From Pontibacillus halophilus JSM 076056 = DSM 19796 (GTDB taxonomy: Bacteria > Bacillota > Bacilli > Bacillales > BH030062), in contig NZ_AULI01000001.1 of assembly GCF_000425205.1 (NCBI RefSeq), positions 434,001-498,000 of the forward strand: a stretch of DNA of 64,000 nucleotides, given 5' to 3'. The position numbers and the translations under genes were made by a program. The notes under the pieces are model-generated. The model ran no database searches. It was not told where the DNA came from and worked only from the letters and a program-made list of their open reading frames with translations. The stretch's first letter is position 1. Every line of letters begins with the position of its first letter. Below are positions 1 through 64,000 of this stretch, piece by piece.

Positions 1-23
1 TCTGCAATATCCTCAAGTTTCAT
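1..23 (-). CDS. 5' end of an unidentified gene, possibly LacI-family regulator
   Basis: Only the first codons are inside the window. Read on the minus strand from 23 they give ATG and then KLEDIA, which resembles the start of LacI-type helix-turn-helix regulators. A purine-rich stretch lies upstream. Seven residues cannot establish a family, so this is only a pointer to what may lie to the left. Confidence 0.25.
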
Positions 24-213
24 TTTACACCCACTTCCATTTTGTTATATTCAATATTTAACAAGTGTTATATATAACTTATAACATATTTTTTTATGTG
101 TCAAACGTTGATTTTAGCCGATATGACTAAAAAATAATATACAAATTCTCTGAGTACCTGCATGTATATATGAAAAGGGGTACCCATCCGTTTCATGCCC
201 CACCCCTCTATAT

Positions 214-256
214 AAGACCGTCATTTATCCATTAGCGATAGATGATGGTCTTTTTT
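214..256 (+). terminator. Stem-loop with U-tract upstream of the 315 ORF
   Basis: An 11-bp stem with one G-T wobble (214-224 with 242-252) encloses a 17-nt loop and is followed by six T. It sits about 60 bp before a strong Shine-Dalgarno and could be the terminator of an upstream transcript or a leader attenuator for the small genes that follow. Confidence 0.55.
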
Positions 257-314
257 GTATTTACAGAGACGACTTGCGTGGTGAGAGGAGCGCATTTGAA
301 AGGAGGTGATGTAA

Positions 315-513
315 ATGAATCACACTATCAACAGTCTTAGTAGAAGCCAAGAAATTAGATAAGTGGGTTGCTGCTAAATATCTAGTGGAGTATGGGATCT
401 GTGAAGTTGGTCTGATGCAGCTCGAAGACGACGGGTTGTTATTAGTCAGTGATCGGAGAGATGAAGGAAAAGTATTGGAGCTGACATTGAAAGGTTATCA
501 CCACTTTAAGTAA
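315..513 (+). pseudogene. Small ORF interrupted by a +1 shift
   Basis: An ATG at 315 follows an excellent AAAGGAGGTGA Shine-Dalgarno, but its own frame stops after 15 codons. The +1 frame is open from 319 to 511 and reads like a real protein of about 60 residues, with segments KLDKWVAAKYLVEYG and LLLVSDRRDEGKVLELTLKG. That frame has no good start of its own. Either one extra base disrupts the gene (mutation or sequencing error) or a +1 frameshift joins the frames. The product is not recognised. It is followed 20 bp later by another small gene on the same strand. Confidence 0.45.
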
Positions 514-533
514 TAAAACTAGGAGGAGAGAGT

Positions 534-1046
534 ATGAAGATGAAATTCAGAAGATACCAAACCCAAGATTCTTTTGAAAACGGTAAAGATTTATCAAGAA
601 AAGAGGTAGATGAGCTTCTACTTTCATTAAAGCAACAGCTTGAAGAAGTAGACGAAGAAATCCTTCTCATTGTCGAAAGAAACGATTACGTTCAGCTAGT
701 TCAATTGCTCAAAAGACGCAAACAACTATATAACCTAATAACTGCTGTAGAAGCTTCACATAAAGATGATGATCAATCACAGTCAAACAAAAAAGGATTG
801 CATGAGTACCTGAAAGACAGTGCTACTTTCACATCGGCAAAAGGTGAGGAGATGATCAATAAATGGTGTGAAGCGATGGATAAATTCAATGATGGGTCAC
901 AACAGTCGTTATCAAATACCGTTGAATGGTCACATTCCATGTTTTCTAAAGGTAATCAACTTCAACATCAAATCGGCAGTTCGGTGGTTCGACAAACCGC
1001 CAGAAACCTAAACATTCTTGCACACATGGTTCACAAAAAATCTTAA
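534..1046 (+). CDS. Hypothetical protein, 170 aa
   Basis: The ATG at 534 follows an AGGAGG motif at 521-526. The protein is charged and largely helical. Residues about 20-75 look like a coiled coil (KEVDELLLSLKQQLEEVDEEI), followed by a polar linker and a second helical half. There is no signal peptide or membrane segment. I recognise no family. It precedes a phage/plasmid-type gene by 25 bp, and the two probably form one transcript in the accessory segment left of the rlmH element. Confidence 0.6.
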   Translation: MKMKFRRYQTQDSFENGKDLSRKEVDELLLSLKQQLEEVDEEILLIVERNDYVQLVQLLKRRKQLYNLITAVEASHKDDDQSQSNKKGLHEYLKDSATFTSAKGEEMINKWCEAMDKFNDGSQQSLSNTVEWSHSMFSKGNQLQHQIGSSVVRQTARNLNILAHMVHKKS

Positions 1047-1071
1047 GTCATTGAAAGGAGGTGAAATCAGT

Positions 1072-1794
1072 ATGAAGAATCGTCAAGGTAATATTATTCA
1101 ATTTTACGATAAAGAGAATGTCGATAAACAGTCGTTACCCAATATCGTCGTTTCATCTTCAGAATCACAACAGCGTATCCAGCAACTACAAACGTTTGTG
1201 GATGACGTGATGGTAAAGGGAGTTGACTACGGTTTAATTGATGGTTTCTCTAAGCCTACGTTACTGAAGCCAGGTGCAGAGAAGCTATGTGATGTATTCG
1301 GATTCTCTAAGACTGCAGACGTCGTCAATCGTATTGAAGATTGGGAGAAAGGTATCTTTGCTTATGAAGTGAAGATGACGCTCATCCGCAAAGATAACAA
1401 AATCATCGAAGCAGAAGGGCTAGGTTCCTGCAACAGCAAGGAAGCATCATTCCGACAACAGGATGCCTATTCTATCGTCAACACCATTTTGAAGATGGCG
1501 AAGAAACGGGCGTTGATCGACGCTGTCTTATCCGCAACACGATCCAGCGGCATCTTCACTCAGGACATTGAAGATTTTCCAAAAAGACAGACGTCAAACC
1601 AACATGCAGATAAGGTGACTAAAGCTCAGCTGCAGATGATCTTCAACATCATCGATGAGATGAATCTGCCGACGGACGTTGCCAAAGAAATCATGCAGAT
1701 TAGTTTTAACGTCGATCGAAGTAAAGACTTAACCAAGAGTCAGGCCTCGGACTTCATCCAAGATTTACTGGCATTGAAAGAGGTCAGAAGTTAA
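1072..1794 (+). CDS. Conserved phage/plasmid-type protein, 240 aa
   Basis: The start is taken at ATG 1072 because AAAGGAGGTG lies at 1054-1063; the open frame extends further upstream without a better ribosome-binding site. A conserved core covers roughly residues 45-150 (VDYGLIDGFSKPTLLKPGAE, later KMAKKRALIDAVLSATR and SGIFTQD). I associate this pattern with uncharacterised proteins of Gram-positive phages, plasmids and integrative elements. A role in DNA single-strand annealing or recombination has crossed my mind, but nothing visible proves it. It is soluble, with no signal peptide. The accessory RadC lies downstream. Confidence 0.6.
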   Translation: MKNRQGNIIQFYDKENVDKQSLPNIVVSSSESQQRIQQLQTFVDDVMVKGVDYGLIDGFSKPTLLKPGAEKLCDVFGFSKTADVVNRIEDWEKGIFAYEVKMTLIRKDNKIIEAEGLGSCNSKEASFRQQDAYSIVNTILKMAKKRALIDAVLSATRSSGIFTQDIEDFPKRQTSNQHADKVTKAQLQMIFNIIDEMNLPTDVAKEIMQISFNVDRSKDLTKSQASDFIQDLLALKEVRS

Positions 1795-1866
1795 ATGAAT
1801 ACAACAGGTGATCACCCATGGATTGCAAATGCAGTCGATGGCTTTTTTAATGCACAAAAAAGATGA
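1795..1866 (+). CDS. Possible 23-aa ORF
   Basis: An ATG abuts the stop codon of the 240-aa gene (TAAATG) and opens a 23-codon frame beginning MNTTGDHPW. It could be translated by coupling or be chance. There is no separate Shine-Dalgarno, and a terminator follows at 1943. Confidence 0.25.
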   Translation: MNTTGDHPWIANAVDGFFNAQKR

Positions 1867-1942
1867 GCTCATCGGCAATGTGAACTCATCAGACAACTTT
1901 TCTATATCAACAGTATATCGAATCAATAAGATTCACTCAATC

Positions 1943-1973
1943 AGGAGGGACGATCGTCGTCTCTCCTTTTTTT
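1943..1973 (+). terminator. Rho-independent terminator
   Basis: An 11-bp stem with one wobble (AGGAGGGACGA with TCGTCTCTCCT) is followed by seven or more T. It ends the transcript of the small accessory genes before radC. Confidence 0.8.
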
Positions 1974-2001
1974 AATTACAAATAAACTGGAGGAACTTAT
2001 A

Positions 2002-2610
2002 ATGAATAACACTATCGATAAAATGACATTCAAACACTTGCTTGCCACATCTACGAGAGAAAAGGAAGACAGCTATGTCGTAAATGAGATCTTCACTCGT
2101 TATCCATCAGTCAAAGAGCTATTGGATGTTACAGAAGAAGAGCTTATGCAGATCAAAGGGATCGGCAAAGTGAAGGCTGCTCAGATCATTGCTGCTTTAC
2201 AGTTGGCACGTATGAACCCATGCCCGTCTGAAGACCGTTTTACGATACGCTCACCCGAAGACGCGTATGATTATCTAAGCGATATGCAACATCTTGATCG
2301 AGAACATTTCGTCGTCCTTGGACTGAATACCAAGAATGAGATACTGTTCAAAGAAACAGTATTTATCGGTTCGTTGAATGCTTCCATCGTTCATCCAAGG
2401 GAATGCTTTAAACACTTGATTCGTCGTAGCTGCGCCAGTGCTATCGTCGCTCATAACCATCCTAGTGGGGACGTAACTCCAAGTACGGAAGATGTAAACG
2501 TTACGAAACGACTAGCTGAAGCCGGGAAGATGATTGGTATCGAGATACTGGATCACCTTGTCATCGGCCATGAGAAGTATTCTAGCTTGAAAGAAAAAGG
2601 TTACCTCTAA
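2002..2610 (+). CDS. radC: Accessory RadC (UPF0758) family protein
   Basis: The 202-aa protein has a helix-hairpin-helix (GIGKVKAAQI, residues 53-62) and a JAB/MPN metalloprotease-like domain with the metal motif HNHPSGD (His151, His153) and the downstream Asp164. The family is slightly longer in chromosomal copies (about 225 aa). Short extra copies are common on mobile elements. The biochemical role of RadC is unsettled; the old link to DNA repair is not well supported. The start follows GGAGG at a good distance. It has its own terminator, and its position beside the rlmH element fits an accessory origin. Confidence 0.85.
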   Translation: MNNTIDKMTFKHLLATSTREKEDSYVVNEIFTRYPSVKELLDVTEEELMQIKGIGKVKAAQIIAALQLARMNPCPSEDRFTIRSPEDAYDYLSDMQHLDREHFVVLGLNTKNEILFKETVFIGSLNASIVHPRECFKHLIRRSCASAIVAHNHPSGDVTPSTEDVNVTKRLAEAGKMIGIEILDHLVIGHEKYSSLKEKGYL

Positions 2611-2624
2611 ACACATGACAAAAG

Positions 2625-2666
2625 CCAGTGAGGATGGTGTTATTCATCATCTTCACTGGTTCTTTT
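2625..2666 (+). terminator. Terminator after radC
   Basis: A long stem pairs 2625-2639 with 2645-2659 (CCAGTGA ... TCACTGG with two wobble pairs) and is followed by a T-rich stretch. Confidence 0.7.
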
Positions 2667-2879
2667 ATCAATACAACAGTAAAATGGGGTAAGTTTTGGA
2701 GATGTTGCTCTTTTTTCTCTATGCTCCACATCAAGACCACCTAGAAACGTTGTCATATCAGCCTTTTTATTTTTTATGCGCATTTTACACAATAAGGAAA
2801 TCCACTAAAAATGCCATTTACTTATATATATACACGCTACATAGCAAAATTGTAACATTGTAACGCAAATTTATATGAA
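2667..2879. other. Intergenic, AT-rich, no gene seen
   Basis: Between the radC terminator and the 3' end of the second rlmH there is no credible ORF. A tandem ATTGTAAC pair lies near 2849-2864. If the element ends inside the rlmH copy, this stretch is the original 3' flank of the host rlmH. Confidence 0.5.
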
Positions 2880-3359
2880 TTATTTATGATATGGCTCGTT
2901 CTTCTGGATTTTGAATGCCCGATAGATCTGCTCCATTAATATCAGCTTCATCAACTGATGAGGGAACGTCATCTTCGAGAAGGAAAGCTTTTGATCTGCA
3001 CGCTTCAATACATCATTACTCAACCCATTTGATCCACCGATGACGAATGACACTTGACTCTTCCCATGGATGCTTAACTGCTCCATGTGTTTAGCTAGAT
3101 TCTCAGATGACCATTGCTCACCCTGTAGATCCAGAACAATAACGTACTGGTTTGGCTTTATTTTATTTAAGATCCGCTCCCCTTCTTTATCCTTCACCTT
3201 AATCATTTCTTTCTCACTCATTTGTTCAGGGGCCTGTTCATCGTTCACTTCATCCATCGTCAACTTGCAGTATGGGCGAAGACGTTTCTCAAACTCAGTG
3301 ATACCCTGTTTGATGTATTTCTCTTTAATCTTTCCGACACTTACAATTTGTATCTGCAT
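2880..3359 (-). CDS. rlmH: Element-borne second RlmH (23S rRNA pseudouridine-1915 N3-methyltransferase)
   Basis: A 159-aa SPOUT-fold methyltransferase with the family knot motif [10 protein letters not shown] (about 107-116), then LSFSKMT and the C-terminal EPYHK. RlmH methylates pseudouridine in helix 69 of 23S rRNA using SAM and works as a dimer. The start is ATG 3359 because GAGGTG lies 7 nt upstream; the TTG at 3365 touches the Shine-Dalgarno. By my hand alignment it is about 58% identical (92/159) to the RlmH at 7655-8134, so it is a diverged paralogue and not a recent duplicate. It is complete and has the canonical C-terminus that the other copy lacks. Its last codons on the coding strand match the SCC attB pattern closely. 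Confidence 0.92.
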
Positions 3360-3386
3360 ATCCAATCACCTCATTGTAACAGTTAA

Positions 3387-3420
3387 GCATACCCATTTTG
3401 AAAAGTACAATAGGGTATGC
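3387..3420 (-). other. Stem-loop between SpoVG-like gene and rlmH copy
   Basis: An 8-bp perfect inverted repeat (GCATACCC with GGGTATGC) has an 18-nt loop. No clear U-tract follows on the minus strand, so it is a weak terminator or mRNA-processing hairpin between two co-directional genes. Confidence 0.45.
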
Positions 3421-3428
3421 TCTTATCA

Positions 3429-3779
3429 TCAGCAAATCAAAGGGGTAAGAAACTTTTTCTTAGAAGAGATGATACGTTCTTTCTCCAATTTATATATGAA
3501 TTCAACATTTTTACCCTGTCTACTATTTACATAGTTATATATAAAGTGTTCATATTGATGAACCATACCATCATATATTTTTTCTTTAAGACTGTCGCTT
3601 ATCAATGTTATTGTACATTCACCTTCTTTAGAGGTTGGCAATGTTACATGATAACGCTCTGTACGATCAATTGACAGCTTTACCCCATGCAATGTTAGAT
3701 ATTCATCAATTGTAACCTGGGCTATCGCTAAGATATCTTGTGTTGGGAAAGTATCTATCACTTTAACTACAATACTCAT
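3429..3779 (-). CDS. SpoVG-like protein
   Basis: The 116-aa protein follows the SpoVG layout: an N-terminal strand, AIAQVTIDEYLTLHGVKL (about 18-35), a YHVTLPTSKEGE turn where SpoVG has FVAMPSKRT, and a helix with LKEKIYDGMVHQYE. SpoVG proteins bind nucleic acid and modulate septation, virulence or developmental genes. The match is to the fold pattern, so family membership is likely but the role is open. The start has GGAGGTGA at ideal spacing. It lies between the rep gene and the element's rlmH on the same strand. Chromosomal SpoVG is normally encoded elsewhere, so this is an accessory copy. Confidence 0.6.
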   Translation of the reverse strand: MSIVVKVIDTFPTQDILAIAQVTIDEYLTLHGVKLSIDRTERYHVTLPTSKEGECTITLISDSLKEKIYDGMVHQYEHFIYNYVNSRQGKNVEFIYKLEKERIISSKKKFLTPLIC

Positions 3780-3861
3780 AATGAATTCACCTCCAGATTA
3801 CACAAAATTGAATGCTGTTAGTATTGATGATAAAATCAAGGTATTCAAAGATTTCTTTAAT

Positions 3862-3900
3862 GACTGTCTACTGTTCCCCCAGAACAGAGGCAGTCTTTTT
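3862..3900. other. Stem-loop overlapping the rep stop codon
   Basis: An inverted repeat (GACTGTCTaCTGTTC with GAACAGAGGCAGTC, one bulge and one wobble) has a C-rich 5-nt loop. The T-run lies on the plus strand, against the direction of rep. It could terminate antisense transcription or be part of a rolling-circle origin, since such origins use hairpins. No nick-site motif was recognised. Confidence 0.5.
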
Positions 3901-4938
3901 ATTAACAACTAATAATGGTGGCAATTTAGCGTCACTTATTAGGAGATCATTAACAACTAATAATGGTGGCAATTTAGCGTCACTTATTAGGAGATCATCA
4001 ACACCTAACACATCCAGCAGTTTACTTCTTCTCTTTCTATAACCCGATGACGAGTATTTGGACTTACACATTTCTTCACCGTTAACAAATAATTCAGTAA
4101 AGAATCCAATTAAAGCTGTAGAAGACCTCGTATTTGATGACTGTATATTAATATCATCAATCACTTCTTGATATGATGTATATTTCACCCCGGCACTAAG
4201 CCCATTTCTATCTAACCCCTTTTGAATTACTTCTTTACCAAAATCCATATCTAACAAGTCCACAGCTTTTCTGGAGGGATTAACCTCTCTGATTTCCCTG
4301 TCAGAAAGCTCTATCTCATACCGCAATAAACCTTTCGCATCCATTAAGTGCTTTTCTTTGTCATCATAGTTTTTTTGTTGTCTTACTTCCGCTTCTTTAT
4401 CATATATTTTCTCTTCCTTTTTCGCTCCTTTCCACTCTACTGTTTCAAGTCTATCGCTGCCTTTCTCAAAGTGGAAAGCTCTATCAAATTTAGCTATGAC
4501 TTTGGAAGAGACAGCTTGAAGATAGTGCGTTTTATGATGGCCTACTTGGAAGTTCTTGCAAACATGTAGCTTTTCAATGATAAAGTGCTCCTTGGTCGGA
4601 ATTCTACCTATGCTTACTTTCAACTGTAACGACAAATACTTACGAATGACTTTAAAGAAGTTGTCTATATCATTATTGTTGATTTCATATACATTTGAAC
4701 CGATTAGAAAGTTAGGAATGGAAGCCTCGACTTTCAACCAACATCTGTCTGGGTCGTCTTCTTTATAGGTGTAACGAATAAAAGGAGCCCCTCGCAAACT
4801 TGCATCGTGGAGGACATGAAAAACAGTCCTTGATCCATTGTTCGTCCTATAATTAGTGTTTATCCTGTCCCATTCTATCCTCTGAATCTCTTCTATACTT
4901 AATGCTAATGGAACCCCTAATTTAACAGTATCAAACAT
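3868..4938 (-). CDS. Phage/plasmid replication protein, gene II/X family (rolling-circle Rep)
   Basis: The 356-aa protein starts MFDTVKLGVPL, as is typical of the gene II/X (phage CRI) family of HUH-type nicking proteins that start rolling-circle replication. The central block KIYDKEAEV (177-185) and the later LLRYEIEL match conserved family positions. I cannot point with certainty to the catalytic Tyr or the metal-binding histidines. AAGGAG precedes the ATG by 9 nt. The C-terminus carries a 16-residue tandem duplication. It is co-directional with a 42-aa ORF upstream and the SpoVG-like gene downstream, and divergent from the regulator-recombinase pair. It suggests that the excised element can replicate. 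Confidence 0.75.
   Translation of the reverse strand: MFDTVKLGVPLALSIEEIQRIEWDRINTNYRTNNGSRTVFHVLHDASLRGAPFIRYTYKEDDPDRCWLKVEASIPNFLIGSNVYEINNNDIDNFFKVIRKYLSLQLKVSIGRIPTKEHFIIEKLHVCKNFQVGHHKTHYLQAVSSKVIAKFDRAFHFEKGSDRLETVEWKGAKKEEKIYDKEAEVRQQKNYDDKEKHLMDAKGLLRYEIELSDREIREVNPSRKAVDLLDMDFGKEVIQKGLDRNGLSAGVKYTSYQEVIDDINIQSSNTRSSTALIGFFTELFVNGEEMCKSKYSSSGYRKRRSKLLDVLGVDDLLISDAKLPPLLVVNDLLISDAKLPPLLVVNKKTASVLGEQ
3901..3996. repeat. Exact 48-bp tandem duplication
   Basis: Two adjacent identical 48-bp units (3901-3948, 3949-3996) lie within the 3' end of the rep gene. The unit is 16 codons long, so the frame is kept and Rep residues about 315-330 are repeated at 331-346. Exact identity suggests a recent duplication or selection on the DNA, for example as a protein-binding iteron. 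Confidence 0.95.
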
Positions 4939-4986
4939 AATCCCCCGCTCCTTAAGTACCTAGTTGTGCACGTATTACAGAGAAAA

Positions 4987-5115
4987 TCATTTATTGTCGG
5001 TTTTCTTCAAATATTCTTCAAGCATCTCGGATACTTTACTAATAAAAAGATCACCTTTTTCCTTCTTCGCTGAATAATACTCATACAAGCTCTCTTCCTT
5101 CATTTCTTGAGTCAT
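4987..5115 (-). CDS. Small protein of 42 aa ahead of rep
   Basis: The minus-strand frame from ATG 5115 encodes a hydrophilic, mostly helical 42-residue protein (MTQEMKEESLYEYY... ending KKTDNK). A GAGGTG Shine-Dalgarno lies 6 nt upstream, which supports translation. It ends about 50 bp before the rep start, probably in the same transcript. No family is recognised; a copy-number or Rep accessory role is only a guess. Confidence 0.6.
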   Translation of the reverse strand: MTQEMKEESLYEYYSAKKEKGDLFISKVSEMLEEYLKKTDNK

Positions 5116-5244
5116 TATCTTCACCTCACTTTCTGAGGAAAAGCATATCACATTATTTTATATACAATCAACACCCAGGTGACATATAACTGACATTATG
5201 GTATTATCAGTGTATCTTATCTTACTCATTTAGGAGTGATCAAA
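5116..5244. promoter_or_regulatory. Divergent promoter region of the element
   Basis: For the rightward regulator-recombinase pair, CTGACA (5190-5195) and TATCTT (5213-5218) are separated by 17 bp. For leftward transcription, TTGATT (complement of 5166-5171) with TATGCT about 18 bp further is a weaker candidate. The region lies between the HTH gene and the rep operon, where the HTH protein could act on both directions. Confidence 0.5.
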
Positions 5245-6000
5245 ATGAAAAAGGCACTACTTAACGTAAAAGACCTCTCTGAACTAAAACAGCTATCCAT
5301 TGGAAAAAGGGTTAAGTACATAAGAGAAACGCTTCGTAAAAAATTCGGAAATGATTTTAGTGTGAAAAGTGTCACCCAAAGAATTAATTTGTTTTCCAGA
5401 TCCACTTTAACCGCTATTGAAAAAGGAAATACAAAGGATATCTATTCAACTTACCTACATGGTCTTGCAAAGGACTTTGGTGTGTCTTTATATGTTTTCT
5501 TCGATGACTACTATGACGATTTAGAAAAGTCTGTAGAGCTTGCTCCGAACATATATAATACTGCTCAAGCAGCAGAAAAAAGCATAAATAAAAATCGTGA
5601 TTTAACCCGTATGACAGTTAACCCCCTATTTGAAAAAGAGTATAGAATTAAAACCACTGTCACTAGGATAGCTTCGAATGATGACGAACAAGATATGTTC
5701 ATCTACACCAGTAAGACCAAACTAAATAATGAGCGTCTATTCACCTTCTTAAGTACCATCATTAATCAAACCAACTCTAATGATGTTTTAATAGATCCTG
5801 ATGTTTCAGAGAAAGAAAATCTACCTGATCCTTTAAAGCTCGCTAAAGAATACTTAAACTACGGTAATCACTTTCTAGATACTTTTCCATGGCATTCAAA
5901 AAAAGGAAAAGATTCTTATGACAATCAAGCATATGAAGATGCGATAGTTTATACACAAAAATTAAAAGAAGATTATGAGAGGAGAAAAGAAGATGAGTGA
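5245..6000 (+). CDS. XRE-type helix-turn-helix regulator of the element
   Basis: The 251-aa protein has an N-terminal HTH region (about residues 18-75: IGKRVKYIRETLRKKFG ... SRSTLTAIEKGNT ... YLHGLAKDFGVS) resembling XRE/Cro-type repressors. The remainder is unrecognised. ATG 5245 is preferred because AGGAG lies 8 nt upstream; a GTG at 5236 overlaps that motif. Its stop overlaps the recombinase start by 8 bp, implying translational coupling. The likely role is control of recombinase and divergent rep transcription (inference from position). Confidence 0.75.
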   Translation: MKKALLNVKDLSELKQLSIGKRVKYIRETLRKKFGNDFSVKSVTQRINLFSRSTLTAIEKGNTKDIYSTYLHGLAKDFGVSLYVFFDDYYDDLEKSVELAPNIYNTAQAAEKSINKNRDLTRMTVNPLFEKEYRIKTTVTRIASNDDEQDMFIYTSKTKLNNERLFTFLSTIINQTNSNDVLIDPDVSEKENLPDPLKLAKEYLNYGNHFLDTFPWHSKKGKDSYDNQAYEDAIVYTQKLKEDYERRKEDE

Positions 6001-7807
6001 TAAAACCCCAGTAGCAATTTACGCTCGTGTAAGTACGGAAGAACAAGCAACAGAAGGGTACAGCATTCAGGGGCAAATTGAAGAAATGGAGACCTATGCT
6101 GAACAACGAGGTATGGAAGTGGTAAGAAGATATCTGGATGAAGGCGTTAGTGGAAAGAATATCTCCGGTCGTCCGCAGATGAAACAATTACTGAAGGATC
6201 TTGGCAGCGGGGACTTTCAGGCAGTTATCGTCTATAAGATCGATCGGATTTCTCGTAAGTCTAAAGATGCCTTGGAAATTGCAGAAAGATTTGATCAGGC
6301 GAATGTAAAACTGATTAGTCTTAAGGAAGATATGGACATTACTACGCCAATGGGTAAAATGATGTTTCAGATGGCCAGTAACTTCTCCGAATATGAACGT
6401 AATTCCACTATCGAACGACTGAAAATGGGCATGAGTCAACGTGCTAAACAAGGGTATTACAATGGCGGACTAGTGTATGGATACGACAGTGTGAATAAAG
6501 AATTGGTGATCAACAAAAAAGAAGCTCATGTCATCCAACTCATTTTTGACTACGTTGAAGAAGACTTTGGCTATAAAGCGATTGTCAGTAGAATCAATTC
6601 GATGGGATTTAAAACAAAGCGCGGAAATGATTTCGCAATACACACTATAAAAACAATTCTCGATAATCCTTTATATATTGGTAAGATCCGCTTCAATATG
6701 TACGAGAATTGGAGCGAGAAGCATCGTAAAGGGAAGAACGAGAACTATATACTAGTGGATGGAAAGCACCAGTCAATCATCTCTAACGAACAGTGGGAAC
6801 GGGTACAGAAAATACGCAAGAAAAGATCTCACAAGCCATCACGCTCACAATCCCCTTATTTACTAAGTGGATTGGTCAGATGCCCTCAATGTGGACACGG
6901 GATGGTTCCCGGAAGATCTAATGGCGGAAACGGCAAGAAGTATCGGTATTACGTTTGTGGCTTTCACCATAACAAAGGAAAAACCGCTTGTCGTGCCAAT
7001 TCGATTAGAGCTGAGAGAGTTGAAGAATCTGTATTTGAAGAACTAAAGCGTATCGTAGCCGAACCCTATGTACTAAAGAACATTGTTCAGAGTGTGAACG
7101 ATAAGCGAATGAACGCGAAAGATCCTATCGATGAACAGATCCGCATTCACGAAAGTAAGCTGAAGAAGATTGAAGGACGAATTGATAACACAACCACTCA
7201 ATTGATGGACGACCCAACTCTTGCTGCAATCTTTAAGCCAAAGTTGCAGGAGATGATGGAAGAGAAAGTGTCATTGGAGCAGAAGATTGAAGAATTGAAC
7301 GTAGAGTTAAGCGAATGTGATACAGCACCTATTGATGAAGATGCACTTTATCACCTGCTTAGTAATTTGGAGACGATCTTAAGTAAATCAGATATCACTC
7401 AACAAAAGGCATTGCTTCATCTGATCATTAAAGATATTCAAATTACAAAAGATGCTCCACGGAGAATCGGACGACGTGTAGAGAACATCAATCTACACTT
7501 CGACTTCACAATCGAAGGTTTGGAACATCAAACCATGGATTTGTTGAATACGATGAACAACATGGATTTTATCAAGCCGATAGAGTCTTGGGAACTGGAA
7601 AGTATGGAGGGAGTGAGCCGGAGCGAATTGATGGATTCGCTTAATATTTTACCCTTAAACGAGGTACGGTTCCCCCCGAATAATCCGAAACGCCCGATAC
7701 ACCTGCTCCAACAACACCAATCGCATGAGCTGGTGGGGCAGTGTCATCTTAGAGAAGGACAGGGCATAATCGGACCGCTTCATCACTTCATCACTCAACC
7801 CAAGTGA
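5993..7807 (+). CDS. Large serine recombinase (integrase) of the element
   Basis: The 604-aa protein has a resolvase-type catalytic domain (YARVSTEEQ with nucleophile Ser14; [29 protein letters not shown]), a recombinase domain (about 165-270), a zinc ribbon ([10 protein letters not shown] ... [17 protein letters not shown], about 300-342), and a coiled coil (about 385-445). This is the architecture of phage and SCC-type integrases that join attP and attB at a 2-bp core. ATG 5993 has GAGGAGAAAAG upstream and overlaps the regulator stop. The last 48 codons (from 7661) are antisense to native rlmH, so the C-terminus is chimeric and depends on the integrated state. Confidence 0.93.
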
Positions 7808-8134
7808 TCCTCCTATCACGAACGTAACCTTGCTTTTCCCGTACGTCGCAAGATTATCAATATCTTTCGCGAGTTGCTCAGACGTAATCATTTTCCCTTT
7901 AATTTCGAGGGTGATGACGTGGTCATCGTGTGAGATTTTGCTTAGGATGCGTTCTCCTTCTTTTCGTTTCACTTCTTCCATATCGGCCTCACTTAGGTTC
8001 TCGGGTGCTTTTTCGTCCGGGACTTCGACGAGATTTATGTTGGCGTAGGCGCCGAGTCGCTTTGTATATTCGTCTATGCCTTGTTTTAAGTATTTTTCCT
8101 TTAATTTACCTACTGAAATAATTGAGATTTTCAT
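7655..8134 (-). CDS. rlmH: Native RlmH with altered C-terminus
   Basis: The 159-aa SPOUT methyltransferase is at the conserved chromosomal position near htrC and the CxxH/CxxC gene. The knot motif [10 protein letters not shown] and [13 protein letters not shown] are intact. The ATG has GGAGGG 6 nt upstream. The protein ends GEPYLV, while the family ends EPYHK or a close variant; the last two codons and the stop appear to come from the integrated element. In RlmH the conserved C-terminal tail is thought to contribute to the composite active site of the dimer, so this copy may be impaired. It overlaps the recombinase 3' end antiparallel by 153 bp. Confidence 0.93.
7658..7670. other. Putative right attachment junction (attR) in rlmH
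   Basis: On the rlmH strand the native gene reads GAACCGTA and then CCTCGTTTAA, where the other rlmH copy and the SCC attB pattern continue with TCATAAAT plus a stop. Similarity to a normal rlmH end stops inside the penultimate conserved Tyr codon, marking the crossover within about 3 bp. The exact core dinucleotide cannot be fixed from one side. Confidence 0.6.
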
Positions 8135-8258
8135 GGTTGTCCCTCCATCGCGCGTCTATTTACCTATATCGTACCACGGTTGGTCCTATTTCTTGATAAT
8201 GGTTTTGGATTTTGTCAGGAAAGCCAGTAGAATAGAGAAAGACGAAGGAGGAACGCTG

Positions 8259-9743
8259 ATGGATGATCAACGACATCAACAACAAGAAGCAAAAGAAGCA
8301 ATTGGACAAAACACAGTAGACAAGCTCGAATTTCGTGGTGGCGTGTTCGCCGCAACGATTCCTCTTGTCTTCTTCATTACATGGGCGATTGTATTAAGTG
8401 TATTAAAGCTCGTTACAGAAGAGGCGCTTGTCCTAGGCATGGTGATGGGGGTAGCAATTGGGCTATTCTTCTGTAAATCGGCATGGAAGGATTACGCACA
8501 GGCGCTCGTTATTGGGATGGCGCAGCCAATTGGGGTCATTGCCGTCATCGCGTGGTTCTGGGCAGGGATGTTTGCGAAGCTCCTTGCAGCCGGCGGTTTA
8601 GTCGATGGACTCATTTGGTTCGGATTCCAGACAGGTCTTGAAGGTGGATGGATTGTCGGCCTAACCTTCTTGCTTGCCGCCATCTTCTCAACAGCGGTAG
8701 GGACAGGCTATGGAACGGTTGCCACGTTCGGAGTGCTCATGTATCCTGCCGGCATTATCCTAGGGGCTGACCCTGTCATCTTACTTGCGGCAATCTTAAG
8801 TGGTGCCGTATTCGGCGATAACCTCGCACCGGTTTCCGATACGACGATTGTATCGGCTACAACTCAGGAAGCAGATGTTCCTGGCGTGGTTAAATCTCGC
8901 TTTAAATACTCGCTTGCCGCCGCTATTCCAGCGCTTATTCTTTTCGTAGTCGTTGGGGGAGGCGATACAGGTGGAAACGAGGCAGCCTTTCAGCAGCTGA
9001 AAGAGCAAGTCTCACCAGAAGGACTCTTTATGATTATTCCGTTCGCCTTGGTATTGACGCTCGCATTAACGGGGCACCATCTATTGACGTCGCTTACGTG
9101 GGGGATTGTCGCATCAATCGCCATCATCTTTATTAATGATACACCGCTAACGGACATCATTTACATCGGAATGAATGAAGCTGGTAACCCGGAAGTTGGG
9201 GGAGCGTTGATGAATGGGATTGGAGGCTACTTCAATATGGCAATCCTTATTCTCTTCATTCTAGCTGCAGCTCACTTAATGGAGCTGGCTGGAACGATGG
9301 AAGCCATCAAGAACTTCTTCTTGAAGATTATTAATGGCGTTGTCCGTCGCGCCGAGTTATCCATCGTGGCGATTGTTGCATTCTTGAACGTATTTATTAC
9401 AATCAACACTGCCGCTGAGATTACAGCAGGTCCTTTCGTACGAAAGCTAGGGAAAGAATTTAATATCCATCCGTATCGCCGTGCGAATTTGCTCGACACG
9501 GTATCCTCCTCACTTGGTTACATCTTTCCTTGGAGTGGAGGAGTGTTACTCGGTTGGGCAACGATTCAAGGTGCCGCGAGAGAGTATGGATTTCTACCCG
9601 TTGTAGGTCCTACTGAGGTATTCCCGTACGTATTTCAAGCTTGGTTCTTACTCATTGTCATGGTAGTCGCTGCCTTCACAGGTTGGGGCCTTCGCTTCAC
9701 AGGTGAGAATGGGGAAGAGATTAAGCCAGAAAAAACGAAGTAA
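8259..9743 (+). CDS. NhaC-family Na+/H+ antiporter
   Basis: The 494-aa polytopic membrane protein has about 11-12 hydrophobic segments. The signature region AILSGAVFGDNLAPVSDTT (about 185-203) with its conserved Asp/Asn residues is typical of NhaC-type transporters, which exchange Na+ or organic acids for protons. The open frame extends upstream, but ATG 8259 has GAAGGAGG 7 nt before it and begins a hydrophilic cytosolic N-terminus. It sits between rlmH and the CxxH gene, an insertion relative to B. subtilis order, and fits a salt- or alkali-adapted host. The substrate is not certain. Confidence 0.85.
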   Translation: MDDQRHQQQEAKEAIGQNTVDKLEFRGGVFAATIPLVFFITWAIVLSVLKLVTEEALVLGMVMGVAIGLFFCKSAWKDYAQALVIGMAQPIGVIAVIAWFWAGMFAKLLAAGGLVDGLIWFGFQTGLEGGWIVGLTFLLAAIFSTAVGTGYGTVATFGVLMYPAGIILGADPVILLAAILSGAVFGDNLAPVSDTTIVSATTQEADVPGVVKSRFKYSLAAAIPALILFVVVGGGDTGGNEAAFQQLKEQVSPEGLFMIIPFALVLTLALTGHHLLTSLTWGIVASIAIIFINDTPLTDIIYIGMNEAGNPEVGGALMNGIGGYFNMAILILFILAAAHLMELAGTMEAIKNFFLKIINGVVRRAELSIVAIVAFLNVFITINTAAEITAGPFVRKLGKEFNIHPYRRANLLDTVSSSLGYIFPWSGGVLLGWATIQGAAREYGFLPVVGPTEVFPYVFQAWFLLIVMVVAAFTGWGLRFTGENGEEIKPEKTK

Positions 9744-9748
9744 ACACG

Positions 9749-9778
9749 AAAAAGCCGCGAACTCATTCGCGGCTTTTT
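9749..9778 (+). terminator. Terminator after the antiporter gene
   Basis: A perfect 13-bp stem (AAAAAGCCGCGAA with TTCGCGGCTTTTT) with a CTCA loop. It is symmetrical and could also work on the other strand. Confidence 0.9.
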
Positions 9779-9781
9779 CTT

Positions 9782-9860
9782 TTATCCACATTGGGACAAT
9801 TGTATATTTTTTATAACTTACTCCATGCATATCTACAGGTTATGCACAAAGTTATCCACA
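9782..9860 (+). promoter_or_regulatory. DnaA-box cluster near rlmH
   Basis: Three exact TTATNCACA boxes in the same orientation lie at 9782-9790, 9840-9848 and 9852-9860. A fourth lies within the next gene at 10025-10033. They are 32 kb from oriC. Clusters of DnaA boxes outside oriC are known in B. subtilis, where they titrate DnaA or regulate genes. Confidence 0.65.
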
Positions 9861-9879
9861 TATACACAAAATGAATCCC

Positions 9880-10059
9880 TTATTTAGTAGAGGAACCTCC
9901 GTTCGCTACCATATATAAGGCTTGTTCACTGCAATATTCACATGTTGTGGACAAACCAGTGGAGTTATACACTTGGGATAATTCCGGAAATGTCTCTTCT
10001 TCATCAACCACTACGTCTAGTGCCTTATCCACATGTTCCTTGCATACATAAAGCGTCAT
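9880..10059 (-). CDS. CxxH/CxxC small protein
   Basis: The 59-aa protein has YVCKEHV near the N-terminus and CEYC near the C-terminus, the signature of a small Bacillaceae family (CxxH/CxxC protein) likely to bind a metal. The start MTLYVC is chosen because AAGGAGG lies 7 nt upstream; the longer frame has no ribosome-binding site. It lies downstream of htrC on the same strand, beyond a hairpin. Function unknown. Confidence 0.8.
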   Translation of the reverse strand: MTLYVCKEHVDKALDVVVDEEETFPELSQVYNSTGLSTTCEYCSEQALYMVANGGSSTK

Positions 10060-10087
10060 GCTTCTTCCTCCTTTCCTGTTCATAACA

Positions 10088-10111
10088 AAACGGGGGCATA
10101 GACCCCCGTTT
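10088..10111 (-). terminator. Terminator after htrC
   Basis: A perfect 9-bp stem (AAACGGGGG with CCCCCGTTT) and 6-nt loop lie just downstream of the htrC stop, with a short T-rich tail on the minus strand. The small CxxH gene follows within the read-through. Confidence 0.75.
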
Positions 10112-10116
10112 CTCAT

Positions 10117-11334
10117 TTATTGAGTTGATAATGTCATGGTCGTTTCTTGAAGCTCTCCATTACGATAGAAGCTTACGGTCATTTCATCCCCAACCGCTTT
10201 CTGATTGTAAAGGTGCTTCCTCAAATCAATAATATCATTAATTTGCTCTCCATCCATCTCCACAATCACATCGTAACGCTCTAAGCCTGCCTGATCAGCT
10301 GGTGTTGTCGGTTGGACACTTTCGACGATAACACCTGTCTCTACTTCAGCAGGTAGGTTCAGTTCTGTATCCCAGTATGTGCTTGGAACTTCAGATAAGG
10401 AATACGCTGATACTCCCATATATGGACGCGTGACCTCTCCATCTTGTTCAATGTCCTCAATAATTGGCATCGCCTGATTAATCGGGATGGCAAGACCGAT
10501 TCCCTCTACGCTTGATTGAGCAATCTTCATTGAGTTGATGCCAATGAGCTGCCCTTCAATATTAACGAGAGCGCCACCACTGTTCCCTGGATTAATCGCT
10601 GCATCAGTTTGCATGACTTCTGCTTGCCAATCAGCTAGACCATCTCCATTGAAATCTTGAGGGATGGCACGTTGCTTCCCGCTAATAATCCCTTTCGTGA
10701 CAGAACCGGCGAACTGTAGGCCTAGCGGATTCCCAATCGCTATCGCAGGCTCTCCTACTTTCACTTGGGAGCTATCTCCGATTTCAATTGCCTTCTCAAT
10801 GTTCGCAGCGTTCGCAGAGAGCACCGCTAAGTCCGTAAACTGATCGCCGCCTAACAGTTCAGCTTCTACACGAGTCCCATCCATAAGGGACAATTCAATT
10901 TCGTCGGCTCCTTCAATAACGTGGTTATTCGTGACCACATAAGCCGTGTCCCCATCAAGCTTATAGATGACCCCAGAACCAGTCTGTTGTTGGGTTCCTG
11001 AACTTTGTTCAAAGAATCCAGATTGACGCTGGCTAATATTAACGACCCCTACCACCGTGTTTTGAACGTCACTGACCACTTCTGTGATTTGGGTGGTTAC
11101 ATCAACATTTACTGTCTGGCCATCACCAGATGTTGTACCGGATTCACGCTCAACCTGAGCGTCCTCCTCGTCTCCAATTGTCACATCATACGGCATTAAA
11201 TTACCTCTAATGAGGGAAGGAAGTGCTAGAAATACAATAAAGATTCCAAGAATCACCCCTAGAATGGTCGGCCCAATCCACCGAGGCTTTCGGCGGCGAT
11301 TCCGTTCAGGAGCGTGGTCATCGTAATAGCCCAT
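10117..11334 (-). CDS. htrC: HtrA-like membrane-anchored serine protease
   Basis: The 405-aa protein has a short cytosolic N-terminus, one membrane anchor (about residues 21-43), a trypsin-like domain with the triad His (TNNHVIEGA), Asp (FTDLAVL) and Ser (NPGNSGGALVN), and one C-terminal PDZ domain (about 300-400). HtrA/DegP-type proteases degrade misfolded proteins at the outer face of the membrane. The position after walJ matches B. subtilis yyxA/htrC, which is the basis for the symbol. The trypsin and PDZ motifs are intact. Confidence 0.9.
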   Translation of the reverse strand: MGYYDDHAPERNRRRKPRWIGPTILGVILGIFIVFLALPSLIRGNLMPYDVTIGDEEDAQVERESGTTSGDGQTVNVDVTTQITEVVSDVQNTVVGVVNISQRQSGFFEQSSGTQQQTGSGVIYKLDGDTAYVVTNNHVIEGADEIELSLMDGTRVEAELLGGDQFTDLAVLSANAANIEKAIEIGDSSQVKVGEPAIAIGNPLGLQFAGSVTKGIISGKQRAIPQDFNGDGLADWQAEVMQTDAAINPGNSGGALVNIEGQLIGINSMKIAQSSVEGIGLAIPINQAMPIIEDIEQDGEVTRPYMGVSAYSLSEVPSTYWDTELNLPAEVETGVIVESVQPTTPADQAGLERYDVIVEMDGEQINDIIDLRKHLYNQKAVGDEMTVSFYRNGELQETTMTLSTQ

Positions 11335-11423
11335 TTACTGTCACCGTTCCTTTCCGTTGCTCCACTAGAGCAATCACATGCATATGTTGATAAAATTCTT
11401 CCTCAAATGTACAGGAAATAAAC

Positions 11424-12221
11424 CTAATTCACGACGTAGATTGGAGTTGGTGTGCTCGGGTCTGTGTCATACAAGTCAATCCCTTTACCAAGGGTGATGC
11501 CACGTTCTGTGAGCGTGTTCCCAACAGACATGCGCGCCAAATCTTTCATGTTGTTATCTTTACTTAAATGGGCTAAATAAATACGCTTCGTTTGTTCACC
11601 AATAATATCCGCTAACGCATGGGCGCTGTCTTCATTAGAGACGTGCCCCATGTCCCCAAGAATACGTCGCTTCACATTCCATGGATAACGTCCCATACGA
11701 AGCATCTCCACATCATGGTTCGCTTCGAAAATGTACGCATCGGCGCCTTCGACCGTCTTCTTAATACGATCAGAGACATAACCAAGGTCTGTGACTAGCG
11801 CGACTTTCTTACCTTCCTTATGAAAGACGTAGAACATTGGCTGCGCCGCGTCGTGTGAGACGCCAAACGACTCGACATCTAAATCTCCGAACGTCTTTGT
11901 GGACGCGTATGGAAAGACAAACTTCTGGTCGGTCTCTAGCTTGCCAAGCTGATTGCCCATCGCATTCCATGTAGCTTCATTCGCATAAATAGGCAGGTTG
12001 TAGCGACGCGCAAAGATGCCAAGACCTTTAATATGATCACTATGCTCATGCGTCACAAGAATCCCGTTCAGTTCAGCCGGATTGACACCAGCTTCCTGAA
12101 ACAAACGGTCCATCTGCTTGCCACTTAAGCCTGCATCTACAAGCAGCTTTTGATTCTTTGTTCCGACGTAGAACGCGTTCCCTGTACTGCCTGAAGCTAG
12201 TACACTAAACTCAATCGTCAA
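11424..12221 (-). CDS. walJ: WalJ (YycJ) metallo-beta-lactamase-fold hydrolase
   Basis: The 265-aa metallo-beta-lactamase fold protein contains [15 protein letters not shown] at the start, the metal motif [11 protein letters not shown], then VSHD and HLSKDNN. WalJ/YycJ is a 5'-3' DNA exonuclease-like enzyme linked to DNA repair and encoded with the WalRK system. The likely start is TTG 12221, 8 nt after GGAG, giving the normal family N-terminus (M)[10 protein letters not shown]. It overlaps the end of walI by 11 bp. The longer open frame upstream is antiparallel to nothing useful and reads into walI. Confidence 0.9.
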
Positions 12222-13071
12222 AATACTCACTCCATCCTGTCGTCTTGAAATAATCGTTATACTTCTGGAGTGCCTCCTCAAGGAATTCATCTTCATTAAT
12301 GGTAATACGTGCGTTATCTACACTATGCACGAAGTAACGGCCATCATCATTAATGGCAATCTTCCAAGTAGGGAAGAAGATCTTCTCCCCATTTTTATCG
12401 GTTGTGCCGTTATAGTAGCCAAGACTCACCTCGTTGACGACATCTCCGTCGAGTAAATCACTCTTCAGCCACAGCGTCTCCAATGCAGACTCAGGAGAAA
12501 TTAGCGGTTGCTGGTCTCCAGCAGATTCTACGTTCTCAAGCATCGTTTGAGTGAGTTCTACTGCATTGTTCTCCTCATTTAGGTGTACGACGACAGTGGC
12601 ACTCTCATTGAAATAAATCGGGGTCCCTTCAAAGGTTTGAAAGAACAACAATGCATTGTGTTTCTCGTTCCAACCCCAATATACATACTCCGTATTCTCA
12701 TTCATAAAGAAATAGTTCTTCAAATTATCAAAGTTAGGAGTCGGTTGGTCTTCCTCTAAATTGAGCTCTAATGGCTCATTGAACATCATGCGAAGCGTAT
12801 CTCCATTCGCAACTGTGACACTCTGATTATCAGGTTCATTCAATTCCTTCTCTTCTTCATCCGTAAATAGGTGAGGGGTCGCTCGAATATAAGACTTCTC
12901 CTCAACAGAAGGAAGGTCCCCCTCAATATCAATTTGCTGTTGCTCCCATGCTTTCGTCGTTCGTTGTAATACTCCAGGTTCTGAAGTGTTCGTTACATAT
13001 TGAAAGATTAAGAAGCAGTCAAGCAAGAAGAAACAGACGATAAATAAGGTTTTAATTTGACTCCACTGCAT
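12211..13071 (-). CDS. walI: WalI (YycI), WalK regulator
   Basis: The 286-aa protein has a single N-terminal membrane helix (about residues 7-25, [18 protein letters not shown]) and a large extracytoplasmic domain. YycI forms a complex with YycH and the WalK sensor at the membrane and modulates its activity. Start ATG 13071 begins [10 protein letters not shown] as in relatives; the upstream frame lies within walH. It overlaps walH by 20 bp and walJ by 11 bp, a tightly coupled operon. Confidence 0.9.
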
Positions 13072-14401
13072 CGTTGTCACCCCCAGCCTCTGAATCGCTT
13101 GGGAAGATGATTCGTTCCCAGTCGGAACCCGCTTGTTTAATGAACCAACCAGGCGATGCATCATAATAGCCTTCGTTTCCTGGTCGTTTCTCTAGATAGT
13201 AACCAATCAATAGCCCTTCTACTTTCTCACTCTCATACATGTCCGACTGCTCAATATAACTCAACACGTCTTGACCTGCACGAACTGTCTCTTCGTCCTT
13301 CGCAATGATACTAAGCTTAATCATCGGGCGTACGTAGCGATTTGGCGATACTTTAGATGAATCAAAGGACATATACAATTCTGTAATTCCATTCTCGTCA
13401 AATGAAGGGTAATGATTCAAATAACGACGATAAACAATATCGTTGTCTCGGAAATCATTCAAATAGAACACTTTGAAGCTGTCATCCCGTTCATTTGATC
13501 CTGTAAAGCCTCGGTGGTCATTCGTGAAATTGTAGCTGATCTCAAGCAATTCTTGTTTTCTTAAAGTGTTCGTTTCATCGTTTAGCAAGCCTTTATATTG
13601 CAGCACATTCGTGTTCTTATTTACCGTAATCTCCAATGAACCATCAGAATAGAAGGTCTCACCTGGTAGATAATCACTCGGCTTCACAATTTCAGGGTTA
13701 CTGAACAGAATATTCTTTAAAGGGTCTACGTCCAATTGGTTGTCGCGATACGTATACGTCGTAAGGGTGCGCTCATCCTCTGGAACGTAGATAATCTCTC
13801 CATCTTTACCCGTAAAGGTCAGTAAGGAGAAGGCATTTCCCTCATTAATAAACGTTTGATAGACATCGGAGTAGAAATTCGTCTTGATGGTCGCTGAGAC
13901 GGACTCAGTCTCATCTTCATTGTCAGAGACGAAGTAGATATTCTTGACCGAACTCCCTTTCTCAAAATCGATAAAGATTCGGTTGAATTCAAATTGTGGA
14001 ATCTCCTCTTCTCCGTTATAAGCTAACGTATTGGCGAAGAACTCCAATGGAAGACTAGTTGCAAACTCCATCTCGATACTTGTTTCCTTCATCACTTCAG
14101 TCAGATTTATGTTCTTTGTGAAGTCAGACAGAGGCCATTGCTGAATGCGATTAAACAGCTTGTCTTCTTGACCCTTATCAATCCCCAAATGGTCTCCATT
14201 GTAATGGAAGATCACATTTGAAGGAATGAAGAGTTCAGAAGGCTTCTTTTGATCTGCATCAAGCGTCGTCTCCTCAGAAATTGTCGAAGGACCTTGTGTA
14301 TTCTCTAAACTTGGCTGATAGCTCCATAATGCATACGTCAATAACATACTTACAACGACTAAAAACGCCAACAACCCCGTCTTAAAATGCTCCCACATCA
14401 T
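13052..14401 (-). CDS. walH: WalH (YycH), WalK regulator
   Basis: The 449-aa protein has an N-terminal membrane helix (about residues 9-28) followed by a long extracytoplasmic region with YycH-type repeats of strands. Together with WalI it controls the WalK kinase. GGAGGAG lies 6 nt upstream of the ATG. The start overlaps the walK stop as ATGA, indicating translational coupling. Confidence 0.9.
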   Translation of the reverse strand: MMWEHFKTGLLAFLVVVSMLLTYALWSYQPSLENTQGPSTISEETTLDADQKKPSELFIPSNVIFHYNGDHLGIDKGQEDKLFNRIQQWPLSDFTKNINLTEVMKETSIEMEFATSLPLEFFANTLAYNGEEEIPQFEFNRIFIDFEKGSSVKNIYFVSDNEDETESVSATIKTNFYSDVYQTFINEGNAFSLLTFTGKDGEIIYVPEDERTLTTYTYRDNQLDVDPLKNILFSNPEIVKPSDYLPGETFYSDGSLEITVNKNTNVLQYKGLLNDETNTLRKQELLEISYNFTNDHRGFTGSNERDDSFKVFYLNDFRDNDIVYRRYLNHYPSFDENGITELYMSFDSSKVSPNRYVRPMIKLSIIAKDEETVRAGQDVLSYIEQSDMYESEKVEGLLIGYYLEKRPGNEGYYDASPGWFIKQAGSDWERIIFPSDSEAGGDNDAVESN

Positions 14402-16245
14402 GATAAACTCCTCCGCTGTTGGTTCATAAGCGGAAGTGTAAAGTGAATCGTTGTCCCTTTTCCTTCCTTACTATCAACCCAAATATTCCCGCCATGTGCT
14501 TCAATCATTTCCCTGGCAATAGCAAGACCAAGCCCGGTTCCACCAAGCTTTCTCGACCTTGCTTTATCGACTCGGTAGAAGCGGTCGAAGATTTTCCCTA
14601 TATTTTCTTTCGGAATTCCCATACCTTCGTCTGAAATACGAATATATAATTTTTGTTCTTTGCGCTTTTTCGACACGTCTAGACGTATTGTTCCACCCTC
14701 AGGTGAATACTTAATAGCATTGGAAATAATGTTATCCATCACTTGTGTAATCTTATCTTTATCCATCCAAACCCATATTGGACCTTCAATGGTTTTGGCT
14801 TCAAATGAAATATGTTCAGATTTATGCATCTCAAAACGTTCGACAATCTGATAGAAGAACCCAACAAAGTCGACCGTTTCTTTATACATCTTGTAATCCT
14901 TATTATCCATTTTGGATAGTTGCAGAAGGTCATTAACGAGTCGAATCATTCGTTCTGTCTCAGTCTGGGTCACGTTAAGGAAGCGTGGGGCAATCTCCTT
15001 ATCCTCCCAAGCACCGTCTGTTAAAGCTTCTAAATAGCTTCTCATAGAGGTGAGAGGGGTCCGGAGTTCATGTGAGACATTTGCAACAAACTCTCGTCGC
15101 TCTCGCTCCAATTTCTCTTGTTCTGTGACATCACTTAACACGGTAATGAAGCCATTCATTTCTTCTTCTTCATTCAATAGAATAGAGAAGCTTGCCTTTA
15201 GCAACAGCGTTTGATCATCGTCGCTAAAGTCGAGAATGAACGAGCCTGCATCATGTATTTCTGAGATATCATCTATACGATCATGAATCTGAAGGACATC
15301 TAAGAGCGACTTCCCTTTCACTTCGTCATTCGAGCGCTCTAGTAGGTTGGAAGCTGGATCATTCATAAGCATAATATGGCCGAATCGATCCGTCGCAATG
15401 ACGCCTTCAGTCATATTGGTGAGAACCGAGCTTAGCTTTCGTCGTTCCTCTTCAGTCGTGGCTTGTGCGAGCTTCAACTTATCGTTCATATCATTGAAGG
15501 CAACAGCCAACTGACCAATTTCATCGCCACTGTAGACATTTACCTTCTGTGAGAAGTCACCCGTTGCCATCACACGAGCTTGCTTTCTCATTTCAGCAAT
15601 TGGCCGTGTAATCGTGCGAGCTACAACAATTCCAATAATGGCAGAGATGAGCGTGGCGAATATGGTGCCTGTATAGAAGATTCGATTAATCGTCTGGAGC
15701 TGACTGTAGACCCCTTCCATGTTGGCCTGAAGGTAGATAGCACCTTCTGGGTCTTGGTTGCTGGACGAAGCCGCTGCATTAATGGGCACAATTTCAAGCA
15801 GAACACGGTTGCCCGTTTCCTCTGCTATGAAGGGTTGCGGGTCATATTTCTCGCCTGTTTGAAGCGTGTTTTTGATCCTGGCGTCTTGAGTGACCTTGCC
15901 AACTAAGTTCTCCTCAGCTTGCGGAATCGCCCCGACAATCCTTGCGTTCTTGTCTATGACTTGCAAGTTCGTAATCTCACTAAAGTCGGCGTTATCTAAT
16001 ATGTCCTGTATCTCTTCTTCTAAAGAAGGCCCGTCTTCTTTCGTAGGCTCTTGAAAAGCACGGGTAATCAAGTAACTTACCGTCTCTACATTCCCCTCGA
16101 CAGACTGCTGGAAGTTCTCTACGAGCTGGTCATGCAGTCGATTGACGAAATACGCTCCTATTAATTGAATTGCAATCAACAGGAGCAAAATGTAGACCAG
16201 AATAAATTTCATTCGTACAGATTGAAAGAAACCCACCTTCTGCAT
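14398..16245 (-). CDS. walK: WalK essential sensor histidine kinase
   Basis: The 615-aa kinase has TM1 (about 13-33), an extracellular PAS-like domain, TM2 (about 188-210), HAMP (about 211-262), a cytosolic PAS domain (about 265-370), a HisKA motif with phospho-acceptor His392 (VSHELRTPL), and an ATPase domain with NAIKYSPEGG, DEGMGI and GGTGLGLAI. It phosphorylates WalR and controls cell-wall hydrolase genes. It follows walR by 5 bp, and AGGAG precedes the ATG by 8 nt. Confidence 0.95.
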   Translation of the reverse strand: MQKVGFFQSVRMKFILVYILLLLIAIQLIGAYFVNRLHDQLVENFQQSVEGNVETVSYLITRAFQEPTKEDGPSLEEEIQDILDNADFSEITNLQVIDKNARIVGAIPQAEENLVGKVTQDARIKNTLQTGEKYDPQPFIAEETGNRVLLEIVPINAAASSSNQDPEGAIYLQANMEGVYSQLQTINRIFYTGTIFATLISAIIGIVVARTITRPIAEMRKQARVMATGDFSQKVNVYSGDEIGQLAVAFNDMNDKLKLAQATTEEERRKLSSVLTNMTEGVIATDRFGHIMLMNDPASNLLERSNDEVKGKSLLDVLQIHDRIDDISEIHDAGSFILDFSDDDQTLLLKASFSILLNEEEEMNGFITVLSDVTEQEKLERERREFVANVSHELRTPLTSMRSYLEALTDGAWEDKEIAPRFLNVTQTETERMIRLVNDLLQLSKMDNKDYKMYKETVDFVGFFYQIVERFEMHKSEHISFEAKTIEGPIWVWMDKDKITQVMDNIISNAIKYSPEGGTIRLDVSKKRKEQKLYIRISDEGMGIPKENIGKIFDRFYRVDKARSRKLGGTGLGLAIAREMIEAHGGNIWVDSKEGKGTTIHFTLPLMNQQRRSLS

Positions 16246-16250
16246 GAAAC

Positions 16251-16955
16251 CTACTCCTGCTCAGGGGTGCGGAGGTAGTAGCCAACTCCTCTTCGCGTTA
16301 CAATCCACATTGGCGTACTTGGGTTCTCTTCAATTTTCTCACGGAGGCGGCGTACGGTTACATCAACTGTACGAACGTCTCCATAGTAATCATAGCCCCA
16401 TACGGTTTCTAGCAAGTGCTCACGGGTCATGACTTGTCCAATGTGCTTCGCTAAATAGTGAAGCAATTCAAACTCACGATGGGTCAGCTCAATTTGTTCT
16501 CCATCCCTAGTTACGGTATATGCATCTGGATGAATGATTAGCTTCCCAATTTGAATGTCGTTCGTTTGTTTCGCAGATTCTTCTGCAACGTTCTGATGAC
16601 GACGAAGATTCGCCTTCACTCGAGCAATTAATTCACGGTTGTTAAATGGTTTCGTCACATAGTCATCTGCTCCGAGCTCAAGACCTAACACTTTGTCAAT
16701 CTCAGAGTCTTTCGCAGTAAGCATAATAATCGGCATACTATGATTCTTACGGATCTCACGGCATACTTCCATACCATCTTTACTTGGAAGCATAATATCC
16801 AACAAGATTAAATCCGGCACTTCCTCATTCGCGAGTTCTATGGCTTCCTGACCATCGAACGCGCATACGACTTCATAGCCTTCTTTCTCAAGGTTGAATT
16901 TTAATATATCTGCAATCGGCTGTTCATCATCTACAACTTGAATCTTAAAACTCAT
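16251..16955 (-). CDS. walR: WalR essential response regulator
   Basis: The 234-aa OmpR/PhoB-type regulator has a receiver domain with phospho-acceptor Asp in [13 protein letters not shown] (about residue 53) and a C-terminal winged helix ([16 protein letters not shown] ... RRGVGYYL). WalR activates autolysin and wall-remodelling genes. ATG 16955 ([11 protein letters not shown]) is preferred over the longer frame because it follows a GGAAGGG motif and matches the family length. It is the first gene of the walRKHIJ-htrC operon. Confidence 0.96.
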
Positions 16956-17049
16956 TGAAATCCCTTCCTTCTTTACGGGCAATAGTGTATGTGTTACATA
17001 TTTTAACGTATTTTAAGTGAAATGTCTTTTCCGGTTCCATACTATGACA

Positions 17050-17076
17050 AAACCTCTAGCTATGAGCTAGAGGTTT
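17050..17076 (-). terminator. Terminator after the M23 peptidase gene
   Basis: A perfect 11-bp stem (AACCTCTAGCT with AGCTAGAGGTT) and 3-nt loop, with a short T-run on the minus strand, separates this gene from walR. Confidence 0.85.
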
Positions 17077-17080
17077 CATG

Positions 17081-18529
17081 TTAGTAATTCACATATTGTA
17101 ACGGGTTTTGTAGGTCGCCGTCTTTGTATACTTCAAAGTGGAGGTGAACACCAGTTGACCTGCCTGTCGTCCCCATTTGACCAATCGTAGAGCCTGCTGT
17201 CACCGTATCGCCAACATCGACACTGATTGATGAAAGGTGGGCGTAGATTGTCTTATACCCATTGTTGTGGTTAATGACAACTTTATTCCCATAGCCACTT
17301 GAATCGAACCCTGTTGATGTCACCGTACCATTATCTACTGCTAGGATTGAGCGGTCGGTTACGCCAGCAACGTCAATCCCCTTATGGTAAGAACCCCAAC
17401 GTTCTCCTTGTTCACTCGTCAGAACACCACCACGAGTTGGATTCACGAAGTCGCCCGTTCCACGAGAAGGTTTTTCTTTGGTACCTTTTACGACAATACG
17501 TTTTTCAGCATCTTTCGTCACCTTCTCAGTAATGACATCCTTAGATGTTTCTTGCCCGTCTTCATTTACGATTTCATACGTAATTCTTTTCTCTCCATCT
17601 TGTCCTTCTTGAAGAACTTTCTCTTCACCTTTATATAAATCAGACGATTTCTTTGTTTCCGTTTCGTGCTCAATCGTCTGCATCTCTTCAACACGCTTCT
17701 TACTTACTACATGGACATATGGCTCCGTGTCTTTAACATTTACTGTTTGTCCAATCTGGATGACAGAATCTTCATTCATGCCATCATTCAAGCTCATCAA
17801 TTCATCCATAGATAAATCGAATTTAGAGGCAACCTTTCCAAGAACGTCACCTTCTTGTATTTCGTACGTTTCATCAGTCTCGCTGCCCTGTTCTAAGATT
17901 GAAATTGCTTCGTCTTTTGTCACAACTTCATCTGGGGCTACTTTTTGACTCGTATAAGACACGTCTTTAGAAAGGGAAACATCAATCAATTCCACGTCTT
18001 CATCGACTTGAATTGGCGTTTCTTCATCTTCACGCTCCTTAAGCTTGTCGAGCCAGTCTTCGTCTACGTATGATTCTTTAATGGAGCGTACAACAGCTTT
18101 TGCTTTGTCTTCATTTTCAACATACGTGATTACTTCTTCATCAATCTGAAGTCCTACCGCATCTACTTTAATCGTTAGTTCATTCTCTAACGTCTTCATA
18201 ATTTGTTCATTATCGAATGAAGGTCGAAATACTTTCTCAGGCACATATGTAATCGTCTCACCAGATGTTAGAGATAGATCTTCATAGTCTCCTTGTTTCG
18301 ACTCGATTTGTTTTTGAACGTACTGTTGTACCATGGATTGATCATCTACGGTACCAATGTGCTCCCCGTCCATATACACATGATAGACAGTCGGCAATTG
18401 TTGTTCAATTGTATCCGCATAGGCTGAACCAACTGTAACTCCAATTCCTATGGTCGTTGTTAATACAACTTTCTTCCAGAACGAATGGTGCGACGGACTG
18501 TATCTTTTCTTACTTCTAACAATTCCCAC
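17081..18529 (-). CDS. Secreted M23 peptidase with LysM and G5 domains
   Basis: The 482-aa protein starts at GTG 18529 (AGGAGG 9 nt upstream). It has an N-terminal signal segment (about residues 18-38), a LysM domain (YEIQEGDVLGKVASKFDLS ... VIQIGQTVNV, about 225-270), a G5 domain (about 280-350), and a C-terminal M23 metallopeptidase domain with HKGIDVAG and VHLHFEV carrying the zinc ligands. Such enzymes cut peptide cross-links in peptidoglycan. It lies next to walR, the master regulator of wall hydrolases; a WalR-like box is seen about 120 bp upstream. Confidence 0.9.
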   Translation of the reverse strand: MGIVRSKKRYSPSHHSFWKKVVLTTTIGIGVTVGSAYADTIEQQLPTVYHVYMDGEHIGTVDDQSMVQQYVQKQIESKQGDYEDLSLTSGETITYVPEKVFRPSFDNEQIMKTLENELTIKVDAVGLQIDEEVITYVENEDKAKAVVRSIKESYVDEDWLDKLKEREDEETPIQVDEDVELIDVSLSKDVSYTSQKVAPDEVVTKDEAISILEQGSETDETYEIQEGDVLGKVASKFDLSMDELMSLNDGMNEDSVIQIGQTVNVKDTEPYVHVVSKKRVEEMQTIEHETETKKSSDLYKGEEKVLQEGQDGEKRITYEIVNEDGQETSKDVITEKVTKDAEKRIVVKGTKEKPSRGTGDFVNPTRGGVLTSEQGERWGSYHKGIDVAGVTDRSILAVDNGTVTSTGFDSSGYGNKVVINHNNGYKTIYAHLSSISVDVGDTVTAGSTIGQMGTTGRSTGVHLHFEVYKDGDLQNPLQYVNY

Positions 18530-18860
18530 AGCAATGGTCCTCCTACTAGCATTTACAAATTGAATTAGATTTCTACAATCTTCGAGCGTTTATCCTTAAC
18601 TAATCTATCATACCTATCATCCCCATAAAATAGGAAACTAGAGAATGTAATACACTTGTATAATAGTTACCAAAAGCATCCTCACCTTTGGTATTACTAC
18701 ATCAAAAGTGTAAATATTCACTTATTTAAGTGGATAAAAAGGGTATATATGGGAGTTTTGTTTCAGTAATGTTACAAGACGTTAAGGAATATCATTCCTA
18801 AAGTCCTATAATCTTCAACTATTAGGAAATTTTATAGGAATCTTGTTGTAAACAAAACAA
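18530..18860. other. Intergenic region upstream of the M23 gene
   Basis: There is no ORF. It contains TGTAAT-N5-TGTATA at 18646-18662, close to the WalR half-site repeat pattern (TGTWAH twice with 5-bp spacing), though on the plus strand and with one position off. AT-rich direct and inverted words occur near 18780-18850 without a clear function. Confidence 0.4.
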
Positions 18861-18891
18861 AAGCAGGGTAGACATAATGTCAACCCTGCTT
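18851..18891 (-). terminator. Terminator of the tRNA operon
   Basis: A long near-perfect palindrome (AAGCAGGGT ... ACCCTGCTT with a further GACAT/ATGTC pair) is followed on the minus strand by a T-rich tail, just after tRNA-Phe. Confidence 0.85.
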
Positions 18892-18906
18892 CGTATTTTA
18901 AGAGAG

Positions 18907-18979
<73 letters not shown>

Positions 18980-19044
18980 ATGTTTAATGAGGTTTAGCTT
19001 CTTTAGAAGAAATTGAGAAACCTACTAGTATTCTAGAAAAGCAA

Positions 19045-19121
19045 TGGCGGTCCGGACGGGACTCGAACCCGCGACCTCCTGCGTGACAGGCAGGCATTCT
19101 AACCAACTGAACTACCGGACC
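19045..19121 (-). tRNA. tRNA-Asp (GTC)
   Basis: Minus-strand cloverleaf with acceptor GGTCCGG, anticodon loop CTGTCAC, discriminator G and an encoded CCA. Confidence 0.97.
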
Positions 19122-19129
19122 ATATAAAT

Positions 19130-19204
19130 TGGTGACCCGTACGGGATTCGAACCCGTGTTACCGCCGTGAAAGGGCGGTGTCTTAACCACTTGACCAACG
19201 GGCC
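19130..19204 (-). tRNA. tRNA-Glu (TTC)
   Basis: Minus-strand cloverleaf with acceptor GGCCCGT, anticodon loop CTTTCAC and an encoded CCA. First gene of the Glu-Asp-Phe cluster. Confidence 0.97.
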
Positions 19205-19290
19205 GTATTAAGAAAAAAGATTTCTTAAGTGACAGCGATATTAATATTATCATAGGGTTTTACATTATGCAATAATATATTCGAAAAAAA

Positions 19291-19316
19291 ATAAAAAGAG
19301 GGGAGAGGCTCCCCTC
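19291..19316 (-). terminator. Terminator after purA
   Basis: A perfect 8-bp stem (GAGGGGAG with CTCCCCTC) with a 3-nt loop and a long T-rich tail on the minus strand, located 11 bp after the purA stop. Confidence 0.9.
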
Positions 19317-19327
19317 AAAACCTATGC

Positions 19328-20611
19328 TTAGTAGATAGATTTCACAATATTTGTCTGTTCACGGTCTGGACCTACTGAGAAGACGGCAATTGGAATTCCA
19401 GTTAATTGTGAAACACGCTCAATATAATTTCGTGCATTTACCGGAAGATCCTCAAGTCGCTTCACGCCTGTGATGTCTTCTGTCCATCCTGGTAGCTCCT
19501 CATACACCGGCTCACACTGGGCAAGCACGTTAAGGTTAGCTGGGAATTCCTCTAGAACTTCGCCATTGTACGTGTACGCCGTACAAATCTTCACGGTCTC
19601 AAGTCCTGTTAAGACATCGATTGAATTAAGGGATAGTTCTGTAATCCCGCTCACACGACGCGCATGACTAACGACTACACTGTCGAACCAGCCTACACGT
19701 CGAGGACGTCCTGTAGTTGTACCGTACTCACGGCCCACCTCACGAATTTGATTTCCAATCTCCCCGTGCAATTCAGTAGGGAAGGGGCCATCTCCAACAC
19801 GTGTTGTATAGGCTTTTGATACACCTACAACGGACGAAATCTTCGTAGGGCCAACACCCGCGCCAATCGTAACACCACCTGCGATTGGGTTGGATGAAGT
19901 AACGAATGGATACGTACCTTGGTCGATATCTAGCATTACGCCTTGAGCACCCTCAAACAACACTTTCTCATCACGCTGGAATGCTTCGTCTAACACTTTA
20001 GAAGCATCGCATACGTACTGAGCAAGCTGCTGTCCGTATTCATAGTACTCTTCAAAAATGTCTTCAGCAGAAAGTGGGGAAGAACCGTATAGTTTTTCAA
20101 ACAGTTCATTTTTCTCTTTCACATTCTGTTTTACTTTCTCATAGAAAGAGTCACGGTCTAGTAAATCGGCAATACGAATGCCGACACGCGCGACCTTGTC
20201 CATATAGGCAGGACCAATCCCTTTCTTCGTAGTTCCAATCTTCTGGTCGCCTTTCGCCTCTTCCTGCAATTCGTCCAAACGAACGTGATAAGGAAGAATG
20301 ACTTGAGCTCGGTTGCTGATTCGTAGGTTGTCCGTAGACACATTACGATCATGTAAGTATTGAATTTCTCTCACAAGCGACTTCGGATTAATAACCATAC
20401 CGTTTCCGAGTACGCAAATTTTATCATCATAGAATATTCCGGATGGAATTAAGTGAAGTTTATACGTATCTCCATCAAATTGAATTGTATGTCCTGCGTT
20501 ATCTCCGCCTTGATAGCGTGAGACAACGTTTGCCTCGCGGGAAAGAAAGTCTGTTATTTTACCTTTACCTTCATCGCCCCACTGAGTTCCTACTACTACA
20601 ACTGAAGACAT
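19328..20611 (-). CDS. purA: Adenylosuccinate synthetase
   Basis: The 427-aa enzyme joins IMP and aspartate with GTP to make adenylosuccinate, the first committed step to AMP. The N-terminal P-loop motif [16 protein letters not shown] and the C-terminal VGPDREQTN are intact, and the length is normal. ATG 20611 is chosen because GGAGGTG lies 6 nt upstream; a GTG three codons earlier overlaps the Shine-Dalgarno. A pair of PurBox-like sequences upstream suggests PurR control. Confidence 0.97.
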
Positions 20612-20691
20612 ATCGGGCACCTCCGTGTAATGTTATCTTTTTTACTCACAACAGTCTAATCTTACCAGCAATGAATACACGTGTCAAAGTT

Positions 20692-20734
20692 AAAAACGAA
20701 CATTAATACAACATGGAGTTTTATCGTTCGTTAA
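20692..20734. promoter_or_regulatory. Candidate PurR-binding PurBoxes upstream of purA
   Basis: A near-consensus box (AAAAACGAACATT against AWWWCCGAACWWT, one mismatch) centres on CGAAC at 20697-20701. An inverted partner has GTTCG at 20726-20730. The inverted arrangement and spacing match known PurR sites; the second box is weaker. Confidence 0.55.
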
Positions 20735-20740
20735 AACAAT

Positions 20741-20770
20741 AAAAAAAGAATCCCACTATTGTGAGATTCT
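20741..20770 (-). terminator. Terminator after dnaC
   Basis: A 10-bp stem (AGAATCTCAC with GTGGGATTCT, one wobble) is followed on the minus strand by seven T, immediately after the dnaC stop. Confidence 0.9.
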
Positions 20771-22135
20771 CTATGCAGGTGGAACATCTGCTTCCGAATA
20801 GCGGTGGTCCAAATCAACGAATTTGTTGTATTCTTTCACGAAGGCAAGTTCGACCGTACCTACTGGACCGTTACGTTGCTTCGCAAGGATGATTTCAATA
20901 ATGTTGTTGTTCTCCGTTTCGCGGTCGTAATAGTCATCACGATATAAGAATCCGACAATATCCGCATCCTGCTCAATACTTCCTGATTCACGAATATCCG
21001 ACATCATTGGACGCTTGTCTTGACGCCCTTCAACGCCACGAGACAGCTGTGATAGTGCAATAAGCGGCACATTCAATTCACGAGCTAGTCCTTTAAGCGC
21101 ACGAGAGATCTCAGACACCTCTTGCTGACGGTTCTCTTTAGATGCGTTCCCTGTACCGCTAATCAGTTGCAGGTAGTCAATGAGAATCATGCCTAGCCCT
21201 TGTTCCTGAGCAAGACGACGACACTTAGAACGGATTTCGTTCACTGTAATCCCTGGGGTATCGTCGATGAACACACCAGCGTTAGAGAGGCTCCCCATCG
21301 CCATTGTAAGCTTGCCCCAGTCTTCTGCCTCAAGGTTACCATTACGCAGTCGTGTGGCGTCGATATTGCCCTCAGCACACAACATACGCATGACAAGTTG
21401 GTCTGCACCCATCTCAAGAGAGAAGATGGCGACATTCTCATCTGTACGAGTCGCTACGTTCTGTGCAATATTCAGAGCAAACGCCGTTTTACCAACCGAT
21501 GGACGGGCAGCAATAATAATTAAGTCGTTCCGTTGGAAACCAGCCGTCATTCCATCTAAATCACGGAATCCGGTCGGAACTCCTGTAATGTCTGCATCTC
21601 GGTTATGCAATTGCTCAATGTTGTCATACACATCAATAAGCACATCTTTAATGTTTTGGAAGCGTCCAGAGTTTTTCTGCTGGGCTACTTCAAGAATGGA
21701 TTTCTCCGCGTCATTAAGAAGGCCTTCAATATCGCCTTCTTCAGAGTATCCGTTCGTTACAATCGTAGTTGCCGTTCGAATTAAACGGCGTAGTATTGAT
21801 TTCTCTTCTACAATCTTTACGTAGTACTCAATATTTGCCGCGGTCGGCACACTATTAGCCAAGTCACTCAAATAAGAAACGCCGCCCACTTCATCTAAGA
21901 TGTGCTGGTTGGACAGCGCTGTAGTCACGGTAACGAGGTCAATGGGTTCTGCTCGTTCTGACAAACGAACCATCACTTCATAAATCCGCTGATGACTGGC
22001 ACGGTAGAAGTCATCTGACACCAGTACTTCCGTTGCTGTTGTAATGGATTGCGGTTCTAAAAAGATCGCACCGAGCACCGCTTGCTCGGCTTCGATGTTA
22101 TGCGGTGGGGTGCGATCTTGAAACATGTCACTCAC
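20771..22135 (-). CDS. dnaC: Replicative DNA helicase
   Basis: The 454-aa hexameric helicase (DnaB of other bacteria) unwinds DNA at the fork. It has an N-terminal primase-interaction domain (PHNIEAEQAVLGAIF) and a RecA-like domain with Walker A in AARPSVGKTAFALN, Walker B IDYLQL and SQLSRGVE. Start GTG 22135 has GGAGG 8 nt upstream and gives the family N-terminus; the ATG three codons later is too far from the Shine-Dalgarno. It lies downstream of rplI and gdpP, as in B. subtilis. Confidence 0.97.
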   Translation of the reverse strand: MSDMFQDRTPPHNIEAEQAVLGAIFLEPQSITTATEVLVSDDFYRASHQRIYEVMVRLSERAEPIDLVTVTTALSNQHILDEVGGVSYLSDLANSVPTAANIEYYVKIVEEKSILRRLIRTATTIVTNGYSEEGDIEGLLNDAEKSILEVAQQKNSGRFQNIKDVLIDVYDNIEQLHNRDADITGVPTGFRDLDGMTAGFQRNDLIIIAARPSVGKTAFALNIAQNVATRTDENVAIFSLEMGADQLVMRMLCAEGNIDATRLRNGNLEAEDWGKLTMAMGSLSNAGVFIDDTPGITVNEIRSKCRRLAQEQGLGMILIDYLQLISGTGNASKENRQQEVSEISRALKGLARELNVPLIALSQLSRGVEGRQDKRPMMSDIRESGSIEQDADIVGFLYRDDYYDRETENNNIIEIILAKQRNGPVGTVELAFVKEYNKFVDLDHRYSEADVPPA

Positions 22136-22170
22136 TTCGTTTTCCTCCCTAGAAGTTCAGAGGATGGGAA

Positions 22171-22617
22171 TTACTTTTCGCCAACGTGCACTTTGATTGT
22201 TCCCATCACTTCGTTGTGTAATTTAACAGGAACATTGGTGTATCCAAGAGAGCGAATCGGGTTGTCTAGTTCTATTTTACGCTTATCGATTTTAATGTTA
22301 TGCATCTTCTTTAATTCATCTGAAATGTGCTTGCTTGTAATCGATCCGAATAGACCGCCTTGGTCGCCAGATTTCGCTTTAACTTCGACCGTTAAGTCTG
22401 CAAGTTTTTCTTTCAGTTTCTTAGCATCTTCAACCTCTTGCTGCTCTTGTTCTTTTTGCTTTTCATTTTGCTGTTTAAGAGCTTTTAGGTTTCCTGGAGT
22501 AGCTTCAACTGCTAGCCCTTTTTTCAGAAGGAAGTTACGCGCATAGCCTTCAGATACGTCTTTTACTTCGCCTTTTTTTCCTTTACCTTTAACATCCTGT
22601 TGGAAAATCACTTTCAT
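22171..22617 (-). CDS. rplI: Ribosomal protein L9
   Basis: The 148-aa protein has the L9 N-terminal signature ([20 protein letters not shown]), a long connecting helix rich in Lys/Glu/Gln, and a C-terminal rRNA-binding domain. GGAGG lies upstream. The start overlaps the gdpP stop as ATGA, so translation is probably coupled. Confidence 0.97.
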
Positions 22618-24587
22618 GATTCGGTGCCTCCTTCAACGTACTCATCAATAATTTCTTTTAATTGAGCTTCCGCTTCTTCAATCGATGTATCATCTAATTG
22701 AGTCGCTGCGTTCGTCAAATGCCCTCCGCCATTCATGCTCTCCATGATGACCTGGACATTCACATCTCCTAATGAACGAGCACTAATGCCAATACGGCCG
22801 TCTTCACGTTCCGAGATTACAAAGGAACAAACAACGCCGCTCATCGTTAATAGCGTATCGGCAGCTTGAGCAATCAGTACCGGGCCATACGTTTCGCCGT
22901 GATCTCCTTTTGAGATGGCGATGCCATCCCGGTAGATCGTCGCTCGTTCAATTAGACGACTGCGATTCACATACACATCCAAATCTTCTTTCATAAACTT
23001 CTGGACGAGGACAGTATCTGCCCCTTTCGAGCGCAAGTAACTTGCCGCATCGAACGTACGAGAGCCTGTACGAAGCGTGAAACTCTTCGTATCTACGATG
23101 ATACCCGCTAAGAGTGCGGTTGACTCTAACATATTAAGCTTCAATTGCTTTGGTTGATATTCTAACAGCTCAGTCACGAGTTCTGCAGTTGAAGAGGCAT
23201 ACGGCTCCATATAAACGAGCGTAGGGTCTTCAATGAACTCTTCAGCTCGACGATGGTGGTCAATGACAACAACATGCTCCGTCTTCGACAAGAGCTTCTC
23301 TTCAATAACAAGAGAAGGTTTATGCGTGTCTACAACGACGAGGAGTGTATTCTTCCCAACGACTTCCTGCGCCTGGTCAGGGGAGACGAACCAAGACCAC
23401 AGCTCATCATGCTCCTCGACCTCTTCAATTAAACGTTGGACTCCCGTATTCATTTCATCTGGGTCATACACGATAAATCCGTCTTTGTCGTTCGCTTGGG
23501 CGACCTTTAGAATCCCAATACACGCTCCAATCGAATCCATATCCGGATTCTTGTGCCCCATAATCATGACCTTGTCACTTTCTCGGACAAGCTCTTTCAA
23601 CGCATGAGAGATGACTCGTGCACGTACTCGTGTCCGTTTCTCCATCGGATTCGTCTTCCCACCATAGAAGCGTACTTTCCCGTTCTCATCCTTAATTACA
23701 ACCTGGTCACCGCCTCGGCCAAGTGCGAGGTCGAGACTAGACTGGGCAAGTTCACCAAGCTCAGGTAGAGGGACTTCTCCAGAGCCAATTCCAAAGCTTA
23801 ATGTAAGCGGCACATTGTTTTCGGAAATCAGTCCGCGAATTTCATCTAAGATCTCGAATTTATACTTCTCTAAGTTGGCTAATATCTCTTGATTCATGAT
23901 GGCAAAGAACTTCTCTTGTGAAGAACGCTTCAAGAAAATGTTATGTTCTTGAGACCATTTGTTTAAGAGGGAAGTCATTTGAGAATTTAGATGACTTTTC
24001 GCTGTATCATCCATCGCCTGCGTAATTTCTTCATAGTTATCAAGAAAAATAATAGCAAGAACCGTTCGGTCGTTCTGGTACGACTTTTGTAGTTCTTTTT
24101 GCTTTGTACGATCGAACAAATAAAGAAGACGTTCCTCTTTCTTAATTTGCGTCTGTAGCTCATAATCTTCTACTTCTACCCATACTTCTTCCTTATCTTC
24201 CTTAATGGCTGGCACAAGCTTCTTAGAGACCTCATTAAGCGATTTGCCTACTAATGTATCATTTGGGAAGAAGTTGTTCATATAAGGGTTCGCCCATTCA
24301 ATATCATGCTCTTCACTATAGAGCACAATCCCAAGAGGCATCTCAAGTAACGCTTCTTCACCGACCTTCTTTACTCGGTGGGAGAGCGTCGATATATACT
24401 CTTCAGTCTCAGATAACAAGTGGCGTTCACTACGCACACTGTAGTATATAGAGGCAGCCAATAATGCGGTCATGATTAAACCGAGCTCCCACTGATAGTA
24501 GTAAATGACCACCAGTAACAAAACGGATAATAAATAAATTACCCACAAATGGCTGCTCAAGGTTGGTTTTTTAAAGATATTCGGCAT
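22614..24587 (-). CDS. gdpP: Cyclic-di-AMP phosphodiesterase GdpP
   Basis: The 657-aa membrane protein has two N-terminal membrane helices, a degenerate PAS domain, a degenerate GGDEF domain and a C-terminal DHH/DHHA1 phosphodiesterase with [20 protein letters not shown] and [10 protein letters not shown]. It hydrolyses c-di-AMP to pApA and so influences potassium balance and wall stress. The start is ATG 24587 because TAGGAG lies 9 nt upstream; an ATG three codons earlier is on top of the Shine-Dalgarno. Forms an operon with yybS, rplI and dnaC. Confidence 0.95.
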
Positions 24588-24619
24588 GACCGTCATCTCC
24601 TACAGTTGTAAACGACAAA

Positions 24620-25573
24620 CTATTGCTTATTCGACGAATTCGCAATTCGTTTACGTAAATTAAAGCCTATATCAATTATACCTAATATCCGAATAGGATT
24701 CAGCAGGATATAAAAGAAAAATAACGTGACTACGACAACAGTTATAGGCAACGCTTTGGATTTCCCTTTTTGGTAGCTCCACTCAAATAGTAAAGAAAAC
24801 CCTTGTAATACAGCTAGTAAGCCTGTAAAGATATAGGCATTTTGAACAGCTAAATAAAAGAGTCCGTCCCCTTCTGGATTAAGGAAGAGAGAGAAGACTA
24901 CCGCAATGAAGTAATACCAAAGCAGCGCAGTAGGGAATGCTAGCTTTCGAAAAGGCGGAAAGCTGTAGTTCGTCTGGAATATACGATTATGCAGCTTATA
25001 TCCTAACCAAAGCATAATGAAAGCACCAAAGACAGATATAATCGCCATAATGCTTGGAATTAAATCGACAGTTTGTGTGACGAGTTCACGAGCTAATTCC
25101 TTCTGTTCTTCAGATATGGTCGAGTTCATCGTTGATACCATCGACTCTGCTTGATCAATGGACTGATCAACCGATGCTTGAAATTCTTCCATAAAGTTAA
25201 TATCAAATAAGAGTTGAGCACTCAAATAAAAGAGGAGCGTCCCTATTAGGAAGCCTACCGAGCCCTGTGCCCATGTCTCATAGGCAGTTCTCTTATGATA
25301 TACTCCGACGCCTAGTGCAATTCCTCCTAATCCAGCTAAAAGTGTGAATGGAATAGAGAATAACTGCACGAACATCAACGATACAAGTAAAGCGGCAGTG
25401 AAAAACAAGATAGATGATTTTCCACCATGCCGACTAGCAAATAGGAAAAACGGAAGGGGGAGCAAGAATGATACGACGGCTCCTGCAATTGGTACAAATG
25501 TAGAAATGACCAGAAGCAAGACATAAATCGCCGCTAACACCGCACCTTCCGTTAGAGCGTTCGTATTTTTCAT
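24620..25573 (-). CDS. yybS: YybS family membrane protein (DUF2232)
   Basis: The 317-aa protein has about eight hydrophobic segments and a polar stretch around residues 125-165. The order rpsF-ssb-rpsR-yybS-gdpP-rplI-dnaC is the conserved Bacillaceae arrangement, and the protein looks like the DUF2232 family, whose fold resembles ECF-type transporter substrate-binding subunits. The biochemical role is unknown. Confidence 0.85.
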   Translation of the reverse strand: MKNTNALTEGAVLAAIYVLLLVISTFVPIAGAVVSFLLPLPFFLFASRHGGKSSILFFTAALLVSLMFVQLFSIPFTLLAGLGGIALGVGVYHKRTAYETWAQGSVGFLIGTLLFYLSAQLLFDINFMEEFQASVDQSIDQAESMVSTMNSTISEEQKELARELVTQTVDLIPSIMAIISVFGAFIMLWLGYKLHNRIFQTNYSFPPFRKLAFPTALLWYYFIAVVFSLFLNPEGDGLFYLAVQNAYIFTGLLAVLQGFSLLFEWSYQKGKSKALPITVVVVTLFFFYILLNPIRILGIIDIGFNLRKRIANSSNKQ

Positions 25574-25710
25574 GGTTACTTGAGCACCTCTTAACTAATC
25601 CTTTTCAATTGGTTCTATCATACACCATACCAAAGTGTTCTTTCCTCTTTCAATCTTTTCCCTTTAATTGGAGTTTAGAAGGGGAGGAGGAGAATAAACC
25701 ATTATTATGT

Positions 25711-25744
25711 AAAAAACACAGCAGGGAAAGTCCCTGCTGTGTTT
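25711..25744 (-). terminator. Terminator after rpsR
   Basis: A perfect 14-bp stem (AAACACAGCAGGGA with TCCCTGCTGTGTTT) with a 3-nt loop and T-run on the minus strand ends the rpsF-ssb-rpsR operon. Confidence 0.92.
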
Positions 25745-25756
25745 CTATAAAGACTA

Positions 25757-25984
25757 TTAGTCGTTCACGTATGGCAATAGTGCCATTTGACGTGCGCGTT
25801 TAATAGCTCTTGTTAATTTACGTTGGTATTTAGCAGAAGTGCCTGTTACACGGCGAGGAAGAATCTTTCCGCGCTCAGATACGAAGCGCTTAAGAAGTTC
25901 AACATCTTTGTAATCGATGTGAGTGATTCCGTTCGCTGTGAAATAACACACTTTTCTACGTTTTGAACGACCACGACGAGCCAT
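25757..25984 (-). CDS. rpsR: Ribosomal protein S18
   Basis: The 75-aa basic protein has the S18 signature ([20 protein letters not shown] and [22 protein letters not shown]). It pairs with S6 in the platform of the 30S subunit. A single Cys (KVCYF) remains, so it is not a full zinc-binding form. Third gene of rpsF-ssb-rpsR. Confidence 0.98.
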
Positions 25985-26008
25985 GAAGAATGCCTCCTTT
26001 AGAAGTTA

Positions 26009-26473
26009 TTAGAATGGTAAGTCATCATCCGAAATGTCAATCGGTTCTCCATTATCTGCGAATGGATCATCTTGACTTGGTTGATTACTATTTCCGTAAG
26101 GGTTTTGATTCTGGTTTTGTTGGAAGCCTTGTGAGCCACCGCCACCAGTATTCGCTCCCTTAGACTCAAGAAATTGTACGCTATCTGCAACAACTTCCGT
26201 GACAAATACACGTTTACCTTCCGAGTTATCAAAGCTACGGCTTTGAAGTCGACCATCAACGCCAACTAAGCTCCCTTTTTTCATGAAGTTTGCTAAGTTC
26301 TCGGCAGCGCGACGCCAGACTACACAATTAAGGAAGTCAGCATCTCGTCCACCTTGGCTGTTGAATGGGCGATTCACGGCAATGGTGAAGTTCGCTACAG
26401 CTACTCCGTTTGGTGTATAGCGCAAATCAGGATCCTTTGTTAACCTGCCGACCAATACGACACGATTTAACAT
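26009..26473 (-). CDS. ssb: Single-stranded DNA-binding protein
   Basis: The 154-aa protein has an N-terminal OB fold ([20 protein letters not shown] ... [17 protein letters not shown]), a Gly/Gln/Asn-rich flexible linker (about 108-140), and the acidic C-terminal tip ISDDDLPF that recruits replication and repair partners. This is the essential chromosomal SsbA type. It lies between rpsF and rpsR, as is usual. Confidence 0.98.
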
Positions 26474-26485
26474 GGGAATCCCTCC

Positions 26486-26776
26486 TTATTGATCGTCTTC
26501 GCGAATAGCGATATGACGAATAATATCGTCAGAGTACTTAGCTAGACGATCGAATTCATTGATAGCCTCTGATCCGCTCTTGATCTTAATGATCATATAG
26601 ATTCCATCGCGGAAATCATTAATCTCATAAGCAAGACGACGCTTACCTTGTTCTTTTACTTCTGTGATCTCCGCACCGTTCTCAGTAAGCACGTTGTTAA
26701 AACGTTCAACAACCGCTTTTTGAGAATCTTCATCAATGTTCGGGCGGATGATATACATGATTTCGTAATTTCTCAT
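26486..26776 (-). CDS. rpsF: Ribosomal protein S6
   Basis: The 96-aa protein begins [17 protein letters not shown] and carries the S6 ferredoxin-like fold signature [17 protein letters not shown]. First gene of the rpsF-ssb-rpsR operon, with AAAGGAGGTG upstream. A short GC-rich hairpin in the leader may be the S6:S18 autoregulation site. Confidence 0.97.
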
Positions 26777-26797
26777 CCGTCTACACCTCCTTTTGGA

Positions 26798-26822
26798 CTT
26801 AGCGGCCCTCTATGGGGCAAGG
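26798..26822 (-). promoter_or_regulatory. Candidate S6:S18-binding leader hairpin of rpsF
   Basis: On the minus strand a hairpin pairs CTT and GCCC with GGGC and AAG across a short loop, leaving an unpaired CGCT with a CCG overlap on the 3' side. An asymmetric CCG bulge is the hallmark of the known rpsF leader bound by S6:S18. The identification is by eye only. Confidence 0.4.
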
Positions 26823-26917
26823 AGTAATTTAAAATGTCGATTCAATTACTCACAATGTAGTATTATAACAAAGAATTACAGAAAGTACAAGCAACAAAGG
26901 AATTCTGATTTTACGCT

Positions 26918-28021
26918 TTACACATTAAATCGGAAGTGAATGACGTCTCCATCACGGACGATGTATTCTTTACCTTCTAAACGGACATTTCCTTGCTCTT
27001 TCGCGACGCTCATGCTTCCGGCATTCATTAAGTCGTCGTAAGCTACCGTCTCAGCACGGATGAATCCACGCTCAAAGTCACTGTGGATGACACCTGCCGC
27101 TTGTGGTGCTGTCATACCTTGCTTGAACGTCCATGCGCGCACTTCCTGCTCTCCAGCAGTGAAGTATGTCGCTAAACCAAGCAAGTTGTAAGAAGCTTTA
27201 ATTAGCTGGTCTAGACCAGACTCTGCGATCCCAAGGTCATCAAGGAATTCTTGTTTCTCTTCTCCTTCAAGCTCAGCAATCTCAGATTCAATCTTCGCAC
27301 ATACGACGATAACCTGTGAGCCTTCTTTCGCAGCGTAATCACGTACTTTTTGTACGTTCTCGTTCTCTTCTGGATTTTGGATTTCATCTTCGCCAACGTT
27401 TGCAACGTAAAGCATCGGCTTCGTTGTTAGGAGGTGAAGACCTTTCGCAATCTTCGTCTCATCATCATTTAATTCAATCGCACGTGCCGGCAGTTCTTGT
27501 TCTTCTAAGCCTTGCTTCAATTTAACAAGTACTTCTTGCTCAGCCATCGCTTCTTTATCCTTCTGACGAACAAGCTTCTGAACGCGGTCTAGACGCTTGT
27601 TTACTGTCTCAAGGTCAGCCAAGATTAACTCAAAGTTAATCGTCTCAATGTCAGAGATTGGATCTACACTGCCTGATACGTGTGTGATGTTATCATCAGC
27701 GAAGCAACGGACAACTTGAGTAATTGCGTCCACTTGACGGATATGGGATAGGAATTGGTTTCCTAATCCTTCACCTTTACTTGCACCTTTAACAATTCCG
27801 GCAATATCAGTAAATTCGAAAGCTGTTGGAACAGTTTTCTTTGGATTAACTAACTCAGTTAGCTTTTCAAGACGAGCATCAGGTACCTCTACAATCCCGA
27901 CGTTAGGGTCGATTGTACAGAATGGGTAGTTCGCTGATTCCGCTCCTGCTTGTGTTATTGCATTAAATAAAGTTGATTTACCAACGTTTGGTAGGCCTAC
28001 AATTCCTGCTGTAAGTGACAT
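26918..28021 (-). CDS. ychF: Redox-regulated ATPase YchF
   Basis: The 367-aa Obg-family P-loop protein has GLPNVGKSTLFNAIT (about 8-22), the switch region FTDIAGIVKGASKGEGLGNQ and a C-terminal TGS domain (SDFERGFIRAETVAYDDL). YchF prefers ATP to GTP and binds ribosomes; its role involves stress responses and translation. It is a single gene ahead of the rpsF operon, as in B. subtilis. Confidence 0.96.
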   Translation of the reverse strand: MSLTAGIVGLPNVGKSTLFNAITQAGAESANYPFCTIDPNVGIVEVPDARLEKLTELVNPKKTVPTAFEFTDIAGIVKGASKGEGLGNQFLSHIRQVDAITQVVRCFADDNITHVSGSVDPISDIETINFELILADLETVNKRLDRVQKLVRQKDKEAMAEQEVLVKLKQGLEEQELPARAIELNDDETKIAKGLHLLTTKPMLYVANVGEDEIQNPEENENVQKVRDYAAKEGSQVIVVCAKIESEIAELEGEEKQEFLDDLGIAESGLDQLIKASYNLLGLATYFTAGEQEVRAWTFKQGMTAPQAAGVIHSDFERGFIRAETVAYDDLMNAGSMSVAKEQGNVRLEGKEYIVRDGDVIHFRFNV

Positions 28022-28132
28022 TCGTTTATTCCACTCCTTAAGGATTTCCGTTCATATGAACGCAGATTATGCGTGACAGTCAACCTCATTATAGATACGG
28101 ATTTATAATGAGACAAGTATAAACAAAAGCAA

Positions 28133-28157
28133 AACAAGGGCATTTGATACCCTTGTT
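28133..28157 (-). terminator. Terminator downstream of the DUF951 gene
   Basis: An 8-bp perfect stem (AACAAGGG with CCCTTGTT) with a T-rich tail on the minus strand, about 120 bp after the DUF951 stop. Confidence 0.7.
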
Positions 28158-28256
28158 GTTTCATCATTAAACGTAAGTTTCTACAATTTCGCTAGTACCA
28201 TTGTACTTGTTCTTCCATTTTAATATCAACAACTTAATTCACATGAAACATTTCTC

Positions 28257-28272
28257 TGTTTCACGTGAAACG
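28257..28272. promoter_or_regulatory. parS centromere site (15/16)
   Basis: TGTTTCACGTGAAACG matches the ParB/Spo0J consensus TGTTNCACGTGAAACA with only the last base different. It is near the 3' end of the DUF951 gene, 3-4 kb from parB. Confidence 0.85.
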
Positions 28273-28276
28273 GATT

Positions 28277-28474
28277 CTAGTCGCCTGCGCTCTCAAGCAC
28301 TTTCTTCATTTTACTATCAAATTGACGTCTTGGAATCATTACACTATGGCCGCACCCTTGGCATTTAATGCGGATATCTGCTCCCATACGAATGATTTTC
28401 CATCGATTCTCACCACAGGGGTGTGCTTTTTTCATTTGAACGATGTCATTCAGTTCATATGCTTTTCGTTCCAT
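28277..28474 (-). CDS. DUF951 protein (YyzM-like)
   Basis: The 65-aa protein has YELNDIVQMKKAHPCG and CQGCGHSVMIPR, the DUF951 pattern with a probable metal-binding CxxC pair plus another Cys. Its start shares one base with the stop of the mechanosensitive channel gene (TAATG), so it is translated in the same operon. Function unknown. Confidence 0.88.
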   Translation of the reverse strand: MERKAYELNDIVQMKKAHPCGENRWKIIRMGADIRIKCQGCGHSVMIPRRQFDSKMKKVLESAGD

Positions 28475-29367
28475 TATCGGACTCCTCCATTAGTAGCTTG
28501 TTCCATTTCTTCTTGTCGATTGTACATGACTAATCGAGGGAAAGGAATTTCAATTCCGCGCTCGTCCAATCGATTCTTCAATTCTTTACGTAGAATCCGC
28601 GCTGCAGGCCAATGGTTCATCGGTGCAACCTCAGCAATTACTCGTAAGATTACATCAGACGAACCGAGACTTTGTACGCCTAAGAGTTCAGGAACTGTAA
28701 TGAAGTCTTCGTATTTTTTAGGAAGCTCGAGTAGCAGTTCCTCAATGACTTCTTCCGCCTGGTCAATTTGCCCTTCATAGGCAATGCTAAGGTCAACGAC
28801 TGCGACGCCATTATGCATGGAGTAATTCGTAATTTCGGCAATGTTACCATTTGGAATCACATGGAGTTCACCAGTCCAACTCTTGATTTTCGTTGTACGG
28901 ATGCCGATTTCTTCAACAAATCCTTCCATACTTGAGGCCTTGATGTAATCCCCAACAGAGAATTGGTCTTCAAAAATAATAAAGAACCCCGTGATAATGT
29001 CTTTTACGAGGTTTTGCGCGCCAAAGCCTATAGCAAGCCCAGCAATACCAGCCCCTGCAAGTAACGAGCTAACAGGGATGCCGAGTGTCTCAAGAATCAT
29101 CACAATTCCTGCAAAATAGACAATATACTTGAGCATGTTCTCAAGCAGGCGCGATAACGTCATCTCTCGTCGGTGAGTAATTTGAAAGGGACCCTTACGT
29201 CTTCGCTTGAACAGATTGTGAATCAGTGTCCGCCCAACCCGAATAACGAGAAGTGCTAAACCAATAATCAGCGCAATGTGGAAAATGACTTCAATTAAGT
29301 CCGTCCATATCTTAGGCTGCAAAATGTAGTCCAACAACTTGTCCCACTGGTCCTTGATCCAGGTCAA
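28474..29367 (-). CDS. MscS-family mechanosensitive ion channel
   Basis: The 297-aa protein has three membrane segments (about 20-45, 70-95, 98-125). The pore-lining helix is rich in Gly and Ala (LLAGAGIAGLAIGFGAQNLVKD), followed by the beta domain (GDYIKASSMEGFVEEIGIRTTKI) and a C-terminal alpha/beta domain. These channels release solutes on hypo-osmotic shock. The start is TTG 29367 with GGGAGGG 7 nt upstream. Cotranscribed with DUF951. Confidence 0.92.
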   Translation of the reverse strand: MTWIKDQWDKLLDYILQPKIWTDLIEVIFHIALIIGLALLVIRVGRTLIHNLFKRRRKGPFQITHRREMTLSRLLENMLKYIVYFAGIVMILETLGIPVSSLLAGAGIAGLAIGFGAQNLVKDIITGFFIIFEDQFSVGDYIKASSMEGFVEEIGIRTTKIKSWTGELHVIPNGNIAEITNYSMHNGVAVVDLSIAYEGQIDQAEEVIEELLLELPKKYEDFITVPELLGVQSLGSSDVILRVIAEVAPMNHWPAARILRKELKNRLDERGIEIPFPRLVMYNRQEEMEQATNGGVR

Positions 29368-29416
29368 CTACAATCCCTCCCAATCGATACACATAATATG
29401 TTATTTTAACAGGTTT

Positions 29417-30436
29417 CTAATCCAATTTATATCGATTTGCAAAAGGATAAATAAGAATAGCAGAGAGCACATATAAGTTTAACAATCCGTAAAGGGGATA
29501 TAAGTATTCTATTAATGTCGAAAAACCGATCCCCGTCAGTGGAATCATGAGAATGAGAGTAATAGAAGCGAGTACCCATAGCGGCAGGTTGAAGTAGGAG
29601 CGAAATCTTGTTACTAAGCCAAGTACCCCTGAAGCGGCGGTTGTGAAGATGGCTATCCACAACAACATCGAAATGAATGCAAACATTTGATGGGAATAAT
29701 GCTTAAGAATAGCGAATAGAGGAATCTCATAAACTAAGATATCATCTGCAATTTCAATCAAACTATTGTTATAAATAAGTGAGATGCTACCTAGTATGAC
29801 TCCACTTCCAATTGCCGAAATCCACACCTCACCCTTTGATTTCATTTCATTCCCGACTGCACCAATAACCGCAATAAGCGGAAGAATGTTCAAGGCTGTG
29901 AAAGGAAATGCTGCTGTCCAGTTTTCACTACCTTGGAATTGGGAATATAGACCTAAGCTCTGATTTAAAGTGAAATGAATCAAAACGTAAAGCAACCCAA
30001 CAATCAACAGCGGCAGGATATACGTGTTTAAGGACAGAACCCCATTAATATCACGGCTAAAGACTAATACGAGCGGAACCACAATCAGAACAATCCCAAA
30101 CCAGTAAGGTTGATGGAAAGCCTGAAGGGTAGCCCCACTACCAGCCAACATCACAACAGTCGTCGTAAATAAGTAGAGAACAATCATCCCATCATACACA
30201 ACAGAAAGCCTCTTTCCTACAATTGTCCGTAATACCGGAAGATAATGCTTAGACTGACTGTGATAGCTGATGGATAGGATGGTAAACGTACAAAGCGTAA
30301 AGAGGACCGTGAAAATAAGAATAGCCAGTCCACTTTCATAACCAAAAAACTGCCATAACTCCCGTCCTGAAGCATAACCCGCCCCAATCATTGTACCTAT
30401 AATTAAAAACATCCATTTAAACCCCGATCGAATCAT
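29417..30436 (-). CDS. YkvI-like membrane protein, LeuT-fold transporter-like
   Basis: The 339-aa protein has about ten membrane segments. The first contains GTMIGAGYASGRELWQFFG, a glycine-rich unwound helix typical of amino-acid transporter relatives such as YkvI. No substrate can be named. It is divergent from yyaC, with about 85 bp between the starts. Confidence 0.75.
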   Translation of the reverse strand: MIRSGFKWMFLIIGTMIGAGYASGRELWQFFGYESGLAILIFTVLFTLCTFTILSISYHSQSKHYLPVLRTIVGKRLSVVYDGMIVLYLFTTTVVMLAGSGATLQAFHQPYWFGIVLIVVPLVLVFSRDINGVLSLNTYILPLLIVGLLYVLIHFTLNQSLGLYSQFQGSENWTAAFPFTALNILPLIAVIGAVGNEMKSKGEVWISAIGSGVILGSISLIYNNSLIEIADDILVYEIPLFAILKHYSHQMFAFISMLLWIAIFTTAASGVLGLVTRFRSYFNLPLWVLASITLILMIPLTGIGFSTLIEYLYPLYGLLNLYVLSAILIYPFANRYKLD

Positions 30437-30522
30437 GTTTGTACCCCCATCCTTGTTCGTCGATGTATAGAATGACGTGAAACGCTGTATACTAATACCA
30501 ATATGACTACGGAGGATAAGCT

Positions 30523-31158
30523 ATGAATCTAAAGCAGAGATTTTTCCATGCTAAACCAGAAGAACGTTTCCATTATGAAGATGACCTCTTGCTTTCTGGA
30601 ATGACAGAGAAACTCCTGGAATGGGTACCTTCCAATCGTGATCTCGTCCTTGTTTGCATCGGTACAGATCGCTCAACTGGTGATTCATTTGGACCTCTGT
30701 TGGGGAGCTTGCTTGAGGAGAAACGGTTGAACCACGTTCATGTCTATGGAACGCTAGATGAACCTGTTCATGCTGTGAATTTGGAAGAAAAGCTTCAAAC
30801 AATCGGAGAAAATCATCAGAATCCTTTCATTATCGGTATTGATGCGTGCCTTGGTAAAGTCAGTTCAGTCGGAAGTCTCATCATTGGAAAGGGGCCTGTG
30901 AAGCCTGGAGCGGCCGTGAAGAAGCAGTTGCCAGAGGTAGGGGAGCTACACATTACAGGCGTGGTGAATGTGAGTGGGTTTATGGAGTACTTTGTGCTTC
31001 AGAATACGCGCCTTAATCTTGTCATGCATATGTCAAAGCGCGTTGCACAAGTGATTCAATCCTACGATCGAAAACGAGGGAAAGTTGCACCAAAGCCTCA
31101 AATTACGCTACAAACCGTTAAGAAAACAGTTGCCCCTTGGTCGCCAGTAAAAGAATAA
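30523..31158 (+). CDS. yyaC: YyaC, spore protease-like sporulation protein
   Basis: The 211-aa protein is of the YyaC family, related in fold to germination protease and hydrogenase maturation proteases: IGTDRSTGDSFGPLLG (about 48-63), IIGIDACLGK and KPGAAVKKQLP. The locus next to parB matches B. subtilis, where yyaC is expressed in sporulation. GGAGGA precedes the ATG. It indicates a spore-forming host. Confidence 0.9.
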   Translation: MNLKQRFFHAKPEERFHYEDDLLLSGMTEKLLEWVPSNRDLVLVCIGTDRSTGDSFGPLLGSLLEEKRLNHVHVYGTLDEPVHAVNLEEKLQTIGENHQNPFIIGIDACLGKVSSVGSLIIGKGPVKPGAAVKKQLPEVGELHITGVVNVSGFMEYFVLQNTRLNLVMHMSKRVAQVIQSYDRKRGKVAPKPQITLQTVKKTVAPWSPVKE

Positions 31159-31177
31159 GCCAGCACCATGTGCTGAC

Positions 31178-31876
31178 TTATGTGAATTGCAAATATCCAT
31201 ATAATACAAATCCAACAAACAACAAGCTCGGTAGCAAGTTTGCTACACGAATCTTAATGATATTTAATAAGTTTAACCCAATTGCTAGAATTAGCAATCC
31301 GCCGGTTGCTGTTAATTCTACGATGAGCATATCTAGGAAACTTTGTGAAACGAATTGATCAATCTGGGTTGCAAACAAGGCAATCAACCCTTCATACATC
31401 ACAACCGGCACCACGGAAAAGATGACTCCAATCCCAAGTGTAGTCGTTAGAATTAAGGCAACGAATCCATCAAGGATAGACTTTGTGAACAAGACCGAAT
31501 GATCTCCTCGAATTCCACTATCCAATGCCCCTACAATAGACATTGCACCAATGACGAAGATAAGGGAGGAGGTCATGAATCCTTTTGAAACGTTGGATTC
31601 AGACTTCGTTTTAGATTCAAGCCAGTTCCCCAGTCGTTCGATTTTCCCTTCAATATTTAATCCTTCACCTACGACGGCCCCTAGCAACAAGCTGACAAGC
31701 ACCACAATAATTGACTGTGATTGAATGGCCATCTGAAGTCCAATGAGGATGACCGCAAGTCCAATTCCATGCATGGCTGTTTCTTTCACTTTCTCAGGAA
31801 TCTTATGTAGGACAAGTCCTAACGTTGTACCTACTACAATGCCAACCCCATTAACAATGGCACCTGACAACACCAT
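31178..31876 (-). CDS. DUF554 family membrane protein
   Basis: The 232-aa protein has six or seven hydrophobic segments and the DUF554 signatures IVNGVGIVVGTTLGL and GAVVGEGLNIEGKIERLGNWLE. The family is a predicted transporter or channel of unknown substrate. It is convergent with yyaC and downstream of parB on the same strand, beyond a terminator. Confidence 0.88.
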   Translation of the reverse strand: MVLSGAIVNGVGIVVGTTLGLVLHKIPEKVKETAMHGIGLAVILIGLQMAIQSQSIIVVLVSLLLGAVVGEGLNIEGKIERLGNWLESKTKSESNVSKGFMTSSLIFVIGAMSIVGALDSGIRGDHSVLFTKSILDGFVALILTTTLGIGVIFSVVPVVMYEGLIALFATQIDQFVSQSFLDMLIVELTATGGLLILAIGLNLLNIIKIRVANLLPSLLFVGFVLYGYLQFT

Positions 31877-31909
31877 ATAAATCCTCTCCTTTATGACTGT
31901 TCTAGATGA

Positions 31910-31925
31910 CGTTTCATGTGAAACA
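31910..31925. promoter_or_regulatory. Degenerate parS-like site
   Basis: The minus strand reads TGTTTCACATGAAACG, two mismatches from the parS consensus (central G to A, last base). It lies in the promoter region of the DUF554 gene, 70 bp downstream of parB. Binding would be weaker than at the perfect site, if real. Confidence 0.45.
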
Positions 31926-31947
31926 TCGTCATTTGATGTCTATACGC

Positions 31948-31984
31948 AAAAAAATCCTGGTTTTGAGAATGACACAAAACCAGG
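31948..31984 (-). terminator. Terminator after parB
   Basis: A 9-bp perfect stem (CCTGGTTTT with AAAACCAGG) with a T7 run on the minus strand. Confidence 0.9.
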
Positions 31985-31994
31985 GAAACGATCG

Positions 31995-32837
31995 TTATTC
32001 GTGATCTAACAGTTGTAGGATGCGTTCTAAATCGTCATTCGTAAAGAATTCAATCTCAATCTTACCTTTACGCTTCCCGCGTTGGATGTTCACCCCTGTA
32101 CCCAAGCGGTCTTGTAGCTTTAACTCACGTTCTTGCAGAAACACATCTTTCGTTGGACGTTTTCGTTTCTTTTTCGCGCTTTTTTCATTCATCTGCACGA
32201 TTAGATATTCCACTTGGCGAACATTTAGTCCATCCCGCTTAATTTTCTCGACAAGGGGGAGGATTTGTTCTTTATCTTTAAGGCCAAGTAGGGCACGTCC
32301 GTGGCCCATTGTTAGTGAACCTTCATTGATTAACTTGCTGACTGGTTCCGGCAAAGAGAGGAGCCGAACGATGTTGGCGATATGAGAGCGACTCTTACCT
32401 AAACGCTTAGAGAGTTCTTCCTGTGTTAAATCCAATTCATTCATAATGCTTGTATAGGCATGAGCTTCTTCAATCGGGGACAAATCTTCACGTTGTAAGT
32501 TCTCTAGTAAGGCAATCTCCATCATTCTACTGTCTGTAAGCTCCCTGACTACAGCTGGGATGGTTGGCAATCCTGCAGCCTTCGCAGCTCTGCAACGTCG
32601 TTCTCCCACTACGATTTCATAACCCTTAATACTTTTACGTAGTATGACTGGTTGTAGTACTCCATATTCTAAGATCGAATCTCTCAATTCATCGATTGCT
32701 TCTTGCTGGAATGTTTTCCTTGGTTGATAAGGATTTGGGCGACATTCTTTCAGGGCTATTTCCTGTACTTTTTCTTCTTCTTGCTGGTCTAATTCAGGGA
32801 AAAACGAACCTAATCCCTTACCCAACCCTCGCGCCAT
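31995..32837 (-). CDS. parB: Chromosome partitioning protein ParB (Spo0J)
   Basis: The 280-aa protein has an N-terminal ParB/CTPase domain (RPNPYQPRKTFQQEAIDEL; GERRCRAAKAAG), a central helix-turn-helix (TQEELSKRLGKSRSHIANIVRLL) and a C-terminal dimerisation domain. It loads at parS and recruits SMC for origin segregation. It overlaps parA by 20 bp. Confidence 0.97.
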   Translation of the reverse strand: MARGLGKGLGSFFPELDQQEEEKVQEIALKECRPNPYQPRKTFQQEAIDELRDSILEYGVLQPVILRKSIKGYEIVVGERRCRAAKAAGLPTIPAVVRELTDSRMMEIALLENLQREDLSPIEEAHAYTSIMNELDLTQEELSKRLGKSRSHIANIVRLLSLPEPVSKLINEGSLTMGHGRALLGLKDKEQILPLVEKIKRDGLNVRQVEYLIVQMNEKSAKKKRKRPTKDVFLQERELKLQDRLGTGVNIQRGKRKGKIEIEFFTNDDLERILQLLDHE

Positions 32838-33591
32838 TCGCCATCACTTCCTTTGCTAAATCTAAATAAACTTCCGCACCTCGTGATTTCGGATCGTATA
32901 AGATAATCGGTTGCCCGTGACTTGGTGCTTCGCCTAAACGGACATTTCGCGGAATAATTGATCGGTACACTTTATCCTGAAAGTACTTCTTCACTTCTTC
33001 AATGACTTGAATACCGAGATTTGTCCTCGCATCCAACATCGTCAACAATACCCCTTCGATCATTAACTCTTTATTCAAGTGCTTCTGAACCAGACGGACC
33101 GTATTAAGAAGTTGACTGAGCCCTTCCAACGCATAATACTCACACTGAACAGGGATTAATACCGCGTCTGAAGCGGTTAACGCATTAATGGTCAACAGAC
33201 CAAGAGAAGGAGGACAGTCAATAATGACATAATCATAATCTTCTTTCACTTGATCAATCGCCTTCTTCAGACGTACTTCTCTTGATATGGTAGGAACAAG
33301 TTCAATCTCTGCCCCCGCTAACTGAATCGTGGCCGGAATGATATGTAAGTTCTCGACCAGTGTTGCGACATTTACAGCCTTCGGGTCTAAGTCTTCAATT
33401 AAGACGTTATAGACACAGTAATCCATATCCGCTTTATCAATGCCGACCCCACTCGTTGCATTCCCCTGTGGATCGATATCGACAAGCAACACTTTATGAT
33501 TCAAATAGGCTAAGCACGCACTTAAATTGACAGCTGTCGTGGTTTTACCCACTCCACCTTTTTGATTCGCAACCGCTAATACCTTCCCCAA
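32818..33591 (-). CDS. parA: Chromosome partitioning ATPase ParA (Soj)
   Basis: The 257-aa ATPase has a deviant Walker A motif at the start (NQKGGVGKTTTAVNLS), the LVDIDPQGNATSG motif and IIDCPPSLGLLT. It positions the origin and regulates DnaA together with ParB. The start is TTG 33591 (MGKVLAVANQKGG), 6 nt after a TAGGTAGGTG Shine-Dalgarno; the upstream GTG lies on that motif. Confidence 0.97.
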   Translation of the reverse strand: MGKVLAVANQKGGVGKTTTAVNLSACLAYLNHKVLLVDIDPQGNATSGVGIDKADMDYCVYNVLIEDLDPKAVNVATLVENLHIIPATIQLAGAEIELVPTISREVRLKKAIDQVKEDYDYVIIDCPPSLGLLTINALTASDAVLIPVQCEYYALEGLSQLLNTVRLVQKHLNKELMIEGVLLTMLDARTNLGIQVIEEVKKYFQDKVYRSIIPRNVRLGEAPSHGQPIILYDPKSRGAEVYLDLAKEVMANGARVG

Positions 33592-33686
33592 TGATGTCAC
33601 CTACCTAATTCCTGTCATCTATTAAACTTATTCTATCATTTTTTTCTGAAAATAAATGGACATTTTAAGCATTTGACGTACAAAAA

Positions 33687-33718
33687 TCCCCATCCTGTGC
33701 GGAACACGAAAGATGGGT
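33687..33718 (-). terminator. Terminator between noc and parA
   Basis: CCCATC/GATGGG stem with an inner CAC/GTG pair. On the minus strand it is followed by GGATTTTTG. Confidence 0.65.
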
Positions 33719-33728
33719 CTCTACAAAA

Positions 33729-34595
33729 CTATGATTGTTTGTTCTTCGGAATCTTAATGGTAATCTGATAATACTCATCGTAGTCTTCTTCGTCAGTCTC
33801 TAAATCAATACCTGTGTCAGAAACCATATTTAAAGATTGTCGAATGGTATTCATCGCAATACGCATATCTTTACTAATGCCCTTAAGTTTGGGTTTCTTT
33901 TTCTTTGGCTCTTTATTCTCAAGCATTTTGCTAATTCTCTCTTCAGTTTGCTTCACGTTCAGCCCATTATCAATGATGAGCTGGAGCAAGGCAACCTGTT
34001 TATCAGCTTCCTTTAGTACAATAAGAGCACGTGCATGGCGTTCTGTAATCTTCTTATCTAATAATGCCTGTTGAACTTCATCAGGAAGTTTCAATAGACG
34101 TAATTTATTTGCGACAGTAGATTGGCTCTTTCCTAATCGTTGAGCTAATGCTTCTTGGGTCAACTCATGAATCTCAAGCAAGCTCGCATAGGCCTTTGCT
34201 TCTTCAATGACCGTTAGTTCTTCACGCTGAAGGTTTTCAATGAGTGCAACAGAAGCCGTTTGCGAATCGTTCATCTCTCTTATGATAGACGGCACATTCG
34301 TCCAACCTAAGGATTTAACCGCTCGCCAACGACGCTCACCAGCAATAATTTCATACCTTGTATTGCCATCGGCTTTTCGGAGAACAATGGGTTGAATCAT
34401 TCCATGCGTCTTAATCGTTTGGGCAAGTTCTTCAATCTTCTCTTCATTGAAAATGGAACGAGGTTGATAACGGTTCGGTTCAATATCATCAACGTTGACT
34501 TGAATCACTTCGTCAGGATGATATTCTGGTTGGTCCTGCTCTCCCGCTTCGGATTTGTCCCCTAATCCAAATAGACGGCTAAACGGGTGTTTCAT
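33729..34595 (-). CDS. noc: Nucleoid occlusion protein Noc
   Basis: The 288-aa ParB paralogue has an N-terminal amphipathic helix ([12 protein letters not shown]) that binds the membrane, a ParB/CTPase domain ([23 protein letters not shown]), and a helix-turn-helix ([23 protein letters not shown]). Noc blocks FtsZ-ring formation over the nucleoid. The amphipathic N-terminus and position beside rsmG separate it from ParB, which is encoded by another gene here. Confidence 0.95.
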
Positions 34596-34884
34596 CCTTC
34601 GACACCACCTTTTCTCTCCACACGTTATGTAAGACTCCAGTGAGTATATAGATGTTTCACGTGAAACAAAAGAAAAAAATCAATCAAAAAGCGCTGCAGC
34701 TGCGAAGCTACTGCGCAATATTTTCCGAGTCTATATCTTTAACAATTTTACCATAAAAGCAACATGAATAGCAGATGTTCTAGAAATCTTTTCATAATCT
34801 TCAAATTCGAGAACAATTTATATATTCGCCGCGTTATTCCAAATTCCTTCTATTCGATTCAGACAAAATGGCTGTTGAACAAAG
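34596..34884. other. Intergenic region between noc and rsmG
   Basis: No ORF is supported. It holds the perfect parS site at 34653 and a G/C-rich patch of short inverted words near 34690-34715 (AGCGCTGCAGCTGCGAAGC). The noc promoter is presumably here. Confidence 0.5.
34653..34668. promoter_or_regulatory. Perfect parS centromere site
   Basis: TGTTTCACGTGAAACA is a full 16/16 match to the ParB/Spo0J consensus, in the noc upstream region. Confidence 0.95.
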
Positions 34885-34912
34885 AAAAAGGCGCTCAAGT
34901 GAGCGCCTTTTT
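34885..34912 (-). terminator. Terminator after rsmG
   Basis: A perfect 13-bp stem (AAAAAGGCGCTCA with TGAGCGCCTTTTT) and 2-nt loop that can work on both strands. Confidence 0.92.
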
Positions 34913-35632
34913 CTATTCTGTAATTGGTGATTTATTTGGTAGACCCGGTTTCCGTGGATACTTCTTCGGTGTCTTACGTTTCTTATCTACAATGGCAATA
35001 TTACGCTCACTGTCCTCTTGAGGAAGATGGAATTGATGAACCTCTCTCATCTCTCCTCCTAACAGATTTACAGCAAACGTGGCATCATCCCATTCATCTT
35101 GGAAACTTGCTGCTTTCATAGCGATAAAGGTTCCACCTGTCTTAACAAGCGGAAGACAAAGTTCACTTAAAACAGACATACGAGCTACCGCTCTTGCCAT
35201 CACAATATCATAGGATTCTCTAAATTTCTGGTTTTTGCCGAACGTTTCTGCACGATCGTGGTAGAACGCCACGTCTGAAAGCTCTAGCTGATTCGCTAAA
35301 TGGTTTAAGAACGTGATACGTTTCTTTAAAGAATCCACAATCGTGACTTTGAGATTAGGAAAGACGATTTTAAGCGGAATACTTGGGAATCCTGCCCCTG
35401 CTCCAACATCACAAATGGACACCGGTTGACTAAAATCGTAATAAAATGCAGCGGAGATGGAGTCGTAGAAGTGTTTTAAATACACTTCTTCTTGGTCCGT
35501 AATCGCTGTAAGATTCATTTTTTCATTCCACTCAACAAGGGTTTCAAAGTACGTATGAAATTGGTTGAGTTGATGTTCCGACAACGTAATTCCCTTTTCG
35601 TTTAGCGCATCAAGAAAAGCATCTACTTTCAT
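34913..35632 (-). CDS. rsmG: 16S rRNA m7G527 methyltransferase RsmG
   Basis: The 239-aa SAM-dependent methyltransferase has the motif [17 protein letters not shown] (about 70-85) and HDRAETFG. It methylates G527 of 16S rRNA; loss gives low-level streptomycin resistance in relatives. The C-terminal tail is Lys/Pro-rich. Downstream of mnmG with an 18-bp gap. Confidence 0.97.
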
Positions 35633-35650
35633 GGTCCAACCCTTTCTCTA

Positions 35651-37540
35651 TTAAGATTCAACGCGTGCGATTTTACCTTGTTCCAAATAGATCATTAGGA
35701 TATTCACATCCGCAGGGTTAACACCTGAAATACGTGAAGCCTGCCCAAGTGACAATGGACGCACTTCTTTAAGATGATCTTTTGCTTCAAAGGCTAATCC
35801 GTGGATAGCATCGTAGTCAATGTTATCTGGGATTTTCTTACCTTCCATGCGGCGCATTTTCTCTACTTGCTGCATGGATTTCGCAATATAACCAGCGTAT
35901 TTGATTTGAATCTCCACTTGTTCTTCTACATCTTCCGGTAATTTCGTTTCAGGAGATGTAAGTTGAGAAACCATGTGGTATTTCATTTCAGGACGCTTCA
36001 ACAAATCGGATGCACGAATAGCATCTTTCAGAAGTGTTCCGCCTGCTTGTTCAATGACAGCTTGAACCTCATCTTCGGGCTTCAAGATGACACTTTCTAA
36101 TCGTTTCTTCTCAGCTTCGATTAGACTCTTCTTCTCTTGATAACGACTGTAACGTTCTTCTGAGATCATGCCAATTTCATATCCAATGTCTGTTAGACGT
36201 AGGTCTGCATTGTCATGACGAAGAAGAAGACGGTGTTCGGCACGAGAAGTCAGCAAACGATATGGCTCATTTGTACCTTTCGTAACAAGGTCATCAATCA
36301 GAACGCCAATGTAAGCTTGAGAACGGTCTAGAATAACCGGCTCTTTGCCAAGTACTTTAGAAGCTGCATTAATCCCAGCCATTAAGCCTTGTGCGCCAGC
36401 TTCTTCATAGCCAGAAGTACCGTTAATTTGTCCTGCCGTGAATAGACCGCTAATTTTCTTCGTTTCAAGTGTTGGCCATAACTGTGTTGGCACAACAGCA
36501 TCATATTCAATGGCATAGCCTGCACGCATAATCTCTGCATTTTCAAGGCCTGGTACCGTTTTAATCATTTCGTGTTGCACGTACTCTGGAAGAGACGTGG
36601 ATAAACCTTGGACATACACTTCTTCTGTGTTACGGCCTTCAGGCTCGAGGAAGACCTGGTGTCGAGGTTTATCGTGGAAACGCACAATCTTATCCTCTAC
36701 AGAAGGGCAATAGCGTGGTCCTGTGCCTTCAATCATGCCAGAATACATGGCAGATAGGCTTAAGTTATCATTGATAATTTTGTGCGTGAATTCGTTCGTG
36801 TACGTAAGCCAACATGGAATTTGGTCTGTAATAAACTCTGTCGTTTCATAAGAAAACGCACGAGGTTCTTCATCACCTGGTTGAATCTCAGTCTTAGAAT
36901 AGTCAATGGAATGACTGTTAACGCGCATCGGTGTACCCGTCTTGAAACGAACGATGTCTAAACCAAGATCTTCGATGTTTTGTGCTAATTTAGAGGAAGA
37001 GCGTTGGTTATTCGGTCCACTTTCGTAGGAAAGGTCGCCAATAATAACGCGGCTTCGCATAAATGTACCAGTTGTCACGATGACAGAATCAGCGTAGTAA
37101 GCGCCGCCTGTTTCCGTAATGACACCTTTACACACGTCATCTTCAACAATCAATTCGTTGACCATACCTTGACGTAACGTTAGATTCTGTTCGTTCTCAA
37201 GTACTTCTTTCATTTCTTGAATATATAAATGTTTATCCGCTTGTGCACGTAAAGCACGAACGGCAGGGCCTTTTCCTGTGTTCAATAGACGCATTTGGAT
37301 ATACGTTTTATCAATGGTCTTGGCCATTTCGCCACCAAGCGCATCAATTTCACGCACAACAATGCCCTTAGCCGGGCCTCCAATTGAAGGGTTACAAGGC
37401 ATAAATGCAACCATATCCAAGTTCAACGTTAGCATAAGTGTTTTCGCTCCGCGACGTGAAGACGCAAGAGCAGCTTCTACACCTGCATGACCGGCACCAA
37501 CAACAATGACATCGTAGTGTCCAGCATTATATGTTGCCAT
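35651..37540 (-). CDS. mnmG: tRNA uridine-5-carboxymethylaminomethyl modification enzyme MnmG
   Basis: The 629-aa FAD protein starts with the dinucleotide-binding motif [21 protein letters not shown] and contains the MnmG signatures [17 protein letters not shown] and [19 protein letters not shown]. With MnmE it modifies U34 of several tRNAs. Length is normal. It follows mnmE by 24 bp. Confidence 0.98.
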
Positions 37541-37564
37541 GATATTCTCTCCTTAACATGTGAA

Positions 37565-38941
37565 TTATTTCCCTAAGCAGAACTGGGAGAATAACTGGTC
37601 GATTAGGCTGTCGCCGACAGTGTCGCCGACGATTTCACCTAGGATTTCCCACGTTCTCGTGACATCAATTTGCACTAAATCAATTGGCATTCCCATTTCC
37701 ATGCTATTCATAGCATCTTCAAGCGCACTTTTCGCCTGATTGAGAAGTTGAATATGACGAACATTCGAAACGTACGTCATATCGCCGGTGTCGAGTTCTC
37801 CTTCAAAGAAGATGTCTTTAATGGAATCCTCGAGTTCATCAATGCCTTCTTCCTTAATTAAGGACGTTGAAACAATTGGCGCATCACCAGCAATTTCACG
37901 CAATCGTTCGGTGTTGATTTTCTTCTGGAGGTCTGTCTTGTTCAGGATGATGATGGTATCGAGGTCACGTACAATCTCAAATAATTTCTCATCTTCCTCC
38001 GTGATTTCATCTCCGTAGTTCATTACAAGTAAGATTAAGTCCGCTTCCTTAAGAACTTGGCGCGATCGTTCTACACCAATCTTCTCAACAAGGTCTTCTG
38101 TTTCACGAATACCCGCGGTATCAATTAAGCGTAGTGGTACCCCACGAACGTTGACGTATTCTTCAATTACATCACGCGTTGTACCAGGTACATCTGTAAC
38201 AATCGCTTTATTCTCATGCACGAGCGTATTCATTAACGACGATTTTCCAACGTTTGGACGTCCAACGATGGCTGTCCCTAATCCTTCCCGAAGGATCTTC
38301 CCTTGTTGCGCGGTCTGGAGGAGCCGTTCAATTTCCGCATGTACTTTCTTCGTATTCGTCAGCATTAATTCGTTCGTCATCTCTTCTACATCATCGTATT
38401 CAGGATAATCGATGTTCACCTCTACAGAGGCAAGAGACTGGAGCAAATCTTGACGCAAGTCTTGAATCATCTTGGATAGTCGTCCATCAATTTGCTTCAT
38501 AGCAACATTCATGGCTCGGTCAGTCTTTGCGCGAATTAAGTCCATAACCGCTTCAGCTTGAGACAGGTCAATACGTCCGTTCATAAAGGCACGCTTTGTA
38601 AATTCACCTGGCTCAGCCATTCTTGCTCCATTTCCAAGAACTAGCTCGAGTACACGGTTAACAGATACCATGCCACCGTGGCAGTTAATCTCAACAATAT
38701 CTTCTCTTGTAAATGTCTTTGGAGCTCGCATGACAGAAACCATTACTTCTTCGACAAGTTCATCCGTTCTAGGGTCCACAAGCTTTCCATAGTGAATCGT
38801 ATGGGAGTCGACTTCATTTAAGTCTTTTCCTTTAAAGATCCCACTTGCTATTTCTACCGCTTCTGGTCCACTTAACCGTACAATGGCAATGGCACCTTCA
38901 CCCATCGGTGTCGAAATGGCGCTAATTGTATCTGTTTCCAT
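37565..38941 (-). CDS. mnmE: tRNA modification GTPase MnmE
   Basis: The 458-aa protein has an N-terminal formyl-THF-binding domain, a helical domain and an inserted G domain ([37 protein letters not shown]), ending with the catalytic CLGK motif. It works with MnmG on tRNA wobble uridine. First gene of mnmE-mnmG-rsmG. Confidence 0.98.
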
Positions 38942-38978
38942 GCGCGTTCACCCCTTTCAATTTACTTAATCTATATAG

Positions 38979-39105
38979 TTATCCACATAATCATTATATT
39001 TACAGTCACTAACCTTAATAGGTTAGCATAAGTCGCTTAGAATTGAAAAGTTTTTTAATCAGTCTGCCCAACTTCATAGCCGCTATTCTATCCACATGTG
39101 GATAT
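38979..39105. promoter_or_regulatory. DnaA boxes between mnmE and jag
   Basis: An exact TTATCCACA lies at 38979-38987. A back-to-back pair lies at 39088-39105 (CTATCCACA then TGTGGATAT, each one mismatch). The pair forms an 18-bp palindrome. It lies in the mnmE upstream region, 3 kb from dnaA. Confidence 0.6.
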
Positions 39106-39144
39106 CTTTTCATCCACCACTGAGCGGAGAGCGTCTTTTCTCCA

Positions 39145-39178
39145 ATAAAAAAAGCCAGGAGTATGAAAACTCCTGGCT
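39145..39178 (-). terminator. Terminator after jag
   Basis: A perfect 10-bp stem (AGCCAGGAGT with ACTCCTGGCT) with a T-rich run on the minus strand, 6 bp after the jag stop. Confidence 0.92.
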
Positions 39179-39184
39179 ACTTTT

Positions 39185-39994
39185 CTACTGCTTTGGTCGA
39201 ACGACTACGTAACGATTCGGTTCGTTACCATCCGAGTAAGTCGTCACTTTCGGATGTCTCTGCAAAGCAGCATGTATAATCTTTCTCTCATAGGAAGGCA
39301 TGGCTTCTAATGAAACGTCCTTTTGCAACGCTATACATTTATCTGCTGTATTTTCAGCCAATGACTGAAGCGTTGCTTTCCGGCGCTCACGATAACCTTC
39401 TGCGTCAACGTATACGGTATAGAATTTATCCGTGTGCCGATTAATGGCGAGCTGTGCCAGACTTTGAAGAGCGTTTAGTGTTTTTCCACGCTTACCAATC
39501 AGCATAGCAACGCGTTTTCCTGAAAGTTGGAAATAAACGTTACGGCTTTTCTGGCGTACTTCAACTTCAACATCAGCACCCATTCCATTGGCAATCTCTT
39601 GTAAGTAATCCATCGTTTCCTGAACAGGATCAGCAGCGGACGCTTCTTCTGGTTCGCCCAAATCCTGTTCAGCTTCATCGATAGAATGTTCCAATCGATT
39701 TTCTTCTACAACTTCAGGTTCAATAGAAGTAGGAGTTCGTTCTTCTAAGGTTTCGCTCACCTCAACATGATTCGCATCTGAATCATCTTGTGGCGCTTTA
39801 GAAGTCTCGAACGAATGAGACGGATTGAATTGAACTTTCACAATCGCTCGTTTAGAACCAAAAAGGCCAAACAAACCCTTCTTACCTTCATCAATTACTT
39901 CAATCTCGGCTTGGTCTCTAGAGATGTTCAACTGATCTAGTGCTGACTGGACCGCTGCCTCAACATTCACACCAGAAGCAGTTACTTGTCTCAC
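39185..39994 (-). CDS. jag: RNA-binding protein Jag (KhpB)
   Basis: The 269-aa protein has the Jag-N domain (ASGVNVEAAVQSALDQLNIS; GLFGLFGSKRAIV), an acidic linker (about 65-125), a KH domain (RVAMLIGKRGKTLNALQSL) and a C-terminal R3H domain. It binds RNA and is tied to cell-wall synthesis and division in Gram-positives. The start is GTG, overlapping the yidC stop (TAGTG), so the two are translationally coupled. Confidence 0.95.
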   Translation of the reverse strand: MRQVTASGVNVEAAVQSALDQLNISRDQAEIEVIDEGKKGLFGLFGSKRAIVKVQFNPSHSFETSKAPQDDSDANHVEVSETLEERTPTSIEPEVVEENRLEHSIDEAEQDLGEPEEASAADPVQETMDYLQEIANGMGADVEVEVRQKSRNVYFQLSGKRVAMLIGKRGKTLNALQSLAQLAINRHTDKFYTVYVDAEGYRERRKATLQSLAENTADKCIALQKDVSLEAMPSYERKIIHAALQRHPKVTTYSDGNEPNRYVVVRPKQ

Positions 39995-40758
39995 TAGTTT
40001 GAACCTCCTGCGTCTTTCATGATTGGACCACGAACGAAATACGTTTGGGCAATCATGAAGATGTTACCTACAACCCAGTAAAGCGCTAAGGCAGCAGGGA
40101 AGTTGAGTGCGAAGACTCCAATCATAATCGGAAGGACATACAACATCACTTTCATTTGTGGCTGTTGAGCTGCCGCACCGTTTCCTGCCATCATTAATTT
40201 CTGCTGTAAGAACGTCGTCAATGCAGCAATTAATGGCATGAGGAAGAACGGATCGGGCTCACCTAGCTCGAACCAAAGGAAACTATGTGCATTGATTTCT
40301 TGTGTACGTACAATGGCATGATAGAACGCAATCAAGATCGGCATCTGAACAATTAATGGGAGACACCCAGCAAGCGGGTTTACTCCATGCTTCTGGAATA
40401 GTTGCATCGTTTCCTGTTGAAGCTTTTGTTGAGTTTGCTGATCTTTAGAACTATATTTCTCACGAAGTGCTTGAAGTTCTGGTTGGATGGCTTGCATCCC
40501 TTTCGAACTCTTCAACTGCTTGATGTTCAATGGTAGAAGAACCAAGCGGATAATTAGCGTAACAATAACAATCGATAAACCGAAATTATCACCGGTTACA
40601 TTAGCTACATATTTCATGAGCTCAGACAGGGGATATACAAAATACTTGTTCCATATACCTGTACTATCTGAGTTAATTGGTTCGTTAATCTCCGTACACC
40701 CAGTTAGTACAGCTAGAAGTCCCGTCAATGCTACAAGTAAAAGGACTTTCTTTCGCAA
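39994..40758 (-). CDS. yidC: Membrane protein insertase YidC (SpoIIIJ type)
   Basis: The 254-aa protein has a lipoprotein signal with lipobox LTGC (Cys21), five membrane segments, and the family signatures [19 protein letters not shown] and [20 protein letters not shown]. It inserts membrane proteins with or without Sec. The position between rnpA and jag matches SpoIIIJ of B. subtilis. Confidence 0.96.
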
Positions 40759-40863
40759 CGTCTTTTCCTCCTTAGTCTTATCCCTATGTATCGTGCAGTT
40801 TGAACAAGTTCATCTTACCATTAATCAAATCTGCACTTCTATATTAAATAAAAAGAATAAAAG

Positions 40864-41220
40864 CTATTTTTGGACTTTCTTCTTTTTCAATAAGTGAGTT
40901 TTAGTCAAAACATGCGTCAGACTCTTCTTAATCTCATGGAAATCCATTTGATTCGTCGGCTTCCTAGCAATTACGACCAGATCATAGTGTTGCTTTAGAA
41001 ATGGATCTAACTCTTGGAACGCTTGTCGTAAGTACCGCTTAATCTGATTTCTCATCACGGCATTGCCAATTTTCTTGCTGACAGAAAGGCCAACTCGAAA
41101 ATGATGTTGATCTTCCTTCTTCACGTAATACAACACTAATTGTCGATTAGCGAAGGAAGTTCCTCTTTTAAACACGTATTGAAATTCTTCATTCTTCTTA
41201 ATTCGGTAATTCTTCTTCAT
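40864..41220 (-). CDS. rnpA: Ribonuclease P protein component
   Basis: The 118-aa basic protein begins [19 protein letters not shown] and contains the RNA-binding RNR motif as [19 protein letters not shown]. It supports the RNase P RNA in 5' processing of tRNA. Downstream of rpmH. Confidence 0.97.
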
Positions 41221-41290
41221 TGCTGTTTACACACTCCAATAAATGTGAGGAACCACTCCATCAAAACATCCCATAAAGTTGATAAAAGCT

Positions 41291-41322
41291 AGAAAAAAGA
41301 CCACTGAGTAGAATGTCAGTGG
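41291..41322 (-). terminator. Stem-loop with T-run between rpmH and rnpA
   Basis: A 7-bp perfect stem (CCACTGA with TCAGTGG) is followed on the minus strand by TCTTTTTTC. It probably attenuates transcription from the abundant rpmH mRNA into rnpA. Confidence 0.8.
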
Positions 41323-41323
41323 C

Positions 41324-41458
41324 CTATGCAGATAAAACTTTTCTTCCTTTACGACGACGACGCTTTAGAACCTCACGTCCATTTTTTGTACTCATACGGG
41401 TACGGAAACCATGGACCTTTTTACGCTTACGGTTATTTGGTTGAAATGTACGTTTCAT
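41324..41458 (-). CDS. rpmH: Ribosomal protein L34
   Basis: A 44-aa, very basic protein beginning [14 protein letters not shown] and ending GRKVLSA, the full L34 pattern. The start lies 8 nt after GGAGGTG. It marks the left edge of the dnaA-upstream origin region. Confidence 0.98.
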
Positions 41459-42086
41459 TTATAAGACACCTCCCTGAGGAAAGAAATACTTAAAACTTCA
41501 AAAGACAGTCTTACACATTATAAGTATGAATGCAGATAGATGTCAACTCATTATTCCAAATGCAATCTTCAGAAGCTTGTACAACACATTAGATCTCAGT
41601 TGTTCCAGAGGGAGTGTGAATAACATTTGAACCCAAAAACCGTTATCCACACCCATTATAGACAAGATAATCACAAAATATAGTGCTGTGGAAAAGATTT
41701 ATCTACAACGGATTGAATATGTGGATAACCACTCGAAAAACATTGCACTGTCTGTTTTTATTTGGTATTATATTTGTGTTTTAACGCTGAATAACTCACG
41801 AAGCTAATAACACTTACCCACAGATTGTGGATAAACTGTGGACATTCATACACACGATTGTTTGCTCTTTTATCAACAAGCCTGTGGATGATGCTAATAA
41901 GTTTATGATACACTGGCATACCAACTATTTTATCTCCACATTTGTTATAACGAACAAGATTGAACAAACCTTGTACAACATACCTCCGGACCTTTCTCGG
42001 CTAGGTACAACTAGTTGATTTAGAAAGATGTCGAGAGGTTTTTTGTTTCATAGATACTAACGTTAAAGAAGAAAGGGGTGAATGTC
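41459..42086. other. oriC: oriC, dnaA-upstream part (DnaA-box region)
   Basis: This 0.6-kb rpmH-dnaA spacer has no real gene. DnaA boxes: TTATCCACA at 41643, its complement TGTGGATAA at 41720 and 41826, and one-mismatch forms at 41687, 41699, 41814 and 41883. Boxes are in both orientations. This corresponds to the incA/incB part of the bipartite origin in B. subtilis. The dnaA promoter should lie near 41970-42050. Confidence 0.85.
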
Positions 42087-43445
42087 TTGGAAAACATTAC
42101 AGAGCTCTGGAATACTACGCTCAGTCATGTAGAAGAGAAAATCTCGAAGCCAAGCTTTGAGACATGGCTAAAGAGCACGAAAGCTGATTCCTTGAAGGAT
42201 GATACGTTAATCATTACTGCTCCTAATGAATTCGCAAGAGATTGGTTAGAAAGTCGCTATGCTGATTTAATTTCTGACACATTATACGAAGTAACCGGGG
42301 CACAACTACGAACAAAGTTTATTATCCCCGAATCAAAAGATGAATCTCTCGATGACCTAAAACCCGCAGCCAAACAAGTCCCGAATATTAAACAAGACGA
42401 ACAAGAAGAATCGCCTCAAAGCATGTTGAATTCGAAATATACGTTCGACACATTTGTTATTGGTTCTGGAAACCGATTTGCTCACGCTGCCTCACTAGCT
42501 GTAGCCGAAGCTCCTGCTAAGGCGTATAATCCACTCTTCATTTATGGAGGAGTTGGACTTGGAAAGACTCACCTGATGCATGCTATTGGACATTATGTAT
42601 TAGATCATAATCCTTCTGCTAAGGTTGTTTACCTTTCTTCAGAGAAGTTTACGAACGAGTTCATTAACTCGATTCGGGACAATAAGGCCGTTAATTTCCG
42701 CAATAAATATCGAAATGTGGACGTGCTCTTAATTGATGATATTCAATTCCTCGCTGGAAAAGAACAAACTCAAGAAGAGTTCTTCCATACGTTCAACACG
42801 CTTCATGAAGAAAGTAAACAAATTGTCATCTCAAGTGATCGTCCACCTAAAGAGATTCCGACGCTTGAAGATCGACTTCGTTCCCGTTTCGAATGGGGTC
42901 TTATTACAGATATTACGCCTCCTGACTTAGAGACTCGGATTGCAATCCTAAGGAAAAAGGCGAAAGCTGAAGGCTTAGATATACCAAATGAAGTGATGCT
43001 CTATATTGCAAATCAAATAGATACGAACATCCGAGAACTAGAAGGTGCACTTATTCGTGTAGTTGCTTATTCTTCCCTCATTAATCGAGATATTAACGCA
43101 TCCCTTGCAGCAGAGGCATTAAAGGATATCATTCCTTCTTCTAAGCCGAGGGTGATTACGATCCAGGCGATACAAGAGATGGTAGCGAAGAAATATAGCA
43201 TTAAACTTGAGGATTTCGCTGCGAAGAAACGAACTAAATCTGTAGCTTATCCTCGCCAAATTGCTATGTATTTATCAAGAGAGATGACGGACTTCTCTTT
43301 ACCTAAGATTGGCGAAGAATTCGGGGGTCGTGACCATACAACTGTCATTCACGCCCATGAGAAGATCTCTAAAATGATTAGTTCAGATTCAGAAGTTCAA
43401 CGTGATATCGATGAATTAAAAGAATCACTGAAAGCAAACACTTAA
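42087..43445 (+). CDS. dnaA: Chromosomal replication initiator DnaA
   Basis: The 452-aa protein has domain I ([15 protein letters not shown]), a variable domain II (about 90-110), an AAA+ domain with Walker [16 protein letters not shown] and Walker [10 protein letters not shown], and a domain IV HTH with [15 protein letters not shown]. The start is TTG 42087 (MENITELW, family-like), 6 nt after AAGGGGTG; the GTG at 42078 is within that motif. It binds the boxes on both sides of its own gene. Confidence 0.98.
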
Positions 43446-43628
43446 CAGGGCTGTGAATAACTATATTTGTTGTACAGAAAGTTAATCACAACTTATGCAC
43501 ATGTGGAAAACCTTAGTATCAACGAGTTAATTATGGTTATCCACAAATTCACAGCCCTTACTACTACTACGACTATTTTTTTATAAATAAATATATATAT
43601 TAATCACGAATTCTAGGAGGATTCCTGC
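43446..43628. other. oriC: oriC, dnaA-dnaN unwinding region
   Basis: DnaA boxes: TTATGCACA 43493-43501, TGTGGAAAA 43503-43511 (one mismatch) and TTATCCACA 43537-43545, the last followed by a half-box AATTCACAG. Next come a short G/C cluster (GCCC), a run of DnaA-trios (TAG repeats on the complementary strand, about 43559-43574) and a T/A-rich unwinding element (43574-43602). The order box, G/C cluster, trios, AT-rich is that of the B. subtilis basal unwinding system. Confidence 0.9.
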
Positions 43629-44771
43629 ATGAAGTTCACAATCCAACGAGATCAATTAATGGCTAGCGTTCAAGATGTCATGAAAGCCATCTCGTCTCGA
43701 ACAACCATCCCTATCTTAACGGGTATGAAATTGGAAGCATCTGAGGATGGGATTAAATTAACCGGTAGTGATTCAGATGTATCCATTGAATCATTCATTC
43801 CAGCCGAAGAAGATGGAATTGTCTATGTAGAGGATATTCAACCAGGGAGTATCGTATTACAGGCTAAATATTTCCCGGATATTGTGCGTAAGTTACCACA
43901 ATCGTCCGTTCATATTTCTGTTGATGACCATTTAAACGTTAGCATCCAATCTGGAAGTGCTGAATTTCACTTAAATGGCCAAGATGCAGAAGAATATCCA
44001 CAGCTTCCTCAACTTCAAACTGAGCACAGCTTGGAGATTCCAATTGATTTATTGAAGACGCTAATTAAACAAACTGTTTTCGCGGTGTCCACGTCAGAAA
44101 CACGACCTATCTTGACAGGTGTAAACATGCAGATTAGCGGAGACGATTTATACTTTGTCGCAACAGACAGCCATAGACTTGCTTCTAGAAAAGTTCCGAT
44201 GAATGGCCAACTTAAGAATCTTTCTTTTGAGAATGTTGTCATTCCAGGTAAGAGCTTAACGGAACTGAATAAGATCTTAGATGATTCTCAGGAAACAATC
44301 GAAATTAGTGTGACGGAGAACCAAATTCTATTTAGAACGAAGCATCTATACTTCTTGTCTCGTTTGTTGGATGGAAACTATCCAGAAACATCCCGTCTTA
44401 TTCCAGAGCAAAGCAAGACGGTTGTACAAATCGATACGAAAGAATTGCTACAATCCATTGACCGTGCTTCCTTACTTGCTAAAGAAAATCGAAATAGCGT
44501 CGTGAAACTCGTGACAAAGAACGATACACAAGTTGAAATTACGAGTAACTCGCCTGAAGTTGGGAAAGTTGTCGAAGAAGTTCGTACCGAATCGCTTGAA
44601 GGAGAAGAACTTAAGATTTCCTTTAGCGCTAAGTACATGATGGACGCACTGAAAGTCATGGATAGTGAAAAAGTAAATATTCAGTTCACAGGTGCCATGA
44701 GACCATTCTTGATTCAGCCTATTGATGATGACCAAATTCTTCAGCTGATTCTACCTGTTCGAACGTATTAA
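43629..44771 (+). CDS. dnaN: DNA polymerase III beta clamp
   Basis: The 380-aa sliding clamp has three homologous domains. It starts MKFTIQRDQLMASVQDVMKAIS and ends LILPVRTY, with intact family length. AGGAGG lies upstream. It follows the origin unwinding region, and a terminator is just after the stop. Confidence 0.98.
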   Translation: MKFTIQRDQLMASVQDVMKAISSRTTIPILTGMKLEASEDGIKLTGSDSDVSIESFIPAEEDGIVYVEDIQPGSIVLQAKYFPDIVRKLPQSSVHISVDDHLNVSIQSGSAEFHLNGQDAEEYPQLPQLQTEHSLEIPIDLLKTLIKQTVFAVSTSETRPILTGVNMQISGDDLYFVATDSHRLASRKVPMNGQLKNLSFENVVIPGKSLTELNKILDDSQETIEISVTENQILFRTKHLYFLSRLLDGNYPETSRLIPEQSKTVVQIDTKELLQSIDRASLLAKENRNSVVKLVTKNDTQVEITSNSPEVGKVVEEVRTESLEGEELKISFSAKYMMDALKVMDSEKVNIQFTGAMRPFLIQPIDDDQILQLILPVRTY

Positions 44772-44775
44772 TTTC

Positions 44776-44812
44776 GTAAAGCAAGGGGAACTTCCTCTTG
44801 CTTTACTTTTCT
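44776..44812 (+). terminator. Terminator after dnaN
   Basis: A perfect 10-bp stem (GTAAAGCAAG with CTTGCTTTAC) followed by TTTTC. Confidence 0.85.
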
Positions 44813-44871
44813 TATGGCACATTATTTAGTAAAATAAAGAGATGGCAAACTCAAAAAAATAGGGTGAAAAT

Positions 44872-45102
44872 ATGAACGAAATTGAAATCAATACAGAAAT
44901 GATCCAATTAGGTAAGTTTCTACAAATTGCTGGCGTTATTGAAACTGGTGGCATGGCCAAGTGGTTCTTGTCTGAATTTGCTGTAACAGTAAATGGAGAA
45001 GAAGAATCAAGACGCGGTCGTAAGCTAACGATTGGCGATGTCATTGAAATTGAGGAAGTTGGCACATTTAAGGTCGTACCAGAACCAGAAGAGTTGGATT
45101 AA
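44872..45102 (+). CDS. yaaA: S4-domain protein YaaA (RlbA)
   Basis: The 76-aa protein has an S4 RNA-binding fold (LGKFLQIAGVIETGGMAKWFL ... VNGEEESRRGRKL). In B. subtilis this gene between dnaN and recF is linked to ribosome assembly. It ends 17 bp before recF in an operon. Confidence 0.93.
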   Translation: MNEIEINTEMIQLGKFLQIAGVIETGGMAKWFLSEFAVTVNGEEESRRGRKLTIGDVIEIEEVGTFKVVPEPEELD

Positions 45103-45119
45103 TGTAGAGGGGAATCCCT

Positions 45120-46244
45120 ATGCGCATAGATGAATTGGCATTAAGACATTACCGGAATTATGAAGAGCTGCATCTCACATTTGATGATCGAGTCAATGTG
45201 ATTATTGGAGAGAACGCCCAGGGGAAGACAAACTTGATGGAAGCCATCTATGTTTTAGCTTTTTCGAAATCTCATCGTACGCCACGGGACAAAGAATTGA
45301 TTAAATGGGACGAGGAATATGCTAAAATAAAAGGGGCAGTCCATAAACGAAATCGACGACTACCGATGGAGATTGTCGTATCTAAGAAGGGCAAGAAAGC
45401 GAAATTAAATCACCTTGAACAAAAACGCCTCAGCGATTACATTGGGGCGTTAAATGTTGTGATGTTTGCTCCGGAGGATTTGAATCTTGTAAAGGGAAAT
45501 CCTCAAGTACGACGTCGGTTTATTGATATGGAGATTGGTCAGATTCAACCGACTTATATTTATCATTTAGGACAATATCAAAAAGTTTTGAAACAGCGTA
45601 ACTCGCTCTTGAAAGACATGCAGCGTAATCGTCACGCACAGCCAGACCGGACCATGTTGCACATTCTAACCGAGCAACTTGTAGAACATGCGGCTGTCAT
45701 TACTTCCAAGCGTTTTACGTTCATGCAGCTCCTTCGGAATTGGGCAACACCCATCCATGAAGGGATTAGTCGTGGCCTTGAACGATTAGAAATTGGCTAT
45801 CAAGCTACTGCGGATGTATCAGAGGACATGGATTTGTCCAAAATGATAGAAGTCTATACAAATAAATTTCAAGATATAGAGAACAAGGAGATTGAACGAG
45901 GGACCTCACTTTCAGGTCCACATCGTGATGACCTTGTTTTGTATGTGAACGGTAAAGACGTCCAGACGTATGGTTCCCAAGGCCAACAGCGTACAACGGC
46001 CCTATCCTTGAAACTGGCCGAAATTGAGCTGATTAAGAGTGAGGTTGGGGAATATCCAATTCTTCTCTTGGATGATGTCTTGAGTGAACTAGACGACCAT
46101 CGTCAATCCCATCTCTTGCACACGATTCAAGGAAAGGTGCAAACATTTGTGAGCACAACAAGTGTGGACGGGATTGAACATGAGACGTTGAAGCAAGCGG
46201 ATCTGTTTTATGTGACGGAAGGCAAAGTGACGAAGGAGAAGTGA
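45120..46244 (+). CDS. recF: DNA repair protein RecF
   Basis: The 374-aa SMC-like ATPase has Walker [17 protein letters not shown] (about 30-45), the signature LSGPHRDDL and Walker [12 protein letters not shown]. RecF with RecO/RecR loads RecA at gaps. The remB gene follows within 10 bp. Confidence 0.97.
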
Positions 46245-46253
46245 GGTGCTTAC

Positions 46254-46538
46254 GTGTTTATACACATTGGGGAAGACCACGTAATTGAGTCGAAAGATGT
46301 TATTGCAATTGTAGATTCAGATTTAATGGATTCCTCTCAGATTGTAGAGGAAATGATTACGAACCAGACACGAAATGAACGCGTGTTTGACTCTCCACAA
46401 GCGGACACGAAGTCAATCGTCATTACAAAACAGTTTATCTATTTCAGCCCGTTGTCTGTTTACACGTTGAAAAAGCGGGCAAATATGACATCGGCTTTAA
46501 AGAATATGGATGATTACTCTGAAGAGTTTACGGAATAA
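46254..46538 (+). CDS. remB: RemB (YaaB), extracellular matrix regulator
   Basis: The 94-aa protein of the DUF370/RemB family starts at GTG (M)FIHIGEDHVIESKDVIAIVDSD. In B. subtilis RemB is linked to biofilm matrix gene expression. It lies between recF and gyrB as in Bacillus. Confidence 0.88.
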   Translation: MFIHIGEDHVIESKDVIAIVDSDLMDSSQIVEEMITNQTRNERVFDSPQADTKSIVITKQFIYFSPLSVYTLKKRANMTSALKNMDDYSEEFTE

Positions 46539-46581
46539 ATGATTGACGCTCTATAGAAGAGAACCTAGGAAAGAAGTGTAG

Positions 46582-48519
<1,938 letters not shown>

Positions 48520-48524
48520 TAGAA

Positions 48525-48545
48525 GAGACCTCTACTAGAGGTCTC
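48525..48545 (+). terminator. Stem-loop between gyrB and gyrA
   Basis: A perfect 10-bp stem (GAGACCTCTA with TAGAGGTCTC) and a single-base loop region; the tail is only C/T-rich. It may attenuate gyrB transcription or be a processing site. Confidence 0.6.
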
Positions 48546-48577
48546 CTTCTTCCTCATTTTGGATAGGAGGTCATCTG

Positions 48578-51109
48578 ATGGCAGATCAACAACGTCCCCA
48601 AGTACAAGAAATTAATATCAGTCAAGAAATGAAGACATCCTTTATGGACTATGCCATGAGTGTAATTGTGTCTCGTGCTCTTCCTGACGTTCGAGACGGA
48701 CTTAAGCCTGTGCACCGTCGTATCCTGTATGCTATGCATGATTTAGGAATGCACGCAGACAAAGCCTATAAGAAATCAGCACGTATCGTCGGTGAGGTAA
48801 TTGGTAAGTACCACCCTCACGGAGATTCAGCCGTATACGACACGATGGTTCGTATGGCACAGGATTTCAACTATCGCTACGAGCTTGTCGATGGACACGG
48901 AAACTTTGGTTCAGTCGATGGAGATGCAGCGGCTGCTATGCGTTATACCGAAGCGCGTATGTCTAAGATCTCGATGGAAATCCTACGAGATATCAACAAG
49001 GATACAATCGACTATGATGAGAACTACGATGGCACTGAGCGCGAACCACTCGTTCTTCCTGCCCGTTTCCCGAACCTACTTGTGAATGGTGGTAGCGGAA
49101 TTGCGGTTGGAATGGCGACAAACATTCCGCCTCATCAACTCGGCGAAGTCATTGATGCGTTGCTTGCTGTAAGCCGCGATCCAGAAATTACGATTGAAGA
49201 ACTTATGCAAGATTACATTTACGGACCAGATTTCCCAACGGGTGGGCAAATCCTAGGTCGTAGTGGAATCCGAAAAGCCTTTGAAACTGGTAAAGGCTCC
49301 GTTACGGTTAGAGCTAAAACCGAAATCGAAGAGTTATCGAATGGTAAGCCACGTATTATCGTGACTGAGCTGCCTTTCCAAGTAAACAAGGCAAAACTTG
49401 TTGAGAAGATTGCGGAGCTCGTTCGAGATAAGAAGATTGATGGAATTACAGACCTACGAGATGAGTCTGACCGTGATGGAATGCGAGTTGTGATTGAACT
49501 TCGTAAAGATGTGAACGCAAACGTCTTACTCAATAACCTGTATAAGCAAACGGCCTTACAAACCTCCTTCGGGATTAATACGCTTGCGCTTGTGAATGGT
49601 CGTCCGAAAGTACTGACACTTAAAGAATGCTTAAATCATTACTTAGCACACCAAGTGGAAGTCATCGAGCGCCGTACTCGTTATGAATTGAATAAGGCAG
49701 AAGCAAGAGCTCATATTCTTGAAGGGTTACGTGTAGCCTTAGACCACATCGATGAAATCATTACCTTAATTCGTGAATCCCAAACAACAGATATTGCGAA
49801 AGAAGGCTTAATGACTAGGTTCGAATTATCCGATAAACAGGCACAGGCGATTTTAGATATGCGTCTACAGCGCTTAACAGGATTAGAGCGTGAAAAGATT
49901 GAGTCTGAATATCAACAGCTCATCAACCACATCGCTGAACTAAAGGCAATCTTAGCCGATGAAGAGAAAGTGCTTGAAATCATTCGTGAAGAGTTAATGG
50001 AAATTCGTGACCGTTTCAACGATACACGTCGCACGGAGATCATCGCAGGTGGCGTTGACTTCATTGAGGATGAAGACCTGATTCCTGAAGAGACGGTTGT
50101 AGTGACTCTAACTCACCAAGGATATATTAAGCGCCTTCCAGCAACTACGTATCGTTCCCAACGACGTGGTGGAAGAGGCATACAAGGAATGGGCACAAAT
50201 GAAGACGACTTTGTGGAACATCTCCTGTCTACGTCCTCTCACCATACGTTGCTGTTCTTTACGAACAAAGGGAAAGTTTACCGCGCTAAAGGCTATGAAG
50301 TTCCTGAATTTAGTCGAACGGCGAAAGGGATTCCAATTATTAATCTACTAGGCGTTGAAAAAGGCGAGTGGGTTAATGCTGTTATAGCGGTGGATGAATT
50401 TGATGAAGAATCGTACTTGTTCTTCACAACTAAATTCGGCGTATCGAAGCGTACATCCGTTTCCCAGTTTGCAAACATCCGTAAAGGTGGCCTCATCGCA
50501 CTAAACTTACGTGAAGGCGATGAATTGATCTCTGCTCGTCTAACCGACGGCAACAAAGATATCATCATCGGTACAAAAGGTGGATATCTCATCCGCTTCC
50601 CAGAAGTAGATGTCCGTCCAATGGGACGTACTGCATCAGGCGTTAAAGGAATTTCCCTTCGAGAAGACGATGAGGTTGTGTCTATGGAAATTCTAGAAGA
50701 AGATGTGTACGTATTGAACGTCACTACGAAAGGTTTCGGGAAACGAACACCAGCTTCTGAATACCGCATTACAGGGCGTGGAGGAAAAGGTATTCTCACA
50801 TGTAACCTAACTGAGCGGAATGGAGAAGTGGTGACCGTTAAGGCAGTTCGTGAAGAAGAAGACGTCATGATTATTACGGAAAGTGGAGTCTTAATCCGTA
50901 TGCCGGTAGACAGCATCTCCATAACTGGACGTAATACGCAAGGGGTGCGCCTCATCCGAGTTCAAGATGAAGAGGAAGTAGCAACCGTTGCACGGATTGC
51001 AAGAGAAGAAGAAGTAGAAGAAGCCATTGAAGGAGTAGCCGTTGAAGAGACGGAACATCTTCCAGGCACAACTGACCAACAACAAGAAGAAACAACCGAA
51101 GAAGAGTAG
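48578..51109 (+). CDS. gyrA: DNA gyrase subunit A
   Basis: The 843-aa protein has the catalytic Tyr in [12 protein letters not shown], the quinolone-resistance region [19 protein letters not shown] (Ser present at the usual position), a coiled coil (about 430-490) and a C-terminal beta-pinwheel with the GyrA box [10 protein letters not shown]. The C-terminal tail is very acidic. Follows gyrB. Confidence 0.98.
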
Positions 51110-51117
51110 TCTAGCAT

Positions 51118-51146
51118 AGGGATAACGGGTTCGTTATCCCTTTTTT
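51118..51146 (+). terminator. Terminator after gyrA
   Basis: A perfect 10-bp stem (AGGGATAACG with CGTTATCCCT) followed by six T. Confidence 0.92.
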
Positions 51147-51180
51147 CTCATGTTTACCCATAATAGAGGAGGAGAACAGG

Positions 51181-52272
51181 GTGCATATACATACAAGCCA
51201 ACTCATTGAAGGATGTATGATTACAAAGGATGTAACGGGTAAAACCAATCATCCTATTGTAGAGAAGAACACGGTTGTAAAACCTATTCACATTGAAATT
51301 CTTCATGACTTTATGATTGATGAAGTGGAAGTGGGGCCAAAGCTTGCGAACGGTTCGACGTTCAAACCGAAAGAGTCAAAGGAAGAACCGAGTATAGTAG
51401 AAGAAAGCTTAGATGAAAGAAGAGGGGCTTCCCCCTTTGTCGATCATTACCTAGAAGGCGTTGCTGCTTATAAGCGTATGTATCAAAATTGGAAGTCAGG
51501 AGCAGATGTCGATATCGCTTCTGTGCGCGAGACATTTCTTCCGTTGTTCAAACGTGCATCTCGGCATGCCAACGATGTCATTACACTTCATCATTACTCG
51601 AGTAAATCTGACTACATCTACCACCACAGTGTGGCTGTAGGATTGTTATCCTTCTTGATTGCATCGAAACTTCAATTCAATGAGAGAGAACAACTGCAGG
51701 TAGGGATTTCTGGATTATTGAGTGATTGTGGGATGGCGAAGATTGACGAACGTATTCTGTCTAAGTCAGGGCCATTAACCGAAGCAGAGTATACAGAGAT
51801 TAAACAACATCCAAGCTATTCTTATAAGATGCTAGAGCGCGTGTCTTCCGTCAGTCAATCTGTCCGTTTTGGAGCATTGCAGCACCATGAGCGCATGGAC
51901 GGCAGCGGATATCCATTAGGTGTACATGACAATAAGCTACACCCTTATGGCAAGATCATTGCTGTAAGCGATATGTATCATGCTATGACATGCGAACGTC
52001 TATATAAGACGAAGCAATCCCCGTTTAGGGTAATAGAAGCGATTATGAAAGACCAGTTTGGCAAATTTGATCCGCATGTTGTTCAAGTGTTCGTCAAACA
52101 GATTACAAACTTCTCAGCAGGGACTAAAGTGAGACTCTCTAACAACCAACATGGTGAGATTATCTTTATTGAGGACCAGTTGCCTACTAGACCAATGATT
52201 CGACTGTCTCATAGTGATCAAATCATTCATCTGAAAGATTACCCGCAAACCTATATCGAAGAAGTATTATAA
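51181..52272 (+). CDS. HD-GYP domain protein with degenerate metal site
   Basis: The 363-aa protein starts at GTG 51181 (GAGGAGGAG upstream). It has an N-terminal region of unknown fold (about 1-110) and a C-terminal HD-GYP domain (about 120-320) with DYIYHHSVAVG, SKSGPLTEAEYTEIKQHP and HHERMDGSGYPLG. HD-GYP enzymes cleave c-di-GMP. Here the motif normally HDIGK is SDCGMAK (about residues 180-186), so the metal-binding His is Ser. It may have lost catalysis or act as a binding protein. Such genes next to gyrA are common in Bacillaceae. Confidence 0.85.
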   Translation: MHIHTSQLIEGCMITKDVTGKTNHPIVEKNTVVKPIHIEILHDFMIDEVEVGPKLANGSTFKPKESKEEPSIVEESLDERRGASPFVDHYLEGVAAYKRMYQNWKSGADVDIASVRETFLPLFKRASRHANDVITLHHYSSKSDYIYHHSVAVGLLSFLIASKLQFNEREQLQVGISGLLSDCGMAKIDERILSKSGPLTEAEYTEIKQHPSYSYKMLERVSSVSQSVRFGALQHHERMDGSGYPLGVHDNKLHPYGKIIAVSDMYHAMTCERLYKTKQSPFRVIEAIMKDQFGKFDPHVVQVFVKQITNFSAGTKVRLSNNQHGEIIFIEDQLPTRPMIRLSHSDQIIHLKDYPQTYIEEVL

Positions 52273-52277
52273 TCTCT

Positions 52278-52309
52278 CCCTCGCTAATGATGAGTTAGCG
52301 GGGGCTTTT
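52278..52309. terminator. Shared convergent terminator
   Basis: A 10-bp stem (CCCTCGCTAA with TTAGCGGGGG) is followed by CTTTT. It includes the yaaC stop codon and serves both converging genes. Confidence 0.8.
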
Positions 52310-53257
52310 CTGTTTAAGTAGGTCTTCAAAAAGAGCAGGCAACTTTCGCTCCGTGACAGCTAAGAACTTCTTAATATAAGCAATGTCTTCACTCGCGTGA
52401 GAGTGTATAACATCTCCCCACCATTCCGTCTCATAGCGTGCAATCATACTTAAATTGTAAAGGAGTAAATAATGAGTGAACACCTCTGGAAAAGGCGTAA
52501 ACCACTCCCTTACAAGGGGAAAGGCATAAGCATGTGTCTCACTACATGTGTAAAGGACAGGATGATTCAGGCTCCTCATTGATTCTGTAAATGTAAGTTC
52601 AATAGTTGGGGGAACGTGTTCTACCTGGAGTAGTTCCGGGATTGTCTGCTTTGCCTTATCGGAGAAGTAAGAAGAAGTCCAATGCAGGTTGTCCAATACC
52701 GACTCTTCAAGGTGTGCAGTGTGATGGTGATTCCTATGAAGGAGTTGAATGTACCTTTTTGACTTGTCGAGATGGAATAGATCGCTTAGCTCAGGAATTC
52801 TTTTAAGCAATGATGCCATGGTGTATTTAGCTTGAGCCTCATGTTCCACATGAAACAAGTTCTTCAAGCTATATGCAAATAGCCCCTTTTGTTGAATCTT
52901 CACTTCGTCGTGTAGAAATGCATAATTTTGTTTCTTGCGTTTTCGACTTGTAACTCCATGCGAAAGTACAGAAGTATTTTCAGGGTAGGAAGGACATGAA
53001 GTTAATAGACACGCCTTCAATAGCTGAGACATACCGTAAAAGAGTAAAATGGGCTTAATGGAGAGTGGAGACTGATAGGATTGTTCGTATAGGCTTTGCC
53101 CGTGCTCGAGATGATAGATAAATCGATAGGTGTTCTCATAGCTTTTCTTTTCTGCTTCTTCTATGTCTGCGTATTCATAGCACTGTAGCAAATAATTTTG
53201 AGCGAGGGGAGCTGATTGTAAATAGGTGTAAATAGATTGAAAATTCCGCGTATTCAT
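52295..53257 (-). CDS. yaaC: YaaC-like protein
   Basis: The 320-aa protein matches the YaaC family by position (between gyrA and guaB, antisense to them) and by the N-terminal pattern LQSAPLAQNYLLQCY ... YRFIYHLEHGQ. It is soluble, and its function is unknown. A parS-like 16-mer lies within the coding region at 52842. Confidence 0.88.
   Translation of the reverse strand: MNTRNFQSIYTYLQSAPLAQNYLLQCYEYADIEEAEKKSYENTYRFIYHLEHGQSLYEQSYQSPLSIKPILLFYGMSQLLKACLLTSCPSYPENTSVLSHGVTSRKRKKQNYAFLHDEVKIQQKGLFAYSLKNLFHVEHEAQAKYTMASLLKRIPELSDLFHLDKSKRYIQLLHRNHHHTAHLEESVLDNLHWTSSYFSDKAKQTIPELLQVEHVPPTIELTFTESMRSLNHPVLYTCSETHAYAFPLVREWFTPFPEVFTHYLLLYNLSMIARYETEWWGDVIHSHASEDIAYIKKFLAVTERKLPALFEDLLKQKSPR
52842..52857. 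promoter_or_regulatory. parS-like site inside yaaC
   Basis: TGTTCCACATGAAACA matches TGTTNCACGTGAAACA at 15 of 16 positions (central G to A). The mismatch breaks the CACGTG core, so affinity may be low. Confidence 0.5.
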
Positions 53258-53362
53258 GCGAATCCCCTCCTGAGTTAAAAAACTATTGAAAAAATTTTGT
53301 CATTCACGTAACCTAAATAAAAATATAGGTTGATTGTCGTTAGTGTGCCCAGTTTCGAATGA

Positions 53363-54856
<1,494 letters not shown>

Positions 54857-54872
54857 CCTATACGAAAGCCTT

Positions 54873-54902
54873 AGACAGGGACTTTTCCCTGTCTATTTTT
54901 TT
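54873..54902 (+). terminator. Terminator after guaB
   Basis: A perfect 9-bp stem (AGACAGGGA with TCCCTGTCT) with a long T-run. Confidence 0.92.
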
Positions 54903-54963
54903 GGGAGGGGCTGTGATAAAATAATCCCATATAGAAAAATATTTTTTGGAGGTAGAAACGTTG

Positions 54964-56298
54964 ATGCGTAGAATGAAATCGCCGTTTATCATCACAGTTT
55001 TACTACTCGTGACTTTAACATCCGCGATGGTGAAACCTGCGAGTACATACGCTGCATCGGTTGATGTGGAAGCAGAGTCTGCCATTCTAGTAGATTCTGA
55101 AACTGGAAAGGTATTGTTTGAGAAACAAGCTGACGTGGCATTGCCACCGGCAAGTATGACGAAAATGATGACTGAGTATCTAGTCTTGGAAGCGATTGAG
55201 GATGGGAAGATTGCTTGGGATACTACAACCCAAATCAGTGACTATCCATATAGTATCTCAGCGAATACCACTTTCTCTGGCTTCGGTTTGAAACAGAGTA
55301 AAGACTATACAGTAGAAGAACTTTATGACGCAATGGCCATTTTCTCTGATAATGCTGCGAGTATCGCTCTTGCCGAACTTATTGCAGGAACAGAGGGAGA
55401 GTTTGTGAAGCTCATGAACCAGAAGGCTGACGAAATGGGTCTTGGAGATGCTTCATTTGTTAACTCTACAGGCTTAAATAATACAGACTTAGGTGATAAC
55501 TACCCTGAGGGTACAGAGCCTGATGGTACGACATACATGTCTGCTGAATCCGTAGCTTTATTAGCTTATTACTTGATTAATGACTATCCGGATGCACTTG
55601 AGATCTCAAGTCAGCCAACATTGACATTTGAAGACCGAACGGCCGACAACTGGAACTGGATGCTTCCAGATTCCTCAGGTCAACTTCAACAGTATGCCTA
55701 TGATGGCGTCGATGGATTAAAGACAGGATATACAGACCTTGCTGGATATACATTTGCTGGTACAGCAGAGAGAGGTGGTCAACGCTATATCACAGTCGTC
55801 ATGCGTACGGATTCTAAGGGAGCTCGTTTTAATGAGACTGCAAAGCTACTAGACTATGGCTTTAATCAGTTCCAAACGACTGAACTCTTTGATAAGGGTT
55901 ACCAGAAAGAAGACGAAGCGACTCTTCCTGTAGCGAAAGGGAAGAAAGATGAAGTTCAGGTTGCTACAAACGAAGCGTTAGAGGCTGTCATTAAAAAAGG
56001 TGAAAAAGACCAATACAATGCGGTCTATGAAATCGATGAATCAATCTTGAATGAAGATGGTAAAGTAACGGCACCTATCTCTAAAGGTGATAAAGTTGGA
56101 ACGATGACTGTGGAATACACAGGTAGTGACCAATATAGCTACATCAATGATGAAGCTAAGGAATCAGTAACTATTGACCTTGTAGCACAAGAGGACGTTG
56201 AGAAATCAAATTGGTTCGTGTTGATGTTCCAATCTATATTCGGTTTCTTTGGTGATATTTTCTCAAGTGTAGTAGACACCGTTAAAGGTTGGTTCTAA
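54964..56298 (+). CDS. dacA: D-alanyl-D-alanine carboxypeptidase (PBP5-like)
   Basis: The 444-aa secreted enzyme has a signal peptide (about 1-30, ending TYAASV), the SxxK motif in PASMTKMMTEY, SDN (FSDNAAS), KTG (GLKTGYTDLAG) and a C-terminal domain with an amphipathic membrane-binding tail (WFVLMFQSIFGFFGDIF). It trims the terminal D-Ala of wall stem peptides. Start ATG 54964 or the TTG one codon before; both fit GGAGG. Follows guaB as in Bacillus. Confidence 0.96.
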   Translation: MRRMKSPFIITVLLLVTLTSAMVKPASTYAASVDVEAESAILVDSETGKVLFEKQADVALPPASMTKMMTEYLVLEAIEDGKIAWDTTTQISDYPYSISANTTFSGFGLKQSKDYTVEELYDAMAIFSDNAASIALAELIAGTEGEFVKLMNQKADEMGLGDASFVNSTGLNNTDLGDNYPEGTEPDGTTYMSAESVALLAYYLINDYPDALEISSQPTLTFEDRTADNWNWMLPDSSGQLQQYAYDGVDGLKTGYTDLAGYTFAGTAERGGQRYITVVMRTDSKGARFNETAKLLDYGFNQFQTTELFDKGYQKEDEATLPVAKGKKDEVQVATNEALEAVIKKGEKDQYNAVYEIDESILNEDGKVTAPISKGDKVGTMTVEYTGSDQYSYINDEAKESVTIDLVAQEDVEKSNWFVLMFQSIFGFFGDIFSSVVDTVKGWF

Positions 56299-56422
56299 GG
56301 CATATCAACTAGTGGGTTTTTTGAAGCAATTCAGTTAGAATAAAGGAAACGTTGCGTGCGTAGTCCTGTGGCTTAGTGAGCAACAATATCTTCAAGCAGA
56401 GAATAGGGGAGGTCTTTTAGTT

Positions 56423-57307
56423 ATGGCAGTAACAGGTACAGATCGAGTAAAGCGTGGTATGGCAGAAATGCAAAAGGGCGGCGTCATTATGGATGTTGTC
56501 AATGCGGAACAGGCGAAGATTGCAGAAGAGGCGGGAGCGGTAGCCGTAATGGCACTTGAACGCGTTCCTTCAGATATTCGTGCGGCAGGAGGAGTTGCCC
56601 GTATGGCAGACCCTTCTATTGTAGAAGAAGTCATGAACGCGGTTTCGATTCCAGTTATGGCAAAGGCTCGTATTGGACACATTGTGGAAGCGCGTGTGCT
56701 TGAATCCATGGGTGTCGATTACATTGATGAGAGTGAAGTTCTGACTCCAGCTGATGAACTTTATCATATTAAGAAAGATGATTACACCGTGCCATTCGTA
56801 TGCGGATGCCGTAACATCGGGGAAGCAACACGTCGTATTGCTGAAGGTGCTTCCATGCTTCGTACGAAAGGCGAGCCAGGAACAGGGAATATCGTAGAGG
56901 CGGTTCGTCACATGCGTGAAGTCCAGTCCCAAATCCGTGAGGTTGTTGGAATGAGTGATGATGAACTCATGACGTACGCTCGCGACCTAGGTGCACCTTA
57001 CGAAGTACTTCGTCAAATTAAACAAGAAGGACGTCTTCCAGTCGTAAACTTTGCTGCAGGAGGTATTGCGACTCCAGCTGATGCAGCGCTAATGATGCAA
57101 CTTGGAGCAGACGGCGTATTTGTTGGCTCTGGTATCTTCAAATCACAAAACCCAGCTAAATTTGCTAAAGCCATTGTAGAAGCTACTACTCATTATCAAG
57201 ACTACGAGCTAATCGGGAAACTCTCTAAAGATCTCGGTGGCGCGATGCCAGGCCTTGAGATGTCTACGCTTCAAGAAGGCCAACGTATGCAAGACCGTAG
57301 CCAGTAA
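56423..57307 (+). CDS. pdxS: Pyridoxal 5'-phosphate synthase subunit PdxS
   Basis: The 294-aa TIM-barrel enzyme makes PLP from ribose 5-phosphate, glyceraldehyde 3-phosphate and ammonia. Signatures: [24 protein letters not shown] as segments, [13 protein letters not shown], and [19 protein letters not shown]. The active Lys pair is present. pdxT follows by 30 bp. Confidence 0.98.
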
Positions 57308-57337
57308 CGCCACGACCGACACAAAGGAGAATGACCG

Positions 57338-57934
57338 ATGGTAACGATTGGAGTTTTAGGCCTTCAAGGAGCAATTCGTGAACATGTTCAGTCAGTCGAA
57401 GAAAGTGGTGCACGTGCTGTTATTGTGAAGCGTGTCGAACAGCTTCAAGAACTAGACGGGCTCATTATTCCTGGAGGGGAAAGCACAACGATGAGAAGGC
57501 TGATTGATAGCTATGGCTTTCTTGACCTGCTTATACAATTTGGACAAGCTGGGAAACCTATTTTTGGAACGTGCGCAGGGTTAATTCTGCTAGCGAAAGA
57601 GATTGAAGGTACAGACCAGACTCATCTTGGCTTAATGGACATTCGTGTGCGACGAAATGCATTTGGTCGTCAGCGTGAGAGTTTCGAGGTTAATCTTCCT
57701 GTTAAGGGGATTGCAGAGGGATTTGAGGCTGTCTTTATCCGAGCGCCGCACATTGAATCAGTAGGTGAAGGTGTTGAAGTACTCGCAACGTATAACGACA
57801 AGATTGTAGTCGCTCAGGAAGGCCATTATTTAACGTGCGCCTTCCATCCGGAATTAACAGATGATACACGTTTAGTTCAACACTTTGTAAAAATGGTGGA
57901 AAACTATTCACAAACACTTGCATCTTCCAATTAA
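57338..57934 (+). CDS. pdxT: PLP synthase glutaminase subunit PdxT
   Basis: The 198-aa class I glutamine amidotransferase has [23 protein letters not shown], the catalytic Cys in [11 protein letters not shown] and a His/Glu pair in CAFHPELT. It supplies ammonia to PdxS. Confidence 0.98.
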
Positions 57935-57969
57935 ATCCGCTATTCTACAATCAAACAGTCGAGTACACA

Positions 57970-59529
<1,560 letters not shown>

Positions 59530-59536
59530 TTGTAGA

Positions 59537-59567
59537 AGAGTGCTGTGTTAATGCAGCACTCTTTTTT
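59537..59567 (+). terminator. Terminator after serS
   Basis: A perfect 9-bp stem (AGAGTGCTG with CAGCACTCT) with an 8-nt loop and T-run. Confidence 0.92.
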
Positions 59568-59672
59568 AATTTGTTCTTGCATCATTTCGACAAATTATGT
59601 ACAATGATTTTTGGAGTCGCGCTGACTTCTGTCATCCCATTTAAGAAATCTAATAAAGTTTTTCGATATTTG

Positions 59673-59701
59673 TTGACATTATTAGATAAGGATGATATTA
59701 T
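59673..59701 (+). promoter_or_regulatory. Strong promoter of tRNA-Ser
   Basis: A consensus TTGACA -35 (59673-59678), 17-bp spacer and TATTAT -10 (59696-59701) lie 16 bp before the tRNA 5' end. Confidence 0.85.
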
Positions 59702-59716
59702 AATAAATGTCGCTAC

Positions 59717-59809
59717 GGAGGAGTACCCAAGTCTGGCTGAAGGGAGCGGTCTTGAAAACCGCCAGGAGGTTCACGCCTCGCGGGGGTTCGAATCCCTCCT
59801 CCTCCGCCA
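59717..59809 (+). tRNA. tRNA-Ser (TGA)
   Basis: A 93-nt tRNA with acceptor GGAGGAG, anticodon loop CTTGAAA, the long variable arm typical of Ser tRNAs, and an encoded CCA. It has its own promoter downstream of serS. Confidence 0.97.
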
Positions 59810-59858
59810 TTTTTTATGCGTGTAAAAATTGGAGATTGAAATAGAAAAAAAGGTCGTT

Positions 59859-59879
59859 ACCGTTGTAGCGGTTTTTTTT
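59859..59879 (+). terminator. Terminator of tRNA-Ser
   Basis: A short stem ACCG/CGGT with 6-nt loop and T8 run. Confidence 0.65.
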
Positions 59880-59892
59880 ATTAGATCACCCA

Positions 59893-59924
59893 CCCTATAA
59901 TCTACGGATTATAGGGCCTTTTTT
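59893..59924 (+). terminator. Second terminator after tRNA-Ser
   Basis: A perfect 10-bp stem (CCCTATAATC with GATTATAGGG), TACG tetraloop and T-run. Confidence 0.85.
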
Positions 59925-59946
59925 ATATACAATCCTATAGAAATAG

Positions 59947-59976
59947 AAAAGCCCAAGCTTATAAGCTTGGGCTTTT
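59947..59976 (-). terminator. Terminator after dck
   Basis: A perfect 14-bp stem (AAAAGCCCAAGCTT ... AAGCTTGGGCTTTT), working on both strands, just downstream of the dck stop. Confidence 0.92.
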
Positions 59977-59982
59977 TCGTAT

Positions 59983-60663
59983 TTATGGGCGATAACTAGA
60001 ACGCCATTTACGTGATTGCTGAATGAAGTGTCCAATCTTCTCTAAGATCGGTTCAATGGAGCTTTCATCGTTTAGGATATCGTAATCCGCAATATTTAAT
60101 CGAAGGACGGGGCAAGAGTTGAAATTATCAATCCAATTCTCATATCGGTTGAACATCTCTTCCCAATACTCTACTGGCGTTTGTTGCTCCATCGGGCGAC
60201 CACGCTCTTTAATGCGGCCTACAACATCGTCAAAGGAACCTTCTAGATAAATGAGCAGGTCAGGATGAGGGAAATAGGGTGTCATAACCATTGCATCGAA
60301 CAAGCTCTTATACGTATCGTAATCAACCTTGTTCATCGTGCCTTTCTCATAGTGCATCTTTGCAAAGATGCCTGTGTCCTCATAAATGGAACGGTCTTGA
60401 ATAAAACCGCCACCATATTCAAAGATTTTCTTCTGCTCTTTGAAACGTTCAGCCAAGAAATAGACCTGGAGATGGAAGCTCCAGCGTTCAAAGTCGTTGT
60501 AGAATTTATCTAGATATGGGTTCGTATCCACCTTCTCTAAGGAGGTACGGAAATTTAGGGCATTCGCTAATGCGTTCGTCATGGTTGACTTACCGACCCC
60601 TACTGTACCGGCAATTGTAATGACGGCGTCGTGAGGGATGCCATAGCGGTTACGTTGGCTCAT
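59983..60663 (-). CDS. dck: Deoxyadenosine/deoxycytidine kinase
   Basis: The 226-aa deoxynucleoside kinase has a P-loop GTVGVGKSTMTNAL (about 18-31), the DRSIYED motif and the lid RIKERGRPMEQQ. It phosphorylates dAdo/dCyd for salvage. The start overlaps the dgk stop as ATGA. Assignment to Dck rather than Dgk rests on similarity to B. subtilis YaaG and gene order. Confidence 0.9.
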   Translation of the reverse strand: MSQRNRYGIPHDAVITIAGTVGVGKSTMTNALANALNFRTSLEKVDTNPYLDKFYNDFERWSFHLQVYFLAERFKEQKKIFEYGGGFIQDRSIYEDTGIFAKMHYEKGTMNKVDYDTYKSLFDAMVMTPYFPHPDLLIYLEGSFDDVVGRIKERGRPMEQQTPVEYWEEMFNRYENWIDNFNSCPVLRLNIADYDILNDESSIEPILEKIGHFIQQSRKWRSSYRP

Positions 60664-61301
60664 CGAATAACTTCCCCTTTGTTAAAATGGTTTTGTATCG
60701 TTTCAATCATATAGTCCAAATCTTCTTGATGGTTGACAAAGTCTAAATCATCCCCGTTAAAGCGCACAACTGGAATGTCTGGATGGTCGCGTTCAAACTT
60801 ATTCATAAATAACTCATAATCACTTGAGAGCTGCTCCAAGTAAGAAGCTTGAATGTTCTGCTCCATTTCACGTCCCCGTTTCTTAATACGCTCAAGTAAC
60901 GTGTCGAGGCTCGCATCAAGATATACAATCATGTTCGGACGAGGCATGTCTTGAGTTAAAATATTATAAATTTGAACGTATTTTGCGTACTCTTGCTTTT
61001 GAAGTGTACGCTCCGCAAAGATTAGGTTTTTAGAAATATGGTAATCGGACACGACAGCCTCAGACTGACTTAGAAACTTTTTTTCAATGTCACCTAGCTG
61101 TTTGTATCGATTACATAAGAAGAACATTTCCGTCTGGAAACTCCATTCTTCAATATCATCATAAAACTTCCCTAAAAAAGGATTTTCCTCTACAATCTCT
61201 TTCAATAACGTATATTGAAAATGGGAGGCAAGCTTTTTTGCTAAGGATGTCTTACCTACGCCAATGGGTCCTTCTACAGCGATAAAGGGCGTTTGTCCCA
61301 T
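60660..61301 (-). CDS. dgk: Deoxyguanosine kinase
   Basis: The 213-aa kinase has a P-loop EGPIGVGKTSLAKKL (about 9-23), the DYHISKN motif and the lid RIKKRGREMEQ. It phosphorylates dGuo. It is the first gene of the dgk-dck pair, with GGAGGA upstream of the ATG. Confidence 0.9.
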   Translation of the reverse strand: MGQTPFIAVEGPIGVGKTSLAKKLASHFQYTLLKEIVEENPFLGKFYDDIEEWSFQTEMFFLCNRYKQLGDIEKKFLSQSEAVVSDYHISKNLIFAERTLQKQEYAKYVQIYNILTQDMPRPNMIVYLDASLDTLLERIKKRGREMEQNIQASYLEQLSSDYELFMNKFERDHPDIPVVRFNGDDLDFVNHQEDLDYMIETIQNHFNKGEVIR

Positions 61302-61464
61302 GTTTCCTCCTCCTTCAACCAGTAGACAATATTCGATACGTTCTGACAGACAAACTCTATTTTATCATACGAGAAGGTCGGAAGTAACAGCAGAATTCTC
61401 CCAATATAAAACGAAAGGCTTTTCAATCTTTTCGGTGTTTTGTATAATATGACTATTCTAGTAT

Positions 61465-61537
61465 GGCCCTATAGCTCAGGGGATAGAGCGTAGGTTTCCT
61501 AAACCTTGCGTCGCAGGTTCGAATCCTGCTAGGGCCG
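61465..61537 (+). tRNA. tRNA-Arg (CCT)
   Basis: A 73-nt cloverleaf with acceptor GGCCCTA, anticodon loop TTCCTAA and T-loop GGTTCGAATCC. CCA is not encoded. A TATAAT-like -10 occurs at 61443-61448. Confidence 0.95.
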
Positions 61538-61553
61538 TTCAATAACAAGGAAT

Positions 61554-61587
61554 GCCTCCTTTTCACTTAGAAAGGGAGGCTTTTTTT
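61554..61587 (+). terminator. Terminator of tRNA-Arg
   Basis: A 9-10-bp stem (GCCTCCTTT with AAAGGGAGGC) with T7. The 180 bp up to the next gene hold no ORF. Confidence 0.85.
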
Positions 61588-61765
61588 GTTTCTTCATACA
61601 GTCAGTATCCTCGAGGAGGGGGCATTCCATTCTAGAGGGGTGCCTCTTCTTTATTCCGGTGTATCCTTTTTAGAGCAATTTGAAATTTCTTGGGTCGTAC
61701 TTCCTTCTATCCTGCATATGTTCAGTAGTGTTGTGTTCCACAAAAAGGAAAAAGGAGTGTGAGAG

Positions 61766-63178
61766 ATGGCTAAGATATGTTCAAATTGTGAGTGTTTACC
61801 ATATACAGCGTTATGTGAGTGTCCAACTCAACAAGGGATTACGGTCATTCAGCCCGCATGTCAAACGTTACCGGATGGAAGTGTAACCGGAAATCCATGT
61901 TATCGACCTTCCCCTGAGAACCGTTCTTATTGGTCGTATAAAGTAATGACGGATAATGCAACCGCTACAGAGGCGGTTGACGCCTTTATCATCCCAATCT
62001 GTCAGGCGATCCTTGATGATAGTATTCTTGTGAAAGAAAAGGTTGATGGATGTGGAGACTTTGATAACGTTCCATTCCAGTTAGCTCAAACGAATCCAGT
62101 CTTCGGAACGGCTCCAGAAGGATTTCAATGGTTAATCGTCAATAACAATGGTCGCTATGGAAAAGGGATTTCAGTTGAATATCGATTAGAGGTTATAGGA
62201 AACTTCCCGAACGGTGTTCAACCAATCAGCACATTGGCTGGGGACTCTCCGCTAACGTTCGACTGTGAAGGTTGTTACATTGTGCCACAGTGTCCAGAGC
62301 CAGCTGATTTAGTGGTCGATATTGAATGTACAAGAACGATTGTGAACAATCAGGCGACACTTCTTTATCGTGCAGATATTACAAACGTAGGAGGATCACC
62401 TGCCACTGATGTACAGGTAACAGACTTAATCCTTTACAATGATTTGAACGTAACGATTGGTCAAATAACGGTTACAGGGGCTGATTTACAAGTTGACCGT
62501 GCGACGTCTGGCGAAATCCGGGTATTTGGTCAGCTTGGAACACTTAATCCTGGTCAGCATGTCGTGTTCAACATCACTGCCCCTATTTCATCAATAAAGA
62601 GTGCGGGAAGTATCTCATTTAACAATAGATTAGAAGCAGTAGCTGAAGAAACTCAAGGGTCGGATAACTGTGTACTGAATGTCCCTGCAGTACGACTGAG
62701 GGGATCGAAGTGCTGTAGAATAGAAAGCTCGAATTTAATACGATATGAAATTACGCTATCTTCAATCGGAAATTCACCTGGGACGCTTGTGAATACAGAG
62801 GATAAGCTCGCGATTCCAGAAGGAGTACGGTTCCAAATTGTTGAGTTTGATAATTGCGAGCTGTTCTTTGGCAATAGTGAACAACCTGTTCCGCTGAACA
62901 CCCCATTAGAGGGGGCTGAGACGTTAACGACAAGATGTGACAACGTACCCGTACCTCAATTTGGGTCATTGACAGGCAGCATTACGATTGAGGTTCTCTC
63001 TGCTGACTTTGGGGAAGTATCACGCATTATCCGCAATACGCTGAATTCTGTTGTCCCTTCTGTTCCTGATAACCAAGTATACTTAGGTGCAGAGAATATT
63101 CCGGTATCAGTGGATACAGTACTTGAGACACAACTCGTCTGTCAGAATCCATGTCCAGACAACCAGCGAACATCCTAA
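61766..63178 (+). CDS. Cysteine-rich DUF11-like repeat protein, 470 aa
   Basis: AAAGGAG lies upstream of the ATG. The N-terminus is Cys-rich (ICSNCECLPYTALCECP) without a signal peptide. It is followed by about 110 residues of unknown fold and two beta-rich domains of DUF11 or CARDB type (about 185-300, LVVDIECTRTIVNNQATLLYRADITNVGGSPATDV in outline, and about 315-455 starting CCRIESSNLIRYEI). Around 15 Cys in pairs suggest disulfide or isopeptide-like cross-linking. Similar proteins occur in spore or exosporium layers of bacilli, which fits the lack of a signal peptide. The function is inferred only. Confidence 0.7.
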   Translation: MAKICSNCECLPYTALCECPTQQGITVIQPACQTLPDGSVTGNPCYRPSPENRSYWSYKVMTDNATATEAVDAFIIPICQAILDDSILVKEKVDGCGDFDNVPFQLAQTNPVFGTAPEGFQWLIVNNNGRYGKGISVEYRLEVIGNFPNGVQPISTLAGDSPLTFDCEGCYIVPQCPEPADLVVDIECTRTIVNNQATLLYRADITNVGGSPATDVQVTDLILYNDLNVTIGQITVTGADLQVDRATSGEIRVFGQLGTLNPGQHVVFNITAPISSIKSAGSISFNNRLEAVAEETQGSDNCVLNVPAVRLRGSKCCRIESSNLIRYEITLSSIGNSPGTLVNTEDKLAIPEGVRFQIVEFDNCELFFGNSEQPVPLNTPLEGAETLTTRCDNVPVPQFGSLTGSITIEVLSADFGEVSRIIRNTLNSVVPSVPDNQVYLGAENIPVSVDTVLETQLVCQNPCPDNQRTS

Positions 63179-63186
63179 TACCGAAG

Positions 63187-63214
63187 AAAGGCAGCCTTCA
63201 ATAGGCTGCCTTTT
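63187..63214. terminator. Convergent terminator
   Basis: A perfect 11-bp stem (AAAGGCAGCCT with AGGCTGCCTTT) with T-runs on both sides serves both converging genes and includes the stop of the transporter gene. Confidence 0.9.
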
Positions 63215-63821
63215 CCTTATACGCTATAGTCTTTGATCTTCGTACAAGAAGGTAAACAATCGGTGTATCAATCAATGCCACAATAAATTTGAATACGTAT
63301 TGAGTCGCAATCATACCAAGTAGTGTTCCTGTTGGTACCACGCCAACAAATGCGACTGTGATAAACACGGTCGTATCAATTAGTTGGCTTGTCATGGTAG
63401 AAGCATTGTTTCGTAACCAAAGTTTGGAGTCTCCGTGCTTTTCTTTCAACTTATGGAAGATGGACACGTCTAAATGTTGACTTAGTAAGTAAGAGAAGAG
63501 ACTTGCAAGCATGACACGGAAGCTCCCTCCTAGAATCGCTTCAAATTCAGTTCCGAGCTCAAAATAAGGCGCGGGAGGAAGCTGTATGGAAACGAAAATG
63601 AAAAAGAGTGCTACAAGTTGGGTAAGGAACCCAGCTTTTACGGTTTGTTTTGCGACTTCCTTGCCATACACCTCACCAATCACATCCGTCAGTAGATACG
63701 TGACGACGTATACAAGGGCTGCAGCGGGGAGGATATATGGGCCGATGGAGAAGAGCTTCACACTAATAATGTTCGATAGAATTAACAATCCAACGAAAAG
63801 GGATTGTAAGTAGATTTGCAT
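63198..63821 (-). CDS. Queuosine precursor transporter, YhhQ/VUT family
   Basis: The 207-aa membrane protein has six hydrophobic segments and the VUT signature VVTYLLTDVIGEVYGKEVAKQ plus SQLIDTTVFITVAF. YhhQ-type proteins import 7-cyano-7-deazaguanine or 7-aminomethyl-7-deazaguanine. It is downstream of queF on the same strand, which supports this role. Confidence 0.88.
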   Translation of the reverse strand: MQIYLQSLFVGLLILSNIISVKLFSIGPYILPAAALVYVVTYLLTDVIGEVYGKEVAKQTVKAGFLTQLVALFFIFVSIQLPPAPYFELGTEFEAILGGSFRVMLASLFSYLLSQHLDVSIFHKLKEKHGDSKLWLRNNASTMTSQLIDTTVFITVAFVGVVPTGTLLGMIATQYVFKFIVALIDTPIVYLLVRRSKTIAYKEKAAY

Positions 63822-63865
63822 GGTTTAGCTTCCTTTCATAAGGAAGAGGATGATAACCGCCCCTC

Positions 63866-64000
63866 TTAACGGTTATCAATTTTCTCTGGATAGAGGTCGT
63901 GGTTCATCAGACGGTTCTCAGCCATCCGTTCGTATTTCGTACCAGGCTGTCCATAATTGCAATACGGATCGATGGAAATACCGCCTCTTGGCGTGAATTT
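63866..64000 (-). CDS. queF: 3' end of queF (NADPH-dependent preQ0 reductase)
   Basis: The last 44 codons are in the window: [17 protein letters not shown] ... [13 protein letters not shown], the C-terminus of the short QueF type. QueF reduces preQ0 to preQ1 in queuosine synthesis. The 5' part lies beyond the right edge. Confidence 0.93.

Follow-up and report, generated by a model that had tools for sequence, protein, structure and literature searches.

An SCC-like island at the 3' end of rlmH in Pontibacillus halophilus replaces the last codons of its target gene and carries a second, complete RlmH gene

Pontibacillus halophilus has two rlmH genes close together in the stretch of DNA analysed here (64,000 nucleotides of contig NZ_AULI01000001.1, hereafter the window), and the locus raises the question of which DNA is mobile and what the second gene is doing there. 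The original prediction placed in rlmH an SCC-like element that has one recombinase and a Rep-type gene, occupies the 4.8 kb between the two copies and ends at about 2890, the second rlmH being its far junction. The insertion site at the 3' end, the single recombinase and the Rep-type gene are borne out by our analysis; the extent and the role given to the second rlmH are not. The element measures 17,091 bp (~17.1 kb) between conserved att sites at both ends, running leftwards from the 3' end of the chromosomal gene (rlmH1) to C1:424580 (window coordinate -9420), and its in-window part covers positions 1 to 7672. These limits are based on the two att sites and on the GC content, which is 0.38 for the element inside the window, 0.33 for the element outside it and 0.43 in the right flank. 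Insertion at the rlmH 3' end with att repeats at both ends agrees with membership of the SCC group, and a type I restriction system is among the element's genes.

The crossover is predicted at window positions 7671-7672 in the 3' end of rlmH1, where the att core GAACCGTA (7665-7672, minus strand) has the dinucleotide GA at its dyad centre. When the element ends were joined in silico, the sequence GEPYHK followed by a stop codon was restored in 12 out of 13 elements, and in all 13 the joined attP was dyad-symmetric around this putative crossover dinucleotide (15-19 of 24 positions match). Among the elements with a second rlmH of the P. halophilus type (rlmH2-type elements), the far end was resolved in 3 out of 7. 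Relatives with an unoccupied rlmH, which the original prediction had proposed to look for, were found in G001, G004 and G007, where 635-691 bases separate the rlmH 3' end from dus. Recombinase-Rep elements at rlmH were also found to recur in other Bacillaceae-like genomes.

We ruled out that the element stops at rlmH2 on the left: its far att site was placed 9.4 kb beyond the window start, and relatives that lack rlmH2 show the recombinase-Rep block continuing into radC and its neighbour gene. One could still regard the 4.8 kb between the copies as mobile in its own right, with a junction in the 3' end of each rlmH and another element lying in tandem on its left, since both 3' ends contain a similar core and composite islands in which the rlmH end is repeated several times have been described (PMC10061031). 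We consider this highly improbable: the elements that have no rlmH2 hold the recombinase, the Rep module and radC together and share the same far end; the rlmH2 3' end has neither the TACGGT half nor the TTTACCCTA arm of the distal ends; and radC is kept beside rlmH2 in P. litoralis, V. alimentarius, C. horneckiae, Salirhabdus and G080.

The 17.1-kb element leaves its mark on the target. rlmH1 (7655-8134, minus strand; NCBIfam RlmH, 263.1 bits) now takes its last codons from the element, GEPYHK being replaced by GEPYLV, and the protein ends in EPYLV instead of the C-terminal Y-H-K/R. An EPYHK end is found in 29 of the 31 rlmH genes read, a count that leaves out two further rows consisting of unrelated ORFs. 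The displaced host codons sit at the far end of the element, and predicted excision would therefore restore GEPYHK. The rlmH2-type elements preserve the outer att arm and its spacing and have altered H-K codons. In E. coli RlmH the substitutions H153F and R154A are inactive, and both positions changed in rlmH1 are catalytically essential in that enzyme (PMC5430550). By analogy with these mutants, RlmH1 with a YLV tail would be inactive.

The second gene, rlmH2 (2880-3365, minus strand), has an intact EPYHK tail and belongs to the RlmH family by both its equivalog score (NCBIfam NF000985, 248.4 bits; cut-off 172) and its C-terminal Y-H-K/R. The two genes are no duplication of the target. At 59% identity, a recent origin of rlmH2 by copying of rlmH1 was rejected, and in the tree rlmH2 is set apart from every host rlmH; it is cargo, not a junction. 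A search of plasmids with rlmH2 gave 55 records, the best at 65.4%. For the divergent RlmH of other elements (see below), 12 phage records were obtained, all at 35.4% identity or less, and no relatives were found in viral contigs. RlmH2 is predicted to be made and to methylate the ribosome at pseudouridine 1915 (E. coli numbering).

A broken host tail goes together with a second intact RlmH, and this linkage extends over two recombinase lineages and two RlmH families. The host tail is broken in 7/7 genomes found with rlmH2-type elements and in 4/4 genomes that have an intact divergent RlmH of 133 aa at the locus, and in none of the 90 order-sample genomes read that have no full-length second RlmH, all of which keep Y-H-[KR] (Fisher p 1e-9 for 6/6 vs 0/90, uncorrected for kinship). 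These 90 controls are a non-random sample and 301 of 397 genomes fall outside the tails read, so genomes with a broken tail and no second RlmH could exist elsewhere. In A. haloalkaliphilus rlmH2 was found first and the host tail, read afterwards, proved to be broken. All seven genomes carrying rlmH2 are related and may represent one event. The divergent 133-aa RlmH accompanies two recombinase lineages; the recombinases of its carriers G049 and G328 are 50% identical and form one lineage, and two lineages are therefore counted, not three. The GDAYHTKP tails in G049 and G665 retain Y-H, and judging from these residues the enzymes may be partly active.

We propose that the element inactivates its target enzyme by the tail swap and supplies rlmH2 as a replacement (probability about 0.7). 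A 17.1-kb SCC-like defence island would enter the last codons of the chromosomal rlmH by means of its own large serine recombinase, integrating at the core GAACCGTA around the central GA. The att half supplied by the element no longer codes for H-K in this lineage, so that integration swaps the catalytic tail of host RlmH from PYHK to PYLV or PYIF and should inactivate the enzyme. The complete rlmH2, with its intact YHK or YHR tail, would serve as the replacement, the carried RlmH probably being there so that the host is unharmed. The displaced host tail is stored at the far junction, from which excision would restore the host gene, and Rep may replicate or mobilise the excised circle. We lean somewhat towards a broader version, in which disarming and replacing is recurrent: rlmH-targeting elements in two recombinase lineages would more than once have escaped the need to rebuild the host's catalytic tail by recruiting an RlmH of their own, drawn from two RlmH families, and host rRNA modification would be run by the element for as long as it is resident.

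Two other explanations were considered. In one, rlmH2 is carried by chance and RlmH1 still works well enough with its altered tails, so that nothing is replaced. The YLV, YIF and YRR tails all retain the Y of PYHK, and the effects of tail changes are known from E. coli RlmH alone, which leaves room for such residual function; it is nevertheless unlikely given the inactive E. coli mutants, the Y-H-[KR] tails of all 90 other order-sample genomes and the occurrence of broken tails together with a different RlmH family in P. sanguinis and a second recombinase lineage. In the other, breaking the tail serves the element in a different way, for example by addiction or by depriving competing elements of their site in rlmH; rlmH2 would then be part of the device. 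The use of rlmH by more than one recombinase lineage suits this view, and loss of the tail would entail dependence during integration, but predicted excision regenerates the host gene, so clean loss of the element should cost nothing; we give this explanation the least credence of all. Replacement of a disarmed target remains our preferred reading.

The large serine recombinase (5975-7807, plus strand; element part to about 7672) has the full domain set of Resolvase, Recombinase and Zn_ribbon_recom. Its reading frame crosses the att site, and its C-terminus therefore differs between the integrated form (610 aa) and the predicted circle (574 aa). It is CcrB-like and falls outside ccrA, ccrB and ccrC, scoring 394.9, 297.1 and 112.3 bits for CcrB, CcrC and CcrA against cut-offs of 900, 900 and 700; its alignment found no relatives in viral contigs. 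The gene content described for the interval between the rlmH copies (recombinase, Rep, SpoVG-like gene, regulator and small ORF, with both rlmH genes on the minus strand) was confirmed, with family scores below cut-off for the regulator, Rep and SpoVG-like genes. The SpoVG-like gene (3429-3779, minus strand) is a weak relative (PF04026, 26.4 bits vs 29.6), and the regulator-like gene (5236-6000, plus strand) has a sub-threshold HTH_19 match (0.034) as its sole family match. The small ORF at 4987-5151 (minus strand; no family in Pfam, NCBIfam or PHROGs) has the 42 aa originally given only from an inner ATG and 54 aa from a GTG. To the left of rlmH2 lie radC (2002-2610, plus strand; PF04002, 3.1e-44), which adjoins the Rep module in relatives, a gene for a 240-aa protein (1072-1794, plus strand; phrog_10048) and an ORF with no family above cut-off that is also present in the P. 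litoralis element (534-1046, plus strand). The 240-aa protein is 46-95% identical in 10 other elements; its structure model is of low confidence (mean pLDDT 59.6), and nothing convincing was found in PDB by sequence.

The Rep gene (3868-4938, minus strand) is gene II-like, with 19.9 bits for PF05144, just below the cut-off of 21.7, and a match to phrog_702 'replication protein' (6.3e-11); its relative in G109 exceeds the gene II/Phage_CRI cut-off (32.3). It resembles the Rep_trans and gene II (Phage_CRI) rolling-circle initiators in this weak sequence match and at the head of the structure ranking of its model, which is led by RepDE (Z 8.4) and Geobacillus RCR initiators (Z 8.1). It differs from them in that TATA-binding proteins score almost equally (Z 8.1) and Foldseek gave no PDB match at E <= 0.001. 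Foldseek against BFVD gave 5 matches at this threshold, the top three nameless, and no match was found in PDB sequences by profile or in plasmids. Rep is probably a rolling-circle initiator, with an invariant Y179, and it could also act as a relaxase. The Rep module is a swapped one: it varies from one element to another, and in some of them none was identified.

Elements that integrate into a gene are usually expected to spare or rebuild it; here the element overwrites the catalytic tail of its target and brings a separate homologue, as has occurred with two RlmH families. If our proposal is confirmed, the att site would be freed from the need to encode a working gene end, ribosome modification would be controlled by a mobile element, and an altered target tail together with a carried homologue would be a simple signature by which to search other integration sites.

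SCC-like islands at rlmH are known in kind and are not new. Bacillales islands with a large serine recombinase downstream of rlmH, some of them composite and with restriction systems, are already in print, and the last rlmH codons served to locate their second end (PMC10061031). Those islands have Pol-SSB pairs; among the genes of our element examined there is no Pol-SSB or helicase, and a gene II-like Rep and the carried rlmH are present instead. Searches of the element proteins examined against Pfam, NCBIfam, PHROGs and PADLOC likewise found no Cch-type replication helicase (MCM-like or DUF927/D5-like). Among the publications searched, mostly represented by their abstracts, we found no report of a carried RlmH replacing a disarmed target. 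SCC and ECC elements share with our element the island in the rlmH 3' end, large serine recombinases and restriction or other cargo (for ECC, PMC6222049). Our element differs from them in having one recombinase gene whose product scores far below the CcrA, CcrB and CcrC cut-offs, another Rep type, a carried rlmH and a broken host tail. Some integrating elements restore the 3' end of their target gene. The likeness to these is that sequence supplied by the element would keep the target function; the difference is that our element carries a separate complete homologue, and the 3' end that it rebuilds is without the catalytic residues.

The recombinase gene of the present genome adjoins rlmH1, the chromosomal target gene (window 7655-8134), and its reading frame crosses the junction. 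The right-hand neighbours of rlmH1 are the same as those of rlmH in relatives. It was originally predicted that the element is bounded by two rlmH copies (2880-7670). Instead, rlmH2 (window 2880-3365; 59% identical to rlmH1) is internal, since elements without rlmH2 pass from the Rep module into radC, and the element comprises 17,091 bp, from C1:424580 (C1, the present contig, of which the window is 434001-498000) to window 7671, a third rlmH-end-like site having been detected 9.4 kb left of the window. The recombinase recurs at rlmH in other genomes: of 397 genomes from the order, 43 had a recombinase match at E <= 1e-100, and rlmH is present in the examined flanks of 28 of the 31 fetched recombinase loci (L046-L076). 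The gene order common to the closest relatives is rlmH, recombinase, regulator, Rep module, rlmH2 in some, radC, a conserved 240-aa gene and then cargo; radC and the 240-aa gene occur in 8 out of 20 longer stretches (L077-L096). A type I restriction system is among the cargo of the present element; in its place the element of P. litoralis (G005, a member of the same family, taken as strain JSM 072002) carries BREX-like genes (BrxC C-terminal half, PglX, PglZ). At window 7655-7807 the recombinase frame enters rlmH1 antisense, and the predicted C-terminus differs between the integrated form (610 aa) and the circle (574 aa, ending in FTVTLNRVK). About 6 kb lies between the far end and dus (L004 4477-10580, left of the window), with genes absent there in G001, G004 and G007, three genomes in which dus adjoins rlmH.

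The far end, TACGGT-GA-ACCGTA, is also found in other elements and was read in 14 distinct ones (15 rows, L004 and L202 being one site). Its arm TTTACCNTA is the mirror of GGTAA on the rlmH side, and 15-19 of the 24 positions of the dyad around GA agree in all 13 elements whose ends were joined in silico. When 16 genomes were searched with the 20-base far-end motif (<=3 mismatches), matches were obtained in eight, versus three for a reversed control motif; this search did not find the far end in G003, G005, G027, G080, G346, G398, G399 and G405. Among the seven rlmH2-type elements it was located in three (present genome, Salirhabdus and V. alimentarius), that of V. alimentarius on a different contig and paired as the sole motif match in that genome.

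Insertion of rlmH2-type elements is accompanied by a change at the end of the host gene. The EPYHK ending is present in 29 of the 31 rlmH genes read, comprising 28 host genes and rlmH2; the other two, rlmH1 of the present genome and the host rlmH of P. litoralis, end in EPYLV. The host tail is YIF in G080, Salirhabdus (G386, L100) and A. haloalkaliphilus, and YIFQG in V. alimentarius and C. horneckiae; all seven carriers with YLV, YIF or YIFQG hold an rlmH2 ending in EPYHK or EPYHR. The sequence covering the H-K codons is altered in these elements, but the arm AGGGTA is retained at unchanged spacing, and the original host codons are located at the far junction. In silico end-joining restores GEPYHK-stop in 12 of 13 elements, including four whose host gene now ends in YLV, YIF, YIFQG or YRR; the thirteenth (G066) gives YHK that is not directly followed by a stop. 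The C-terminal tail of each E. coli RlmH monomer is reported to complete its partner's active site, and activity was undetectable in Y152F, H153F and R154A variants (PMC5430550). The YLV and YIF tails alter the H and R/K positions, and by homology a host RlmH with a swapped tail would be inactive.

We next consider how closely a second RlmH and a broken host tail go together. PF02590 matches were found in 395 of the 397 genomes, with at least two in 12. Six of these 12, namely the present genome (G000), G005, G080, G386, G049 and G328, have a full-length second RlmH, and the other six (G114, G253, G279, G333, G370 and G381) only fragments or weak matches. The host tail is broken in all six genomes with a full-length second copy, and all 90 tails read from the remaining order-sample genomes end in Y-H-[KR] (Fisher p = 1e-9, order sample, kinship ignored); these 90 controls (sets of 28, 22, 6, 18 and 16, with 301 further genomes outside the count) are not a random sample because they comprise near relatives, genomes that carry the recombinase, genomes with two hits, and places that rank high in a list sorted by E-value. 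Outside the order sample, a broken tail accompanies the second RlmH in 5/5 genomes (V. alimentarius, C. horneckiae, A. haloalkaliphilus, P. sanguinis and G665), the presence of rlmH2 in A. haloalkaliphilus having been established ahead of reading its host tail. YHK is kept in nine named single-RlmH carriers or relatives (G401-G405 and G766-G769; G404 and G347 denote one place). G370 has a second place (L231 9420-10906), distant from its intact rlmH, where a partial recombinase relative adjoins a 3' fragment of rlmH (positions 82-154).

Further instances involve a divergent RlmH. P. sanguinis (host tail YRR) has inside its element a 133-aa RlmH that is 31% identical to rlmH2 and ends in PYHK, and relatives sharing 56-60% identity with this protein are encoded near rlmH in G049, G665 and G328, where the host tails are GDAYHTKP (G049 and G665) and GEA-stop (G328). 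In G049 and G328, both outside the joined set, a far-side recombinase has a GEPYHK-stop sequence adjoining; these recombinases share 50% identity with one another and 31-34% with that of the present genome, to which the P. sanguinis recombinase is 50% identical. The two G665 stretches examined yielded no recombinase. The coupling thus extends over two recombinase lineages and two RlmH families. The divergent RlmH is rare, matching at E <= 1e-22 in 1 of 398 genomes of the class. The recombinase closest to that of P. sanguinis (support 100/100) belongs to P. ehimensis, which has an intact host tail (YHR) and, 66 kb off, a divergent RlmH interrupted by an in-frame stop (G399:C2:178958-179350); here a broken second RlmH stands alongside an intact host tail.

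In an RlmH tree of 57 proteins, a 100/100 branch divides seven rlmH2 rows from 48 host rows; two long-branched divergent rows attach among the former, so that single-clade status of rlmH2 is not readable from the tree. The broken host genes included in the tree group among host genes; C. horneckiae, for instance, is placed with G034, and V. alimentarius with Ornithinibacillus and related genomes. The motif filter did not pick up G080 and A. haloalkaliphilus as host rows, nor G049 and G665 as divergent rows. The recombinase tree holds 17 of 26 labelled loci, nine having been missed by the filter, including V. alimentarius, C. horneckiae and Salirhabdus (63-67% identical to the present recombinase); in it the present genome groups with P. 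litoralis and G080 as one clade (100/100).

The Rep of the present element is gene II-like, and C. horneckiae carries the same type (57% identical). A second type occurs in the rlmH2-type elements of P. litoralis, Salirhabdus, V. alimentarius and A. haloalkaliphilus, and is linked to Rep_trans directly only via G346 (1.1e-8) and weakly via Salirhabdus (0.022); a Rep was not identified in the rlmH2-type element of G080. Rep type thus varies among these elements: recombinase and rlmH2 remain together, but the replication module is swapped. Rolling-circle initiators rank first against the Rep structure model (mean pLDDT 70.4), with a middling Z common to TATA-binding proteins. The predicted circle may plausibly replicate. 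The 3' part of the Rep gene contains a 48-base tandem duplication (window 3901-3996) that repeats 16 residues (DLLISDAKLPPLLVVN) near the C-terminus and is absent from aligned relatives. The P. litoralis Rep (L035 12854-13943) is split into two frames near a G run, by sequencing error or decay.

SCC, ECC and Bacillales rlmH islands have already been published (PMC10061031; PMC6222049), and two rlmH alleles less than 75% identical are described in enterococci (PMC6222049), which may deserve a look. A literature search whose coverage mostly left out subscription papers returned no report of a carried RlmH replacing a broken host tail.
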